Source of the DNA: an uncultured Actinomycetes bacterium
Lineage (GTDB): Bacteria; Actinomycetota; Acidimicrobiia; Acidimicrobiales; RAAP-2
Assembly: GCA_903825765.1 (NCBI GenBank)
Contig: CAIKBU010000081.1
Span: 1-64,000, forward strand
Direction: 5' to 3'
Length of the DNA: 64,000 bases
The notes under the pieces: generated by a model
The model's database searches: none
The model's input: the letters and a program-made list of their open reading frames with translations, nothing else
Told to the model about the DNA's origin: nothing
Position numbers and translations under genes: made by a program
In this document: one piece after another, positions 1-64,000 of the stretch
Position numbering within the stretch: the stretch's first letter is position 1
Layout: each line of letters opens with the position of its first letter

Positions 1-1507
1 CACTCGATGAACTTTCAGCGGAGTGGCCACCCTCGCCACTTCTCGATGCGCCAGCGCCGCCCATGGCACCGGCGGCCGCACCAACTGCCGCCACCGTACC
101 AACGGCCGTCGCCAGGATTTCCTTGCGGTGCTGGCTCGGCACGTACTGGACATACTGTCCAAGTGGCCCCGAGGGAACAGCACCAATATGACCGAGCACC
201 GAACCAGCCGCCACGGTGAAATCCTCAAAACCAGCCACGCTCGTCTGTGTTCCGCTGACGAGACCGACGCTGACGCGGTGTGCCCCGACGGCCAGCGTCG
301 AGGGAAGTGTCAGGGTCAGGGTTGTTGAACCCGTCGCTGAGGTTTCGGCGGCAGTGGCGTTCAGCACATCGCCGTCAACCCAGGCGGAAAGTTGCAGTTG
401 TGCGGGGTACTGACCAACCGTAATCGTGACCTGGCAGTTGGCGATGGGGGTGTTCGGCGGCCCACAGAACCTCGTCACTGTTGACTGTCCGTGCAAGGAG
501 GCGAACGATCCGAACGACATCGTGGTGGGGGCCGACCGTGCCGCCAAAAACGCACCGTTCTTGGCGTTGGTGGCGACGACAGAACAGTGAGCGACGGCCG
601 CCCCACCGGTATAGGTCAATTGGTCGCCCCGTACGACACACTGCGGCGACTTTGTCACATACGACGTGACGTGGGCGCCAGAGCCGCCAGTGGTCTGCAG
701 CGTCATAGCCACCCCCGCAATACCGGTGCGTGCGCTCAAATGAAGCGGCGCCTGTGCCTTGAGGTGCGGGGGCGCAATCGTCAAGAGCGCGGTGGAGGTG
801 TCGTTAAACGTGACGTTCGGGTCACTGCCACCCCAGCAGTAAATCGTAAGGGGCGATGCCGTGGTGGTCACGGTGGTCGTGTAGTTCGACGAACAGGAGG
901 GAGAGGTCTCGACCGTCACCGGAATCTGTGGGCCCGTGGCCGATCCCGCGTGAAAACTGAAGGTGTAGGCCGGGGCCGCCGTCTTGGCAACGACCCTAAG
1001 GGCGTCGGGCACGACGAAGAGTGTTGCTTTATTGATGGTCAGAGAAGCGGTCGAAGAAACGTCGAGTGTGGTCGCCGTGTCGCTGCCCGCGCTACACGTA
1101 ATGGCACCGGCGTAGGATCCGACATTCCACGTGCCGTCGTAGCCCGAGGTGCACGTTGGCGGGGCCGTCAGCGTTGGCGTCACCACTGGTCCCGCCGGGC
1201 TCCCTTCGTGGTAGGTAAAGGTGTAGTTCGGCAGTGCGTCTGAGTAGGTAATGACCTGATTATCCGGCACGACGAACAACGTGCCTCCTCCATCGTGGGG
1301 GTACATCGACAACTCCCCCACCGTGGTGGGGATGTTCAACATATGCCCAGCGAACGTTACGGCTCCCGCCGAAATCGAGAAGAAGCTCGCCCCCAGTAGG
1401 ACGGTTGCGAGTGCCAAGGGAGCCAGCAGTGCCCCCACGAGCGCCAGTCGCACCCGTTGAACGAGTCGAACGTGCCCCGAGCGAGGGGGCCAGTCGCTGC
1501 GCTTCAT
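1..1507 (-). CDS. Secreted/surface protein with MBG-like and Ig-like repeats, 3' end truncated by the left window edge
   Basis: Manual minus-strand translation from ATG at 1507 is open to position 1: MKRSDWPPRSGHVRLVQRVRLALVGALLAPLALATVLLGASFF (signal/TM) ... TLFVVPDNQVITYSDALPNYTFTYHEGSPAGP ... ending in a Gly/Ala/Ser-rich stretch (VGAAAGAMGGAGASRSGEGG). Not in the supplied ORF track because it has no stop in the window. Confidence 0.85.
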   Translation of the reverse strand, partial: MKRSDWPPRSGHVRLVQRVRLALVGALLAPLALATVLLGASFFSISAGAVTFAGHMLNIPTTVGELSMYPHDGGGTLFVVPDNQVITYSDALPNYTFTYHEGSPAGPVVTPTLTAPPTCTSGYDGTWNVGSYAGAITCSAGSDTATTLDVSSTASLTINKATLFVVPDALRVVAKTAAPAYTFSFHAGSATGPQIPVTVETSPSCSSNYTTTVTTTASPLTIYCWGGSDPNVTFNDTSTALLTIAPPHLKAQAPLHLSARTGIAGVAMTLQTTGGSGAHVTSYVTKSPQCVVRGDQLTYTGGAAVAHCSVVATNAKNGAFLAARSAPTTMSFGSFASLHGQSTVTRFCGPPNTPIANCQVTITVGQYPAQLQLSAWVDGDVLNATAAETSATGSTTLTLTLPSTLAVGAHRVSVGLVSGTQTSVAGFEDFTVAAGSVLGHIGAVPSGPLGQYVQYVPSQHRKEILATAVGTVAAVGAAAGAMGGAGASRSGEGGHSAESSSS

Positions 1508-1532
1508 TCGTCGTTTCCCTCCAGCGTTCATT

Positions 1533-4500
1533 TCAGTTGCTCACGTAGACCGCGTTGAGACCAAACGCCCACTTCAACTGAGCCGGTTGCGTGGTGACGC
1601 TGAGCGTCACGCTGGACAAGCCGAGGGACTGGAGCGCTGATCGTAGATAGGACGCAGTGGCCTGGGCGCGTTGGGTCGCCAGTGATGCGTTACTCGCATT
1701 GACGTACCCCGCCACGAAGACACTTGTCACGTGGGCGCCCTTGAGCGACGTGGCGTATCGCGTCAGTGACGCTTGATCGGCCGTCGTCAGGGTGCTTGAG
1801 CCGGCGCCGAACAAAACGTAGAGCGATTGGCCGTGCGGTGACGCAATCGTGACGGTCACTGGAAGCGAGTTAGCGCTGGCGTAGATGCCATTCGCCGCGT
1901 TGACCGCGGTGACGGTACAGATGCCCGTTCGCGTCGCACTCAGCAGCCCCGCCCTCACCGAGCACCCATCACCCGTCACTTGGTAGTGGTAGGACTTTAC
2001 CCCGCTACCACCGGTGGCGGTCAAGGTGAGTGGGGCGCCAATGACGGCCACCGTTGGCGAGCTAATGGCCACTCGCGTCTGCCTCGAAGGCGTAAAGGCG
2101 ACTGACACCGCAGCTGAGGAGACGCTGGCGTAAATACCGTTACCCGGATTGTTGGCCGTCACCGTGCAGGTTGTTCCCGATGACACCGTCAGCGAACGCC
2201 CACTGAGGAAGCATGAGGTGCCACTGACGTGGAACTGGGGCGCAACCACGCCCGATCCCCCAGCCGTCGTGAGGGTCACCGTCTGGCCGGCTACCGCGGT
2301 GGTCGCCGAGGTGATACTGAGGGTGGCCTGGAGGGCCCACGCGAAGTGAATTGTCACGGGTGGCGACGATGTCGCCACGTAATAGTCGGTCTGTGCATTG
2401 TGCGCACTGACCTGACAGTCAGTCGCCCCACTCGCCATCAGCGACGAACCCTGCAAGGTGCAGCCCAATCCCGCCACGGTGTAGGTCGTGGGTAACGACC
2501 CCGCGCCACCAGTGGCGGTGAGGACAAGTGCCGTACCCGCTACCCCACTGGTCGCGGCGGTGATCTGCAAAGGCGTTGGGGCAATGCGCGCAATCGTGAG
2601 ATTCGAAGTAGCACTCTCGTTAAAGGCGTAGTTCAGATCAGTGCCGTAGTTGCATCGAACGGTCAATGGCGACAGCGCCGCGGAGGTGGTCGCGCTGTAA
2701 CCACTCGCGCACACCGGCGTGACCTGAATACTCGGCGTTACCACTGGGCCGGTGGCGCTCCCCGTGTGATAGGCGAATGGGTACGACGGCACTGGACTAA
2801 GCGCGTTGACGGCGACAGCACTGGGCACGACAAAGAGGGTCACCTTACTCAGCGTGAGGTCTTGCGTCGTCAGTACTCCAACGAAGTTGCCATCGCTGGT
2901 CGCCGACACGGTCAGCGAACACTGTCCGGTACCGGCGGTCAACGTTACCTTCATGCCGTTCACCGCACACGCCGGATTCGACGACGTAACGGTCACCTTA
3001 CCGAGATCACCCTTGGTGAGGGAGTACGTAACGGTGTACACGCTGCCGTACGCCGTGCTCGATGGGGTTGAGGTGAAGCGAATGGTTGGGGTGGCCTGAT
3101 CAATGGTGAGGCGTGCACTCGTTGTCGTGTCGAAGACGTAATTCGGGTCGCGTCCACCCTGACAGTTAATCGTCAACGGCGAAAGTGCGACGCTCGATAG
3201 TGGACCGTAGGGCGACGCACACGTGGGCGACGACGATGGCGCCACGGTGACGACCGGACCATCGGTTGCGCCGAGGTGAAAACTGTAGGTGTACGGCGGG
3301 ACTGCGTCCCCGTAGATCATGCTCTGGTCATCGGGAACGACGAACAGAGTGTCGGGGCTGACAGTGATTGACGCCGTACTCGAGACGTTGAAGACGTAGT
3401 TCGGATCTTGCCCCGCCTGGCATTGAATAGTAAGTGGCGAGTCGGGCACCGTGGTGGTCGCCGAGTAGGGCGAGGTGCACGTTGGGCTCTGCTCCAACGC
3501 CACTGAGGCTGGTGATCCCGTCGGACTATCGGTAAAGAGCGCGTAGGTGTAGTCAGGAACGGCATCGCCATAGTTGACCTGTTGGGCGTCGGGGACGACG
3601 TAGAGCAAGATTGGTCGAATCGTGAGGGACGCCGTACTCGACGTGTCGAACACGTAGTTGGGGTCATAGCCCGTCGCGCAGGTGATCGCGTGTGCGTAGG
3701 TCCCGGCATTCCAGGTGCCGTCGTAGTCGGACGTGCAGTACGGCTCTGACGCTACCGACACCTCGAGGAGGGGGCCAGTAGGTGAGTTGAGGTGATAGGC
3801 AAACGTGAAATCCGGCGCGGCGTCGGCGTAGTTAATGCTCTGCGCAGTAGGCACCACGTACAGCGTCACCTGGGCAATAGTGATCGTGGGCACCAGTGAC
3901 ACGCCGTAATCTGAGCCGTAGTTGAACTGACTCGTCGGGTCTTGGTTCCCGCCGCCCTGGTATTGGGCCGTGATGACGTCGCCGGCAAATTCGATGTTCG
4001 GGTCGGTACACCCTGCCCCGTACCGCTCACCGCCACCCACCGCGGCGCCCAGGTCCGTCCAGGCGGATGACGAGCACGCCAGTGCCCCGTTGTCGCTAAT
4101 GGTCAACGTTCCCGTCGGAGGAGTCGATCCCGCTGGGATCGTGAGTGTCACTTGGTACGCATTCGAAAAGCCACCGAGCGGCGATCCGGTCAGCGTGAAG
4201 TTCAGTGCCGACAGGTTGCAGGTCACCACACCTTGACAGCGGTTCGTGAAGTTCACGACGTTCCCGACCGACCAGCGCGAAATATTTTGAGCGAAACTGG
4301 TCGCTCCCTGGAACAGATAACTCATGTCGGTGACGTTGGCGGTACGCCACGTCGCAAGGGGCTGGTTAAAGGCCGTCGCCGAGGCGAAGGTGCCACTCAT
4401 ATCAGTAACGCTCGAGGTGTCCCATTTGCCCAGGGGTTGGTTGAATGCGGTCGCACCCTGGAAGGTGGCGTTCAGGTTCGCCACCCTGCTCACGTTCCAT

Positions 4501-6197
4501 GTCTCGAGGGGCGCATTGAAGGCGGTGGCGTAACTAAAGGTGCCGTTGAGCGTCACGACGTTCGAGGTGTCCCACGCCAGTGCCTGATTGAAGGAGGGGT
4601 CGTAGGCGAAGGTGAAACTGAGATCAGTGACGTTCGTGGTCTTCCAAGCGTTGAGAGGTTGGTTGAAATCGCTCGCCCCAGCAAACATGTACGCCATAGT
4701 GGTGACGTTGTGCACGTCGGAAAAGAGTGGGCTGTTGAAACTCGTCGCGCCGGCGAACATGCCGCTCATATCGGTGACACTCTGAGTTGCGAGCCCCGTG
4801 AGGGAGCGGTTGAAGGCGGTGTCTCCTTGAAACATGCCGCTCATGTTCGTGACGTTCGGCGTGGTGGTGAACACCGCACTATCAAACGAGGTGGCCCCGA
4901 GGAACATGGCCGCCATCGACGTGCACGACGACAGGTCCCAGGCCGTCAAGGGCTGGTTGAAACTACTCGCGAGCTCGAACATTCCGTCCGCCGTCGTGAG
5001 TGCCTGGGTACGCCAACCGGCGAGTGGCTCATTGAAGGCGGTGGCATCAAGGAACATGTAACTGGCATCGGTGACGAGACCCATCGACCAATTCTCCAAG
5101 GGCTGATTGAACGACGAGGCGTTGGCGAACATGCCGTTCATCGTCGTCACCGAGGACGTGTCCCAACTCCCCAGTGGCTGATTGAACGACGTCGCACCCG
5201 AGAAGGTAAAGATCATTTCCTGCACGTTGGTCGTCGACCAATTGGCGAGTGGTTTATTGAATGCCGTGTCTTGCTGGAAGACGTAGTCCATTTGGGTGAC
5301 GTTGCTCGTATTCCAGGCGTTCAGCGGTTGGTCAAAGGAGCTCGCAAACTGAAACAGACCATTGAGGTTGGTGACATTGGCGACGTTCCAGTTACCGATG
5401 GGCTGGTTGAACGCCGACGCGTTTTGAAACATAAAGCTGAGGTCGGTTACCGCGCCGGTCTGCCAATTCGATAGTGGTTGGTTGAAGACCGGGTCGGAGG
5501 CGAACATAAAGCTCATCGAGGTGACCAACGCCGTCTGGGAAAACAGTGGACTATTAAACGCACTCGCCCCTTGAAACATGTAGCTCATGTCGGTGACGTT
5601 GTACGTGGCCCACGGTAACGGTTGATTAAACGATGTGGCACCCTCAAACATCCCCGCCATAGTCGTGACGGCGCTGGTGTCCCAGGTGGCGAGGGTGCCG
5701 TTGAATGACGTTGCACCGTCGAACATATAGCTGAGGTTCGATACGGTGCCGGGCAAGGTCGAGGGTACGTGTTGCAAGGTAATTGCCCCGTTGAAGGCGT
5801 AGGCGAAGGACTGCCACGGCCCCGACCAGCTGGTGACCGAGGTCAACGCCACCAATGGCGTCGCCGAGGCAGAACCGAAGCCCACCACCTGACTCGAAGC
5901 GGTAATCGTTACCGTGTAGGTACCGAGCGCCGCGTAGTGGTGCGACAACGACGAGTTGACCGACCCGTCGCCCCAGTTGATCTGCGAGCCACCGTCGGTC
6001 ACGGGCAAATTGTTCGCGTCGACCAATGGCAGTGACACGTCGGTCGGGTTCGTCAACACGAGCGTCATCGCAGGTCGAGTGGTCACCGCGGACGCGGTGC
6101 CACTCGCCACCATGGACCACGTCACGAAGAAGAAAACACCGACGACGAGACTGGCGGCGACGAGACAAACTTTCGTCAAGAGAATGCGCTTCGCCAT
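1533..6197 (-). CDS. Large mosaic surface protein: signal peptide/TM, PKD-like domain, about 20 BspA-type (DUF285) LRR repeats, MBG and Ig-like repeats, OmpA-like C-terminus
   Basis: ORF 1533-6233. The preferred start is the internal ATG at 6197 (MAKRILLTKVCLVAASLVVGVFFF), preceded by GAGGTAGTC. PKD-like INWGDGSVNSSLSHHYAALGTYTVTI; repeats such as FNQPLSNWQTGAVTDLSFMFQNASA; MBG-type VVPDAQQVNYGDAVPDYTYAL; C-term LYVLFGAGSSTLTTADQASLTRYA...ASLATQRAQATASYLRSAL. Confidence 0.93.
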   Translation of the reverse strand: MAKRILLTKVCLVAASLVVGVFFFVTWSMVASGTASAVTTRPAMTLVLTNPTDVSLPLVDANNLPVTDGGSQINWGDGSVNSSLSHHYAALGTYTVTITASSQVVGFGSASATPLVALTSVTSWSGPWQSFAYAFNGAITLQHVPSTLPGTVSNLSYMFDGATSFNGTLATWDTSAVTTMAGMFEGATSFNQPLPWATYNVTDMSYMFQGASAFNSPLFSQTALVTSMSFMFASDPVFNQPLSNWQTGAVTDLSFMFQNASAFNQPIGNWNVANVTNLNGLFQFASSFDQPLNAWNTSNVTQMDYVFQQDTAFNKPLANWSTTNVQEMIFTFSGATSFNQPLGSWDTSSVTTMNGMFANASSFNQPLENWSMGLVTDASYMFLDATAFNEPLAGWRTQALTTADGMFELASSFNQPLTAWDLSSCTSMAAMFLGATSFDSAVFTTTPNVTNMSGMFQGDTAFNRSLTGLATQSVTDMSGMFAGATSFNSPLFSDVHNVTTMAYMFAGASDFNQPLNAWKTTNVTDLSFTFAYDPSFNQALAWDTSNVVTLNGTFSYATAFNAPLETWNVSRVANLNATFQGATAFNQPLGKWDTSSVTDMSGTFASATAFNQPLATWRTANVTDMSYLFQGATSFAQNISRWSVGNVVNFTNRCQGVVTCNLSALNFTLTGSPLGGFSNAYQVTLTIPAGSTPPTGTLTISDNGALACSSSAWTDLGAAVGGGERYGAGCTDPNIEFAGDVITAQYQGGGNQDPTSQFNYGSDYGVSLVPTITIAQVTLYVVPTAQSINYADAAPDFTFAYHLNSPTGPLLEVSVASEPYCTSDYDGTWNAGTYAHAITCATGYDPNYVFDTSSTASLTIRPILLYVVPDAQQVNYGDAVPDYTYALFTDSPTGSPASVALEQSPTCTSPYSATTTVPDSPLTIQCQAGQDPNYVFNVSSTASITVSPDTLFVVPDDQSMIYGDAVPPYTYSFHLGATDGPVVTVAPSSSPTCASPYGPLSSVALSPLTINCQGGRDPNYVFDTTTSARLTIDQATPTIRFTSTPSSTAYGSVYTVTYSLTKGDLGKVTVTSSNPACAVNGMKVTLTAGTGQCSLTVSATSDGNFVGVLTTQDLTLSKVTLFVVPSAVAVNALSPVPSYPFAYHTGSATGPVVTPSIQVTPVCASGYSATTSAALSPLTVRCNYGTDLNYAFNESATSNLTIARIAPTPLQITAATSGVAGTALVLTATGGAGSLPTTYTVAGLGCTLQGSSLMASGATDCQVSAHNAQTDYYVATSSPPVTIHFAWALQATLSITSATTAVAGQTVTLTTAGGSGVVAPQFHVSGTSCFLSGRSLTVSSGTTCTVTANNPGNGIYASVSSAAVSVAFTPSRQTRVAISSPTVAVIGAPLTLTATGGSGVKSYHYQVTGDGCSVRAGLLSATRTGICTVTAVNAANGIYASANSLPVTVTIASPHGQSLYVLFGAGSSTLTTADQASLTRYATSLKGAHVTSVFVAGYVNASNASLATQRAQATASYLRSALQSLGLSSVTLSVTTQPAQLKWAFGLNAVYVSN

Positions 6198-6402
6198 GAC
6201 TACCTCACCACACACCGTCGTCTCCACTTTCAATCACGTTTAGACCCAGTGGTGTTGGCCTTTCTCTATTTAACCACGCCAACCTGTCGTGCTGAGTCGG
6301 GCGCGCCGTACCTCGGCGTGTCACACGCGACCAGCGATGCATTGGCCCTCTCACGCGGGTGCGTCAGAGTGGTGGCGTTTCCAGACGCGGTACAGTAGCG
6401 CA

Positions 6403-6684
6403 GTGACTGATGCCAACGAACTCCCCGAAGAAATCGCCTACCTGCAATCCACGCCAGTGGAGCAAGTCCTCGGCAACCACATCTTTGTCCTTTTGCAGCT
6501 CGTCGCGGTTCACGTCGCGGCCACCCCACCGAATCTCGAAAGCGCGCAGCTGGTCATCGACATGCTGGTCGCGATGATCGAGACGGGCGGCGACCGCTTG
6601 GGCGAACACGTCACGTTGTATCGGGGCGCCCTCGCCGAGACCCAGCAAGCATTCGCGCGGGCCGTCGCCCAAAAAGGAAGCTAA
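6403..6684 (+). CDS. Small conserved-type protein, possibly DUF1844-like
   Basis: GTG start at 6403 in the frame of ORF 6289-6684: VTDANELPEEIAYLQSTPVEQVLGNHIFVLLQLVAVHVAATPPNLESAQLVIDMLVAMIETGGDRLGEHVTLYRGALAETQQAFARAVAQ. The family name is tentative. Confidence 0.65.
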   Translation: MTDANELPEEIAYLQSTPVEQVLGNHIFVLLQLVAVHVAATPPNLESAQLVIDMLVAMIETGGDRLGEHVTLYRGALAETQQAFARAVAQKGS

Positions 6685-6884
6685 TCCACTATTCGAATCG
6701 CTGAGGCCTCGTCAACGCCGAGATGGCCGACGACGCGCGACGCCCTGACGGTGGCCCCAACTGGCACCTGGCGCGTACCGTCAGCAATCGTGACACAGTG
6801 GAAATACAATTCCTCACCGTCGCTACTGCGTAGCCACCCGTCACCGCGGTGAACGTCAAAGGAGACGACCTCACCGAGCAGCAT
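6681..6884 (-). CDS. Divergent cold-shock-domain protein, translationally coupled to ribH
   Basis: [67 protein letters not shown] resembles a CSD fold. ATG at 6884 overlaps the ribH stop (TAATG). Confidence 0.7.
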   Translation of the reverse strand: MLLGEVVSFDVHRGDGWLRSSDGEELYFHCVTIADGTRQVPVGATVRASRVVGHLGVDEASAIRIVD

Positions 6885-7420
6885 TACGCCCCGAGTGGTC
6901 CACGCTTGACGATATTGACCATTTCGAGCGCCGTCAGGGCCGTTTCGCGCCCCTTGTTGGTATGGTCGGGCATCGAACGCTCCAGCGCCTGGTCCACCGT
7001 ATTGGTGGTCAGCACGCCAAAGATAACCGGGGTCCCTGTAGCGAGCTGGACGTCTTGCACCCCGCGGGCACACTCCCCCGCGACGACGTCGTAGTGGCCG
7101 GTGTCACCACGAATGACGGCACCTAACGTCAGCACGGCATCGACCCGACCCGAGGTGATCATGGCCTTGGCCAGGAGTGGCAGTTCAAAGGCTCCCGGGG
7201 CCCAACCGAGGACAATGTCGCGTCGCTCGACACCCTTCTCGAGGAGCGCCTCAAGGGCGGCATCAAGCAGTCGCGTCGTGACGCCACCATTGAATCGGCC
7301 ACAGGCGAGTCCAACACGGACACCACGGCCGTCTTCACTGGCCCGCAAGTACGTACCGACTCGTTCCGCGAGCAAGACTTCGGTCGTGGGGTCAAAGGCT
7401 GTCTCATTGGTCGATGTCAT
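6884..7420 (-). CDS. ribH: 6,7-dimethyl-8-ribityllumazine synthase
   Basis: [51 protein letters not shown]...[42 protein letters not shown]. Start chosen at MTSTNETAF. Confidence 0.95.
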
Positions 7421-8624
7421 CAAGGCCCTCCAGTAGGTGTCCCATTCGTTCGCGCTTCGTGCGAAGGTAGTCAATATTAAATGCCGTTGGTGTGCTCTCG
7501 AGAGGAACTCGCCCAACAATGTTCAGGCCGAATCCTTCGAGGCCACCGTACTTCGCCGGGTTGTTAGTCAGGAGTCGCATGGTGCTCACCCCGAGGTCGA
7601 CGAGGATTTGAGCACCGATGCCGTACTCACGAGAGTCCACTGGCAGACCGAGTTCGGTGTTGGCGTCGACGGTGTCGGCACCCTGCTCTTGCAAGGCGTA
7701 GGCGCGAATCTTGTGGCCGAGCCCAATGCCACGCCCCTCGTGTCCACGAAGGTACACAATCACTCCGGCACCCTCATCGGCCACCTTGGCGAGCGCTGAC
7801 TGAAGTTGGGGGCCGCAGTCGCAGCGCAGCGAGCCCAGTGCGTCGCCGGTGAGACACTCGGAGTGCACGCGAACCAGCACGTCGTCAGTTGTGGCGTCAC
7901 CGTAGACCAGGGCCATGTGCTGCTCACCGTCCAGCACACTTTCGTAGACCACCGCATTGAATTCGCCGTGCACCGTTGGCAGCGAGGCCTCAGCCACTCG
8001 CCGCACCAATTTTTCGTGCTTGCGGCGGTAGCGAATGAGATCCGCAATAGTAACGAGCGGCAGGCCGTGCTCCTCGGCGAACGCTTCGAGCTCCGGCATA
8101 CGAGCCATGTCGGACTTATCTTTGGTGACTATTTCACACAACACCCCAGAAGGAAACTTGCCCGCCAAGCGGCATAGGTCAACCGTGGCCTCGGTGTGAC
8201 CCGCTCGCTTTAAGACGCCGCCGGCGCGATATCGCAGCGGGAAAATGTGCCCCGGTCGATTGAGGTCAGTCGGCTTGGTGGCGGGATCGATGAGTGCGCG
8301 AATCGTCGCGGCGCGGTCAGCCGCGGAGATGCCCGTCGACGTGCCGTGGCGGTAATCGACGGTCACCGTGAAGGCGGTGCGCTGCGCTTCGGTGTTGGCC
8401 ACCACCATGAGGGGTAGTTCGAGTTCGTCGGCGCGTGCCGCCTCGAGTGGCGAGCAGATGACGCCCGAGGTGTGCTCGAGGAAGAAGGCCATCGCCTCGG
8501 GGGTCGCGTCTTCGGCGGCCATAATGAGGTCCCCCTCATTTTCGCGATCTTCGTCGTCGACGACCACGATCATGCCGCCACGCTTCAGTTGTTCAATTGC
8601 CTCTTCGATTGTCGCAATCGCCAT
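7404..8624 (-). CDS. ribBA: Bifunctional 3,4-dihydroxy-2-butanone-4-phosphate synthase / GTP cyclohydrolase II
   Basis: DHBP synthase motif [16 protein letters not shown] and GCHII motif [20 protein letters not shown]...[10 protein letters not shown]. Confidence 0.97.
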
Positions 8625-9610
8625 TAGATCTCCACATCCACTCGAATATCGTCACCAGTTGGTCGCACCGCCGTAAAGCGGGCTCGGCGCAGTTGCGACA
8701 GCGTACCGGTCGAAAGGGTCCGAAGCGCCGCGGTCGTGTCCTGACCACCAGCAAATGCGGGGGCTAGGTACCAGACCACGTGGTTTACCAACTCGGCGTC
8801 GATGAAGGCCGACACCGTACTCGGGCCACCCTCGATCAGAACTTGCAAAACATCGAGTTCGCCAAGTTCGTCCAAAATGTCGCGCAACGAACCGGTTCGC
8901 TCGAGGCAGGGTCGCACCCGGGCCGACGGTGGCGCAGCGCCGAGGACCACCCGAAGCGGCTCGAGCACGATGTCGCCGAGACGAGCGGTCAGCGCGGGGT
9001 CGTCGCTGCGAACGGTACCCGCGCCCACAATGATGGCCTGACTTTGGGCGCGCAGGAGGTGGCCATCACGTCGCGCCGCCTCACCGGTAATCCACTGCGA
9101 GGAACCGTCGGCCATCGCAACCGCGCCATCCAGCGTGCTCGCCACCTTGGCAATGACGTAGGGTCGCCCCGTAATACGGTGCCACAGGTACGGCGCTAGT
9201 TGGACGCGCACCTCTTCAATCAAAACGCCGGTCGTCACTTTTATGCCGGCCTCGCGAAGCGCGGCGACTCCCTTACCCGCAACGCGAGGATCAGGGTCGA
9301 GGGTGCCAACGACAATGTGGCTAATGCCGGCGTCAATAATCGCCTCGACGCACGGCCCGGTGCGCCCGACATGACAGCAGGGCTCCAACGTCACCACCAA
9401 CGTCCCACCACGAGCATCGCCGTTCGCGGCCGCGAGGGCCTCGATTTCGGCGTGCGACGAACCGGGCACTTGGGTATGACCACGTCCGCGTTCGACGCCG
9501 CCGGCGTCCAGAATGATGGCACCCACCCACGGATTTGGCGGGGCGTGCAGCCGGGCCTTGTCTCCTTCGACAATCGCCTCCGCCATCAGGTCCTCGAGGT
9601 GAAGTGTCAC
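8624..9610 (-). CDS. ribD: Riboflavin biosynthesis deaminase/reductase
   Basis: Deaminase Zn motif HAEIEAL...[13 protein letters not shown]; reductase [26 protein letters not shown]. Confidence 0.96.
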
Positions 9611-10296
9611 GCTCGGGCTCGAAGGGCGACGTCGCGAATTGCTGCGGCGGCGGCGAGGGGGTCGGGAGTCGCGAAAATAGCGGAACCCGCCACGAGTACA
9701 TTGGCACCCGCCGCGGCCGCTTCGGGTGCCGTGTGAAGGTCAATGCCCCCGTCAATTTCCAAGTCGCAGGCCAGTCCGCCTTCGTCAATATCGTGACGGG
9801 CGCGACGCAACTTCTCCAAGACATCGTCAATGAAACTCTGCCCACCAAATCCCGGGTGCACGCTCATAATCATCAGATAGTCGATGTCGGCCAGAAACGG
9901 GGCCGCCGCTTCGTAGGGGGTCTCGGGGTTGACCACCACCCCCACGCGCATACCGAGCGCCCGAGCGTCGCTGATGAGATTCTTGGTGCCACCGACTTCG
10001 ACGTGGACTGAGACCCCGTCGGCTCCCGATTTGGCGAAGGCCTCGAGGTAGCGACCGGGGTCGCTCATCATGAGGTGGCAGTCGAAGAATCGCTCGGAGT
10101 AGGGTCGCAGCGACTTGATGACGGGCGGTCCGAGGGAGATGTTTGGCACAAAGTGGCCGTCCATGACGTCCACGTGCAACCAGTCCGTCTGTGCGTCTAC
10201 CGCCTGCACCTGCGCGGCCAGTACACCGAAGTCAGCCGCCAAAATTGACGGGGCGATACGCAATGATCCAATGGGGCCGGGGTCGATGGCAGTCAC
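9607..10296 (-). CDS. rpe: Ribulose-phosphate 3-epimerase
   Basis: IAPSILAADFGVLAAQVQAVDAQTDWLHVDVMDGHFVPNISLGPPVIKSLR...MSVHPGFGGQSF. Confidence 0.97.
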   Translation of the reverse strand: MTAIDPGPIGSLRIAPSILAADFGVLAAQVQAVDAQTDWLHVDVMDGHFVPNISLGPPVIKSLRPYSERFFDCHLMMSDPGRYLEAFAKSGADGVSVHVEVGGTKNLISDARALGMRVGVVVNPETPYEAAAPFLADIDYLMIMSVHPGFGGQSFIDDVLEKLRRARHDIDEGGLACDLEIDGGIDLHTAPEAAAAGANVLVAGSAIFATPDPLAAAAAIRDVALRARA

Positions 10297-10311
10297 AACG
10301 CCAGCCTACGC

Positions 10312-11187
10312 CTACGACCAGGTGGCGTCCGACGCCAATCGGGCACCGGCCCACCACGCTGACGCTTCCATGGGTCGGCCACCCTCGGGCTGGACCCGGT
10401 CAAGCCACAAGATGCCATCGGTCATGGCGAGTCCGACGTGGGGACCGAAGGCCACCACTGACCCGGGTACCGCGGCGTGCACGTTTTCACCCTCATGCGC
10501 CGTCAGTACGCGAAAACGTTTCGTGGCTATGAGGCACCACGCGCGCTCCAGTCGAACAATCCGCGCGGCCTGGGATGGCGTCATGGTCGCAGCGAGGCGG
10601 AACGTGTCACTGGTCAACTTTTCGGCGTAAGTGGGCTCCCCCTTCTGCGCCCGCGCGTGTTGCAGCCGTTCTGGGGAAGCGAGCACCTCGACGAGGAGCG
10701 CGGCCCCGAGGCGGGCGAGTTCACCCGTCAGTTCCGACGCGGTCTTTTGACCCACCGGCACCCGCACCTCGGCGTGAACGGGTCCCGTATCGAGCGTGAC
10801 CTCGAGGCTCATAATGTCCACACCAGTCACCTCGTCCCCGGCCAGGATGGCGCGCTCCACGGGCGCCGCGCCGCGCCAGCGGGGCAAGAGCGAAAAGTGC
10901 ACGTTGAGCATGGGGAGACGTTCCAAGACTGGCCCAGGAATCATCGCTCCGTAGGCGACGACGACGCCACGCTCGGCGTCAACGCCGTCGAGGTCGCGAA
11001 CGTGGTGGAAGACGGGAATACCGTGCGCTTGGGCGGCAACCTTGACGGGGCTCGGTGAGAGTTCGGCGCCGCGCCCTCGGCGACGATCGGGACGAGTAAC
11101 AACGCACACGACCTCGTGACCGGCCGCTACCAGCGCGTCAAGTGAAGCGACGGCTGGTTCTGGCGTACCGAGGAAGACCAGTCGCAT
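10312..11187 (-). CDS. fmt: Methionyl-tRNA formyltransferase
   Basis: MRLVFLGTPEPAVASLDALVAAGHEVVCVVTRPDRRRGRG...LNVHFSLLPRWRGAAPVERAIL. Confidence 0.96.
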   Translation of the reverse strand: MRLVFLGTPEPAVASLDALVAAGHEVVCVVTRPDRRRGRGAELSPSPVKVAAQAHGIPVFHHVRDLDGVDAERGVVVAYGAMIPGPVLERLPMLNVHFSLLPRWRGAAPVERAILAGDEVTGVDIMSLEVTLDTGPVHAEVRVPVGQKTASELTGELARLGAALLVEVLASPERLQHARAQKGEPTYAEKLTSDTFRLAATMTPSQAARIVRLERAWCLIATKRFRVLTAHEGENVHAAVPGSVVAFGPHVGLAMTDGILWLDRVQPEGGRPMEASAWWAGARLASDATWS

Positions 11188-11717
11188 TAGTGACCGAAGG
11201 GATTGAGCCCTGGGCTCTGCGCCGATCGCATCTTAATTTTGGCGATGTCGCGCTTGGATTCCTGCGTTTGCTCCGGCGTCAAGCAGTGCAGCAACAGGTG
11301 GCCGTCGAGGTGGTCCGTCTCGTGCAAGAAGATGCGAGCATGAAACTCTTCAACGTCCATATCAATCGGATTACCGTCGAGATCGAGGCCAACTAAATGC
11401 ACTCGGTTTGGTCGCAGAATCTCCCAACTCAGTCCGGGCACCGAAAGGCACCCTTCTTCGTAGAGCCATTCACCGCTGGTCTCAATGATGCGAGGGTTGA
11501 TCACCGTGCGTGGCCCGAGGCCGTCACCCGCGTCATAGACGAACATCCGCTTCGAAATACCCACCTGATTTGCCGCGAGGCCCACACCTGGAGCGCGATA
11601 CATCGTCTCAATCATTGTCAATGCCAACTGGGCAATTTTGCCGTCAATGTTGTCTATTTCCTGCGTGGCCATGGCCAAGACGGGGTCACCGTAGGTGCGT
11701 ATGGGGAGAGTGCTCAC
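11187..11717 (-). CDS. def: Peptide deformylase
   Basis: GVGLAANQVGISKRMFVYD, EEGCLSVPG, HETDHLDGHL motifs. Confidence 0.97.
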   Translation of the reverse strand: MSTLPIRTYGDPVLAMATQEIDNIDGKIAQLALTMIETMYRAPGVGLAANQVGISKRMFVYDAGDGLGPRTVINPRIIETSGEWLYEEGCLSVPGLSWEILRPNRVHLVGLDLDGNPIDMDVEEFHARIFLHETDHLDGHLLLHCLTPEQTQESKRDIAKIKMRSAQSPGLNPFGH

Positions 11718-11762
11718 CCTTCTACGATAGCCCTGCGATGGAGAAAAGGCTGACCGCGGTCG

Positions 11763-13466
11763 CTAGCGCACCGCAACGCGCAGCTTGCCGGCGCCGCGCA
11801 CGCCGTGGGCTAGGACGTCGCACAGCGCGTCGACGGAGCCAGCGCGCAACGTCGTTACGCCTTCCTTCGTCGAACGTCGAATCGACCCCGTGTTGAGACT
11901 GGCGAGAAAATCCTCCGCCCCTTCTCCCGACACTTCGGCGACCGCACCGAAGGGCGGAAGTCCCAGGGCTTCGGCGGTGTCAACGTCATCGGTTCGCAGT
12001 GTCGTCACGTCACCCGATCGCAGCACCTGGAGGACTTCGTCGTCTCGCCGCGTTTGCACAACGACCAGGCCGCGCGCGTCGCGACGCGCGCCCACCAGTC
12101 GTCCCGCTTTGGCCACGGCTTCAATCGCTTGGCGTCGCGCCTCAGTGCGGGGTGCGAGGAGGTACTGGTCGTAATCGACGAATATCACCACGCCACAGCG
12201 CCGGATGCGCGTAAAAATGGCCTCCGTGCCCACCACCACGCGTGACGTGGGGACGCCGTCACTCGATGCCGTTACCTCCGTGACGTCGTGTCCGAGCTGG
12301 GCCGCGACATCGCGCACCAGGGTGGTGACACCCGACTGGACTCGCTTGAGATTGGTGGCGCTGCACGATCGGCAGAAGTTTTCCCGCAGTTCGTGGGCCT
12401 CGGGGCACACCAAGTGCTCCCCCTCCTCACGCTCGGGTTGACCACAGATTACGCAGCGAGCCAGCTCGCTACATTTTTTACACATATAGAGCCGACCTCC
12501 CCCGAGGCGCTGCAAGATGATGGCCACGGCCAGCGGTTCAGGGCCTTCGAGGGCGCGCTGTGCCGCGAGCACGGCTGGCAGTGACAACACGCCTTCGTGG
12601 GGGTCACGACTGCGGCGGTCAACAATCTCCACGCGAGGCCATCCATCAAGGTCCCGTTGCTCACTGAGTGCGCCAACGTTAAGCAGCGATGGTGATGGGA
12701 GCACTGAGGTGGCCCACACGGGAGCGTCGTCTCGCCGACAGCGCTCCACCACCACCGAGGTAGCGTCCCACGTGGGCGAACCTTCCGAGCGGTAGGCGTC
12801 GTCGTCGGCGTCAATGATGACCGCCCCGCACAGTTGCGGTGCGGGAGCGAAGGCCACCCCGCGAGCACCCACAATCACGGGCCAACCAGCCCGCATCCGC
12901 GACCACTGGTCGTCACCGTAGGCGACGGCGAGCCCGCGTTGCTCGAGGCGCCCCCGAAGACGCTGCGCCCACGCGTCGGTTGGCACCAAGACGAGCAGCG
13001 AGCCCGCACGCTCCCGAGTGTGCTCGTAGGCGTCCAAGATGAGTTCGAGGGGGTCCTGGGTTGGGGTCATCTGCCACACCCCCGGGGCGTAGTGCGTCAC
13101 GGGGCGAAGGGAATCCTCGAGGGGTGCGGCAAGTGGCGACGTTGGCAAGGTGGCCACAATGGTCCCCGGTGAGGCTGCGGTGAGGAATCGGGCGAGCGGA
13201 CCGGCCCAGCGCCACGCCGCCCAGCGCAGCAGCGGAAGTATGGCCGGCGGAGGGCCAAAGCCGAGGGATTTGACCACCGGTTTTCTCGTCACCGCGGCGT
13301 CTGGAGCCTCCACGAATTCGCAGATCCAGCCCCGCACCGATCGACCGTTGAAGTTGAGGCGGACACGATCGCCCACCCCCACGTGGGCCATGGTATCGGG
13401 GAGGTCGTAATCAAAGCCACGGTCAACCGCGACGACTTCGGTAACGACGCGGACGACTGACGGCAT
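11763..13466 (-). CDS. priA: PriA-like primosomal protein N', apparently helicase-inactive
   Basis: PriA N-terminus (VVRVVTEVVAVDRGFDYDLPDTMAHVGVGDRVRLNFNGRSVRGWI) and Zn-finger region CKKCSELARCVICG...CPEAHELRENFCRSCSATNL. No GxxGxGKT or DEEH motif seen. Confidence 0.88.
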   Translation of the reverse strand: MPSVVRVVTEVVAVDRGFDYDLPDTMAHVGVGDRVRLNFNGRSVRGWICEFVEAPDAAVTRKPVVKSLGFGPPPAILPLLRWAAWRWAGPLARFLTAASPGTIVATLPTSPLAAPLEDSLRPVTHYAPGVWQMTPTQDPLELILDAYEHTRERAGSLLVLVPTDAWAQRLRGRLEQRGLAVAYGDDQWSRMRAGWPVIVGARGVAFAPAPQLCGAVIIDADDDAYRSEGSPTWDATSVVVERCRRDDAPVWATSVLPSPSLLNVGALSEQRDLDGWPRVEIVDRRSRDPHEGVLSLPAVLAAQRALEGPEPLAVAIILQRLGGGRLYMCKKCSELARCVICGQPEREEGEHLVCPEAHELRENFCRSCSATNLKRVQSGVTTLVRDVAAQLGHDVTEVTASSDGVPTSRVVVGTEAIFTRIRRCGVVIFVDYDQYLLAPRTEARRQAIEAVAKAGRLVGARRDARGLVVVQTRRDDEVLQVLRSGDVTTLRTDDVDTAEALGLPPFGAVAEVSGEGAEDFLASLNTGSIRRSTKEGVTTLRAGSVDALCDVLAHGVRGAGKLRVAVR

Positions 13467-13468
13467 TG

Positions 13469-14659
13469 CTACAGCGACAGTTCGCGCCGTAGGTCGTCAA
13501 CCCGCGGTGTCTGCTCCCAGCCAAAACCTTCATCCGTTCGGCCAAAGTGGCCGTAGGCCGCGGTCGACTGGTACTGCGGTCGACGTAAATCAAGGTCACG
13601 AATAATGGCGGCGGGACGGAGGTCGAAAAGGGCCTCGACGGCCTTGGCGATGCGGGCGCGGTCGACTCGTTCGGTGCCGAAGGTCTCGACCAACACCGAT
13701 ACCGGGCGAGCCACGCCGATGGCGTAGGCCACCTGCACCTCGCATCGCTCGGCCGCGCCAGCGGCGACGACGTGCTTCGCGACCCAGCGAGCGGCGTAGG
13801 CGGCGGAACGGTCAACCTTCGATGGATCCTTGCCCGAAAAAGCGCCGCCACCGTGGCGAGCCATACCGCCGTAGGTGTCCACGATGATTTTGCGGCCCGT
13901 AAGGCCGGTGTCTGCGTGGGGCCCACCAAGGACGAACTGTCCTGAGGGATTAATGAAGACCCGCATGCCCGACACGTCGAGGTCGACGGGCAGCATGGGT
14001 CGAATAACTTCGTCCATGACGTCACGAACAATGGTCTCGTTCGAGACGCCGGGTTCGTGCTGCGTCGAAATGAGCACGGTGTCAACGGCAACCGGGCGGC
14101 CATCCTCGTAGGCAATCGTGACCTGCGTCTTACCGTCGGGGCGAAGATACGGGACCGCACCGGTGCGACGAGCTTGTGACAAGCGCATGGAGAGTCGGTG
14201 AGCGAGCCAAATTGGGGTCGGCATGTAGTCGTCATTATCGGAACAGGCGTAGCCGAACATCATGCCCTGGTCACCAGCACCGAGCGCGTCGAAGTCATCT
14301 TCCTGTACGCCGGCCCGAAGTTCGTGTGAGGCGTCAACGCCCGCGGCGATGTCAGGGCTCTGCTTGTCGAGTGAGACGAGTACCGCGCAGCTCGCGCCGT
14401 CGAAGCCCTTCGCGCCATCGTCGTAACCAATGTCGATAATTGTCTTACGTGCCAGGGCGTTTATGTCCACTACGGCCGTCGTCGTTATTTCACCGGCCAC
14501 CACACAAAGACCAGTCGTGACGAGGGTTTCACAGGCAACCCGGGCGTTGGGGTCTTGGGTCAAAATAGCGTCCAAAATGGCGTCAGAAACCTGATCGGCA
14601 ACTTTGTCCGGGTGACCCTCGGTCACTGATTCCGAGGTAAAGAGTGTCCGGTCCGTCAT
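13469..14659 (-). CDS. metK: S-adenosylmethionine synthetase
   Basis: [73 protein letters not shown]. Confidence 0.98.
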
Positions 14660-15891
14660 GATTCTCCTCGTAACAACGTTGTAGCAACCCTAGTCAACAG
14701 ATGACTCGCCACTGCTTCTTTCGACGTCAGCGCCACCACATCATCGGGCTCACCATGGCGCAAAATAGTTACTGCATTCGTCGATGTTCCAAAGCCGACC
14801 CCGGGTGCCGAAACATCATTGAGCACGAGAAAATCGACCGGCTTGCGATCAAGCTTCTCCCCCGCGTGACGTCGAGCGTCCGTCGTTTCCGCGGCGAACG
14901 CGACAAGGACCTGGCCAGGTGTCTGGCGAGCGAGCAGATCAGCCACGATGTCGAGCGTTGGTAGCAGTTCGAGGGTTGGTACGCCGTCGACCTTCTTCAT
15001 CTTCTCCGTTTTGGCACGCACCGTAAAGTCCGAGACCGCCGCGGCCATAATCACCACGTCCGCATCTCGCGAGGCGTCAATCACCGCTGCGTGCATCTCA
15101 GCCGCCGACGTGACGGGCACGACGTGGACGTGCGAGCGGACATCGAGCGCAACGTCGCGGGTCGCGGCCGTTACCAGTGTGACCTGCGCTCCCATGCGCC
15201 GCGCCACTTCGGCGATGGCGTAGCCCTGGTGGCCAGAACTGCGATTCGTGAGTACTCGGACCGGATCAATTGCCTCACTGGTACCGCCAGCTGAGACAAC
15301 GACGCGACGACCCGAGAGCGCGCCAACGGGCCCGTGGACCATTGCCCTCACCACGTCGACAATCACGTCGGGCTCCGGCAATCGGCCCATGCCCTCATCG
15401 CCACCGGCGAGGTGACCCGACACCGGCGGGACCACCGTCATTCCCCTAGCGCGCAGGGTGGAGAGATTGGCCTGCACTGAGGGCTGTTCCCACATCTCGG
15501 TGTGCATGGCTGGACAGAGCACCACGGGAGCGCGTGAGGCGAGCACCGTGGCGGTGAGTAAATCGTTAGCCAACCCCGCCGCCAGGCGAGCAATCACGTG
15601 GGCCGTGGCGGGGGCAATGACAATCAAATCGGCCTGTTGGCCGAGCATCGTATGCGGACTCACCGATGTCGGGTCCCCGTAGAGCGAAGTGCGCGCTGGC
15701 TCGGAGGCGAGCGCACTGAAGGTCGTGGCACCGACGAAGTGTGAGGCGTCGGCGGTCAACACCGGCGAAACAAAATACCCCTCCTCCATGAGGAGGCGCA
15801 GTAGTAGGACGGCTTTGTAAGCGGCAACGCCGCCCGTCACCCCCAGAACAATGCGGGGGTGCGAAACGCTAGGCGTCGGGTGTGGCGTCAA
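14656..15891 (-). CDS. coaBC: Phosphopantothenoylcysteine decarboxylase / phosphopantothenate-cysteine ligase
   Basis: [24 protein letters not shown]...[26 protein letters not shown]...[29 protein letters not shown]. The annotated ORF start at 16053 lies inside rpoZ; a TTG at 15891 is a plausible real start. Confidence 0.93.
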
Positions 15892-16225
15892 GAAGAGCGT
15901 CGAATTCGCTCGTTGGCGTCTCGAGGCCGTCGAGTGGCGTGGCCGCTTCGGCCGCCTTCGCCGCTTCGAGCTCCTCGGGCGACAGGCGCTTGTAGACCAG
16001 CTTCTCTTCGATGATCTCCTGGAAGGCGAATGAGAGTGACTTATTCGAGTCAATGTTCACCTGGGGAGGAACAATCTTGCCCTCACCGCGGCCCAGGCCG
16101 TTGAAGTAGTTCGTGATGGCACGGGCGCGCACCGAGGCGACGGCCACGAGTGAGAATTTCGAGTCGCCAACGGCGTGCAGCAACGCTTCGATGGGTGGAT
16201 CAACCAACGTAGGGTATTCGGCCAT
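15869..16225 (-). CDS. rpoZ: DNA-directed RNA polymerase omega subunit
   Basis: AEYPTLVDPPIEALLHAVGDSKFSLVAVASVRARAITNYFNGLGRGEGKIVPPQV, just downstream of gmk. Confidence 0.93.
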   Translation of the reverse strand: MAEYPTLVDPPIEALLHAVGDSKFSLVAVASVRARAITNYFNGLGRGEGKIVPPQVNIDSNKSLSFAFQEIIEEKLVYKRLSPEELEAAKAAEAATPLDGLETPTSEFDALLDATPDA

Positions 16226-16235
16226 GTGGCTTCCT

Positions 16236-16802
16236 TTACAGACCAGTTCGTCGCGAATGACGAAGACTCTCCAGTATAGAGAGAATTTCGTCAGCGGCGC
16301 CCGTCACCTCGTGATTCGTCACGATAAAGTCCGCTAAATCACGACCCGCGGCGATTTCTTCGCGGCTCAGGCGCAGTCGTCGTTGCACGTGATCATCACT
16401 GTCTCCACGGCCACGGAGCCGCGTTTCTAGCTCTTCGAGCGACGGAGGGAGAAGCAAGATGACAATGGCGTCGGGGTCGTGACTGCGCACCTGCTGCGCC
16501 CCCTGCACCTCGATTTCGAGCAAGAGGTCTCTCGTTTCGTCAACGGTCGGTCGAGGTGTGCCGTAGAGGTTGTCATTAAATGACGCCCACTCCAAGAACA
16601 GATCTCGCCCGATTGCGGCTTCGAACTGGTCGCGAGTAACGAAGACGTACTCATCACCCACCTCGGAAGGTCGAATTGCCCTCGTCGTCCACGACCGAGA
16701 GAGCCACAGACGTTCGTCGGCGGCGAGCAAGGCGCGGACGATGGTCCCCTTCCCCACCCCGCCGGGGCCGATGAGGACAATGACCAGGGGCTTAGCGGAC
16801 AA
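16236..16802 (-). CDS. gmk: Guanylate kinase
   Basis: VIVLIGPGGVGKGTIVRALLAADERLWLSRSWTTRAIRPSEVGDEYVFVTRDQF. TTG at 16802 overlaps the mihF stop (TTGTCCGCTAA) and fits better than the ORF ATG at 16904. Confidence 0.95.
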   Translation of the reverse strand: MSAKPLVIVLIGPGGVGKGTIVRALLAADERLWLSRSWTTRAIRPSEVGDEYVFVTRDQFEAAIGRDLFLEWASFNDNLYGTPRPTVDETRDLLLEIEVQGAQQVRSHDPDAIVILLLPPSLEELETRLRGRGDSDDHVQRRLRLSREEIAAGRDLADFIVTNHEVTGAADEILSILESLRHSRRTGL

Positions 16803-17112
16803 GGGCGTGAAAGAGGGCTTCGCGCTGTTTGGGGCCAAGGCCACGAATGCGACGGGACTGGGCGATTGAGCCCTGCTCCATAATGCGGGCAGCTTTAACT
16901 TCACCGATAGCGGGGAGGGCGCTTATCAAATCGAATGCGCGCATTTGGGCGACGCACACTTCCTGATCTGCGAGGGCGAACAGTTCTTCGAGCGAGAGTT
17001 CGCCCGATTTAATACGTCGCTTGACCTCGGCTCGACGCCGCCGATTGGCGACAGCAGCCTTCGACGCGGCAACTCGCTGTTCGTGGGTCAGTGATGGAGG
17101 GACGGGGCTCAT
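16792..17112 (-). CDS. mihF: Integration host factor, actinobacterial type
   Basis: VANRRRRAEVKRRIKSGELSLEELFALADQEVCVAQMRAFDLISALPAIGEVKAARIMEQGSIAQSRRIRGLGPKQREAL. Confidence 0.95.
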   Translation of the reverse strand: MSPVPPSLTHEQRVAASKAAVANRRRRAEVKRRIKSGELSLEELFALADQEVCVAQMRAFDLISALPAIGEVKAARIMEQGSIAQSRRIRGLGPKQREALFHALVR

Positions 17113-17145
17113 ACGTCTGACTCTATCCGTCTGGTGCGACGTCGC

Positions 17146-17994
17146 CTACAACACGCTCGCGAGGTCGTCGCGCCACCGTCGCACGGCGTCTCGCAGCCCA
17201 GCGCGCTCGGGGCCGGCGCTCGCAATGGCCCGCGAGACGTTGACGACCACGCTGCCCGGAGCGCAACGTTCAAAGAGGCGACCCACCTGGTCAGGCGTGG
17301 CCCCCTGTGCGCCAACGCCCGGAACAAGATAGGGACCGCCGAGGCGAGCTAGGTCAAATTCTGGTCGTTGACGAGTGGCGCCCAGCACCACGCCGAGCCC
17401 GCCGAGGGCGTCGGCTCCCGCACCCTGACGCCACGTGGCGTTACGCTGCGCAATCTCGCGCAGCACCATGTCTTCCACTGATTCGCCGTCGTCGGACCGC
17501 GATCGCTGGAGTCCACGACCTTCGTCGTTCGACGTCGCGGCGAGGACGAAGAGGCCCTTCCCCGACTGTGCGTAGGTAAAGAATGATTCCAGAGCGGCCA
17601 CGCCGGTATAGGGGCTCAGGGTCAAGGCGTCGACACACAGTGGCGAGGTCTCACTCAACCAGGCGGCGGCGTAGCCGTCATTGGTAGACCCAATATCGCC
17701 TCGTTTCGCGTCGGCGATGACGAGGATGTCGGCGGCCCGTGCGTCGCGAATCAATCGCTCAAGCACCACGTAACCGGCCGCACCGAATCGCTCAAAATAA
17801 GCGACCTGCGGCTTGATCGCTACCGCCGTCCCAATAGAGGCTTCGAGTAACGCGAGGGAAAAGAACTCCAGCCCCTCCACGTGATCGACACGCCCCCAGG
17901 CTTGAAGGGCGGTCACACTGGGGTCAATGCCGACGCATAATGGCCCGAGGTCGGCACTTCGCTCCTGCAGGCGCTGGCCGAACGACTCAACCAT
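17146..17994 (-). CDS. pyrF: Orotidine 5'-phosphate decarboxylase
   Basis: PLCVGIDPSVTALQAWG; VIADAKRGDIGSTNDGYAAAWL; LVPGVGAQGATPDQVG. Start at M12 of the ORF. Confidence 0.96.
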   Translation of the reverse strand: MVESFGQRLQERSADLGPLCVGIDPSVTALQAWGRVDHVEGLEFFSLALLEASIGTAVAIKPQVAYFERFGAAGYVVLERLIRDARAADILVIADAKRGDIGSTNDGYAAAWLSETSPLCVDALTLSPYTGVAALESFFTYAQSGKGLFVLAATSNDEGRGLQRSRSDDGESVEDMVLREIAQRNATWRQGAGADALGGLGVVLGATRQRPEFDLARLGGPYLVPGVGAQGATPDQVGRLFERCAPGSVVVNVSRAIASAGPERAGLRDAVRRWRDDLASVL

Positions 17995-18889
17995 GGGCCA
18001 CACCTCGCAGTTCACGTATGGCCCCAACGCCGTTGGCCTTCATCCACGCGTCGGCCTCTTTTTGGATACGCCAGGGCGCCCGTGGATTGGCGAAGGTGGC
18101 TGTTCCCACTTCCACCGCACTGGCCCCCGCCATCACCATGGCCACCGCGTCCTCGCCGGAGCTGATCCCACCAACACCGATAATTGGCGTGTCGGGAAAA
18201 GCGCGGTGACATTCGTACACGGCGCGCAGGGCCACAGGGAAAATACCGGGCCCACTCATACCCCCACCACCGTTGCCGAGTGTCGGTCGACGCGTCGTGA
18301 CGTCAATCGCGAGTCCGAGCACCGTGTTGACGAGGACGAGCGCCTGCGCCCCCGCCGACAAGGCAGCTTCCGCGATTGCCACTAAGTCGGGGGTATTCGG
18401 ACTGAGTTTGGCCCAGAGTGGCACCCCGGCGGCCGTGGCCGCTTCCACAACGGCCGCGGTAGCCGTGGCCGAGTGGGCAAAGATGCTGGACCGGCTTTCG
18501 AGGTTCGGGCAACTGGCATTGACTTCCATAGCCACAATGTCGGCGCCCGCCATGGCCGAGGCCGCGTCGGCGAATTCGTCGGCGGTGCGGCCCCAAATCG
18601 AGGCCACCACGTCGGCGCCTCGTTGGCGAAGGGCGGGCAGGGAGTGCTCTCGCCACGCCGCCACGCCGGGACCCGCGAGCCCCACCGCGTTGAGCATGTC
18701 GGGCCCGCTCGCCGCGACGCGTGGGGCGGGATTTCCTTCCCAGGCGAAAGCGGCCAGTGACTTGGTCACCACTGCTCCCAAGGTGGCCACGTCGCCGTAC
18801 CCGGCGAGTTCGTCGCCGAGTCCCGCCGTTCCCGACGCCGTCAAGACAAAGGAGCGCAGCGCAACGGTGCCGATGGTGGTCGGATTCAT
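17987..18889 (-). CDS. pyrD: Dihydroorotate dehydrogenase, class 1B-like catalytic subunit
   Basis: [94 protein letters not shown] 18889 overlaps the carB stop. Confidence 0.93.
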
Positions 18890-21800
18890 CCGTGCAATTC
18901 CTGCAACGAACGAACACTCCAGCCGTTGGCCCGCGAATCGGCAATTCCTTTGACGGCGGCCGCGGCCGCGCTCATGGTCGTCAGGCACGAGACCTTGAAC
19001 ACCGTGGCCGCCGTGCGAATCGCCTGACCGTCGGCACGAGCCGAACGGCCCGAGGGTGTATTGATCACCATCTGTACCAGGCCCGACGAAATAAGGTCCG
19101 AGGCCGTGCGGGCATCTCCCCCTTCGGCGATTTTTCCCACCTCGGTGGTGATGTGCACACCGTGTTCGGCCAAGTACCTGGCCGTGCCGGTGGTGGCCGC
19201 CAGGGTGAAGCCGAGGGCCACCAAATCGCGTGCCACCTCGAGCCCCGCGGCCTTGTCGCGGTCGGACAGTGAAAAGAAGACCTGCCCCTCATCCGGGAGA
19301 CGGGTGCCGGCGGCCAATTGCGCCTTGGCGAAGGCCACGCCAAAGCTCTCGCCGATACCCATCACTTCGCCGGTGGACCGCATTTCGGGACCGAGGAGTG
19401 TGTCGACCGTCGGGAACCGATTGAAGGGCATTACCGCCTCCTTGACACTGACGTAGTCGGGCGTCGGTGTTGCTGCGGGAACGACACCCCGGTCGCGCAG
19501 TTGGGCCAGGGAGTCACCCATCATGACGTGCACGGCCACCTGGGCGAGCGAAACGCCAGTGGCTTTTGCCACGAATGGCACCGTTCGACTCGCTCGCGGA
19601 TTGGCCTCCAGCACGAAGACCTCGTCATCTTTTACCGCATACTGCACGTTAATCAGGCCGACCACGCCCAGAGCAGTGGCAATGCGTTCGGTGTAGTCGC
19701 GCAACGTGGCGACCACCGAAGGCCGCAGGGTTTGCGGGGGCAGCGCGCAAGCGGAGTCGCCGGAGTGGACGCCCGCCTCTTCAACGTGCTCCATGATGCC
19801 AGCGATGTAGATGTCACCCATGTGGTCGCGTACGGCGTCCACATCGACTTCAACGGCGTCTTCGAGGAAGCGGTCAAGCAGAATCGGGCGGCTCTGGGAG
19901 ACACCGCCCTCTCGAGCCAGTGAACCGTGCGCACTCGTCAGATCGGTCATGACGCGTACGAGCGACTCGTCGTCGTACACGATCTCCATCGCGCGGCCAC
20001 CGAGCACGTAACTCGGACGGACCAGCACCGGAAAGCCAATGCGCGAGACGATCGCCTGCGCCTGCGCCAAGGTCAACGCCACATCGCCCGGTGGTTGGCG
20101 AAGTCCAATGGACTGACAGAGGGCCGACCACTGCTCGCGGTCCTCGGCCAGGTCAATGGAGCTGACTGGTGTGCCGAGGACGAGCGCCGGATCGATGCTG
20201 TGCGAGAGCTTGAGGGGCGTCTGACCTCCGAGAGAGACCACCACACCGACGACGCGTGCGCCATCGGTGCACGCCGCCTGTTCGGCCGCAATAATCTCCG
20301 CCAAGTCGTCGGGGGTCAGTGGTTCGAAGTAGAGGCGGTCCGAGGTTGAGTAGTCGGTGGAGACAGTTTCGGGATTACAGTTCACCATCACCGTTTCAAT
20401 TCCGCGGTCACGCAACGCCATGGCGGCGTGCACGCAGCAGTAGTCAAACTCAATGCCTTGACCAATGCGGTTCGGGCCCGATCCGAGGATGAGCACGCGG
20501 TCGCGACTCGAGGAGCGAACCTCGGACTCATCTTCGTAGGTGCTGTAGTGATACGGCGTCAACGACGAGAACTCGGCGGCGCAGGTGTCGACCGTCTTGA
20601 ACGTCGTCACGACCCCCGCGGCGACGCGATACTCACGCACACTGGTCGCCTCCGTGCCGGTGAGCGCGGCCACTTGGGCGTCGGAGAAGCCACGCTGCTT
20701 GATGCGTCGCCACGCCCGACGGTCGAGGTGGGCGATGTCGACTTCGGTACGGATCTCCTGACCGACCTTGACCATATCGGCCAACTCGTGGACGAACCAG
20801 CGGTCAATCTTGGTGCGGCGGACCACCTCATCTTCACTCGCCCCGCGACGGAGGATTTCGTGGAGCGCGTACAGGCGCTCGGGCGTGGCCAAGACGCATC
20901 GGTGCCACAACGTCTCGTCATCGACGTCGGCGAACTCCGTATCGTCACCCGGCACGAAGCCGAGTCGGCCCTGTTCGAGGGAGCGAATAGCCTTCTGCAG
21001 CGATTCGGCAAAGGTACGACCAATGGCCATTACCTCTCCGACCGACTGCATTCGGGTACCGAGTTCCGGCGTAGCCCCGGGGAGTTTTTCGAAGGCCCAG
21101 CGAGGAATCTTGGTCACGACGTAGTCGATAGTTGGCTCGAATGATGCCGGCGTCACCTTGGTGATGTCGTTGTCGATTTCGTCCAGGGTGTAGCCAACGG
21201 CCAGGCGGGCGGCAATCTTGGCGATTGGGTAGCCCGTCGCCTTCGAAGCCAGGGCTGATGAACGGCTCACCCGAGGGTTCATCTCAATGACGAGTCGCTC
21301 CCCATTTTCTGGATTGACGGCGAACTGAACATTCGATCCGCCCGTTTCCACGCCCACCCGACGTAAGACGGCGAAGGCGTCGTCACGCATGGCCTGGTAT
21401 TCAACGTCAGACAACGTCTGTTGGGGGGCCACCGTAATGGAGTCGCCCGTGTGAACACCCATCGGGTCAAAGTTCTCGATACTGCAGACAATGATGCAGT
21501 TGTCCTTGGCGTCACGCATGACTTCGAGTTCGTACTCTTTCCATCCCGCGATGGACTGTTCGACCAAGATTTCTCGTACCGGCGAGGCCGCAATGCCCTC
21601 CTCGGCCAGTTGGGTGAGGTGCTCACGCGTCGCGGCAATGCCGGTGCCGGCGCCACCCAAAATGAATGAGGGTCGAACAATAATGGGGTAGCCAATCGTT
21701 TCGGCGATGGCCAGCGCCTCGTCGACCGAGTGAGCGAAGCCCGACACGGGAACGGCGAGACCAATGTCACCCATGGCCGCCTTGAAGAGCTCACGGTCTT

Positions 21801-22179
21801 CGGCCGTCGAAATTGCCTCCGGACGCGCACCGATGACCTCCACGTTGTACCGCTCGAGCACGCCAGCCGCCACAAGCTCCATCGTCAAGTTGAGCGCGGT
21901 TTGACCGCCCAACGTGGGCAGCAGTGCGTCAGGTCGCTCTTTGGCAATAATGTCCGCCACCACCGAGACGTCGAGCGGCTCGACGTACGTCACGTCAGCG
22001 GTGGCCGGGTCGGTCATGATGGTCGCGGGGTTGGAATTGACGAGCACCACGCGGTAGCCCTCTTCGCGCAGCACCTGGCAGGCCTGCGTGCCGGAGTAGT
22101 CAAATTCGCAGGCTTGACCGATAACGATCGGGCCTGAGCCGATGACCATGATGGTCGAAATATCACTACGACGTGGCAT
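18886..22179 (-). CDS. carB: Carbamoyl-phosphate synthase large subunit
   Basis: Duplicated ATP-grasp/CPSase organisation ([43 protein letters not shown]) with C-terminal MGS domain. Confidence 0.98.
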
Positions 22180-23270
22180 TAAGCACGCTCCATTCGTCCG
22201 GTTCGCACGAGGGTTTCAAAACGATCAAAGAGATACCGCGCGTCGTGCGGGCCAGGGCCCGCTTCGGGGTGATACTGCACGGAGAAGCAGCGCTCCGCGG
22301 CGGCGGCCACGCCCTCAATGACGCCGTCGTTGAGATTCACGTGACTGACGATGCCGCGTTCGAGCGAGTCGGGGGTGACGGCATAGTTGTGATTCTGCGC
22401 CGTGATCTCAATTCGACCCGTCGAAAGGTCAGCGACCGGGTGATTGCTCCCGTGGTGACCAAAGGGCAGTTTGTACGTCGTCGCGCCGAGGGCCGTCGAG
22501 AGTAGCTGGTGGCCGAGGCAAATGCCGAAGAGGGGAACGGTATCGACGAGTGCACGAACAACCGCGACCTGGTCGCCGAGGGCGGCGGGGTCGCCGGGGC
22601 CATTCGACAAGAACACGCCGTCAGGACGCAGATCGAGAATCGCGTCCGCACTGGTGCTCGCCGGCACGACGGTGAGTCGGAATCGCTCCGCCAACTGCCG
22701 CACCATGGTGGTCTTGATGCCGTAGTCCACGGCCACGACGTGGACATCGCCACTCCCGCGGGTGTAGAGGGTCGGGGTCGATACTTGCGAGACGAAGTCC
22801 GTAGCGTCAGTGCCGACCGCGGTGGCCGCCGCCGCGCGCACCGCCTCTTGCGACGCATGACCGAAGGCACCGGGCAGGGCGCCAAACTGACGCAAATGGC
22901 GTGTAAGGCGGCGTGTGTCAATGCCCACAATGGCCGGGATGCGGTGCTGTACGAGGAAGGATTCGAGCCCCATGGTGGCACGCCAGTTGGAGGGCACCGT
23001 GGCCAAATCACGGGCGACGATGCCGCGGCACCACGGTCGCAGTGCTTCGTCGTCGAGCGGTGTAACCCCGTAGTTGCCGATGTGAGGGTAGGTGAAGCTA
23101 ATGATCTGACCGGCGTAGCTCGGGTCGGTAATGACTTCTTGGTAGCCACTGAGGGCCGTGTTGAAGACGAACTCACCGGTGGTCACGCCATTTTCAGCGA
23201 GATGACCCGCGGCGTATCCCTCGAAGATCGTGCCGTCGGCCAGCACGAGAACTGCGGGTGGGCGGATCAT
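22179..23270 (-). CDS. carA: Carbamoyl-phosphate synthase small subunit
   Basis: [69 protein letters not shown]. Confidence 0.98.
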
Positions 23271-24568
23271 TGCAAAACTCCCTCGTGGACGACCAGACGT
23301 CCCTTGACGATAGTGCTCCGGACTCGACCGACGAGGGGTCGTCCGTGATACGGCGTATTGGTGGCCTTGGAATGCAGGGCATTGCGGTCACCAACCCAGG
23401 TCTGGGAGGGATCAAACACAACGACGTTGGCGTCCTCGCCGACCATGATGACACCACCGTGCGCGCTGAGCCCTACGCGGGCATCGCTGGCCCGCAGTTG
23501 AGCGATTCGGGCCGGACCACGCGACAGCAGGTTGAAAAAGGCGACCGGATTCGCACCGAGCGCTTCGTTGGTGAGTGCGGCGACGTGCTCAAGACCCAGC
23601 ATGCCCGCCGGTGCCTCATCGAAGGCCAAGTCCTTGAGCTCGGGGGTGTGGGGGGCGTGGTCGGTCGCCACGGCATCGATGGCTCCGGTACTCAGGGCCG
23701 CGTGGAGGGCGGCGCGGTCAGCTTCGGGTCGAAGCGGCGGGTGCACCTTGAACTGGGGATCAAAGGTGCGACACGCCTCCTCAGAGAGTACGAAGTGGTG
23801 GGGGGCAACCTCGCACGTTACGTCGAGCCCCTCGAGGCGGGCCGCCGTCACCATGGCCAGCGACGTCGCCGTTGAGAGGTGCAAGAAATGCACCCGACCA
23901 CCAGTCAGTCGGACCAGGGCAATGTCTCGCTGCACCATCAGTTCCTCGGCCACTGCCGAGCGCCCCGCCAGTCCAAGTTGTGCGCTGAGGACGCCCTCAT
24001 TCATAACCCCACCGTTGGCCAACTGCTCATCTTCGCAGTGCTGCGCCAGGCGCAGGCCGAGTGGGGCCGCGTACTCGAGAGCACGTCGCATCACGAGGGG
24101 GTTCTGCACTCCCGTGCCGTCATCGGTGAAGAGGCGTACCCCGAGGGCCGCCAACTCGGCCAGCGGTGCGAGCGACTCACCCTTGCGGCCAAGAGTGATT
24201 GCCCCGGCCACGGCCACGTCGATTGCAGTTTTTGCCCCCTGCGCCAAAACGTACGAAACCAGTGGCACATTGTCGAGGGCGGGCTCGGTGTTGGGCATGG
24301 CGACCACCGCCGAAAAGCCGCCCATGGCGGCGGCGAGTGCGCCGGACGCAATCGTCTCGGCGGCCTCGCGACCGGGTTCGCGAAGGTGGGTGTGGATATC
24401 GACGAACGCTGGTCCGACCCAACAGCCCGAGGCGTCAATGATGGTGGCGTTGGCTGTTGAGAGCGCCTCCCCTACGGCCACAATCACGCCCGATTCAATG
24501 CGAATGTCTGCTCGAAATACCGTGTCGGGGCCGACAATGGTGCCCCCGCGAATCACTAGGTTCATCAC
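23267..24568 (-). CDS. pyrC: Dihydroorotase
   Basis: [61 protein letters not shown]. Confidence 0.97.
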
Positions 24569-25536
24569 AACTCCTTCTTTTCGGCCAAACTCAAATACAG
24601 CACCGCCATGCGCACGGGTACGCCGTTGGCGACCTGGCGAGTTATTACCGACTGCGGCAGATCGGCGACGTCTGAATCAATTTCGACACCACGATTCATC
24701 GGACCTGGGTGCATCACAATGGCGTCGGGCTTGAGGAGTGGCACACGCGTGGCGGTCAGACCAAACGTACTAGTGAACTCACTGAGTGACGGCACATAGG
24801 AGCCCGTTCCCCGCTCGTGCTGCAGTCGCAAGAGACCAACGACGTCCGCCCACGCCAGGGCCTCTTCAAAATCTGACGAAACCGTCACCGGCCACCCTTC
24901 GAGACTGGGGGGCAGCAGGGTCCCCGGGGCCGCAACTTTCACCTCAGCGCCGAGGGCGCTGTACGCCGCGATGTCGGAACGAGCCACTCGTGAGTGGCGG
25001 ATGTCTCCGACAATCAACACTCGGAGTCCCTCAAAGAGCGAACTCCCCGACACACTGGCCACGACACCGTGTCGCTCAGCCAAGATTTGACGAACCGTGA
25101 AGGCGTCCAGCAAGCCCTGGGTGGGGTGTTGGTGCTGGCCGTCTCCAGCATTGACCACCCGCACGTGCGGGACGTACCGACTGACCTGCAGTGCGGCGCC
25201 GGAGGAGCGATGACGCAAGACGACCGCATCAAGACCCAAGGCATCGATGGTCGAAATGGTGTCGCGTAATGACTCACCCTTCTTGACGGAACTCGACGCC
25301 ACCGCGAGAGAGACCACATCAGCGCCCAAGCGCTTCGCCGCCGTTTCGAAACTCAGTCGCGTCCGCGTCGACTCTTCAAAAAACAAGGAGGCCACGACGC
25401 GGCCCTTGAGCACCGGGACCTTTTTAATTGTCCGCTGATTCACTTCAAAGAACGATTCTGCGGTGTCCAGCACATCGAGGATTGCCTCTCGTGACATGCC
25501 GTCGAGGGTCAGAAGGTTGGCGCCGCGGATACTCAT
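24565..25536 (-). CDS. pyrB: Aspartate carbamoyltransferase catalytic subunit
   Basis: [57 protein letters not shown]. Start at M9 of the ORF. Confidence 0.97.
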
Positions 25537-26102
25537 CGGGCAACCCCGGAGCCGAGCCACACACCGTCGAGCGTCGCCCGAACGGACTCACTGAGTGCCG
25601 TGGGCAGATTCTTTCCGACGAAATCGGGACGAATTGGCAACTCCCGGTGACCTCGGTCGACGAGGACGGCCAACTGGACCGCGGTCGGACGACCCCAATC
25701 GGCCAGCGCAGCGAAGGCCGCCCGGATTGTGCGCCCGGTAAAGAGGACGTCGTCGACCAGTACAACGGTGCGATTTGTCAGATCGTCACGAAGCGTCGTC
25801 ATCGATGCTCCCTTGAGGGGATGCTCGCCGATGTCATCGCGGTAGTAGGTGACGTCGAGGGCGGCAACCGGTACTGCAACCTGACCAATACCACCCAGCA
25901 GTGTGGCCAGTTGCTCGGCAATCGCCACGCCTCCTCGCTGGATACCCACAACAGTCACGTTGTCGAGACCTTGATTTCGCTCGATGACCTCATGGGCCAT
26001 GCGCTTCATCGCTCGCGATACGTCCTCAGCGGTTAAAAGCTGACTCTTAACGACAAATGCCAGGCCGCGTTGGCGGTCCTGGCGTTCTTCATGGTGCGTC
26101 AT
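25533..26102 (-). CDS. pyrR: Bifunctional pyr operon regulator / uracil phosphoribosyltransferase
   Basis: MKRMAHEVIERNQGLDNVTVVGIQRGGVAIAEQLA; VVLVDDVLFTGRTIRAAFAAL; first gene of the pyr operon. Confidence 0.96.
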   Translation of the reverse strand: MTHHEERQDRQRGLAFVVKSQLLTAEDVSRAMKRMAHEVIERNQGLDNVTVVGIQRGGVAIAEQLATLLGGIGQVAVPVAALDVTYYRDDIGEHPLKGASMTTLRDDLTNRTVVLVDDVLFTGRTIRAAFAALADWGRPTAVQLAVLVDRGHRELPIRPDFVGKNLPTALSESVRATLDGVWLGSGVAR

Positions 26103-26113
26103 AGTTCTCCCGT

Positions 26114-26142
26114 CGTACGAGCCTCACGGGACTCGCTTCACG
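26114..26142 (-). promoter_or_regulatory. PyrR RNA-binding hairpin in the pyrR leader
   Basis: Minus strand: CGTGAAGCGAGTCCCGTGAGGCTCGTACG. The core AGTCCCGTGAGGCT (26120-26133) matches the PyrR consensus ARUCCNGNGAGGYU at every position. CGT/ACG and GCG/CGT stems flank a purine GAA bulge. SD-like GGGAG (26107-26111) and ATG (26102) follow directly. Confidence 0.88.
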
Positions 26143-26149
26143 ACAACAT

Positions 26150-26184
26150 CACTGCGGGGATCGAACTGGTCGACCCCCGCAGTG
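26150..26184. repeat. Inverted repeat (10-bp perfect stem) between ctaE and pyrR
   Basis: CACTGCGGGG (26150-26159) ... CCCCGCAGTG (26175-26184). No T-tract on the minus-strand side. Confidence 0.6.
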
Positions 26185-26197
26185 AGTCTGTACTTCG

Positions 26198-26959
26198 TTA
26201 ATGAATTGTGTTAATCGTAGTCGTTACCGCAGAGCCGATCACGGCGGAAATCCCTACCCAGACCCAGAACAGGCGCACCAAGCGAGCCTGGAACCACTTA
26301 TCACCGGTAATGGCACCGCGAGCCGAACGAATAGCCAACCCGATACCCAAGAAGGCAAGGATGGCCAAGTGCACGAGTCCCGAACCAATGATGACCATCA
26401 TTGTCGAGGCGTACGCGGTGTACGACATGGTGTGCGAGTCGTTGACCGCCACAAAAATTGCGGGAATCGAGTGGAGCTGCTTCAGGCTCAGCGCCATGGT
26501 CACGACGACGAGTGCCGTTGCGACCCATGCCACGGCCGAGAAGTTCCTCGTGTTCTTGGTGGCCCGAAGACCCTTTTCACCAGCCCACACAACCAGGCCC
26601 GAAACCAAGGTCAAAATCGACACAATCCAGTTCAGTCCGGCCGAGAGTGGCGCTTGCGTGATCAGGTGTCCGTCTGGCAAACCCGTCGATCCGTCGAGCG
26701 CCTCATAAAAAGCGTACGAATGACCGCCGGGGCCCACCGTGGGGAGGCCCACCATGGACATCCAGTGCCCACCAGTGTTCACTCCTCGCAGATACAAGTA
26801 GGTGAAGAGGAGTGCCGACAACGTAATGGCGTCACCGCTGATGAAGAGCCAGATAGCCATGCGCTGACGGCCATCAACAACCTCAGGAGGCTCGTGGTGG
26901 CCACCGTCGTGACCGCCGTGGCCGTGGGCATCATGCTCATTGTGGGTATCGATACTCAT
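26198..26959 (-). CDS. ctaE: Cytochrome c oxidase subunit III
   Basis: Polytopic; RMAIWLFISGDAITLSALLFTYLYLRG ... HLAILAFLGIGLAIRSARG; directly downstream of ctaD. Confidence 0.9.
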   Translation of the reverse strand: MSIDTHNEHDAHGHGGHDGGHHEPPEVVDGRQRMAIWLFISGDAITLSALLFTYLYLRGVNTGGHWMSMVGLPTVGPGGHSYAFYEALDGSTGLPDGHLITQAPLSAGLNWIVSILTLVSGLVVWAGEKGLRATKNTRNFSAVAWVATALVVVTMALSLKQLHSIPAIFVAVNDSHTMSYTAYASTMMVIIGSGLVHLAILAFLGIGLAIRSARGAITGDKWFQARLVRLFWVWVGISAVIGSAVTTTINTIH

Positions 26960-28818
26960 GCGCGCACCAGTTCCTCTTGGTAGTTGTAAGGGTCTTCAGT
27001 AATAACGGGGAGAACATCGAAGTTTTCGAGTGGTGGTGGCGTTGGCACCAGCCATTCCAGTGAGTTCGCCTGCCACGGGTTGGGGCCAGACGGCACACCG
27101 TGGTTCCAGGAGCGAACGACGGCTCCCAAGAGAACGAGCATGCCGGACATAATCATGTAGGCACCCATCGTCGACACGAAGTTCGCGTGCTCAAAGATCA
27201 TCGAGTACGAGGAGTAGCGACGAGGCATTCCCTTGAAGCCCGCGACGAACATTGACAAGAACGTCACCTGCACGCCCAAGAAAACGAGCCAGAAGGAGAT
27301 GCGGCCCATCGTTTCATCAAGGAATCGACCAGTGACCTTCGGGTACCAGAAGCACAGAGCCGCCAGAGCACCGAACAGCACCGAACCAACGAAGACATAG
27401 TGGAAGTGCGCCGTCACAAAGACGGTGCCGTGGAACTGGTTGTCAATCGGGATGTCCGACAGGTAGATGCCCGTGATACCCGCGATGATGAAGTTGAAAA
27501 TGAATCCAAAGAGCCATACCGTCGGAAGCTTCATCCAAATGTTGCCTCGCCAGATAGTCCCGATGATGACGAGGAAGAACAGCCCGGTCGGAATCGAAAT
27601 CAACTCCGTCGTCAACATGAACGGACCGCCCAACGTTGGGGCCCAGCCAGTGGTGAACATGTGATGTGCCCACACCAAGATTGAGAGTCCAGCCAAGCCC
27701 GTCATACCCGCGATGGCGGTGCGGTAGCTAAACACGGGCTTGCGCGACATTACCGAGGCAATCTCGAAGAGTGCTCCGACGGCGGGCAACAAGATCACGT
27801 AGACCTCCGGGTGACCCATCAACCAGAACAAGTTGGCCTGGAGCCAGCCAGTGCCGCCACCGTCGGCCACGAAGAAGCTCGTGCTCACGGTACGGTCCAG
27901 CAACGTCTGCGCTTCGACCAACGAGAAGAAGGGGAAGGCGTAGAGACCAAGTGCGGCGGCAATCATCGACGCCCACACGAAGATCGGGAGTCGCGCGAGC
28001 GTCATGCCCTTGGTGCGCATCGTCATTACCGTACAAATCGTGTTAATTCCGGCCACTGTGGTCGACACCGTAAACACGATGATTGCCATGGCGAAGAAGT
28101 CCATACCGACACCGGCCTGGTCGGCGATTGGTGCCAACACCACCCATCCCATCGTCAACGAACCAACTGCCAAAACAGAGAGTAGGAGTCCCGCGGCACT
28201 CACCAGTGTCCACAGACTCAATGCGTTCAGTCGAGGAAATGCCATGTCTCGAGCACCGCACATGATCGGAACGACGAAGTTGGCCCACGGACCCGCCACC
28301 GCAACAATCAGCGCCAGGATCATCAACATACCGTGGACGGCGACGAAGCCGTTGTAGACCTGCTGGTTGACGAAGTGATTGCCGGGAACAATCAGCTCGG
28401 TACGAATGGCCATTGCCAAAATGCCACCGGCGCCGAGCAGAACGGCCGTCATAACGATGTACTGCACGCCGACCACCTTGTGGTCAGTGCAGTACTTCCA
28501 GTAGCGGGCTCGCCCCTGGTTCTCACCGGCGTAGTACAGGTCATCGGCGCGGGTGTGGTCGGCCCCGATCAACCAACGGGCGGGACCATTCAACGCACCG
28601 ATGCCCAGCCAGAAGCCGAACATCCAGCCGAAGGTGAGCGCCGTAGTGACGAGGTCCGAGTAGTTACGGCTCGAGGCGTCGAGGAAGTGGTGGGCCAGAA
28701 ACCAGGCCAACCAAGCGAAAACGACGCCACCAATGAGTGCGGTAACGAAGTTCTGCTTCCGAGCCAAGCCGCCGCCTTCAGTGGCGGCCTGCTGCGTGTG
28801 TTCAAGTGTTGTTGTCAT
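26956..28818 (-). CDS. ctaD: Cytochrome c oxidase subunit I
   Basis: YCTDHKVVGVQYIVMTAVLLGAGGILAMAIRTEL; GARDMAFPRLNALSLW; GHPEVYVILLPAVG; WAHHMFTTG; TAHFHYVFVGSV. Confidence 0.97.
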   Translation of the reverse strand: MTTTLEHTQQAATEGGGLARKQNFVTALIGGVVFAWLAWFLAHHFLDASSRNYSDLVTTALTFGWMFGFWLGIGALNGPARWLIGADHTRADDLYYAGENQGRARYWKYCTDHKVVGVQYIVMTAVLLGAGGILAMAIRTELIVPGNHFVNQQVYNGFVAVHGMLMILALIVAVAGPWANFVVPIMCGARDMAFPRLNALSLWTLVSAAGLLLSVLAVGSLTMGWVVLAPIADQAGVGMDFFAMAIIVFTVSTTVAGINTICTVMTMRTKGMTLARLPIFVWASMIAAALGLYAFPFFSLVEAQTLLDRTVSTSFFVADGGGTGWLQANLFWLMGHPEVYVILLPAVGALFEIASVMSRKPVFSYRTAIAGMTGLAGLSILVWAHHMFTTGWAPTLGGPFMLTTELISIPTGLFFLVIIGTIWRGNIWMKLPTVWLFGFIFNFIIAGITGIYLSDIPIDNQFHGTVFVTAHFHYVFVGSVLFGALAALCFWYPKVTGRFLDETMGRISFWLVFLGVQVTFLSMFVAGFKGMPRRYSSYSMIFEHANFVSTMGAYMIMSGMLVLLGAVVRSWNHGVPSGPNPWQANSLEWLVPTPPPLENFDVLPVITEDPYNYQEELVRA

Positions 28819-28828
28819 AATTCTCCCC

Positions 28829-29566
28829 CTATGCCTTCATTGACTGGCTAGCCAGCCACTGAGAAAACTGCTGCTTCGACACGACGTTGCCGGTCGTGAC
28901 CATGAATGCGTGGTTAAGACCACAGAACTGCGTACAACGAACATCGAAGGTGCCCAACGCCGTGGGCGTGGTGTGGATCTCGGTTATGGTCCCGACGTTC
29001 GCGTCAACCTGGACACCCATGTTGGCAATCCAGAAGCCGTGTGTCACGTCAAGTGCCTTGATGTGAAACACCACCGTCCGGCCCTCCGGTAAGACCAACG
29101 TGGGCGACTGCACGTTCGTACCAGGGTACGAGAACGTCCACAGCCACTGCTGACCAGTAACGTCCACGACAAGTGGGTTACGACCAATACCACCGTTGTC
29201 CACCGAAAGGGCTCCGAGGCCCCAAATCAAGAGGAACACCGTCAAGGCCGTCGATGCCAGCACCCACGAGGTCACTGCGAGCGGGTGCTCACGGGTTTGG
29301 CTCGCCGCGGGAGCCGGTACGGAGTCGCCACGGTGCACCCAGTGTCGAAGCGCGTGCAGACACACGGCGTAGACCCCTGCGGCCACCGGTGCGGCGGCCA
29401 CGGAGAAGACCACGATGGTCAGAATCGACAGATGCATGTTGTCGCTCATAGACCGGGGCATCAGGTGTGCAGGGCCATAGACCCCGATTACCACGCCCAG
29501 CACGGTCAAGAGGAATATCGAGATGTACATCCCGGTGAGCTTTTCTTTCTTTGGTGTCATTGCCAT
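28829..29566 (-). CDS. ctaC: Cytochrome c oxidase subunit II
   Basis: Two N-terminal TMs; CuA-type motif VRCTQFCGLNHAFM with upstream DVTHGFWI. Confidence 0.95.
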   Translation of the reverse strand: MAMTPKKEKLTGMYISIFLLTVLGVVIGVYGPAHLMPRSMSDNMHLSILTIVVFSVAAAPVAAGVYAVCLHALRHWVHRGDSVPAPAASQTREHPLAVTSWVLASTALTVFLLIWGLGALSVDNGGIGRNPLVVDVTGQQWLWTFSYPGTNVQSPTLVLPEGRTVVFHIKALDVTHGFWIANMGVQVDANVGTITEIHTTPTALGTFDVRCTQFCGLNHAFMVTTGNVVSKQQFSQWLASQSMKA

Positions 29567-29574
29567 GATGCTCC

Positions 29575-30282
29575 TTACTTAACCGTCAACGTGCCGGACA
29601 TGTAGCCCCACGACGACATTGCGTATCCGAACTGACCTTCGCGCGATCCACCGCACGGAAATTCGCAGTTCCACTGGTAAACGCCAGGCGTGCCGACCTT
29701 GAACGAGAACGTGACGACGACCGGCGAACCGTACGTTGCGTCACCTACGGTCTCCGAATTCGTCGACGGGCTCGCCGGCAGCGGCACCGAGACAAACAAA
29801 GGCGATCCGCTGCCGGGAACGCCCCGCAACGTGAAGGTGTGTCCAATGCTCGTCGGGTCGACACTCGACAGGGTCTGGACTGGGGTCGAGTCGCCCTTCT
29901 CAGTCGGAATCATGTACTGAGCAGTGCCACCCGTGGTGCCCCACACCCGACCAAAGAAGGCCTCATTATTCAGCGGTCCACCACTGTCGTACTGGCGGAT
30001 TGTCATTGTGATGACCGATCCAGCCTTCGCAACCAGGTTGTCATTCGAGTACGAGACCCAGTCTGGGTGGGGCCCGCCACCCTTGCCGTGCATGCCCTCG
30101 AGTGAATCGGGGAACGAATCAATCGTCAATGAGCAGTGTCCCGCCTCCCCCACAATGGGTTGGCATATCTTGGCGGACTGATGCGGAGTGGCGCTCGCCA
30201 AAGCGACGCCGGCCAGTGCCAATGCACCCCCTCCGAGCACTACCGATGCGAGTGCTGTGGCAAATGCCTTCGAGCGTTCCAT
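29575..30282 (-). CDS. Secreted cupredoxin/CuA-like protein upstream of ctaC
   Basis: Signal peptide MERSKAFATALASVVLGGGALALAGVALASA; SIGHTFTLRG...GVYQWNCEFPCGGSREGQFGYAMSSWGYMSGTLTVK, a C-x3-C-G arrangement like a degenerate CuA loop. Confidence 0.75.
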   Translation of the reverse strand: MERSKAFATALASVVLGGGALALAGVALASATPHQSAKICQPIVGEAGHCSLTIDSFPDSLEGMHGKGGGPHPDWVSYSNDNLVAKAGSVITMTIRQYDSGGPLNNEAFFGRVWGTTGGTAQYMIPTEKGDSTPVQTLSSVDPTSIGHTFTLRGVPGSGSPLFVSVPLPASPSTNSETVGDATYGSPVVVTFSFKVGTPGVYQWNCEFPCGGSREGQFGYAMSSWGYMSGTLTVK

Positions 30283-30388
30283 GTGTTCCCCCTGTCCCAA
30301 GAGATCGCTCCCCTGATGACGATTGTGTTACTTCTCAAACAAAGTCACTATAGCCAATTTAAGGGTTCCATAAGGTGAGCCTGAAAAA

Positions 30389-30754
30389 ATGTTAGTGGAT
30401 AGCATTAAGTCAGTGAAACCATCATCGTCATCAACATTTCGCATCCATTGTGGGTTGTTCCTGGCCGAGATTCTTTGTGTCCCCGCCTTCCTTTTTGAAC
30501 TCAGTCGGGCGCAGAGCGGAAACACGCTTTCGTGGGCCTACGTGTTCGAATGGCCGATTCTTGGCGGTTACGCCGTTTATATGTGGGCCAAAATGCTCAA
30601 AGAAGAACGAGGTGACGACGCGCGGTCGAGGAGCCGTCGAGCTCACATTGACGTCGACGCGACCCCCGATCCCGAACTTGACGCGTGGAACGCGTACCTG
30701 GCCAAAGTGCACGGCACTGAGGTTCAGGGCGACGTCGAAAACCGCGAAGACTGA
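30389..30754 (+). CDS. Small membrane protein of unknown function
   Basis: MLVDSIKSVKPSSSSTFRIHCGLFLAEILCVPAFLFELSRAQSGNTLSWAYVFEWPILGGYAVYMWAKMLKEERGDD: two hydrophobic segments then an acidic tail. Overlaps the ctaG 3' end by about 31 bp. Confidence 0.65.
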   Translation: MLVDSIKSVKPSSSSTFRIHCGLFLAEILCVPAFLFELSRAQSGNTLSWAYVFEWPILGGYAVYMWAKMLKEERGDDARSRSRRAHIDVDATPDPELDAWNAYLAKVHGTEVQGDVENRED

Positions 30755-31566
30755 CGCTCTAGTGCGGCGAGCAACGAGCCGTCGCGCGCCATAACTCGCC
30801 GCACAATGAGCACGAGACACGGAACGGCCCAGAAGTCACCACACACCCACAAAATTGCTGCGGACAGTTGCTGTTGTTGAAAGGCCACCGCTGGGCTAGG
30901 GCCCATGCCAGGCATCGCGTCCATGGCACTCGTGGGCGCCATGGTGTACCAGGCCGCCTTGGTGAAGATTGACATCGCCATCGCCATCACCAGCATTTCG
31001 AACATTGTCACCGCAATCATGACCAGTTGCCAGCGCAGTCGCGCCTTTGGCCGCTTCGGCCACGCCGGAATGATGAAATGAAAGAAAAAGAGTCCCGACG
31101 CCAGAAACGCCGGCTCCATTAACCAGTCCATCGCCCAACGCCGAGCCATCACGAAATTGAAAATCGATGGCACGTGGGCGCACACCATGACGCCATTCAT
31201 CACTACCGCGGCCACCAAGGGATGACAAAGCCAAGCGGGCGTGCGCCAGTGTCGCAAGTAGTACCGACGCATCACGCTTCGACGCAACGAGACCGGTACA
31301 ACCCAAACTAAGGAGCGTGCGGTCGAGCCACCAATAAGGCCCATTGGTACGAGGAACATGACAATCACGTGGGACATCATGTGATCAGGCAAACTGCTCA
31401 TCCCACGGGCCGCGAAGGGCGACGCGGTCGCGAACCACAGGAGGAGCCACGACCCTACGGAAAGCGACCACTGTGCGTAGGTTCGACGGCGACGCTGGGG
31501 GCGGCGAATCAGTCCCAGCGTTGACACAATGCCACCTGCAATGGCAACGATGCCCAGTGGGGTCAC
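30724..31566 (-). CDS. ctaG: Cytochrome c oxidase assembly factor, CtaG (caa3-type) family
   Basis: WLLLWFATASPFAARGMSSLPDHMMSHVIVMFLVPMGLIGGSTARSL ... HVPSIFNFVMARRWAMDWLMEPAFLASGLFFFHFIIPA. Confidence 0.88.
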   Translation of the reverse strand: MTPLGIVAIAGGIVSTLGLIRRPQRRRRTYAQWSLSVGSWLLLWFATASPFAARGMSSLPDHMMSHVIVMFLVPMGLIGGSTARSLVWVVPVSLRRSVMRRYYLRHWRTPAWLCHPLVAAVVMNGVMVCAHVPSIFNFVMARRWAMDWLMEPAFLASGLFFFHFIIPAWPKRPKARLRWQLVMIAVTMFEMLVMAMAMSIFTKAAWYTMAPTSAMDAMPGMGPSPAVAFQQQQLSAAILWVCGDFWAVPCLVLIVRRVMARDGSLLAALERQSSRFSTSP

Positions 31567-33302
31567 GAACGCAGTCCCGTGGCGTGGAGCAGCTGCAGAA
31601 TCTCGGCTTCATCGGACGTCTGCGTGTAGCGAGCGCCACTCAGGGGATCGTCGGGCATAATCCAGCGCAGTCGACCGTGCGGGTCAATGACAAAGAGATA
31701 GTCAGCGTGGAGGCTCATGACGCCAGTTTTTGCTGGAAGCACGGTCATGCCGTAGGAATTCCACACGGCTTTCAGCTTGGGGAGTGGGCCGGTGGCGAAC
31801 GTAAAGTGCGGCACCGAACTCAATTGATGAGCCGCGACGAAATGACGCACATCACTGAGCGATTCGTGGAGCGGGTTCGCCGCCACCACCACGATGTCGA
31901 GCGGGGCGTTTGCCGGTAGTAATTGACGCATGTGCTTGAGCTGAGCGGCCATGAGGGGGCAATCGGTGTAGCACACTGGATCCAGGAAGGTCAAGATTGT
32001 GTAGCGCCCGCGTTGATGACCGAACGTGAATGGGGCACCGTGTTGGTCGGTCAACGTGAATCCTGGGGCAACATTGTTCACCGATGACGCCAGGCCATTC
32101 GAGGCAACAAAGAACGTCGTTTCGGGTGGTTGCAGCGTTGCCACGGCCATGGTCACCACGGAATAGGCAACCATCGCCAGGGCGAAGGAAGCAGCGACGC
32201 CTCCCGTGAGCGAGCGCAATTCGCGAGGAAGTCGTCGCGGTAACGATGGGTGCGACGTCCACTTCGGGGCGGCGGCGAAGGTCAGTGCGCCGAGGGGAAT
32301 GAGCGAATTCAGGTCAGTGGCGAGTCCACCGAAAATCGCGGCGTCCTGAGCCACGACCCAAAAAAGCACGCTGAACACGATTGTTGACCACACCGGCCAG
32401 TTCAAGTCTCGCTGCGGTGCGAGCCACAGCCCCACTGCCGTGACGAGTAACCACAGAATGACGATGAGGTTTGAACCGCCACCGAGCGTCCCCGCGACGG
32501 TGCCACCGTGCAAGGCGAGCGACGCAATCCAGTGAGGTTGCGCCACTTGGGTCATGTTCTGCGTCATCTGGGTAAGCGCGTTGCCATTACCACCGTGCCA
32601 GAACCCATCCGAGGGCAGACACTGTCGCAAGGCACCAAGTGCCAGGATCACACTCACCGTACGAAGCGTGACCCGAGAAAATGCGGCCGACCAGACCCGT
32701 GGCGAAACGGCGAGCCATCCACCGGCGATGACGTAAAACAATGTCGCACCCGGCCATCCAAACAGAATCGACCCAGAGGATGAAAAGAGGCCACCCGCGC
32801 CGTTGCCGAACAGCCAAATCGTGGCTGCCCATGCCGCCGAAACCGCGGCAATCCAGCGTCCCAGAACGTTGTTGGAGAGGAGGAGGCAGAGGCCAATACC
32901 CACCTGTATCCACGCCGCCCCCACCGCGAATACCAAAGGGTGCTCATTCCACATGGTGATACCCGATTGCATCATGGCGTGGAGCCACAGCGGCGCCCCG
33001 TCCATCGCGGGAGCCACCACGTCATTACCGAGTCCCAGTGGCATGGCTGGTTGAAACTGCAGGACGCCATCAATCAGCCAAATGAGCCCAAAGGCGTAGC
33101 GCAAGTAACTGCGGCTTCGCGGTTCGAAGACGCCGGTCTGCGACAAATTAAAGGTGCGCAACCGACCGGAGAGCAATGACGCCAGCAACAGCAGCATGCC
33201 GAGCGCCACAAAAAGAGCGACGGACCGAACAAACAGCTGGTGATGAAACAGCGCCACGACAATCTCATTCGTTAGAACGATATGACCGTGATTCATCACC
33301 AT
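31563..33302 (-). CDS. Polytopic membrane domain fused to a C-terminal SCO1/SenC domain
   Basis: About 400 aa of hydrophobic helices, then SCO1-like VAPGFTLTDQHGAPFTFGHQRGRYTILTFLDPVCYTDCPLMAAQLKHMRQLL...VMSLHADYLFVIDPHGRLRWIMPDDP (CxxxC plus His). Confidence 0.88.
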   Translation of the reverse strand: MVMNHGHIVLTNEIVVALFHHQLFVRSVALFVALGMLLLLASLLSGRLRTFNLSQTGVFEPRSRSYLRYAFGLIWLIDGVLQFQPAMPLGLGNDVVAPAMDGAPLWLHAMMQSGITMWNEHPLVFAVGAAWIQVGIGLCLLLSNNVLGRWIAAVSAAWAATIWLFGNGAGGLFSSSGSILFGWPGATLFYVIAGGWLAVSPRVWSAAFSRVTLRTVSVILALGALRQCLPSDGFWHGGNGNALTQMTQNMTQVAQPHWIASLALHGGTVAGTLGGGSNLIVILWLLVTAVGLWLAPQRDLNWPVWSTIVFSVLFWVVAQDAAIFGGLATDLNSLIPLGALTFAAAPKWTSHPSLPRRLPRELRSLTGGVAASFALAMVAYSVVTMAVATLQPPETTFFVASNGLASSVNNVAPGFTLTDQHGAPFTFGHQRGRYTILTFLDPVCYTDCPLMAAQLKHMRQLLPANAPLDIVVVAANPLHESLSDVRHFVAAHQLSSVPHFTFATGPLPKLKAVWNSYGMTVLPAKTGVMSLHADYLFVIDPHGRLRWIMPDDPLSGARYTQTSDEAEILQLLHATGLRS

Positions 33303-33310
33303 GGCAACAC

Positions 33311-33712
33311 CTAACTTCCGAGTTCGTCGGCAATTGCCGTCATCACACCATTGACAAAATAGGGGGCTTCATCGCCCGAATAGGTCTTCGCTATTTCAAC
33401 AGCTTCGTCCAATATAACGGCGCGGGGTGGCGCATCTTCCATCAGCAACTCCCCTACCGCCATTTCCATAACCAGCCGGTCAATAAGTGCAATGCGCTCG
33501 AGGGGCCAGTCAATTGAGTGGGCACTGATTAATTGGTGCGCTCGCTCACGGCGAAGCAACGCGGCATTTACGAGGGCGACGGTGTAGGGATCAGGTGCCA
33601 CATGGAGATCGAGCAGAATCGTGGTGACTGGTCGCTCTTTTATCGCCGCTTCGTAGAGCAGTTCGAGGGCTCGTTCGCGCGCGAGGTGACGCTGGACGCC
33701 GAATTCGCTCAC
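33311..33712 (-). CDS. nusB: Transcription antitermination protein NusB
   Basis: HLARERALELLYEAAIKERP...WPLERIALIDRLVMEMAVGELLMEDAPPRAVILDEAVEIAKTYSGDEAPYFVNGVM; directly downstream of efp. Confidence 0.95.
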   Translation of the reverse strand: MSEFGVQRHLARERALELLYEAAIKERPVTTILLDLHVAPDPYTVALVNAALLRRERAHQLISAHSIDWPLERIALIDRLVMEMAVGELLMEDAPPRAVILDEAVEIAKTYSGDEAPYFVNGVMTAIADELGS

Positions 33713-34275
33713 TAGGCGCGAGTCATGTACTCGCCGGTGCGAGTATCGACCTTGATGACTTCATCGGGACCTACGAAGAGTGGCACTTGGACGATGAAGC
33801 CCGTTTCGAGGGTGGCGGGCTTGCGAGCGCCAGACACGCGGTCGCCCTGAATGCCGGGTTCAGTTTCAGCAATGCGCAGCTCGACCGACGCGGGCAACTC
33901 CACGCCAATAACTTCACCCTGAAACTGAATGATCATGGCCTTGCCGGTTTCCTTCAGGAAATTTGCGGCGTCACCCAGACTCTTCGACGACACGGGAATC
34001 TGATCAAAGGTGTCCTGGTCCATGAAGATGTACTCATCGCCATCGCGGTACAGGTACTGGGTGTCCATCTTGTCGATGATGGCCTGCTCCATCTTTTCGC
34101 CCGAGTTGTAGGTGCGCTCAATGACGGCGCCGGTCCGAGCATTGCGCAGCTTCGTCCGCACGAACGCACCACCCTTGCCGGGCTTGACGTGCTGGAAGTC
34201 AATGACCGTAAAGAGGCCTTCGTCGATCTTGAGCGTGATGCCGTTCTTGATGTCTGACGTGTTGATGGAAGCCAT
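33712..34275 (-). CDS. efp: Elongation factor P
   Basis: INTSDIKNGITLKIDEGLFTVIDFQHVKPGKGGAFVRTKLRNARTGAVIERTYNSGEKMEQA. Confidence 0.98.
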   Translation of the reverse strand: MASINTSDIKNGITLKIDEGLFTVIDFQHVKPGKGGAFVRTKLRNARTGAVIERTYNSGEKMEQAIIDKMDTQYLYRDGDEYIFMDQDTFDQIPVSSKSLGDAANFLKETGKAMIIQFQGEVIGVELPASVELRIAETEPGIQGDRVSGARKPATLETGFIVQVPLFVGPDEVIKVDTRTGEYMTRA

Positions 34276-34344
34276 GAGGCTCAGTCCCTTTCGTGCGAGT
34301 TGCGCCCCACAGTCTACGCAACGCCTGCGTGGCGCGACGACAGG

Positions 34345-34779
34345 TCAGGCGAGGAGTGCGGCCACGGCCCGCACCGCGAGTTCGTAGCTGAGTCCACCGA
34401 ACCCGGCAATTGAACCACTCACCACCGACGCCAGGGTGCTCACGTGGCGGTAGGGCTCACGGGCGGCGGGGTTGGAGAGATGGACCTCGACCGACGGGCC
34501 GTCAAAAATCGCCAGTGCATCACTTAACGCCCACGAGGTGTGCGTCAGCGCGCCCGCATTGAAAATGATGCCCGCTGCGGAACCGCGGGCCTTGTGTAGC
34601 GCTTCAATCAGGACACTTTCGTCATTTGACTGAAGGTGACGGATGGTCAGTCCGAACTCTGCGGCGACGTGACTGGCGCGCTCGATGTGCTGCCCCAGTG
34701 TCTGGGTTCCGTAAATTTCGGGACTTCGGATACCGAGCTGATCCAAGTTGGGGCCGGACAACACTAAAAGTTCACTCAT
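34345..34779 (-). CDS. aroQ: 3-dehydroquinate dehydratase, type II
   Basis: LVLSGPNLDQLGIRSPEIYGTQTL; IIFNAGALTHTSWALSDALAIFDGPSVEVHLSNPAAREPYRHVS. Confidence 0.97.
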   Translation of the reverse strand: MSELLVLSGPNLDQLGIRSPEIYGTQTLGQHIERASHVAAEFGLTIRHLQSNDESVLIEALHKARGSAAGIIFNAGALTHTSWALSDALAIFDGPSVEVHLSNPAAREPYRHVSTLASVVSGSIAGFGGLSYELAVRAVAALLA

Positions 34780-35828
34780 CGAACCTCCTCTTCATACCTA
34801 CGGTACGCCGCTCGAACATCATCGGCGTCGACGGTGACGGAGCCAAATCCGTCGGGACCGGGCAACACGAATACCAGATTGTGGTGGGCTTTCTTGTCGC
34901 GCGCCATGACCTCGAGCACTTCCTCAACGTCGAAAGCCACGGGCGGGCGGATGGCGAGACCGAAGTGGGCCACGACAGCGTCACTGTAGCGAACATACGA
35001 TTCGTCCACGCGACCCAAGTCACGAGCGAGGCGTGCGGCAAACGCCAGGCCACAGGCCACCGCCTCACCATGGCGAAGCAAGTCGTCATCGTGCGCCAAG
35101 GCCAATCGTTCAATGGCGTGTCCCAATGTGTGCCCGTAGTTCAAGAGAGCGCGTTCACCGGTGCGTTCAAACTCGTCTCGCGCGACAATGGTGGCCTTTA
35201 GCGCCACCGCCATAGCAACGAAGTCTTCGACGGACGCAGTGTCGAGTTCCTCGAGTGGTCGTTGCTCGAGTAACCAGCATTTCGCGACCTCACCGAAGCC
35301 CCCGCGACGTTCCCGTTCGGAGAGCGTGGTGAGCATTTCGAGGTCGCAGATCACCGCTCGGGGTTGATGAAATGCACCGACGAGGTTCTTCCCCGCCGGG
35401 ACGTTCACCGCTGTCTTGCCCCCAATGGCGGCGTCAACCTGGCCAGCTACCGTTGTTGAAACGTGCACCACCGCCACCCCACGAAGGTAGACCGCGGCGA
35501 TAAAACCGGCCACGTCAGTCGTGGCTCCGCCACCGACTGCCACAATGACGTCGTGGCGCGACACCGTCGCTCTGGCGAGGTCATCGCAGACCCGAGCCAC
35601 GACCGCCATGTCCTTCGCAGCCTCGCCTTCGGGCACCTCGATCACCAGTGACGCCAGCGGCACCGTGAGATCCCACCAGGGCTGCTTTCGTAGTGAGGGT
35701 GTCGTGATGAACACCGCCACTTTGGCGCGCGGCGCGGCGGCGGCGACAACCGTGGCCAGCTCTCGACGGGCACCGGCGCCGATGTGGACGTTGTAGGGCG
35801 CATCGCTGAGGGCAACGGTAATGATCAT
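34776..35828 (-). CDS. aroB: 3-dehydroquinate synthase
   Basis: VAVGGGATTDVAGFIAAVYLRGVAVVHVSTTVAGQVDAAIGGKTAVNVPAGKNLVGAFHQPRAV; LNYGHTLGHAIE. Confidence 0.98.
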   Translation of the reverse strand: MIITVALSDAPYNVHIGAGARRELATVVAAAAPRAKVAVFITTPSLRKQPWWDLTVPLASLVIEVPEGEAAKDMAVVARVCDDLARATVSRHDVIVAVGGGATTDVAGFIAAVYLRGVAVVHVSTTVAGQVDAAIGGKTAVNVPAGKNLVGAFHQPRAVICDLEMLTTLSERERRGGFGEVAKCWLLEQRPLEELDTASVEDFVAMAVALKATIVARDEFERTGERALLNYGHTLGHAIERLALAHDDDLLRHGEAVACGLAFAARLARDLGRVDESYVRYSDAVVAHFGLAIRPPVAFDVEEVLEVMARDKKAHHNLVFVLPGPDGFGSVTVDADDVRAAYRRYEEEVR

Positions 35829-36322
35829 GTCCTGAGGCCTTCCTGCGACAAAATCGCCTCGACAATGTCGCGCAGTTCGCCCGAGGAGTCAATACGAACG
35901 CTGGCCACCTCTCGGTACCACGGGGATCGCTCCGCGCGCAGGGCGGCTAGGCGCTCCGCGGGCTGGTCCCCGAGGAGGGGGCGGTCGCCACCTCCGAGGC
36001 GTTCGAGCACGATGTCGTCAGGAGAGTCGAGCCACACGGTACGTTCGCCCACGAGCAAGGAACGGGCCCGTGCCGTGGTGACAATGCCGCCGCCAGTACT
36101 GACGATGACGTCTTCACTGAGCACCGAGGCGAGGCACTCGGCCTCCAAGGAACGAAAGAGCACTTCACCCCTCGTTCGCAAGACCTCTTGCACCGTGGCG
36201 CCTTCACGTTCAAAAAAGACCGTGTCCGTGTCGCGAACGTCGCAGCCCAACGCACGTCCGAGCTCTTGCGCCACCGTCGTCTTGCCCACCCCGGGCAATC
36301 CCACGAGGACCAGGCGCGCCAT
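35825..36322 (-). CDS. aroK: Shikimate kinase
   Basis: MARLVLVGLPGVGKTTVAQELGRALGCDVRDTDTVF; VSTGGGIV. Confidence 0.96.
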   Translation of the reverse strand: MARLVLVGLPGVGKTTVAQELGRALGCDVRDTDTVFFEREGATVQEVLRTRGEVLFRSLEAECLASVLSEDVIVSTGGGIVTTARARSLLVGERTVWLDSPDDIVLERLGGGDRPLLGDQPAERLAALRAERSPWYREVASVRIDSSGELRDIVEAILSQEGLRT

Positions 36323-36324
36323 TA

Positions 36325-37515
36325 TTACGCCGGCCGTGCCGCTGACGAGGTGGAACCAAGCGTGGCGATGTAGGAGTCGTGGTTGCGCACAAACTCTTCG
36401 AGCGAGTCACCACCGAATTTTCGTAGGGCTTCATTCGCCAGCACGAGCGACAGCATGGCCTCCGTGACGACACCGAGAGCGGGCACCGCCGTGACGTCGG
36501 TGCGCTCCTTGAATGACACCGTCGACTCACCCGTCGCGACATCGACGGTTTCGAGTACTGGGCGATTAAGCGTGGCCAAGGGCTTCATGGCCACTTTGGC
36601 AATCAATGGTGCTCCCGAGGTCATGCCACCTTCGAGTCCTCCGGCGTGGTCGCTGCGACGCACGAACCCACCCGAGCGTGTCTCATCGCTATCGCGGGCA
36701 ATCGCGTCGTGCGCCTGCGACCCGCGCTGCGCCGCCTGCGCCATACCATCACCAATCTCGACGGCCTTCACGGCCTGAATACTCATGAGGGCACCGGCGA
36801 TGAGACCGTCGAGCTTTCGGTCCCAGTGAACGTGGCTGCCCAGTCCAACGGGCACCCCGTAGGCAATAACTTCCACGATGCCACCGAGGGAGTCCCCCTC
36901 TTTGGCCGCGGCCTTGATTTCTTCAATCATCGCTGCGGCGCTGGCCTCGTCGAAGCAACGCACTTCCGATTCATCAATGGCGGCAAACTCGGTGGCACTG
37001 GGTCGAACACCAGTGGGTACCGCCGCCCCGCCGATGCGCACCACGTGTGAGCCAATCGTGACCCCGAGGTGCGACAACAGCGCACGGGCGAGGGCGCCGG
37101 CAACCACGCGGGCCGCCGTTTCTCGGGCACTCGCGCGTTCTAAAACGTCACGTGCGTCGTCAAAGGCGTACTTTTGCATGCCCACTAAGTCCGCGTGGCC
37201 GGGGCGGGGCGTCGTCAACTTGTCACTGGGCGTGCCGGGGGCAGCAGACATCTCCTGCTCCCACTTCGGCCACTCCGAGTTCAAAATCTCGATCGCCACG
37301 GGAGAGCCCAGTGTCCGACCGTGGCGGATACCACCGGTCAGTCGCAATACGTCACGCTCGAAGCGCATGCGGGGGCCGCGACCGTAGCCAAGTCGGCGAC
37401 GAGCGAGTTGGTCGGCGAGCATGTCCTCGGTAATTGGAAGGCCGGCGGGTAGACCTTCGACGATGACGGTAAGCGATGGTCCGTGGCTTTCGCCAGCGGT
37501 AAGAAAGCGCAGCAT
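36325..37515 (-). CDS. aroC: Chorismate synthase
   Basis: MLRFLTAGESHGPSLTVIVEGLPAGL; RRLGYGRGPRMRFERDVLRLTGGIRHGRTLGSP; RSDHAGGLEGGMTSGAPL. Confidence 0.98.
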   Translation of the reverse strand: MLRFLTAGESHGPSLTVIVEGLPAGLPITEDMLADQLARRRLGYGRGPRMRFERDVLRLTGGIRHGRTLGSPVAIEILNSEWPKWEQEMSAAPGTPSDKLTTPRPGHADLVGMQKYAFDDARDVLERASARETAARVVAGALARALLSHLGVTIGSHVVRIGGAAVPTGVRPSATEFAAIDESEVRCFDEASAAAMIEEIKAAAKEGDSLGGIVEVIAYGVPVGLGSHVHWDRKLDGLIAGALMSIQAVKAVEIGDGMAQAAQRGSQAHDAIARDSDETRSGGFVRRSDHAGGLEGGMTSGAPLIAKVAMKPLATLNRPVLETVDVATGESTVSFKERTDVTAVPALGVVTEAMLSLVLANEALRKFGGDSLEEFVRNHDSYIATLGSTSSAARPA

Positions 37516-37551
37516 CATTAAATTCTAGACGCTGACGATTTCTAACTATGC

Positions 37552-38199
37552 CTAGTTCGCGTCGGCGTAAAAAGGATTGACGCCCGAGGCGTGGTCGGTG
37601 ACGTCACGCACGTCGGTGAGTTCAGGAATCGCGCCACGCAAGGCCGTCTCAATTCCCTGCGACAACGTCATTCGGCTCATCGCACAGCCCTGGCAACCAC
37701 CCGACATCTTGATGTACGCCACCTTCGACACGTCGTCCATGGCCACCAGGTCGGCCCGGCCGCCGTGTGAGGCAATCGAGGGGTTGACTTGTTCGTCGAG
37801 CACGCTCACCGCTAACTGCGCCAGCGCCGATTCAATGCCGAGGGCCAAGATCTCGGCGGGCACGCCAGGGTTGGACTCCTCGGGAGTCGGGTGGTTCGGG
37901 TTCACCAGCACCAGACCACCACCACCATCGGCCGCGAACTCGAGTCGGCTTCCACGCAGGCGGTGCACGCTGGCTTCGGGAATCACAATGGTGACGTCGC
38001 CGTCACGACCGATGGCGGCCCCTTCGGGCGCGTCACTGATGTCGGAGAAGTAGAGGTCGTAGGCGTAGCCATTCCCCTGCGTACCGGTGACTTCAATGTA
38101 GAGACCAAGTCCCTCGCTCGCGGCTTCGCCCGCCATGGCGTCCAACACGACGTTGCGTGCCTCGTCAGTAAGTGTCAACACGTCGAAAGAAGTAGTCAT
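37552..38199 (-). CDS. nfuA: NfuA-type Fe-S biogenesis protein (HesB-like N-domain + NifU-like C-domain)
   Basis: N-term LTDEARNVVLDAMAGE...; C-term VAYIKMSGGCQGCAMSRMTLSQGIETALRGAIPEL with CxxC. Confidence 0.88.
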   Translation of the reverse strand: MTTSFDVLTLTDEARNVVLDAMAGEAASEGLGLYIEVTGTQGNGYAYDLYFSDISDAPEGAAIGRDGDVTIVIPEASVHRLRGSRLEFAADGGGGLVLVNPNHPTPEESNPGVPAEILALGIESALAQLAVSVLDEQVNPSIASHGGRADLVAMDDVSKVAYIKMSGGCQGCAMSRMTLSQGIETALRGAIPELTDVRDVTDHASGVNPFYADAN

Positions 38200-38250
38200 A
38201 GAACTATTCTAAGGGTGCGCCACCACGGTGGCACCAACTAAGTTCGTGCG

Positions 38251-38982
38251 GTGACGCAGAGCCCGACCAGTAGCCACGAATGGTTGACCTTCCTCGACCC
38301 AGTCGCCGAGACGACGTGGTTCGTTGACATTACCTTCTTAGTCAGTAACTGGTCCTGCATCTTTGGCAATGGCTGCCAGGGCGTGTTGACCGGCGCCGCA
38401 CCCGAACTGGTCCAGGGGTGTTGCAGCTACGGCGCACACTTCACCGACGAGGATGATCGCCAGCGAGTCGAACTCGCCGCAACCCGACTCACCGCCGACC
38501 AATGGCAGTTCAAGAACAAGGGCCGCAGCGGAACGACCCGAACAACGAAGAGTGGCGAACTCGTCACCAAATTGGTCCAAGACGCCTGTATTTTCCTCAA
38601 TCGTCCCGACTTTCACCGCGGGGCCGGTTGTGCCTTGCACGTCCTGGCCCTCGACAGCGGCGAAAGCTACATTCCCCTGAAACCCGACGTCTGCTGGCAG
38701 GTACCGCTTCGAAAAGAGGAGATCACGCTCGCGAGTGGTGACACCTTGATGCGCATTGCTCAATGGAATCGGAGCGACTGGGGTAGCGGCGGGAGTGAAT
38801 TCCACTGGTGGTGCACGCAAGACGACGGTGCCTTTTCCGGAAAAGACCGCGTGGTGGACACGTTGAAGGAAGAGCTCATCGCTCTTATGAATCCTTGGGC
38901 GTACGAGCAAGTGCTCGACTACTGCAATGGACGACGTCGCAAGGCAACGGCCGTGGCCCACCCCGTACTACGCCGCCGCTGA
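38251..38982 (+). CDS. Cysteine-rich protein of unknown function
   Basis: 243-aa ORF with nine Cys (NWSCIFGNGCQG, QGCCSYGAHF, DACIFL, GAGCALHVLALDSG, DVCWQV, WWCTQDDG, DYCNGRR). Coding-like composition; opposite frames uninformative. Confidence 0.75.
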   Translation: MTQSPTSSHEWLTFLDPVAETTWFVDITFLVSNWSCIFGNGCQGVLTGAAPELVQGCCSYGAHFTDEDDRQRVELAATRLTADQWQFKNKGRSGTTRTTKSGELVTKLVQDACIFLNRPDFHRGAGCALHVLALDSGESYIPLKPDVCWQVPLRKEEITLASGDTLMRIAQWNRSDWGSGGSEFHWWCTQDDGAFSGKDRVVDTLKEELIALMNPWAYEQVLDYCNGRRRKATAVAHPVLRRR

Positions 38983-38986
38983 GGAC

Positions 38987-39196
38987 TTACTCCGAGGCGA
39001 GGGGGTCTTCTTCGGCGAAGACAGTGCGGGGCAGCGAACCGAGAATTTCGTCATAACGGTCCTCCTCCACCAGGCACCATTCAGCGTGAATGTCTTCGGG
39101 AGCCGCACCACATTCCACGCAGGTTGTAGCGCGAGGACCAGTGGAACGCTTCATTTCGCGCGCTTCAACAAAGCGGCGGTGGCGACCCTTTTTCAC
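38987..39196 (-). CDS. Small CxxC protein, unknown function
   Basis: MKKGRHRRFVEAREMKRSTGPRATTCVECGAAPEDIHAEWCLVEEDRYDEILGSLPRTVFAEEDPLASE. Zinc-ribbon-like spacing; convergent with 38251-38982, 4-bp gap. Confidence 0.5.
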   Translation of the reverse strand: MKKGRHRRFVEAREMKRSTGPRATTCVECGAAPEDIHAEWCLVEEDRYDEILGSLPRTVFAEEDPLASE

Positions 39197-39309
39197 GTCA
39201 ACTCCTCACTGGCTGCGGGCCATAACTGGCGGCAACCGAGGCTCATATCTCTTGAGCCGGACTTCCATACTACCAACTCGCTGCTGCCACGGAGCCCTAT
39301 GGTGGTCAG

Positions 39310-39537
39310 GTGACTTCTTCCTTCGACCCCAACGACATGATTCAACGCTTCCGCGAGCGCGCCGACGCCGTTCGCCGACGGGGTGTCCCACCCATCGAAG
39401 GCCCCGAACGCCAGCGTTTCATGGAGGCGTCCCGTCTCGATTTTCAGGACTACGCCATGTTGGGAGACGCCGTGGCATCACTCAACGATGGCATTTTGCG
39501 CCTCGAGATCGACCTTCGTCCGCCGAGCGACGCTTAG
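39310..39537 (+). CDS. Small hypothetical protein
   Basis: MTSSFDPNDMIQRFRERADAVRRRGVPPIEGPERQRFMEASRLDFQDYAMLGDAVASLNDGILRLEIDLRPPSDA. Stop overlaps the convergent gene stop. Confidence 0.6.
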   Translation: MTSSFDPNDMIQRFRERADAVRRRGVPPIEGPERQRFMEASRLDFQDYAMLGDAVASLNDGILRLEIDLRPPSDA

Positions 39538-39965
39538 CCCTTCGCCACAACTGATGCTCGCAGGCCGCTGGCCGCGAGGCCACCGACGCCCGTCACCAGA
39601 AGGTCCAGCGCCCGGGTTCGCTGCGTCGTAGACGCGCCGGCTTGGTAGCACACGTTGGCGGCACCGCCGAGAGCGTTGTACGCCGCCGCGAGGTCGGTCG
39701 ATAGTTGAGCATCAGGTGTCGGGAGCGCGGCGTTGGCCGCCAATGTATCAACGCTGAGTACCGCACAGACGGTGTGCAAGTCCTTGGCTGAGGTGGCCGA
39801 GTTCCTCAGCGCCAGTGCCGCTTGGTGGGCGTCGCGGCGAAGTTGCTCGGCGTTCGTGGTGAAATTGCTGTTCTGTAGCCACGAGCGCACCGCGGTCGCG
39901 GCACTTTGCGTACCGCAACTCGATAACAGTAGTCCCGCCACCACGAGGGCGAGGAGTCGCCTCAT
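39534..39965 (-). CDS. Putative lipoprotein
   Basis: MRRLLALVVAGLLLSSCGTQSAATAV: lipobox-like LSSC, Ala-rich mature part. Start overlaps the tyrS stop region. Confidence 0.75.
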   Translation of the reverse strand: MRRLLALVVAGLLLSSCGTQSAATAVRSWLQNSNFTTNAEQLRRDAHQAALALRNSATSAKDLHTVCAVLSVDTLAANAALPTPDAQLSTDLAAAYNALGGAANVCYQAGASTTQRTRALDLLVTGVGGLAASGLRASVVAKG

Positions 39966-41251
39966 GAAGCGACGATGAGGTGTAGTTCTCGGCGCCCGCG
40001 ACGCAGAACCAGATACTTACCGTGCAGCGCGTTTTGCAGGTTGATGGTCTCGTCACCGGCGACGCGACGGTTGTTGACGTAGACACCGCCTTGCTCGAGG
40101 AAGCGTCGTGCCTCCCCCTTCGACTTCGCCAGACCACACCGCACCAGTGCATCGGCCGGCTCAACACCCGCGAGCAACTCCTCGCGAGCGAACGTCGAGG
40201 AGGGTGCATCGGCCATAACGACCAACAACATCGCCTCGTCAAGTTCGGCGATGGCCTCGGAGAACAACGCTTCCCCCGCTCGCTGGGCAGCGTTCGCGGC
40301 CTCGTCACCGTGGACCAGGGCCACCACCGCATTGGCGAGCGCCCGCTGCGCGAGGCGCTCCTGTGGGCGCTCGGTGGTCGCCGCGTCGAGTTCACGAATG
40401 GTGTCGTGGTCGAGGAAGGTGAAGAAGCGCAGCAAGGTTGGCACGGTCTGATCATCGGCATTGAGCAAAAATTGGTGCAAGGCGAAGGGAGGCGTCAGGT
40501 CGGCGTCGAGCCACACTTTTTGATTGCCGCCCTCGGACTTGCCAAACTTCTGCCCATCGGCGCGAAGGAGGAGTGGTGAAGTAACGCCCGCCGCGCCCTT
40601 ACCGGTCACCTTTCGAATGAGTTCAGTACCCATGGTGATGTTGCCCCACTGGTCTGATCCCCCGAGTTGCAACGTGCAGCCGTGGTCCACGTTGAGCCGG
40701 AGGAAGTCGTAGGCCTGCAGCAGCATGTAGGAGAACTCGGTGAAGGACAGCCCCACGTCGTCACGATCAAGGCGACTCTTAACTGAGTCCTTGGCAATCA
40801 TCTGATTCACCGTGAAGTGCTTCCCCACATCACGCAGAAAGTCCGTGAGTGAAATGGTCGTAAGCCAGTCCGCGTTGTTGAGCAGCAGCGCCTGAGACGC
40901 ACCGGCACTAGGCGAGAAGTCGAGAAAGCGACTGAGTTGTTCGCGGATGCCGGTCACGTTGGCGTCGAGTTGTTCGGCGGTCAACAGGGGTCGCTCGGAT
41001 GCTTTGAAGCTAGGGTCACCAATCATGCCCGTTCCACCGCCGGCGAGGGCGATCGGCCGATTACCCGCCATCTGGAGGCGACGCAAATTGCACAGTTGCA
41101 ACAAACTGCCCAAGTGCAGTGACGAAGCGGTGGGATCAAAGCCGATGTAGGCAGTTACCCCGCCCGCACTCAGACGGTCCAGGACCCCTTCGTCAGTGGA
41201 CTGGTGCACCAGTCCACGAAATTCCCAGTCTGCGCGCAACGTCATTGCCAC
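39962..41251 (-). CDS. tyrS: Tyrosyl-tRNA synthetase
   Basis: AYIGFDPTASSLHLGSLLQLCNLRRLQMAGNRPIALAGGGTGMIGDPS; KFGKSEGG (KMSKS-type); C-terminal S4 domain. Confidence 0.97.
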   Translation of the reverse strand: MAMTLRADWEFRGLVHQSTDEGVLDRLSAGGVTAYIGFDPTASSLHLGSLLQLCNLRRLQMAGNRPIALAGGGTGMIGDPSFKASERPLLTAEQLDANVTGIREQLSRFLDFSPSAGASQALLLNNADWLTTISLTDFLRDVGKHFTVNQMIAKDSVKSRLDRDDVGLSFTEFSYMLLQAYDFLRLNVDHGCTLQLGGSDQWGNITMGTELIRKVTGKGAAGVTSPLLLRADGQKFGKSEGGNQKVWLDADLTPPFALHQFLLNADDQTVPTLLRFFTFLDHDTIRELDAATTERPQERLAQRALANAVVALVHGDEAANAAQRAGEALFSEAIAELDEAMLLVVMADAPSSTFAREELLAGVEPADALVRCGLAKSKGEARRFLEQGGVYVNNRRVAGDETINLQNALHGKYLVLRRGRRELHLIVAS

Positions 41252-41282
41252 AGTCTAGAAGTCCGACCTACGACGATTGTTT

Positions 41283-42026
41283 TCAAAATGATGAGGAGGA
41301 AGAGGGGCCATTGATTTTTAGCCACAGGACCCACGAGTTCCACCAGCCGGCTACTTCAGCGACGCCGATGAAAATAAGCATGATGCCACCGAGAAGGCCA
41401 ATGACCTTGGCGTGTCGCCGCAACCAACCAGAGGCACCTATCATCCATTCCGAAGCGAGCGCCGCCACGACGAAAGGCAGCCCCAGACCGAGGCAGTACA
41501 CGAAGGCGAGGAGGGAGCCGCGAACCGCGGTGGCGCCTGACGAGGACGAGGCGAGGCCCAAGATCGCCCCGAGTGTCGGGCCGATACACGGTGTCCAGCC
41601 GAGGGCGAATAACACCCCAAGAAGGGCCGCACCGAGAACGGAGGCCCGCGGCAGCCGATGACTACGTCGTTCGCGCTGGAGCCACGCTGACGGCCACCAG
41701 CCGGCAAAGAAGAAGCCGAGCGCGATGGTTACGAGACCGAACACAATGGCCAACGTGCGTTGGTGCTGACTCAGTGTTGCCCCAAATGCCCCAAAGAGCG
41801 CCCCAAAAGAAACGAAGACAGAGGCAAATCCCACCACGAACGCGAGGGAGCCGAGGACCGCGCGGCCTCGACCACCTCGGGTGACGCTCGATCCGGTGGC
41901 GCCACTCAAAAATGCCAGGTACCCCGGGAGGAGTGGCAAGACGCAGGGCGACAAAAAAGACAGCAGGCCGGCCGCAAACGCGAAGGGTAGGGCCGCGAGT
42001 AGTGAGGCCGGGAGAGCGGCTACCAC
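41283..42026 (-). CDS. ccdA: Cytochrome c biogenesis protein, CcdA/DsbD-TM family
   Basis: FAFAAGLLSFLSPCVLPLLPGYLAFLSG; LLGVLFALGWTPCIGPTLGAILGLA. Confidence 0.93.
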   Translation of the reverse strand: MVAALPASLLAALPFAFAAGLLSFLSPCVLPLLPGYLAFLSGATGSSVTRGGRGRAVLGSLAFVVGFASVFVSFGALFGAFGATLSQHQRTLAIVFGLVTIALGFFFAGWWPSAWLQRERRSHRLPRASVLGAALLGVLFALGWTPCIGPTLGAILGLASSSSGATAVRGSLLAFVYCLGLGLPFVVAALASEWMIGASGWLRRHAKVIGLLGGIMLIFIGVAEVAGWWNSWVLWLKINGPSSSSSF

Positions 42027-43666
42027 GGCACCGCTCCACGGATCTCTCTATTTAGCGACGCGTGCATCTCGACATTTTCGTGCCGCGGTGGCACTGAGGC
42101 AACGACGACGCTGAGACCCCCTCGCGCGAGCCCCGACGTCACCGCCGAGGTGAGCTGCGCAACCGTGGAAACCCGTTCGGCGTGGTGCCCGAAGGCGGCC
42201 GCAATCCGCACGAGGTCGTGATGACGGGCGGTGGCGAAGAGCTGTTCAAAGCGGTCAGTACTAAGCGCTGTGGCCTGGGGTAAGAAGTTGAAAATACCAC
42301 CACCGTCATTGTCAACGACAACCAGCACCGCGCAGCCCTCCACCCCATCGACCAGTGCGGACACGTCATGAAGGAAGGTCACGTCGCCAACCAAGCCCAC
42401 GGCCTTATCGCCCGCCGCGACACCGAGCACCGTGGAAACGACGCCGTCGATGCCATTGGCGCCGCGATTGGCGAAGACGGGAGCTACTCGAGATGGCGCC
42501 CACCATTCCACGTCGCGAACGGGCATCGAGGATCCGACCACGAGCGGAGTCGCGGTCGCGACCCCCAACTCCACTACCGTTCGTGCCACGGTGATTTCTG
42601 TGAGTTCATCACCGAGCGTGACGGCCAGGTGCTCGCCAACGAGTCGTGACGCCGTGGCCCACCGCTGCACAAAGTCACTCGCACCGCGCATCTGCGTCGC
42701 CCGACCATCGGGGAGGCCGGGGAGACGATCACCGATAATGCCGTCGGGGTCGGCCAAGAATCCGGCGCCGGTGAACCCAACAACTCGAGGTGCCCACTCG
42801 CGAAGGCGTTGGGCCAGAACCTTGGAGGCGGGAGCGCCCCCGAGTCGCACAACAACATCGGGGCGAAGTCCAGCCGCTACTTCGTCATCGCGCAACAGCG
42901 GATCGGCGTAGGGCAGTGTGTGAGGAACCGTCGCGTCGCCAATGATCGCCCACTGCAGGCCCCAGAGTTCTTGCACAACTGCGGCGGAGACGCCCGCTCC
43001 CACCACGCACAGCACCGACGCACCGTTGACTTCGAAGGCGGAGCGTAACGCCGGAATGACGGGTGCGAAAACCCAGGGGTCATTGTCCGATCGACCCTCG
43101 GGGAGCTCTTCGGCCTCACCAAGCAGCGGTTCGATGAAGGAAAGATTGGCGTGAACGGGTCCCGCGGGGCGGTCATCAAAGCCCCGCGCCGCTCGCCACA
43201 GCCGATTCGCAAACGGTCGCCACGTCGGCCGTGCGTCTTCCCTGGCCACGCCCGGCTCGGCGAAGTGGCGCACCATCGGCCCAAAGAGCGCCGTTTGCTC
43301 GATGGTCTGTGGTGCCCCGATGCCGCGAAGTTCTGGGGGGCGGTCCGCCGTCAGGATGAGCAACGGCACGCACGACAAATCGGCCTCCGCGACGGCCGCG
43401 TGTAGTTCGGCAGCGGCCGTGCCACTGGTAACGAGTACCGCCACCGGTCGACGAGTGCGTAGCGCTCGACCGAGCGCGAAGAACGCCGCCGACCGCTCAT
43501 CGATTCGAACGTGACAGTGGAGTTCCGACCGTGAGGCGAAGGCCAGTGCGAGGGGCGTCGAACGCGAACCGGGACAAAGTACGACGTCGAGGAGCCCCGC
43601 TCGAACCCATTCGTCCACAATCGTGGCGCAGAATGTCGCTTGCACGGTACTGACCGGTACGCTCAC
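42020..43666 (-). CDS. menD: 2-succinyl-5-enolpyruvyl-6-hydroxy-3-cyclohexene-1-carboxylate synthase
   Basis: VDEWVRAGLLDVVLCPGSRSTPLALAFA; DERSAAFFALGRALRTRRPVAVLVTSGTAAAELHAAVAEAD; NRGANGIDGVVSTVLGVA. GTG start at 43666 with AGGAG upstream on the minus strand. Confidence 0.96.
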   Translation of the reverse strand: MSVPVSTVQATFCATIVDEWVRAGLLDVVLCPGSRSTPLALAFASRSELHCHVRIDERSAAFFALGRALRTRRPVAVLVTSGTAAAELHAAVAEADLSCVPLLILTADRPPELRGIGAPQTIEQTALFGPMVRHFAEPGVAREDARPTWRPFANRLWRAARGFDDRPAGPVHANLSFIEPLLGEAEELPEGRSDNDPWVFAPVIPALRSAFEVNGASVLCVVGAGVSAAVVQELWGLQWAIIGDATVPHTLPYADPLLRDDEVAAGLRPDVVVRLGGAPASKVLAQRLREWAPRVVGFTGAGFLADPDGIIGDRLPGLPDGRATQMRGASDFVQRWATASRLVGEHLAVTLGDELTEITVARTVVELGVATATPLVVGSSMPVRDVEWWAPSRVAPVFANRGANGIDGVVSTVLGVAAGDKAVGLVGDVTFLHDVSALVDGVEGCAVLVVVDNDGGGIFNFLPQATALSTDRFEQLFATARHHDLVRIAAAFGHHAERVSTVAQLTSAVTSGLARGGLSVVVASVPPRHENVEMHASLNREIRGAVPW

Positions 43667-43670
43667 GGGT

Positions 43671-44417
43671 ATGGCACTCCTGACTATGGACCAACGAGGT
43701 GACGGTCCAGGGTTGATGTGGCTCCACGGCTTTACGCAAACGCGCGCGACGGCCGAGCCATTCCTCTCCATTCTGGCAGGAAACCATCGACTTATGACCC
43801 CCGATCTCCCCGGTCACGGCGCGAGTGCGGGGGTGAACGCTTCACTCGATGCCACGGCCGATCTCGTGGCAACTCTGCGCTCGCGAGAACCCTCGGCCCT
43901 CGGGGGCTACTCGTTCGGTGGGCGCGTGGCACTCCACGTCGCCCTCGCTGACCCCACCAGTGTCTCGCACCTCGTCCTGGTGTCGACCTCGATGGGCATC
44001 GCCGACGCCGACGAACGTACGGCGAGGCAGCGCAGTGACGAAGCACTCGCGCACATGATTCGACAACACGGGGTCGAGGCATTTCTTGCCTATTGGCGTC
44101 AGCTTCCCCTGTTCGCCACCACGCCAAATGACGCCTGGGGTACACGAAGCGCCGACGGCGAAGGACTCGCCACCTCGCTCGAGCGAGCCGGTGTGGGGAC
44201 GCAGGACTACCTCGCCCCTCGTCTCGCCGCACTCACCATGCCGGTGCTCCTCGTCTACGGAACACTCGACCCGAAGTACGAAGCGGCAGCGAAGGCCATG
44301 GCGGCCCTCCTCCCCCGAGCCACGGTGGCCCCAATTGACGGTGCTGGCCACGCGGCGCACTTGGAACAACCCGCCGTGGTGGCGGAGATCATCCACCGCT
44401 TTCTCGCTACCGAGTAA
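43671..44417 (+). CDS. menH: Alpha/beta hydrolase, MenH-like (SHCHC synthase)
   Basis: MWLHGFTQTRATAEPFL; MTPDLPGHGAS; ALGGYSFGGRVALHVALADP; in the men cluster, divergent from menD. Start 43671 ATG assumed. Confidence 0.85.
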   Translation: MALLTMDQRGDGPGLMWLHGFTQTRATAEPFLSILAGNHRLMTPDLPGHGASAGVNASLDATADLVATLRSREPSALGGYSFGGRVALHVALADPTSVSHLVLVSTSMGIADADERTARQRSDEALAHMIRQHGVEAFLAYWRQLPLFATTPNDAWGTRSADGEGLATSLERAGVGTQDYLAPRLAALTMPVLLVYGTLDPKYEAAAKAMAALLPRATVAPIDGAGHAAHLEQPAVVAEIIHRFLATE

Positions 44418-45276
44418 CGAGGAACCACACAGTCGCGAAGCCACCCGTGACGAGTTGCGCGCGGGCTGAATACTTGAGCAGGATCAACAACTCACGACCG
44501 GTCTTGGGTGAAAAGGCGATCTGGAGAGCCGGGATGTACACGACGAGGGCGACCGCGCCTACCGCGGCGGCACCTCCGTAGAGGGCACCGAGCACGGTCG
44601 CAAGCACGCAAACGCCGTAGAGAACGGCTCCGTTTCGTCGCCCCACGCGGGCGGCCAGGGTGCGCTTGCCGGAGAGCCGGTCGCCGTCAATGTCACGAAG
44701 GTTGTTCGCCTCCAGCAGGGCACACGCCATCGCCCCCGCGACCAATCCCCACCACCACACGTGGACGGGCAGGTGATTGTGCTGAGCGAAGGCCGTGCCG
44801 ACCGTTGCCACGAACCCGAAGTAGACGAGCACGAACAACTCGCCCAGCCCCATGTAGCCGTACGGCTTCGGTCCACCGGTGTAGAGCCAGCCCGCCACAA
44901 TCGCCGTTGCCCCGATCAACAAAAACCACCACGTTGTCCGCGAGGCCAACGCCGCGCCGGCCACGCCCGCGAGGGCGTAGCAAAGAAAGGCCGCTTGCTT
45001 GACTTGAGTAGCCGGGACGAGGCGCGAGGCCGTCAGGCGAAAGGGACCCACCCGCTCTTCATCGGTGCCGCGCACGCCGTCGGAGTAGTCGTTGGCGTAG
45101 TTCGTGCCAATCTGCAAAAACAAGGCCACCAGCAGGCAGAGCAGGGTGTTGACCAGGTTTACGCCGTGTGCGGCGAAGGTGGCCCCGATGCCGACGGGTA
45201 CCGCGGCGGCGGGCAGCGTTCGAGGTCGCGCCGCTTGCCACCAGCGATCAATGGGACCCGGTGTCGTGGTACTCAT
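44407..45276 (-). CDS. menA: 1,4-dihydroxy-2-naphthoate polyprenyltransferase
   Basis: [73 protein letters not shown]. Confidence 0.95.
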
Positions 45277-46166
45277 GGTCGCTTCGGGAATCGTGAGAAG
45301 TCGGGGGCACGGTGTTCGACGAACGCGTTGCGTCCTTCTTGGCCCTCCTCAGACATGTAAAACAACATGGTGGCGTCACCCGCCAACTGCTGAATGCCCG
45401 CGAGACCGTCTTCGGCCGCATTGAAACCAGCTTTCAGCATGCGCAGGGCCAGAGGCGACAGTGTCAAAATTTGACGACACCAGGCGACCGTCTCACGTTC
45501 GAGATCGTCGAGGGGAACAACCGTGTTTACGAGGCCCCAGTCGAGTGCCTGTGCCGCGTCATACTGGCGACAGAGGAACCACACCTCTTTGGCGCGCTTG
45601 AGGCCAATCGTATTGGCCAACAGTGACGAGCCGTACCCGCCATCAAATGAGCCCACTCGCGGACCCGTTTGGCCAAAGCGAGCATTGTCCGCCGCGAGGG
45701 AGAGGTCGCACACCAAGTGCAAGATGTGACCGCCGCCAATCGCGTAGCCGGCAATTTGGGCAATAACTGGCTTCGGGAGTCGGCGAATCTGGACTTGTAA
45801 GTCCAGCACGTTAAGTCGCCCCACCCCCTGCTGGGCGACCTCGTCGTCTCCGATGTAGCCGTCGTCGCCACGAATCTTTTGGTCCCCACCCGAACAGAAT
45901 GCGTCGGGTCCGGCCCCGGTCAAGACAATCACGCCGACGCTCGTGTCATTACGCGCTCGTTCGAAGGCATTAATTAGCTCAAAGAGTGTCTGGGGGCGAA
46001 ACGCGTTGCGACGCTCCGGGCGGTTGATGGTGATGCGGGCAATGCCTTCGGCAACTTCGAAAATAATGTCGACGTACTCGTGGGCCACTCGCCACTCGGG
46101 TAGGGGCAGCGAGCGAAACTGGTCGACGGGGTCGACGGGGTCGCCAGAAATCACGGTAGTAGCCAT
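45273..46166 (-). CDS. menB: 1,4-dihydroxy-2-naphthoyl-CoA synthase
   Basis: [83 protein letters not shown]. Confidence 0.96.
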
Positions 46167-46222
46167 ACCCCCACGCTACCGGACGCCCTTCATTGGTACG
46201 GCGCTGCTCCTAGGCTACGGAG

Positions 46223-47317
46223 GTGCCCTCCCTCGTTGCTCTCGACTTCCCCCTCGGCCCCGCCCTCGTGGAGGAACTCACGGAGTGCGCCATGACGAGC
46301 CAAGCCTTTTGCCTGGTCGATCAGCGACTCTCTCCCCGCGCTCGTGAAGCGGCGCTCGTCGCGATGGGCGCGACGCACCTGCGCTCCCCCAGCGGTACGG
46401 TAACCCTCACAACGGGTCGCGAGGTCGAGGATGGTGACGCCCTCGTCATGCTGACGTCTGGCTCAAGCGGTACGCCCAAGGCAGCAATTCACACGTGGCA
46501 GTCGCTGATCGCCAGCGCCGCGATCACCCAAGCCACCCTGCGTAGTGACCGCGCGCCCGTTTGGATGGCGGGTCTCCCTCCCTCCCACATTGGCGGCCTC
46601 GCGGTGCTCCTGCGATGTGTACTCAATGACGCCGAACTCCGTTTCGGTGACGATCTGGCCATTGGTCCGTCCATGGGGGCAACACATATTTCCGTTGTAC
46701 GAACCCAGCTGACTCGCTTCGACCTGTCCGACTACGACGTCGTGTTGGTCGGTGGCGGCAAGCCACCGGGGTCGGTCGCACCCAATGTGCACGCCACGTG
46801 GGGTCTCACCGAAACCGGCTCCGGCATCGTCTACGACGGCGTGGCCCTCCCCGAGGTAGCGGTGCGCGTCATCAACGGCGAACTCTGCGTGCGCACGCCC
46901 ACGCTCTTTCGCGCGTACCGTGATGCGCAACGGCCGAGTGTGGAAGCTGACGGCGTCGCATGGTTTCCCACCGGCGACGGTGGTGACGTGCGCGATGGTC
47001 GCGTCTCGGTCCATGGTCGCATCAAATTCGTGATTACGACTGGCGGCGAAAAAGTGTGGCCCGACGACCTCGAACAGTTGTTTCTGAGCGTCGCCGGCGT
47101 ACGAGACGTGGCGGTCACCGGCGTCGACGACGACGAGTGGGGTCAGCGCATCATCGCTCTCGTGGTCGCTGACGAGCCACTCGACGAGGCGTTAAAGGGA
47201 ATTGCCCACGAGCACATTGGCCCGTGGGCTAAACCCAAAGAGATCCGCTACGTCGCGGCAATTCCCCGCACCGCCAACGGCAAAATCAAACGAGATGCGC
47301 TCGAGCATCTGCGCTAG
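46223..47317 (+). CDS. menE: O-succinylbenzoate-CoA ligase
   Basis: MLTSGSSGTPKAAIHTWQSL; VLVGGGKPPG; TWGLTETGSGIVYDG; WFPTGDGGDVRDGRVSVHGRIKFVITTGGEKVWPDDLEQL; PRTANGKIKRDAL. Confidence 0.93.
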   Translation: MPSLVALDFPLGPALVEELTECAMTSQAFCLVDQRLSPRAREAALVAMGATHLRSPSGTVTLTTGREVEDGDALVMLTSGSSGTPKAAIHTWQSLIASAAITQATLRSDRAPVWMAGLPPSHIGGLAVLLRCVLNDAELRFGDDLAIGPSMGATHISVVRTQLTRFDLSDYDVVLVGGGKPPGSVAPNVHATWGLTETGSGIVYDGVALPEVAVRVINGELCVRTPTLFRAYRDAQRPSVEADGVAWFPTGDGGDVRDGRVSVHGRIKFVITTGGEKVWPDDLEQLFLSVAGVRDVAVTGVDDDEWGQRIIALVVADEPLDEALKGIAHEHIGPWAKPKEIRYVAAIPRTANGKIKRDALEHLR

Positions 47318-47323
47318 TAGCAA

Positions 47324-48076
47324 CTATTTCGTGAGGCCAGTGATCGTACCGAGCAAACTTTCCACGGTGTACTGGTCAGTGGGGTCGTCACGAACAATCG
47401 AACCGAGACGAAGAACGACAATGCGGTCGCAGACCTCCAAAACGTGCGGCAAGGTGTGCGAGATGAACAACACGCATAGTCCCTGCTCCCGCGCTGCGCG
47501 GATGACGTTAAGCACCTCTTGTGATTGGCGAGCACCGAGGTGGTTCGTCGGTTCGTCAAGGATGATGACGTTCTTGGCCCACATGACTGCGCGACCAATA
47601 GCGACCGCCTGACGTTGGCCACCGGAAAGGTCTGACACGGTCTTTCGACCAGCGGGCACCGAGATGCCCACTTTGTCGAGTTCCTCAAGGGCCTGGCGCT
47701 CCATGCGGCGCTGGTCGAGAAAGCCAAGCTTGCCCAGTGGACCACTGCGCACGAGTTCACGACCCAAGAAGATGTTCGCGCCAATAGTGAGATGAGGAGC
47801 GAGCCCCGAGTCCTGATAGAGGGTTTCAATACCGGCCGCCATCGAGTCGTGTGGTGACTTCCAGTGGCGGGCCTCGCCATTGACCAGTAGGTCACCGCTA
47901 TCGGGAGCGTGCACACCGGAAATGACTTTGATCAGCGTTGACTTCCCTGCACCGTTGTCGCCAACGAGTCCAATCACTTCACCGGCGTGTGCCTTGAAGC
48001 TCACGTCCGTGAGGGCCTGCACCGAACCGTACGATTTTGAGATTGAACGAAGTTCAAGCAGTGGGGCGTTACTCAT
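47324..48076 (-). CDS. Sugar ABC transporter ATP-binding protein (single NBD, Frc-like)
   Basis: MSNAPLLELRSISKSYGSVQALTDVSFKAHAGEVIGLVGDNGAGKSTLIKVISG; DLSGGQRQAVAIGRAVMWAKNVIILDEPTNHLG. One nucleotide-binding domain only. Confidence 0.92.
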   Translation of the reverse strand: MSNAPLLELRSISKSYGSVQALTDVSFKAHAGEVIGLVGDNGAGKSTLIKVISGVHAPDSGDLLVNGEARHWKSPHDSMAAGIETLYQDSGLAPHLTIGANIFLGRELVRSGPLGKLGFLDQRRMERQALEELDKVGISVPAGRKTVSDLSGGQRQAVAIGRAVMWAKNVIILDEPTNHLGARQSQEVLNVIRAAREQGLCVLFISHTLPHVLEVCDRIVVLRLGSIVRDDPTDQYTVESLLGTITGLTK

Positions 48077-49095
48077 CGACGGCTCCTTGTGCCACGAAGT
48101 GCCTGCAGGGCGGCCGCGATGGCAATGATTGCTCCCACCACCACTTGATTCCACGTCGGCGGGACATTGATAAAGACGAGGCCATCGGTCACGATGGTCA
48201 AAATGGCACACCCGAGCAGGGCGCCAACCACACTGCCCATGCCTCCGGTCAGTGACACGCCACCGATAACCACGCAGGCGATCGCTTCGAGGTTGGCCGT
48301 CGCATCGGTCGTTGGCGAACCAGCGCCAATACGGATGAACCAGAACATACCAACGAGGCCCGAGAGTAGGCCCGAGAGCACGTAAATCGAGGCGATGTGA
48401 CGCTTGATATTGATGCCGGCGGCACGCGCGGCGAAGTCATTAGAGCCAATGGCGAAGGTGTAGCGCCCGTAGCGAGTGAAGTGCAGCACGATGCACATCA
48501 CGGTGGCGATTACCAGCACGATAAGCGAGAGCCACGTAAAGATCCACCACCCGGTGGAGCTCCAAATAATGGCGGATTGGATATTGCCAACGTCGCCGCC
48601 GCCCGAGACTACGAGTGCGTATCCCGCACCGGCGCTCAAGGTAATGAGCGTTGCGACGAAGGGCACCATATTGACGACAGTGATAAGAAAGGCGTTGATT
48701 GTCCCGACCACCAGACCAACGAGGGCGCAGATCAGCGTGCCGAGCAGAAGAAGTGGTACCTGACCCATGTGGCCCTGGTAGTGATTCATCACCTCGGCAC
48801 CGAGGACACCGGAGATGGCGACCGTTGAGCCAACGGAGAGATCGATACCGCCCGACACAATGACGTAGGTTTCGGCAATAGCGAGCAGCACGAGACCACT
48901 GAAGTCCACCACCAGGCTCGATATTTCACCGGTCCGGAAGAACCGTGCATTCTGCGATCCAAAATAGAAGAAGAGGGCAACGAAAACAACCAGCAAAATG
49001 GTGAGCTGGTTAGTCGCTAGGGAGCCCAGTGAGTTGCCCTTTTTTGTGGGGGGTGTGGCCTTGGCGGCTTCGACCGACGATGACTGTACTGACAC
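48073..49095 (-). CDS. Sugar ABC transporter permease (RbsC/FrcC-like)
   Basis: ETYVIVSGGIDLSVGSTVAISGVLGAEVM; FTRYGRYTFAIGSNDFAARAAGINIKRHIASIYVLSG; LEAIACVVIGGVSLTGGMGSVVGALLGCAIL. Confidence 0.94.
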   Translation of the reverse strand: MSVQSSSVEAAKATPPTKKGNSLGSLATNQLTILLVVFVALFFYFGSQNARFFRTGEISSLVVDFSGLVLLAIAETYVIVSGGIDLSVGSTVAISGVLGAEVMNHYQGHMGQVPLLLLGTLICALVGLVVGTINAFLITVVNMVPFVATLITLSAGAGYALVVSGGGDVGNIQSAIIWSSTGWWIFTWLSLIVLVIATVMCIVLHFTRYGRYTFAIGSNDFAARAAGINIKRHIASIYVLSGLLSGLVGMFWFIRIGAGSPTTDATANLEAIACVVIGGVSLTGGMGSVVGALLGCAILTIVTDGLVFINVPPTWNQVVVGAIIAIAAALQALRGTRSRR

Positions 49096-49135
49096 GAGAA
49101 ACTTCCTTCACTCACCCAACGGGGATGTCTTGCGG

Positions 49136-49186
49136 TAGAAAAAGACGGCCCTCGAGCGCCCCAAGGGGAGACGCTCGAGGGCCGTC
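49136..49186 (-). terminator. Rho-independent-type hairpin between the binding-protein gene and the permease gene
   Basis: Perfect 15-bp stem GACGGCCCTCGAGCG (49144-49158) / CGCTCGAGGGCCGTC (49172-49186), 13-nt loop. On the minus strand it is followed by TTTTTCTACC. Confidence 0.88.
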
Positions 49187-49196
49187 CTCTAGACAA

Positions 49197-50207
49197 CTAC
49201 GCCGTAGCGTAGACCCACTTCGCGAGAGTCGCGGCACTGCTTGAGGGAGTCAAGACAGGGTTTGACAACTGCGTGAGGTGAGGAACGTGCTGCTTCATTG
49301 CGGCCATGTAGGCGTACTTCACGGCCAACATGCCTTCGGTCTCAGGCTGCTGGGAGATGATGCCGGCCAACGTGCCCGCCTTGAGGCTGGCTTCGTTGGT
49401 TGCGTAGGCGTCGTAGCCAATGACCTTGATGGATGCAACAGCACCCTTTGCGGCCACGGCAGCAGTTGCGCCTTCTGCGTCGGTACCGTCAACGGCGAAG
49501 ATGCCGACGAGGTTGTTCGCGGCAATGTCCTGCTCGAAACCGCTCTGGGCGGTAGCGGGACTGGACTGCGAGACCACTGCCTGAAGGAGCTTCATGTTGG
49601 AGAACTTCTTCTTGACTTCATCATTGAACCCCTTGACACGAGCGGCGTCGGTCGAGGTGGTCAGCGACGAGACACCAACGGCCACGGCGCACTTCGACGA
49701 CGAGGTGCACACGGTGCTGTAGTTGATGGCCTTCGCCAATGCGTCAGCAGCCGCCTGGCCACCCTGGTAGTTGTAGCCAGTGACCCACGCCGAGATGTTG
49801 CTCTGGTTCGCGTTACCCGAGTCCACGTTGACGACAGGAATGCCGGCATTGACGAACTGTGATGTGATGCCAGCGAGCGCCTTGGTGTCGGTCGGTGCGA
49901 TGACAATAGCGTTCGGCTTCTGCGAGTACAGCTGCTCCAGGATTGGAAGCTGCGTCGAGGGCGAGTACTGCGATGGGTTACCGGACCAGATCAGGTTGAC
50001 ACCCAACTTGGCGGCTTCGGCGTAGGCACCAACCGACATCGAGATGAAGAATGGGTCTGCTTCAGCACCAACGTTGAAGGCAATGGTCAGCTTGGGCTTC
50101 GCGGCCGACGCGGCAGTAGCGGAGCTACCGAGCGCAGCGAACATCGAAGCGGCCAGGGTTGATGCCGCAGCAGCCCCCTGGATGAAACGCATGGAACGTG
50201 ATTTCAT
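49197..50207 (-). CDS. Sugar ABC transporter periplasmic-type binding protein
   Basis: MKSRSMRFIQGAAAASTLAASMFAALGSSATA signal; KLTIAFNVGAEADPFFISMSVGAYAEAAKLGVNLIWSGN; IVIAPTDTKALAGITSQFVNAGIPVVNVDSG. Confidence 0.94.
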   Translation of the reverse strand: MKSRSMRFIQGAAAASTLAASMFAALGSSATAASAAKPKLTIAFNVGAEADPFFISMSVGAYAEAAKLGVNLIWSGNPSQYSPSTQLPILEQLYSQKPNAIVIAPTDTKALAGITSQFVNAGIPVVNVDSGNANQSNISAWVTGYNYQGGQAAADALAKAINYSTVCTSSSKCAVAVGVSSLTTSTDAARVKGFNDEVKKKFSNMKLLQAVVSQSSPATAQSGFEQDIAANNLVGIFAVDGTDAEGATAAVAAKGAVASIKVIGYDAYATNEASLKAGTLAGIISQQPETEGMLAVKYAYMAAMKQHVPHLTQLSNPVLTPSSSAATLAKWVYATA

Positions 50208-50254
50208 TTGTTTTCCCCCCTTGTCCATCGATAGAGTCCATCTCTTCGATATCG

Positions 50255-50298
50255 GACAACGTTGTCTTTACAATAACGAACAGTCGGAGTGCTGTCAA
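50255..50298 (-). promoter_or_regulatory. Predicted promoter with LacI-family operator for the ABC transporter operon
   Basis: Minus strand: -35 TTGACA (50293-50298), 17-bp spacer, -10 TATTGT (50270-50275), then perfect palindrome GACAACGTTGTC (50255-50266) over the expected start site. Confidence 0.75.
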
Positions 50299-50326
50299 AC
50301 ACTCACCGTGCAATTTTTTTGCGGCG

Positions 50327-51358
50327 CTACGAAACGGTAATTTCACCGGACCCACGCGAGCGTAGGTCGGTCGAAATAATCATCCGTTCAGCCGGTCCGC
50401 CTTCGCCGCGAATGCGTCGAAAGAGCAGTGATGCGGCCATCTGGCCAATCCGCAACGGATCTTGCGCCACCACGGTAACGCCAGGGCGCAAGAGGTCCGC
50501 GAGGAGAAAATCGTCGAAGCCGATGAGGGCGATGTCATTTTCTTTCCCCGCCGCCCGGAGCGCTCGCACGGCCGCGATCGTCAAAAGGTTCTGGCCCGTG
50601 AACAGTGCCGTTGGTGGGCGCTCGGTGGCCAGCATCTTCGTTACTGCCGCCTCGGCAGCTTCTTGCGAACGAAGGTTCTTCACCATGAGCGAGGACTCAC
50701 TCTCAAGACCCAACTCACTGAGGGCGTCGTGGAAACCGCGAAATCGCTCCTGTGCGGTGACAATCGTCGAAAGATCGCCCAGATAACCAATACGACGATG
50801 CCCGTGGCTGGCCAAGTGTTGTACGGCTTCTCGCGCTCCGGCGTAGGAGTCGGACATCACGCAGTCGGCTCGCAGTTGTACCGGGGGTCGGTCGACAAAG
50901 ACAATTGGTGTTCCCGCCTGCTGTTCAATTTCGAGGTAGGCGTGGTTCTGGCTGGCGGGGGCAATGATGATCCCGTCAACTCGATGGCGAATCATGGTGC
51001 CGACAAGTAGGGGCTCGCGGTCCGGGTCTTCATCGAAACTGCCCCCGAGGACGGTGAACCCTTCCTTCAATGCGCATTCTTCAATCGCGCGGTAGATAAC
51101 GGCCGAAAAGGGGTTCGACAGGTCTTCGAGAAGTACAGCAATCTGCGACGAACGGCGGTCGCTACGGCGAAGGGCGCTCGCACCAAAGTTATGTTGGTAC
51201 CGCAACTCGCTCACGGCCGCGAGTACTCGCTCGACCATATCCGCATTGACCGTTGACTCCTCATTGATCACTCGAGAGACGGTCTTGAGACTGACGCCCG
51301 CCAACGCCGCCACGTCCTTCATGGTGGCACGAGTTGATGTGGCTGGGGGCGTTGGCAT
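50327..51358 (-). CDS. LacI family transcriptional regulator
   Basis: MPTPPATSTRATMKDVAALAGVSLKTVSRVINEESTVNADMVERVLAAVSELRYQHNFGASALRR (LacI HTH and hinge), then sugar-binding fold. Start at the internal ATG. Confidence 0.96.
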   Translation of the reverse strand: MPTPPATSTRATMKDVAALAGVSLKTVSRVINEESTVNADMVERVLAAVSELRYQHNFGASALRRSDRRSSQIAVLLEDLSNPFSAVIYRAIEECALKEGFTVLGGSFDEDPDREPLLVGTMIRHRVDGIIIAPASQNHAYLEIEQQAGTPIVFVDRPPVQLRADCVMSDSYAGAREAVQHLASHGHRRIGYLGDLSTIVTAQERFRGFHDALSELGLESESSLMVKNLRSQEAAEAAVTKMLATERPPTALFTGQNLLTIAAVRALRAAGKENDIALIGFDDFLLADLLRPGVTVVAQDPLRIGQMAASLLFRRIRGEGGPAERMIISTDLRSRGSGEITVS

Positions 51359-51380
51359 ACGTTTCAATTCTGTCAGAGTT

Positions 51381-51415
51381 TTGTCACTTTTCAATGTAGA
51401 TGGGATAACGTTGTC
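51381..51415 (+). promoter_or_regulatory. Predicted kinase promoter with overlapping LacI-family operator
   Basis: -35 TTGTCA (51381-51386), 17-bp spacer, -10 GATAAC (51404-51409), overlapping near-palindrome GATAACGTTGTC (51404-51415). Confidence 0.75.
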
Positions 51416-51464
51416 TCGCAACTGCGGTGACGAAACTTTCGCACTCACTTCACAAGGAGCCCCC

Positions 51465-52382
51465 GTGCCAGCCGGAACAGTCGTCATTGGCGAGAATCTC
51501 GTTGACTTGTTGGTGCACAACGATCGAGTCGACGCCGTGATTGGTGGTGGACCACTCAACGTGGCGCGAACACTTGCACGCCTCAACTCCCCGACTTCTC
51601 TCTTGAGCGGGATCTCCGGCGACGCGTTTGGTCAACAGATTCGCCGTGCGCTCGAACTCGACAATGTTTCACTCATCGAACCAGGTGCGAGCGCGCTGCC
51701 CACCACGTTGGCCGTGGTCACCGTTGACCCCGCCGGACCGCGCTATCACTTTCATCTCCAGCACACCGCCGCATTTGCCGTGCAGGCACCCGAGATTGTC
51801 GACGCTCGTGCCCTCTACGTGGGCACCCTGGGCCTTATTGTCGAACCCATGGCGAGCGCCAGCGAGCACGCATTCCTCTCTGCGCCCCCTACGGTGCTTC
51901 GGGTTATTGACCCGAACTGCCGGCCGAGTGCGACGTCCGACCCGAGTTGCTACCGAGACCGCCTTCGCCGCCTCTTCGCGGTGGCTGATGTCGTGAAAGT
52001 GTCCGTCGAGGACCTTGACTTTCTCTTCGGCCCCGGCAATCATGACCGAGCTCGATCAATTCTCGACCAGGGCGCCCGAACCGTCGTCGTGACTGACGGC
52101 CCCCACCCAATTTCGCTGTGGCACGCGTCGTACTGCACAACGGTTGCGGTGCCGGCGGCAGCTGTCGTCGATTCGGTCGGCGCCGGTGATTCGTTCATTG
52201 GTGGCTTTATTGCGTGGTGGCTGGGACACCAACTCTCGCCCGCCGACTTAGCCGACGAAGCGACGGTGACGACAGCGATCGTCGCCGCTAGCGCAATCTC
52301 TCGACACACCTGTGAGCAGGCCGGTGCTAACCCGCCCTACGCCGCGCAAGTCGCCAACCTACCGAGCTGGCAGTGGCTGTAA
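51465..52382 (+). CDS. PfkB-family sugar kinase
   Basis: GTG at 51465 with AAGGAG upstream: VPAGTVVIGENLVDLLVHNDRVDAVIGGGPLNVARTLARLNSPTSLLSGISGDAFG ... VVDSVGAGDSFIGGFIAWW. Confidence 0.94.
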   Translation: MPAGTVVIGENLVDLLVHNDRVDAVIGGGPLNVARTLARLNSPTSLLSGISGDAFGQQIRRALELDNVSLIEPGASALPTTLAVVTVDPAGPRYHFHLQHTAAFAVQAPEIVDARALYVGTLGLIVEPMASASEHAFLSAPPTVLRVIDPNCRPSATSDPSCYRDRLRRLFAVADVVKVSVEDLDFLFGPGNHDRARSILDQGARTVVVTDGPHPISLWHASYCTTVAVPAAAVVDSVGAGDSFIGGFIAWWLGHQLSPADLADEATVTTAIVAASAISRHTCEQAGANPPYAAQVANLPSWQWL

Positions 52383-53336
52383 CTGCTCCATAATCCATGT
52401 CATCGTGTCCATGATGGCAATCGATTCATCAAGTGGCATCACGGGACTTTCCAGTAGCCCGAGTTCGAGGCATCGGGCAACCTCAATCGCCTGGTAGTGC
52501 AGACCGCGACCACTGACGTCAAAGGTGGAACGAACGGCGTCACCGACTCGTGGAATGAACGTGAAACTTGTGGGTGCATAAAAGTCGCCGTCAATTTCAA
52601 CTCGACCGTCGACGCCGGTAATGCAGGCGTGTGTGGCGCTGCGCGCAAACGACGTTGTCGTCAGTACGGCGTGCGCACCACTGTCGTACCCAAAGATCAT
52701 CGAACACTGGCCATCAACGCCGGTGAAGGCGGGGTCGACCATCGCCATCTGGCGAGAATGTTGGCCGAGCAGCATTGACGCAAACGAGATCGGGTAGACC
52801 CCTAAGTCGAGGAGGGCGCTGCCACCGAGTTCTGGTGCGAAGAGTCGCGAGGTCGGATCTTCAGCAAACCATTTTCCGTGATCGGCCTCGAACGTCGTGA
52901 GGCGCCCCAGGGCGCCGCTGGCAATCAATTCTCGAAGAGCGACCACGTGTGGCAAGAAGCGGGTCCACATCGCCTCCATTGCGAAGAGGCCCTTGGAGCG
53001 CGCGAGAGCAACCAGTGTCCGTGCCTCGTCGCCACTCATGGTGAACGCCTTTTCCACGAGGACGGGCTTGCCGTTCTCCAGCGCCAGCGTCGCGTTCTCG
53101 AGGTGCATCGGGTGAGGGGTGGCGATGTAGACGGCATCAACGTTGGTGTCCGCGCAGAGCGCTTCGTACGAACCATACGGCACGCCCCCGAACTCTTCGG
53201 TAAAGGCCTGGGCGTGGGCCAGGGTGCGCGATCCCACCGCTACAACCTCGCCCTCGTCAATGAGGCGTAGCCCTTCGGCGAAGGTTCGCGCAATTTTCCC
53301 CGTGCCGAGAATGCCCCAGCGAACTGTACGTGTCAT
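52359..53336 (-). CDS. Gfo/Idh/MocA-family oxidoreductase
   Basis: MTRTVRWGILGTGKIARTFAEGLRLIDEGEVVAVGSRTLAHAQAFTEEFG; VYIATPHPMHLENATLALENGKPVLVEKAFTMS. Confidence 0.94.
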   Translation of the reverse strand: MTRTVRWGILGTGKIARTFAEGLRLIDEGEVVAVGSRTLAHAQAFTEEFGGVPYGSYEALCADTNVDAVYIATPHPMHLENATLALENGKPVLVEKAFTMSGDEARTLVALARSKGLFAMEAMWTRFLPHVVALRELIASGALGRLTTFEADHGKWFAEDPTSRLFAPELGGSALLDLGVYPISFASMLLGQHSRQMAMVDPAFTGVDGQCSMIFGYDSGAHAVLTTTSFARSATHACITGVDGRVEIDGDFYAPTSFTFIPRVGDAVRSTFDVSGRGLHYQAIEVARCLELGLLESPVMPLDESIAIMDTMTWIMEQLQPLPAR

Positions 53337-53399
53337 GACTCTCCTCTTTCGGATTCGACGATAGCGGAGGGATTCAGTCGTGGGGCTTAACCTAAGGAG

Positions 53400-55382
53400 A
53401 TGCCTTTGCTTCGAGACCAACCGGCCCTCGCCTCCGCCTACCTTCTGTCCCACCGTGATAATCCCGTGGACTGGTGGTCGTGGGGAGACGACGCCTTCGA
53501 CGAAGCCCGTCGACGAGGCGTGCCCGTCTTTCTTTCGGTGGGCTACGCCGCGTGCCACTGGTGTCACGTCATGGCGCACGAATCATTTGAGAATCCCGTG
53601 GTCGGGGCCCAACTGAACCGCGACTTCGTCGCCATCAAAGTTGACCGAGAGGAGCGTCCCGACGTTGACCAGGTGTACATGGCCGCCACGCAACTACTCA
53701 GCGGCCATGGCGGCTGGCCCATGTCAGTCTTCATCTTGCCCGATGGCCGACCATTCACGGCTGGCACCTACTACCCTCCCGAAGACCGCGGTGGACAGGT
53801 GGGCTTTGGCCGGTTACTCGACGCCATAGCCAGCGCATGGCGAGAGCGGTACGACGACATCGTGGACCAGGCCAATGCTCTCGAGCGTGCACTTCGACGC
53901 GAAGTTGCCTTTGTCGATGCGCTCGCCCCTCGCGTTGACTCACTCGATCTGGCGTCGGTGCGCCATCTGCTCGCCCAGGAAATTGCTGACGCCACCGACT
54001 CCCACGGGGGGCAGGGGGCGCCTCGATTCCCCCGTCCTAGTTTCGTTCGCGCTCTGCTGCAAGCGGGCCGAAGTGACGTCGCCGAAACAATCCTGCGGGC
54101 GATGGCCTTCGAGGGCCTCTACGACCACATAGAAGGAGGCTTCGCTCGCTACAGCGTGGACGCAAGTTGGCACGTACCCCACTTTGAACAAATGCTGAGT
54201 GACCAAGCGCTCTTGACCCTCGCCTACGCCGAAGCGGCCGTGCGCAATGGACGACGTGAATGGCATGAGGTAGCGATGGCGACCGCCCAACGGATCCGCG
54301 ACGCCTTTTCGGTAAGCACGGGCTTCGCCTCCGCACTCGACGCCGACGCCGGCGGCCACGAAGGTTCCCACGTCACGTGGACGGTCGACGAGGTCCGAGC
54401 GGCGCTCGAGCGCGCCGGTTGCCCCGACGACGTTGCCGCCGCTCTCGAACGGTGGCGTATTACGACGCCGGGTCTGTTTGAAGGGCGTTCCATCCCTCGA
54501 CTCAACTCGGGTGCTCCTTTTCTCACACCCCCAGCACTCGCCAAAGCGCGGCGTGGGCTGCAGGTGACTCGCGCCACTCGCCCCCAGCCGGTCCGTGACG
54601 AAAAAGTCGTTCTGGAGTTCAACGCCATGACGGCTCGGGCCTTCTTATCCCTCGGCGACGACGAGTTCACCACTGACGCATTGGTCCTCCTTCGGTCCCT
54701 GGAAACGACGCACTTACGCCACGACACCTGGTGGCGCACCAGTGAGTGTCACGTCCACGCCACCGCCGCCGATCTCTCGTGGTTCCTCGACGCCACCATT
54801 GACGCGTTCGAGCGAACCGGCGACGATACGTGGCGCCGCCTGGCTCGCCGCGTGTCGAACTATCTCATCGCCCACCACTGGGACGGCGCCGTGCCAACCG
54901 CGATGAACTCATCCGTTGGTCACGGCCTGTTCGCAACGAGCGATGCGGTGACCGATTTGTTTGTTCGACCAAAGGAAATCTTCGACGGCGCGACGCCGTC
55001 CAGCCACGCCATCGCCACGCGCGCCCTCGCACGCCTCGCTCTCATTGACGGTGACGGCGATGTCTTGGCGGTGGCCCAGCGGTTGGTGACCCTTGCGAAC
55101 GAGCTTCTGAGCACCCACCCCCGCAGCGTGGTGGACTTGGTTGACGCGGCCGGATTTGCTCTCGAGGGCGTCGAGATTGTCATTCCCGGTGCGCCCTCGG
55201 CACTCGCCGACCACGTACGATTGCATCCTGTGTCAAACGCTGTCCTCATCACCGGAAACGGAACCTCACCCCTCCTTGCGGGGCGCCGCGACGGCGTGGC
55301 CTACGTCTGTCGTCGAGGCGTCTGCCAGACCCCCGTCAGCTCGGTCGACGACCTTGAGCACCTGCTTGGACCACTGCGCTAA
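53400..55382 (+). CDS. DUF255 thioredoxin-domain / AGE-like fold protein (YyaL/SPATA20-type)
   Basis: LLSHRDNPVDWWSWGDDAFDEARRRGVPVFLSVGYAACHWCHVMAHESFENPVVGAQLNRDFVAIKVDREERPDVDQVYM. Confidence 0.95.
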   Translation: MPLLRDQPALASAYLLSHRDNPVDWWSWGDDAFDEARRRGVPVFLSVGYAACHWCHVMAHESFENPVVGAQLNRDFVAIKVDREERPDVDQVYMAATQLLSGHGGWPMSVFILPDGRPFTAGTYYPPEDRGGQVGFGRLLDAIASAWRERYDDIVDQANALERALRREVAFVDALAPRVDSLDLASVRHLLAQEIADATDSHGGQGAPRFPRPSFVRALLQAGRSDVAETILRAMAFEGLYDHIEGGFARYSVDASWHVPHFEQMLSDQALLTLAYAEAAVRNGRREWHEVAMATAQRIRDAFSVSTGFASALDADAGGHEGSHVTWTVDEVRAALERAGCPDDVAAALERWRITTPGLFEGRSIPRLNSGAPFLTPPALAKARRGLQVTRATRPQPVRDEKVVLEFNAMTARAFLSLGDDEFTTDALVLLRSLETTHLRHDTWWRTSECHVHATAADLSWFLDATIDAFERTGDDTWRRLARRVSNYLIAHHWDGAVPTAMNSSVGHGLFATSDAVTDLFVRPKEIFDGATPSSHAIATRALARLALIDGDGDVLAVAQRLVTLANELLSTHPRSVVDLVDAAGFALEGVEIVIPGAPSALADHVRLHPVSNAVLITGNGTSPLLAGRRDGVAYVCRRGVCQTPVSSVDDLEHLLGPLR

Positions 55383-56098
55383 TGGCATTTCGTCGCGACC
55401 CCAGTGCCCGAGCAATCAAGGAGCTCGTCGAAGGAATGACGACGCGCACCGACGTACGCGTTACCCCGGGTTCCCAGGTTTTTGGCCTCGTGCTGGGCTC
55501 GACAACTGAGTCCACCACGGTGATTGATCTGGCATCACATGCCATCATGCGTTGGCGCATACCGTGGCCCGCTGGCGTCACTTCCGACCTGACGCTCTTT
55601 GACGTCGTCGAGGGCACGCTGGCGGACGACCCCGAGCGCGACGACCTCGCTCAGCCCGAAGCGGTCACCCTCGGCGAACTCCCCCGCCGGCTCGGTACCT
55701 ACCGCGGACGACGCGTTCGTTCGTGGCTGGAAACCTTGGCGACACCGGGTGACGGCCCACTGTTTGGCTTTCGCGGACCGAGTGCGCCCTACTGGGAGTT
55801 TCGCGGTGAACGACCGAGCGTGGCGCTGGTAGCTCCCGACCAAGGTCCCCAATTGATGCGTCGATTCGACGATGGGTCAACGTGGGTGCGCTTTGGCTGG
55901 ATTGGCGACGACATTTGGTTGCTGTGCGAAGACCAACACGCCATTCGAACGATTGAGGCCACTCGTCGCAACACCCTCTCGGGTAAGGATCTCGCGACCG
56001 CACTGGGTTTTCGCCCCGCGTACGTACTGGTCACCTTGAGTGCACCAATTGATGGTCACACGTACAAGAGTTGCACCGGGCTGTTGCCCCGGGGCTGA
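55382..56098 (+). CDS. Hypothetical protein translationally coupled to the DUF255 gene
   Basis: 238-aa ORF starting at TAATG overlap; MAFRRDPSARAIKELVEGMTTRTDVRVTPGSQVFGLVLG... Confidence 0.8.
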   Translation: MAFRRDPSARAIKELVEGMTTRTDVRVTPGSQVFGLVLGSTTESTTVIDLASHAIMRWRIPWPAGVTSDLTLFDVVEGTLADDPERDDLAQPEAVTLGELPRRLGTYRGRRVRSWLETLATPGDGPLFGFRGPSAPYWEFRGERPSVALVAPDQGPQLMRRFDDGSTWVRFGWIGDDIWLLCEDQHAIRTIEATRRNTLSGKDLATALGFRPAYVLVTLSAPIDGHTYKSCTGLLPRG

Positions 56099-56099
56099 G

Positions 56100-56771
56100 T
56101 TATTTGAACAACTTGCCCGATGCGAGTGCTTCGGCCATAGCCCAGCCAAAGACAACCAGACGCTGGCCACTGGCGGCGTCGAGGTTCTCAAAGAAGGATG
56201 CCGCACCTTCGGGGATGGCGCCCTTGCTCGCCACGTAGTCGAGCCCACCAACGGGTGTCGCCCCGACTGACATGATGAACGTCTTGTCGTCGATGGCCTT
56301 CTCAGAACCAAAACGCTTGGCCAAGCGACGACCCCACGCGCGATCTTCACCGGTGGGCCGGTAGCCCAGACGCGGCACAATGTCCTCGAGGCCATTGAAG
56401 GCTCGGTAGCCATCGGCCGAGAGCAGTCGCGATCCGAGCAACACGTCCTCGTCAGGGAAGGCGAGCAACGCACGACGGAACTGGTCGTGGAGTATCACCT
56501 TGAGCGTTTGGTCAGACTTGGCGTTTCGGTCAACCAACATGACGCCCACGAGCAAGGAAGGGGTGCCCCCAATGCGCTCGAGCGTGCAGAAGGCGTAGCC
56601 ACGCAACTTGTCGTTTTCACGCGCTTGGGTGACCAGTACCCACTCGTCACGCTGCTTCGACAGAAAACCAATGTCAAACGACGGCTCTCGATCGGCACAC
56701 AGATCAGCCATTTCGGCCAGTTCGACATCGCTCAGTGCGGTGGTGTCTTTCGTGGAAACGCTAAATGCCAT
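56100..56771 (-). CDS. Hypothetical protein
   Basis: MAFSVSTKDTTALSDVELAEMADLCADREPSFDIGFLSKQRDEWVLVTQARENDKLRGYAFCTLERIGGTPSLLVGVMLVDRNAKSD...; coding-like, 223 aa. Confidence 0.82.
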   Translation of the reverse strand: MAFSVSTKDTTALSDVELAEMADLCADREPSFDIGFLSKQRDEWVLVTQARENDKLRGYAFCTLERIGGTPSLLVGVMLVDRNAKSDQTLKVILHDQFRRALLAFPDEDVLLGSRLLSADGYRAFNGLEDIVPRLGYRPTGEDRAWGRRLAKRFGSEKAIDDKTFIMSVGATPVGGLDYVASKGAIPEGAASFFENLDAASGQRLVVFGWAMAEALASGKLFK

Positions 56772-56810
56772 TTTGACAGTCTACGGTGCTTTCTCGGTGG
56801 TCGTAATCGC

Positions 56811-59800
56811 CTAGCCCCGAATCACATTTCTGCCGAATTCTGAGCGCAAATCAGGGACAACCGCGGCAATCGAAACGTTGAAATCGTCACCCAGCTGAAA
56901 GGACTGACCGCCTTCACCCACTTCGAGAACGACCCGCGATGGTCCCGGGTACTGGACCAAAATATCCTTCAGTGTCCCAATCGTCGCTGCGGTCAACTGC
57001 TCCGGAAGGAAACACAGGCGCAACTCGCGAGGTCCAGCATCGACTTTCACCACTTCGATCTGTGTTGCTGCGAAGCGGGGCTCTTCGGCGTCACGATCAT
57101 CCACGCGGACGGTGACGACAACGATGTTGTCCTTGGTGAGCATCGGACTCAGTCCGTCAAACCCTTTGGCCGAAACGTTCAGTTCAATCGAACCGCCAAG
57201 GTCTTCGAGGCGCAACCTGGCGTAGGGCTTGCCCTCCTTCGTCGTGCGGAGCGTCACTTCCGACATGATCCCGCCGACCTTGAACTGGTGGCGCACTTTT
57301 CCGGGCTCCGCTGCCGACTCGCGCAACTGCGCTATTGTCCCGTCAACCTTGGTCGCGAGAATCTGCTCAACCGTGTAGAGCGGGTGGTCCGACACGTAGG
57401 TTCCCAGCATTTCACGCTCAAAGTCCAGCTTGGCCGACTGTGCGTATTCGGTCGGTGGAATTGGAATTTCCGTACCGTCCCAGTCGCCTTCGCCGGGCGT
57501 CTCGCTAAACGTCGCAAACAGGGTGCTGATGCCCACCGCGAGGTCTTTTCGACGCGCCACCGTGACCTCAATGAGCTCGTCGACCTTGAGACTAAAGCCC
57601 AGTCGTGGCACGCCGAGGGAATCAAAGGCGCCCGCCTTGATCAGTGACTCCATCGTGCGACGGTTGAGCACGGCGGGGTCAACGCGACGAACGAAGTCGT
57701 AGACCGACGCAAAGGGGCCCGCCTTTTCTCGTTCCTCGACAATCTTTTCAACCAAGGCTTCGCCCACATTTCGAACGGCCGCCATACCAAAGACAATCGT
57801 GCGCTCGTCGCGCAGCGCTGGGGTGTAATCGGCGAATGACTGATTGACGTCGGGCACGTCGACCTTGATATTCATCATGCGAGCCTCGTTGAGATAGAGG
57901 GACGCCTTGTCCTTGTCGTCACGAAATGACGTCAGCAGCGCCGCCATGTACTCAACCGGGTAGTTCGCCTTCAGCCACGCATTCTGATACGCGATGAAGG
58001 CGTACCCGTAGGCGTGACTCTTGTTGAAGGCGTAGTCAGCAAATGGCTCAATCTTGTCGAAGATGCCCTCGGCGAGCGAGCGTTCGTACCCCTGGTTCTC
58101 AGCGCCCGTAATGAACTTGGCCCGCTGCGCCTGAATCATGTCGCGAATCTTCTTCGAACACGCTTTACGCAAGTCATCAGCCTCAGTCATAGTGAAGCCA
58201 GCAATTTTGGTCGCCACGCGCATGATGTCTTCTTGATAGATCATCAATCCCGATGTTTCGCCGAGGATTTCTTCGAGGTCGGGGTGGTCGAACGTGACCT
58301 CCTGTCGCCCATTCTTCCGGTCCGCGTAGTCGTTGTGGACGTTTTCGCTCAACGGCCCCGGGCGGTAGAGCGCCGTCAATGCAGCGATGTCGTCGAACGA
58401 GGTGGGGGCGAGGCGCCGCATGAGCGTTCGCATCGGCGTCCCCTCTAGTTGGAAGATACCAATGGAGTTCCCCTGGCGGAGCATCGAGAAGACCTTTTCG
58501 TCGTCCATCGCCACATTGTCAATGTCGATGCGTTCGCCCGTTTTTCGCTCAATATGGTCGAGCGCGCGCTCGATGATGGCGAGGTTACGAAGTCCCAGGA
58601 AGTCCATCTTGAGGAGGCCGAGCTTCTCAATTGCCGTGGCTTCGTATTGCGTCACAATCGGGGCGTCGTCACCGGCCGCGTTCGACGACTTGCGCTGCAC
58701 CGGTACGTAGTCCAACACTGGACCACGGGTAATCACCACGGCCGCGGCGTGAATGCCATCCTGGCGTCGCTTATCGACGAACCCCTTCGCCGTGTCAATA
58801 ATGTGTGCAACCTCGGTGCTGTCCTCGTACATCTTGCGCAGGTCGTGCGCTTCGGCGTACCGTGATTCCAACCCCGGTGTCGGGGTAAAGCACGCGGCGA
58901 GGGGCAAGTCTTGCCCCATGACGAGCGCGGGCATTGCCTTGCAAATATTGTCCGCCAATGAAGGCGGGTACCCGAGTACGCGGGCGGAGTCTCGAACCGC
59001 GGCGCGAGCCTTAATCGTCGAGAACGTCACAATTTGAGCTACGTGGTCGGCGCCGTAGCGTTCGGCGGCGTAGCGAATCATGTCGCCGCGGTACCGCTCG
59101 TCAAAGTCCATATCGATGTCGGGCATCTGCTTGCGACCGGGGTTGAGGAAGCGTTCAAAAATCAGGCCGTAGCGAATCGGATCAAGGTCGACGATACGCA
59201 GGCAGTAGGCGATGCAACAGCCAGCGGCTGATCCGCGACCCGGACCAACCCGAATTCCCTTGTCGCGTGCGTGACGAATAAGGTCCCACACGACGAGGAA
59301 GTAGTCCGAGAAGCCCATGTCGGCCACCACGCGAAGTTCGTAGTCGAGTCGCTCGATAACCGTCTCGGGCAAATCGTGTCCGTAGCGCTCCCGGGCTCCG
59401 GCGTAGGTGAGTTCACGGAGGTAGCGGTCAGCGCCGTCTTTGTGTGTGGCGCCACGAAGCTCGCTGGGAATTGGAAATTCCGGTAGCGCGCTATTGCCGA
59501 ATTCGATGGTGACGTCCACTCGCTCGGCAATCGCCAGAGTGTTGTCGCACGCTTCAGGAATATCACGGAACAGGTAGCGCATTTCAGCCGCTGATTTGAG
59601 ATAGTGCTGGTCGCTCGAGAAGCGGAAGCGGTCCGGGTCGGACACGCGCGCGCCCGTGCCAATGCACAACAGGGCATCGTGCATCTCAAAATCTGAGTGC
59701 TTGACGTAGTGGAGGTCGTTCGTTGCCAGCAGGGGCGCCGTGAGATCCTTCGCGATTTGTAGCAAACCAGGGTTGGTGCGAACCTGCTCGGGCATCCCGT

Positions 59801-60374
59801 GGTCTTGCATCTCGATGAAGAAGTTGTCGGCCCCAAAAATGGTCTGCAGTCGACCGGCAAGTTCAAGGGCCTTTCCGTAGTCGTCGCGTAAAAGGGCCTG
59901 CAGCACCACACCGCCGAGACATCCCGACGTGGCGATCAGCCCTTCGTGGTGCTCTTCGAGCAGTTCCCAGTCGAGTCGTGGCTTGTAGTAATAACCCTCC
60001 AAGTAGGCGCGCGAGGAGAGTTCACGAAGATTCTTGTACCCGGTATTCGACTGCGCCAGCAACGTCAAGTGGTGGTAGAGCTTCTGACCGCCCTCCGTAT
60101 CGCCACCGGTGTCGTCAATCTTTCCGCGCCGTGGTGGACGATCAAACCGCGAGTTCGCCGCCATGTAGGCCTCGAGACCGATGATGGGCGTAATGCCGTG
60201 CTTGCGACAGGATTCGTAGAAGTCAATGACGCCGTACATGTTGCCGTGGTCGGTGATCCCAATTGCCGTCTGCCCATCAGCCTTGGCCGCGAGCACCATT
60301 TCCTCGACACGTGCGGCCCCGTCGAGCATCGAGTACTCCGTGTGGTTGTGAAGGTGAACGAAGCCGTCAGCCAT
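56811..60374 (-). CDS. dnaE: DNA polymerase III alpha subunit
   Basis: [27 protein letters not shown] (PHP); [64 protein letters not shown]. Start at M15 of the ORF. Confidence 0.98.
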   Translation of the reverse strand: [1187 protein letters not shown]

Positions 60375-60452
60375 GAGTGCAGTGCCTTTCGCGCGCCCAC
60401 CCATGGGCCAACGCATGGGCGAAGACTACGCAGGGGGTGTTACACGACATGG

Positions 60453-60938
60453 CTACAGGTACGTTCCGGGGCGTTCGGGGGCGGCACCGAGCGATCGGTC
60501 GCGCGCCACTTCCATCTGTGCGGCGGCCGCCTGCTGGGCGAACAGTGAGGCCTGAATGCCGTGAAAGAGACCTTCGAGCCACCCCACCAGTTGCGCCTGA
60601 GCGAGGCGGAGCTCTGAGTCGCTGGGCACTTCAGCACGAAAGGAGGGCACCATTCGCTGTAGTTCGTCAGCCAGGTCCGTCGACAGTGACCCCGAAAGTT
60701 CGTGCAGCGTCGTTTCGTGTATTTCTTTGAGACGTCGGCGACCTTGTTCATCCAACGGAGCACTTCGCGCTTCGTCGAGGAGTGATTTCACCATCGCACC
60801 GAGTCGCATCACTTTGGCCGGCTGGCTAATGAAGTCTGACTCTTCCACTGCCGTGAATTCGGGCGTTGGTGCGGCGGTGCCCGGGCTCAGCACTTCATCG
60901 GGATCAACGGAAATCGGGCGTTCGGGCATTTCTGACAC
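60453..60938 (-). CDS. bpa: Bacterial proteasome activator (DUF2587)
   Basis: PAKVMRLGAMVKSLLDEARSAPLDEQGRRRLKEIHETTLHELSGSLSTDLADELQRMVPSF...LRLAQAQLVGWLEGLFHGIQASLFAQQ; C-terminus GTYL. Confidence 0.9.
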   Translation of the reverse strand: MSEMPERPISVDPDEVLSPGTAAPTPEFTAVEESDFISQPAKVMRLGAMVKSLLDEARSAPLDEQGRRRLKEIHETTLHELSGSLSTDLADELQRMVPSFRAEVPSDSELRLAQAQLVGWLEGLFHGIQASLFAQQAAAAQMEVARDRSLGAAPERPGTYL

Positions 60939-61010
60939 CCTTGCAGTGTGCCAGATTTCGCCACCCTCGTGCCCACGGCAACTCGGAGGTGCTCTTAGTA
61001 GACTGCTTCC

Positions 61011-61475
61011 GTGAGAGTTTCGACCCGAGGTGACTACGCCAGCCGAGCATTACTCAGCCTCGCACTTCGTGACGACCTCGAGGTGCCGGTATCCGTTCGT
61101 GACCTCGCTGAGCGCACCGGACTCCCCCAGCCCTACCTCGAGCAAATTCTGCTGAATTTGAAGGGTGTTGGGCTCGTTCGGTCAAAGCGTGGTGTCGGGG
61201 GTGGCTACGTGCTCGCCCGTGAGGCCGACGCGATCACGTTGGCCGAAATCGTAGCCGCTGTTGACGGCCCAATTGTCGCCGGCGACTTCGGCGAGCCACA
61301 CCGTGATGGGGCGTGCGACCACGAAGGTCAGTGTGTCCTGCTCGGGGTCTGGGCCGAAGTTGGCGAGCACATGCGAGTTCATCTCGCGAGTTTCACTCTG
61401 GCTGACATGGTCAACCAGGCTCGCGGTTCACGCCGGCCGAGCGCCACTCTCAAGCACCCCGAAGCCCATTCTTAA
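61011..61475 (+). CDS. Rrf2 family transcriptional regulator
   Basis: MRVSTRGDYASRALLSLALRDDLEVPVSVRDLAERTGLPQPYLEQILLNLKGVGLVRSKRGVGGGYVLAREADAITLAEIVAAVDGP. Confidence 0.95.
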   Translation: MRVSTRGDYASRALLSLALRDDLEVPVSVRDLAERTGLPQPYLEQILLNLKGVGLVRSKRGVGGGYVLAREADAITLAEIVAAVDGPIVAGDFGEPHRDGACDHEGQCVLLGVWAEVGEHMRVHLASFTLADMVNQARGSRRPSATLKHPEAHS

Positions 61476-61499
61476 AACCTTCCTAAGACGAATTTCAGG

Positions 61500-61519
61500 G
61501 TTACCTACTGTGTGGTAAC
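61500..61519. repeat. Short inverted repeat upstream of the sigma factor gene
   Basis: GTTACC-TACTGTGT-GGTAAC (6-bp arms, 8-bp spacer) between the Rrf2 gene and the sigma gene. Confidence 0.5.
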
Positions 61520-61585
61520 TTACGCAGGTAGTCGTAGGAGAAATTAGCCGTTGTCGGGCTACATGTGCTTATGTGAGGAGCTGTT

Positions 61586-62437
61586 GTGAATACCACCCCC
61601 CGCCGTTCCGCCGTGAATACCAATGATATGTTGGGCCTTTTGATGCGCGATCTGGACCGCTACCCAATGCCGAACTACGACGAACAAGTCGAATTGGCCA
61701 AGCGCGTGACCGAAGGTGACGAAGAGGCCAAAAAGCAAATGGTCGCCGCCAACCTCCGACTCGTCCTCCACTGGGCGCGTCGCTACCAGGACCGTGGCGT
61801 CGAGATGGTCGACCTCGTCCAAGAGGGCACCTTTGGTCTGCTTCGCGCAGTCGAAAAGTTTGACTGGGAGCGTGGATTCAAGTTCTCAACGTACGCCACC
61901 TGGTGGATTCGTCAGGCCCTCCAGCGTGCCGTCCAGCAACACGGTCGCACCATTCGTATCCCCCTGGAAGTCGGCGAGCAATTGCAGCGTCTCGAGGCCA
62001 CCACGGCCGAGTTGACCTCACTCTTCGGGCGCAAGCCCACCGACGACGAACTCCTCGAGGCCACCGGGATGAGCCGCGAATTGCGCGAGAGTCTCAAGGG
62101 CCTCGCCGGTGTCACCGCTAGTCTCGACCAGCCCGCGTCGTCTGATTCAGCGACCACACTCGGTGACCTCGTTGCGCCAAGCCAGTCCGACTGGGTCGGC
62201 GACGTCGAGCAGTCACTCATGGACGACCAACTGCACGGCGCCCTCAAGGGCCTTACAGCACTCCAGCGTGATGTTGTCACCTTGCGTTTTGGACTCAACG
62301 GCGCTACCCCACTGTCGCTTCAGGCCACCGCCGAAGTGATGGACATCGGCGTTCGTCGCGTGCGCCGCGCTGAAGAAGAAGCGTTGGCTCTGTTGCGCAC
62401 CGATGACCGCGTGCTCGCAGTCCGCGCTGACGCCTAG
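61586..62437 (+). CDS. Sigma-70 family RNA polymerase sigma factor, group-2/3-like
   Basis: ANLRLVLHWARRYQDRGVEMVDLVQEGTFGLLRAVEKFDWERGFKFSTYATWWIRQALQRAVQQHGRTIRIPLEV; C-terminal region 4. GTG start with GAGGAG upstream. Confidence 0.95.
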   Translation: MNTTPRRSAVNTNDMLGLLMRDLDRYPMPNYDEQVELAKRVTEGDEEAKKQMVAANLRLVLHWARRYQDRGVEMVDLVQEGTFGLLRAVEKFDWERGFKFSTYATWWIRQALQRAVQQHGRTIRIPLEVGEQLQRLEATTAELTSLFGRKPTDDELLEATGMSRELRESLKGLAGVTASLDQPASSDSATTLGDLVAPSQSDWVGDVEQSLMDDQLHGALKGLTALQRDVVTLRFGLNGATPLSLQATAEVMDIGVRRVRRAEEEALALLRTDDRVLAVRADA

Positions 62438-63417
62438 AACCCTTCGTCGACGAAGCCCGGCACCAGCGGGACGAGGTCGTCGGGTAGCGGGCTTCCCGCG
62501 CTGACTCGCTCACCCGTGACGGGATGGGCGAAGGCGAGTGTCCGTGAGTGCAAGAAGAATCGGTCTTGCTCTAATCGGCGATCACGACGGTGGCCGTAAC
62601 GGGGGTCGTTCACCACCGGGTGGCCGATAGTGCCCATATGGACACGAATCTGATGTGTCCGGCCGGTGTCGAGTGACAACTTCAGCAGCGTCACGGGCTG
62701 GGGCTTGTCGATGCGCATTAAGACGTCGTAGCCCGTGCGGGCCTCGCGGCCATCACTGCGCACGGCCATCAGCGTTGGTGTCCGCGTTGACCGGCCGATG
62801 GGGGCATCGACGACGCCACGCTCCTCGACGACGTGGCCCTCCACGAGCCCCAAGTAGGTTCGCTCCATCGCACGGCTGGCGAGCTGTTCGCGCAGGCCCT
62901 CGAGCCCCTCAGCGGTCTTAGCAACGACGAGAACACCCGATGTCCCCTTATCGAGGCGGTGAACAATCCCAGGACGGAAGGGGTCGCAGAGCCCAGCGTC
63001 ACTGAGTGCCTGCAGTTCGGGAAAACGGGCCAAGAGGCCGGCGACGAGCGTGTTGTCTCGCTGACCAGCGCCCGGGTGGACCACTTGTCCAGAATGCTTG
63101 TTCACAATGGCGAAGTGCGGGTCGTCGTAGACCACGTCAATTTCGACCGAGGCATCAGGTGTCACGGTGCCATCGTCGGGTGGAGGGAGCAATGCAACGA
63201 GCAACTGCCCTTCGCTCACAATGGCGGATCCCTTGAGAATGACCTTGCCATCAAGCGTGACCACGCCCGAGCGAAGGAGCGCGGTGGCGTCGTTGCGTGA
63301 CATGCCCGTCAACATGGCGATGACTCGGTCAATGCGCGTCTCGTCTAACGTTCCGGGAATTGGAAGTTCGAGTGTCTCACCATCAAAGGGATCACTGTTG
63401 TCAATGTCGTCTACCAC
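62434..63417 (-). CDS. RluD/RluA-family pseudouridine synthase
   Basis: TRIDRVIAMLTGMSRNDATALLRSGVVTLDGKVILKGS (S4); GIVHRLDKGTSGVLVVAKTAEG; DTGRTHQIRVHMGTIGHPVVNDPRYG. Confidence 0.95.
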   Translation of the reverse strand: MVDDIDNSDPFDGETLELPIPGTLDETRIDRVIAMLTGMSRNDATALLRSGVVTLDGKVILKGSAIVSEGQLLVALLPPPDDGTVTPDASVEIDVVYDDPHFAIVNKHSGQVVHPGAGQRDNTLVAGLLARFPELQALSDAGLCDPFRPGIVHRLDKGTSGVLVVAKTAEGLEGLREQLASRAMERTYLGLVEGHVVEERGVVDAPIGRSTRTPTLMAVRSDGREARTGYDVLMRIDKPQPVTLLKLSLDTGRTHQIRVHMGTIGHPVVNDPRYGHRRDRRLEQDRFFLHSRTLAFAHPVTGERVSAGSPLPDDLVPLVPGFVDEGF

Positions 63418-63887
63418 GGGACCACCATTCGTTTGCCCCGAAGGACAAGTAGGAGAAGCAAGAGAAAACCAGCCGACACTGCGATGTCAGCCACATTAAA
63501 AACCGGAAATCCACCGACAGCCACAAAATCGGTGACCCGCGGCGGCGACGCCGCTAGGCGGTCAAGCACGTTCGCCACCCCGCCACCGAGGAGTAACCCC
63601 AGCCCCCACATCGCAACGCCTGGTTGGGCGCGCAGGGCTAGTGCCAACAAGACCAGGGCAACTATCACGGCAACGATGACACTCACCGACGGCGTGTTGC
63701 GACTGAGCGAGAACGAAATGCCACTGTTGAAGGTCAGACGGAACCAGAGCGGCCCAACGATATGGGTCGGACCATGCATCAACTGCTGTCGAGCCCACCA
63801 CTTCGTGGCGGCATCAACAACAATGACGCCACCCGAAAGGGCGAGGACGCCCAGATTGAGCCGTCGACTCAGACGCTTGCGCGACAC
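63411..63887 (-). CDS. lspA: Lipoprotein signal peptidase
   Basis: VVDAATKWWARQQLMHGPTHIVGPLWFRLTFNSGISFSL; GGGVANVLDRL; FPVFNVADIAVSAGFLLLLLLVL. GTG start at 63887 is an estimate. Confidence 0.93.
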   Translation of the reverse strand: MSRKRLSRRLNLGVLALSGGVIVVDAATKWWARQQLMHGPTHIVGPLWFRLTFNSGISFSLSRNTPSVSVIVAVIVALVLLALALRAQPGVAMWGLGLLLGGGVANVLDRLAASPPRVTDFVAVGGFPVFNVADIAVSAGFLLLLLLVLRGKRMVVPW

Positions 63888-64000
63888 GACATGCACATGA
63901 ACGCCGGCAACTGAACCTCCAGGCGTTCGCGTGGACGAATCGGTTCGTAGCACTCGTCACAACGACCGTAGCTGCCCTCAGCCACGCGAGCGAGGGCGAC
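63869..64000 (-). CDS. TraR/DksA-type zinc-finger protein, 5' part beyond the right window edge
   Basis: Manual minus-strand translation open from 64000 to the stop at 63869: ...VALARVAEGSYGRCDECYEPIRPRERLEVQLPAFMCMSCRASV*. Two CxxC pairs. Not in the ORF track. Confidence 0.85.
   Translation of the reverse strand, partial: VALARVAEGSYGRCDECYEPIRPRERLEVQLPAFMCMSCRASV

Follow-up and report, generated by a model that had tools for sequence, protein, structure and literature searches.

How a giant surface protein is held at the cell is poorly known for monoderm actinobacteria without sortase motifs. The question is raised by the protein P0001 (1,554 aa), a mosaic with an OmpA-like C-terminus, encoded in the window (the whole stretch of 64,000 nucleotides that was analysed), which is part of contig G000:C81 from an assembly of 1.75 Mb. 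The actinobacterial origin given in the original prediction was confirmed, the genus including Acidimicrobiaceae bacterium bog_769 (G076, PLRK01000072.1), and some members of this genus, if not all, are likely to live in peat.

Gene and module order of P0001

P0001 is encoded by an intact ORF on the minus strand (CDS 1536–6197; ATG at 6197, stop at 1533–1535), with GGTGAGG immediately 5′ of the ATG. Codon usage of the CDS was like that of the rest of the window genes (z = 0.0), and foreign codon usage was rejected. All modules named below are accordingly read on the minus strand. Sequence and hydropathy scan gave a signal peptide at 6084–6197 (residues 1–38, hydrophobic core 5–23) in which no lipobox was seen; beyond it, the hydropathy scan gave no convincing further transmembrane helix. 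It is followed by a PKD-like N-terminal domain with a WGDG motif (5808–6068, residues 44–130), assigned by leader alignment and by scores below the cut-offs (PF00801/PF18911; PKD_4 16.6 bits, PKD 15.9 bits); at the homologous position of G076, PKD reached 37.9 bits vs. a cut-off of 23.5. The leader alignment also placed a solenoid N-cap, FAYAFNGAITLQHVPSTLPGTVSNLSY, at 5727–5807 (residues 131–157), which is kept in 6/6 aligned PKD + DUF285 leaders.

The N-cap is succeeded by 20 tandem DUF285 repeats of 24–25 aa each (4242–5726, residues 158–652), laid out by Pfam, NCBIfam and by hand, and by a probable beta-type segment without any Pfam match, assigned from its sequence (3873–4205, residues 665–775). 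MBG-like repeats 1–3 (3108–3872, residues 776–1030), an Ig-like repeat without Pfam match above cut-off (2847–3107, residues 1031–1117), MBG-like repeat 4 (2586–2846, residues 1118–1204) and three Ig-like repeats (1833–2585, residues 1205–1455) lead to the OmpA-like C-terminal domain with the motif GYVNASNASLATQRA (1536–1832, residues 1456–1554), the Ig-like repeats being placed by sequence layout and the C-terminal domain by Pfam, profile, AlphaFold and Foldseek. The four MBG-like repeats align to each other, with LxVVP and NYxF cores in common, and MBG_2 (PF18676) gave 16.2 bits over two stretches, not reaching its cut-off of 25. The same genome encodes several further large proteins with the Ig-like repeat of residues 1205–1455, at 32–44% identity. 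No sequence relatives of the whole of P0001 were found in the PDB. A modular secreted surface protein had been predicted, and the signal peptide and the module order seen in the 1,554-aa frame agree with this, the coordinates proposed at that time being correct within a few tens of bases.

DUF285 repeats and their relatives

Among the families expected from the Pfam scan, DUF285 passed its cut-off of 25 by a wide distance (PF03382; 645 bits, E 1e-197, 8 stretches), and OmpA, MBG and PKD all stayed under theirs. In NCBIfam, the PARCEL repeat TIGR02167 scored 114 bits vs. a cut-off of 30, and NF045896 scored 301 bits, under its own cut-off of 500. The earlier label "BspA" had to be dropped: LRR_5 (PF13306) gave no match at E up to 1, and the repeats are DUF285.

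The closest known system is that of the DUF285/PARCEL surface proteins (PF03382, TIGR02167; Roske et al. 2010, PMC2996958; mycoplasma LppQ), whose repeats are expressed in mycoplasma surface lipoproteins (PMC2996958). P0001 has in common with them tandem repeats of the 25-residue type (20 units of 24–25 residues), a targeting sequence and a sporadic occurrence across distant taxa, DUF285 being found in 6/99 genomes of the genus (4 of the 6 genes cut by contig ends) and in 14/397 genomes of the phylum sample, a punctate distribution as in PARCEL. Unlike the PARCEL proteins, P0001 is not a lipoprotein, its repeats are fused to PKD-like, MBG, Ig-like and OmpA-like modules, and its DNA is without dyad symmetry; PKD, OmpA and actinobacteria are not mentioned in the PARCEL paper (PMC2996958). 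Dyad symmetry in the repeat-coding DNA was not above that of 200 synonymous shuffles, the observed counts of inverted 6-, 8- and 10-mers within 150 bases being reached in 72, 126 and 182 of them, respectively, and the DNA copies of the repeat are 60–75% identical to the reference copy. Diverged repeat DNA, lack of dyad symmetry and native codon usage together give no sign of recent transfer.

The combination of modules is unusual only in part. Of 539 candidate stretches from genome contigs, a leader profile recognized 404 as PKD-like + DUF285 relatives, spanning Bacteroidota, Pseudomonadota, Campylobacterota, Actinomycetota, Patescibacteria, Chloroflexota and archaeal bins. The PKD + DUF285 start is thus ordinary and recurs across many phyla, and DUF285 together with Ig/Fn3 repeats was found in other Actinomycetota. 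Such proteins from Bacteroidota, Pseudomonadota and others (L140, L146, L149) show the same WGDG leader, cap and DUF285 as P0001; the scanned ones usually carry an LSxxNYDxxLxGWA cap after the repeats, which P0001 lacks, and are usually without the OmpA-like end that P0001 has. At least 579 PKD/DUF285 matches were obtained in IMG/VR contigs (L219–L298), the repeats being common in viral-classed contigs. One DUF285 contig (L145) is labelled Bifidobacterium breve (metagenome bin), a label that looks doubtful beside its closest relatives.

For the shape of the repeat region, the profile of the PKD + DUF285 region gave one sequence match to a solved structure, the FNIP leucine-rich repeat protein Crov539 (E 8e-4), and the solenoid model gave weak Foldseek matches, all to LRR solenoids (none at E < 0.001; TM about 0.2). 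On these two grounds we would guess at a leucine-rich-repeat-like solenoid before any other shape, though with low confidence. The FNIP/FGxxFN leucine-rich repeats of Cafeteria roenbergensis virus (Crov539/Crov588, PMC9525666) resemble P0001 in an FNQPI-like core and differ from it by a 22-residue repeat and the lack of a PKD leader.

OmpA-like C-terminal domain

The Pfam OmpA model (PF00691) gave 22.9 bits for the C-terminus, under its cut-off of 27.2, and a domain profile of genus and order, built without P0001, gave 63 bits (E 2e-21). The AlphaFold model of the C-terminus (pLDDT 83, pTM 0.76) has the beta-alpha-beta-alpha-beta arrangement of the OmpA fold and matched solved OmpA-like domains, as had been anticipated (Foldseek to 6jfw: E 1.9e-7, TM 0.73; 61 matches in the PDB with E no higher than 0.001). 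PA0833, FopA1, A. baumannii OmpA, OprF and YfiB ranked highest among these, and Pal was also matched; the predicted structure thus places the C-terminus in the OmpA fold. A PDB sequence search with the C-terminus returned weak matches alone (E 0.17), and the search of genome contigs gave nothing closely related to the C-terminal 155 aa.

The peptidoglycan motif of OmpA-like domains is TD(x)7NxxLSxxRA, with critical Asp, Asn and Arg (PMC5104382). In P0001 this Asp is absent, GYVN standing in its place, and five loop residues fewer lie between the Asp position and the Arg (spacing to the Arg 10 vs. 15). No acidic residue is present anywhere in the motif region GYVNASNASLATQRAQATASYL. Asn and Arg are present, with NASLATQRA fitting NxxLxxxRA; the GYVN and QRA readings of the original prediction, an OmpA-like end with Asp lost and Arg kept, were therefore correct. 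The nine-residue spacing is common to five other proteins of the genus (L094, L089, L102, L109, L110). A comparable residue loss is known from Treponema pallidum Tp0624, an OmpA fold in which the critical Asp is changed to Ala, the Arg is kept and DAP is not bound (PMC5104382); by this precedent, loss of the Asp with the Arg kept can abolish DAP binding. Unlike P0001, Tp0624 reads TAD(x)6E/QxxLSxxRA with a loop of full length, and it belongs to a diderm spirochaete and has other partner domains (PMC5104382). The actinobacterial OmpA-like domain of OmpATb/Rv0899 from Mycobacterium tuberculosis (2kgw, 2lca) has GYTD, with Tyr replacing His, and differs from P0001 by a complete TD(x)7N motif and a single-domain architecture.

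PF00691 was matched in 93/99 genomes of the genus, and OmpA-like domains stand at the extreme C-terminus of many of its large proteins, which together argue that the domain is being retained as a module of the protein end. By profile alignment, the Arg was kept in 40/40 and 30/30 domains of two genus samples (70/70), the Asp in 20/40 and 20/30 (40/70, hence lost in 30/70) and the Asn in 53/70. The 30 best matches from the order kept the triad of Asp, Asn and Arg in 30/30, a sample of best matches that favours the canonical motif, so that part of the contrast between genus and order is due to selection. Loop deletion, genus-wide pattern and the Tp0624 precedent all strengthen the suspicion, voiced beforehand, that the presumed wall anchoring is altered. 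In the genome of P0001 itself, the C-terminal domain was the sole PF00691 match at E 0.01, which implies that the other large secreted proteins of the cell manage without an OmpA-like end. Three further observations were made in the genus: a separate canonical MotB-like OmpA domain (GYTDxRPxxxGPYxxNWALSAARA; L111–L115, L117) is kept in part of it, as many as 12 OmpA-like domains occur in a single small genome (G019, 1.4 Mb), and frames with such a domain at their end reach 4,383 codons (G062:C18).

Among 228 DUF285 frames in the fetched loci, many of them from loci of limited length and 185 closed at the 3′ end, an OmpA-like end was found in the G076 gene only (in several overlapping loci), and there marginally (E 7e-4, profile built without the G076 sequence). 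The fusion of DUF285 with an OmpA-like end therefore looks specific to this genus, as far as these frames indicate. The G076 protein (1,507 aa; L055/L142) resembles P0001 in PKD + DUF285, an Ig-like repeat and a short-loop OmpA-like C-terminus, and differs by three PKD + DUF285 blocks, the lack of MBG repeats and a Gln aligned at the position of the motif Arg. A literature search gave no paper that deals with OmpA-ended or DUF285 proteins of Acidimicrobiia.

Locus, ORF2 and attachment of P0001

A second gene, ORF2 (2–1531, minus strand), has its ATG two bases past the stop of the P0001 gene on the same strand and runs off the contig. The contig ends (window 1–141 and G000:C18) share an exact 141-base stretch, by which ORF2 continues in contig C18 (L344, 1613–2965, minus strand) and infC, rpmI and rplT come to lie beside it, infC next. 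The full ORF2 product is 915 aa long and combines a signal anchor with two MBG-like repeats, one Ig-like repeat and about 8 transmembrane segments; no Pfam family was found for it, and its MBG-like segments are 50% identical to those of P0001. The ORF2 membrane domain occurs in 23/99 genomes of the genus. In 12 relatives the order is ribBA, ribH, a cold-shock-like ORF, a small ORF (window 6289–6684) and then infC, some of them having an inserted two-component pair ahead of the small ORF, and the pair of P0001 gene and ORF2 is missing from this locus in all 12. The P0001 gene is thus accessory, inserted with ORF2 between the riboflavin genes and infC. Within the genus, the ribH–infC interval is variable (L331–L342), being empty or holding a two-component pair or, in the window, the surface-protein pair. 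That ORF2-type membrane proteins are regularly paired with an OmpA-ended protein was rejected: of 20 neighbourhoods of ORF2-type genes in the genus, several of them on short contigs, none contained an OmpA-like domain.

With about an even chance of being right, we take P0001 to be a Sec-secreted surface recognition or adhesion protein with a degenerate OmpA-fold envelope anchor. After secretion via Sec, the PKD-like N-terminal domain would cap the 20-repeat DUF285 solenoid, which would serve as a variable binding surface, and the MBG and Ig-like repeats would form a stalk. Location at the cell surface and ligand binding by the solenoid are suggested by analogy. The C-terminal OmpA-fold domain may contact the envelope and would tether P0001 to it, though not through the standard diaminopimelate contact, because the Asp is missing and the pocket loop is shorter by five residues, with Asn and Arg remaining.

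The main competitor, possible at well below even chances, is that the OmpA-like domain has kept its peptidoglycan binding by means of Asn, Arg and other contacts, P0001 then being an ordinary, non-covalently wall-anchored adhesin. The fold is intact in the model, the genus keeps the Arg in 70/70 and the Asn in 53/70 domains, and about half of the sampled domains retain the Asp; set against this are the loss in P0001 of the Asp along with five loop residues, the lack of any acidic residue in GYVNASNASLATQRAQATASYL, and the failure of Tp0624 to bind DAP after a milder Asp to Ala change (PMC5104382). Unlikely, in our judgement, is a role of the ORF2 membrane protein in holding or assembling P0001, with the OmpA-like end secondary. 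Such a role would suit two genes on one strand, two bases apart, the 50% identity of their MBG-like segments and the combination of about 8 transmembrane segments with an MBG/Ig ectodomain in ORF2; ORF2-type proteins, however, stand alone in another 22 genomes of the genus, with an OmpA-like neighbour in 0/20 (several contigs short).

Release of P0001, or a place in a matrix, would make the OmpA-like end a vestige without binding function. We consider this improbable: the motif is degenerate and the genome's other large secreted proteins end in plain Ig-like repeats with no anchor, but the invariant Arg (70/70 sampled genus domains) and the kept fold argue for retained function. That P0001 is a PARCEL mobile coding element, a passenger without a role of its own, would fit the punctate distribution of DUF285 (6/99 in the genus, 14/397 in the phylum) and the absence of the gene pair from this locus in 12 relatives. 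It is very improbable given dyad symmetry no greater than in synonymous shuffles, old and diverged repeat DNA, native codon usage and a frame intact across 1,554 codons. It is conceivable, though rather doubtful, that the OmpA fold of this genus has become a general C-terminal envelope module of large surface proteins with a changed ligand (a peptide, amidated or otherwise, or a polymer of the wall). Such a module would retain the Arg pocket and could do without the Asp that reads DAP, P0001 being its most shortened form.

The DUF285 part alone is ordinary; the C-terminal end is less so and is a variant on a known kind. With OmpA-like ends in 93/99 genomes, an invariant Arg and an Asp that is often lost, the genus represents a natural variant series in which one could ask what each contact of the OmpA pocket contributes and to what wall chemistry it is suited.
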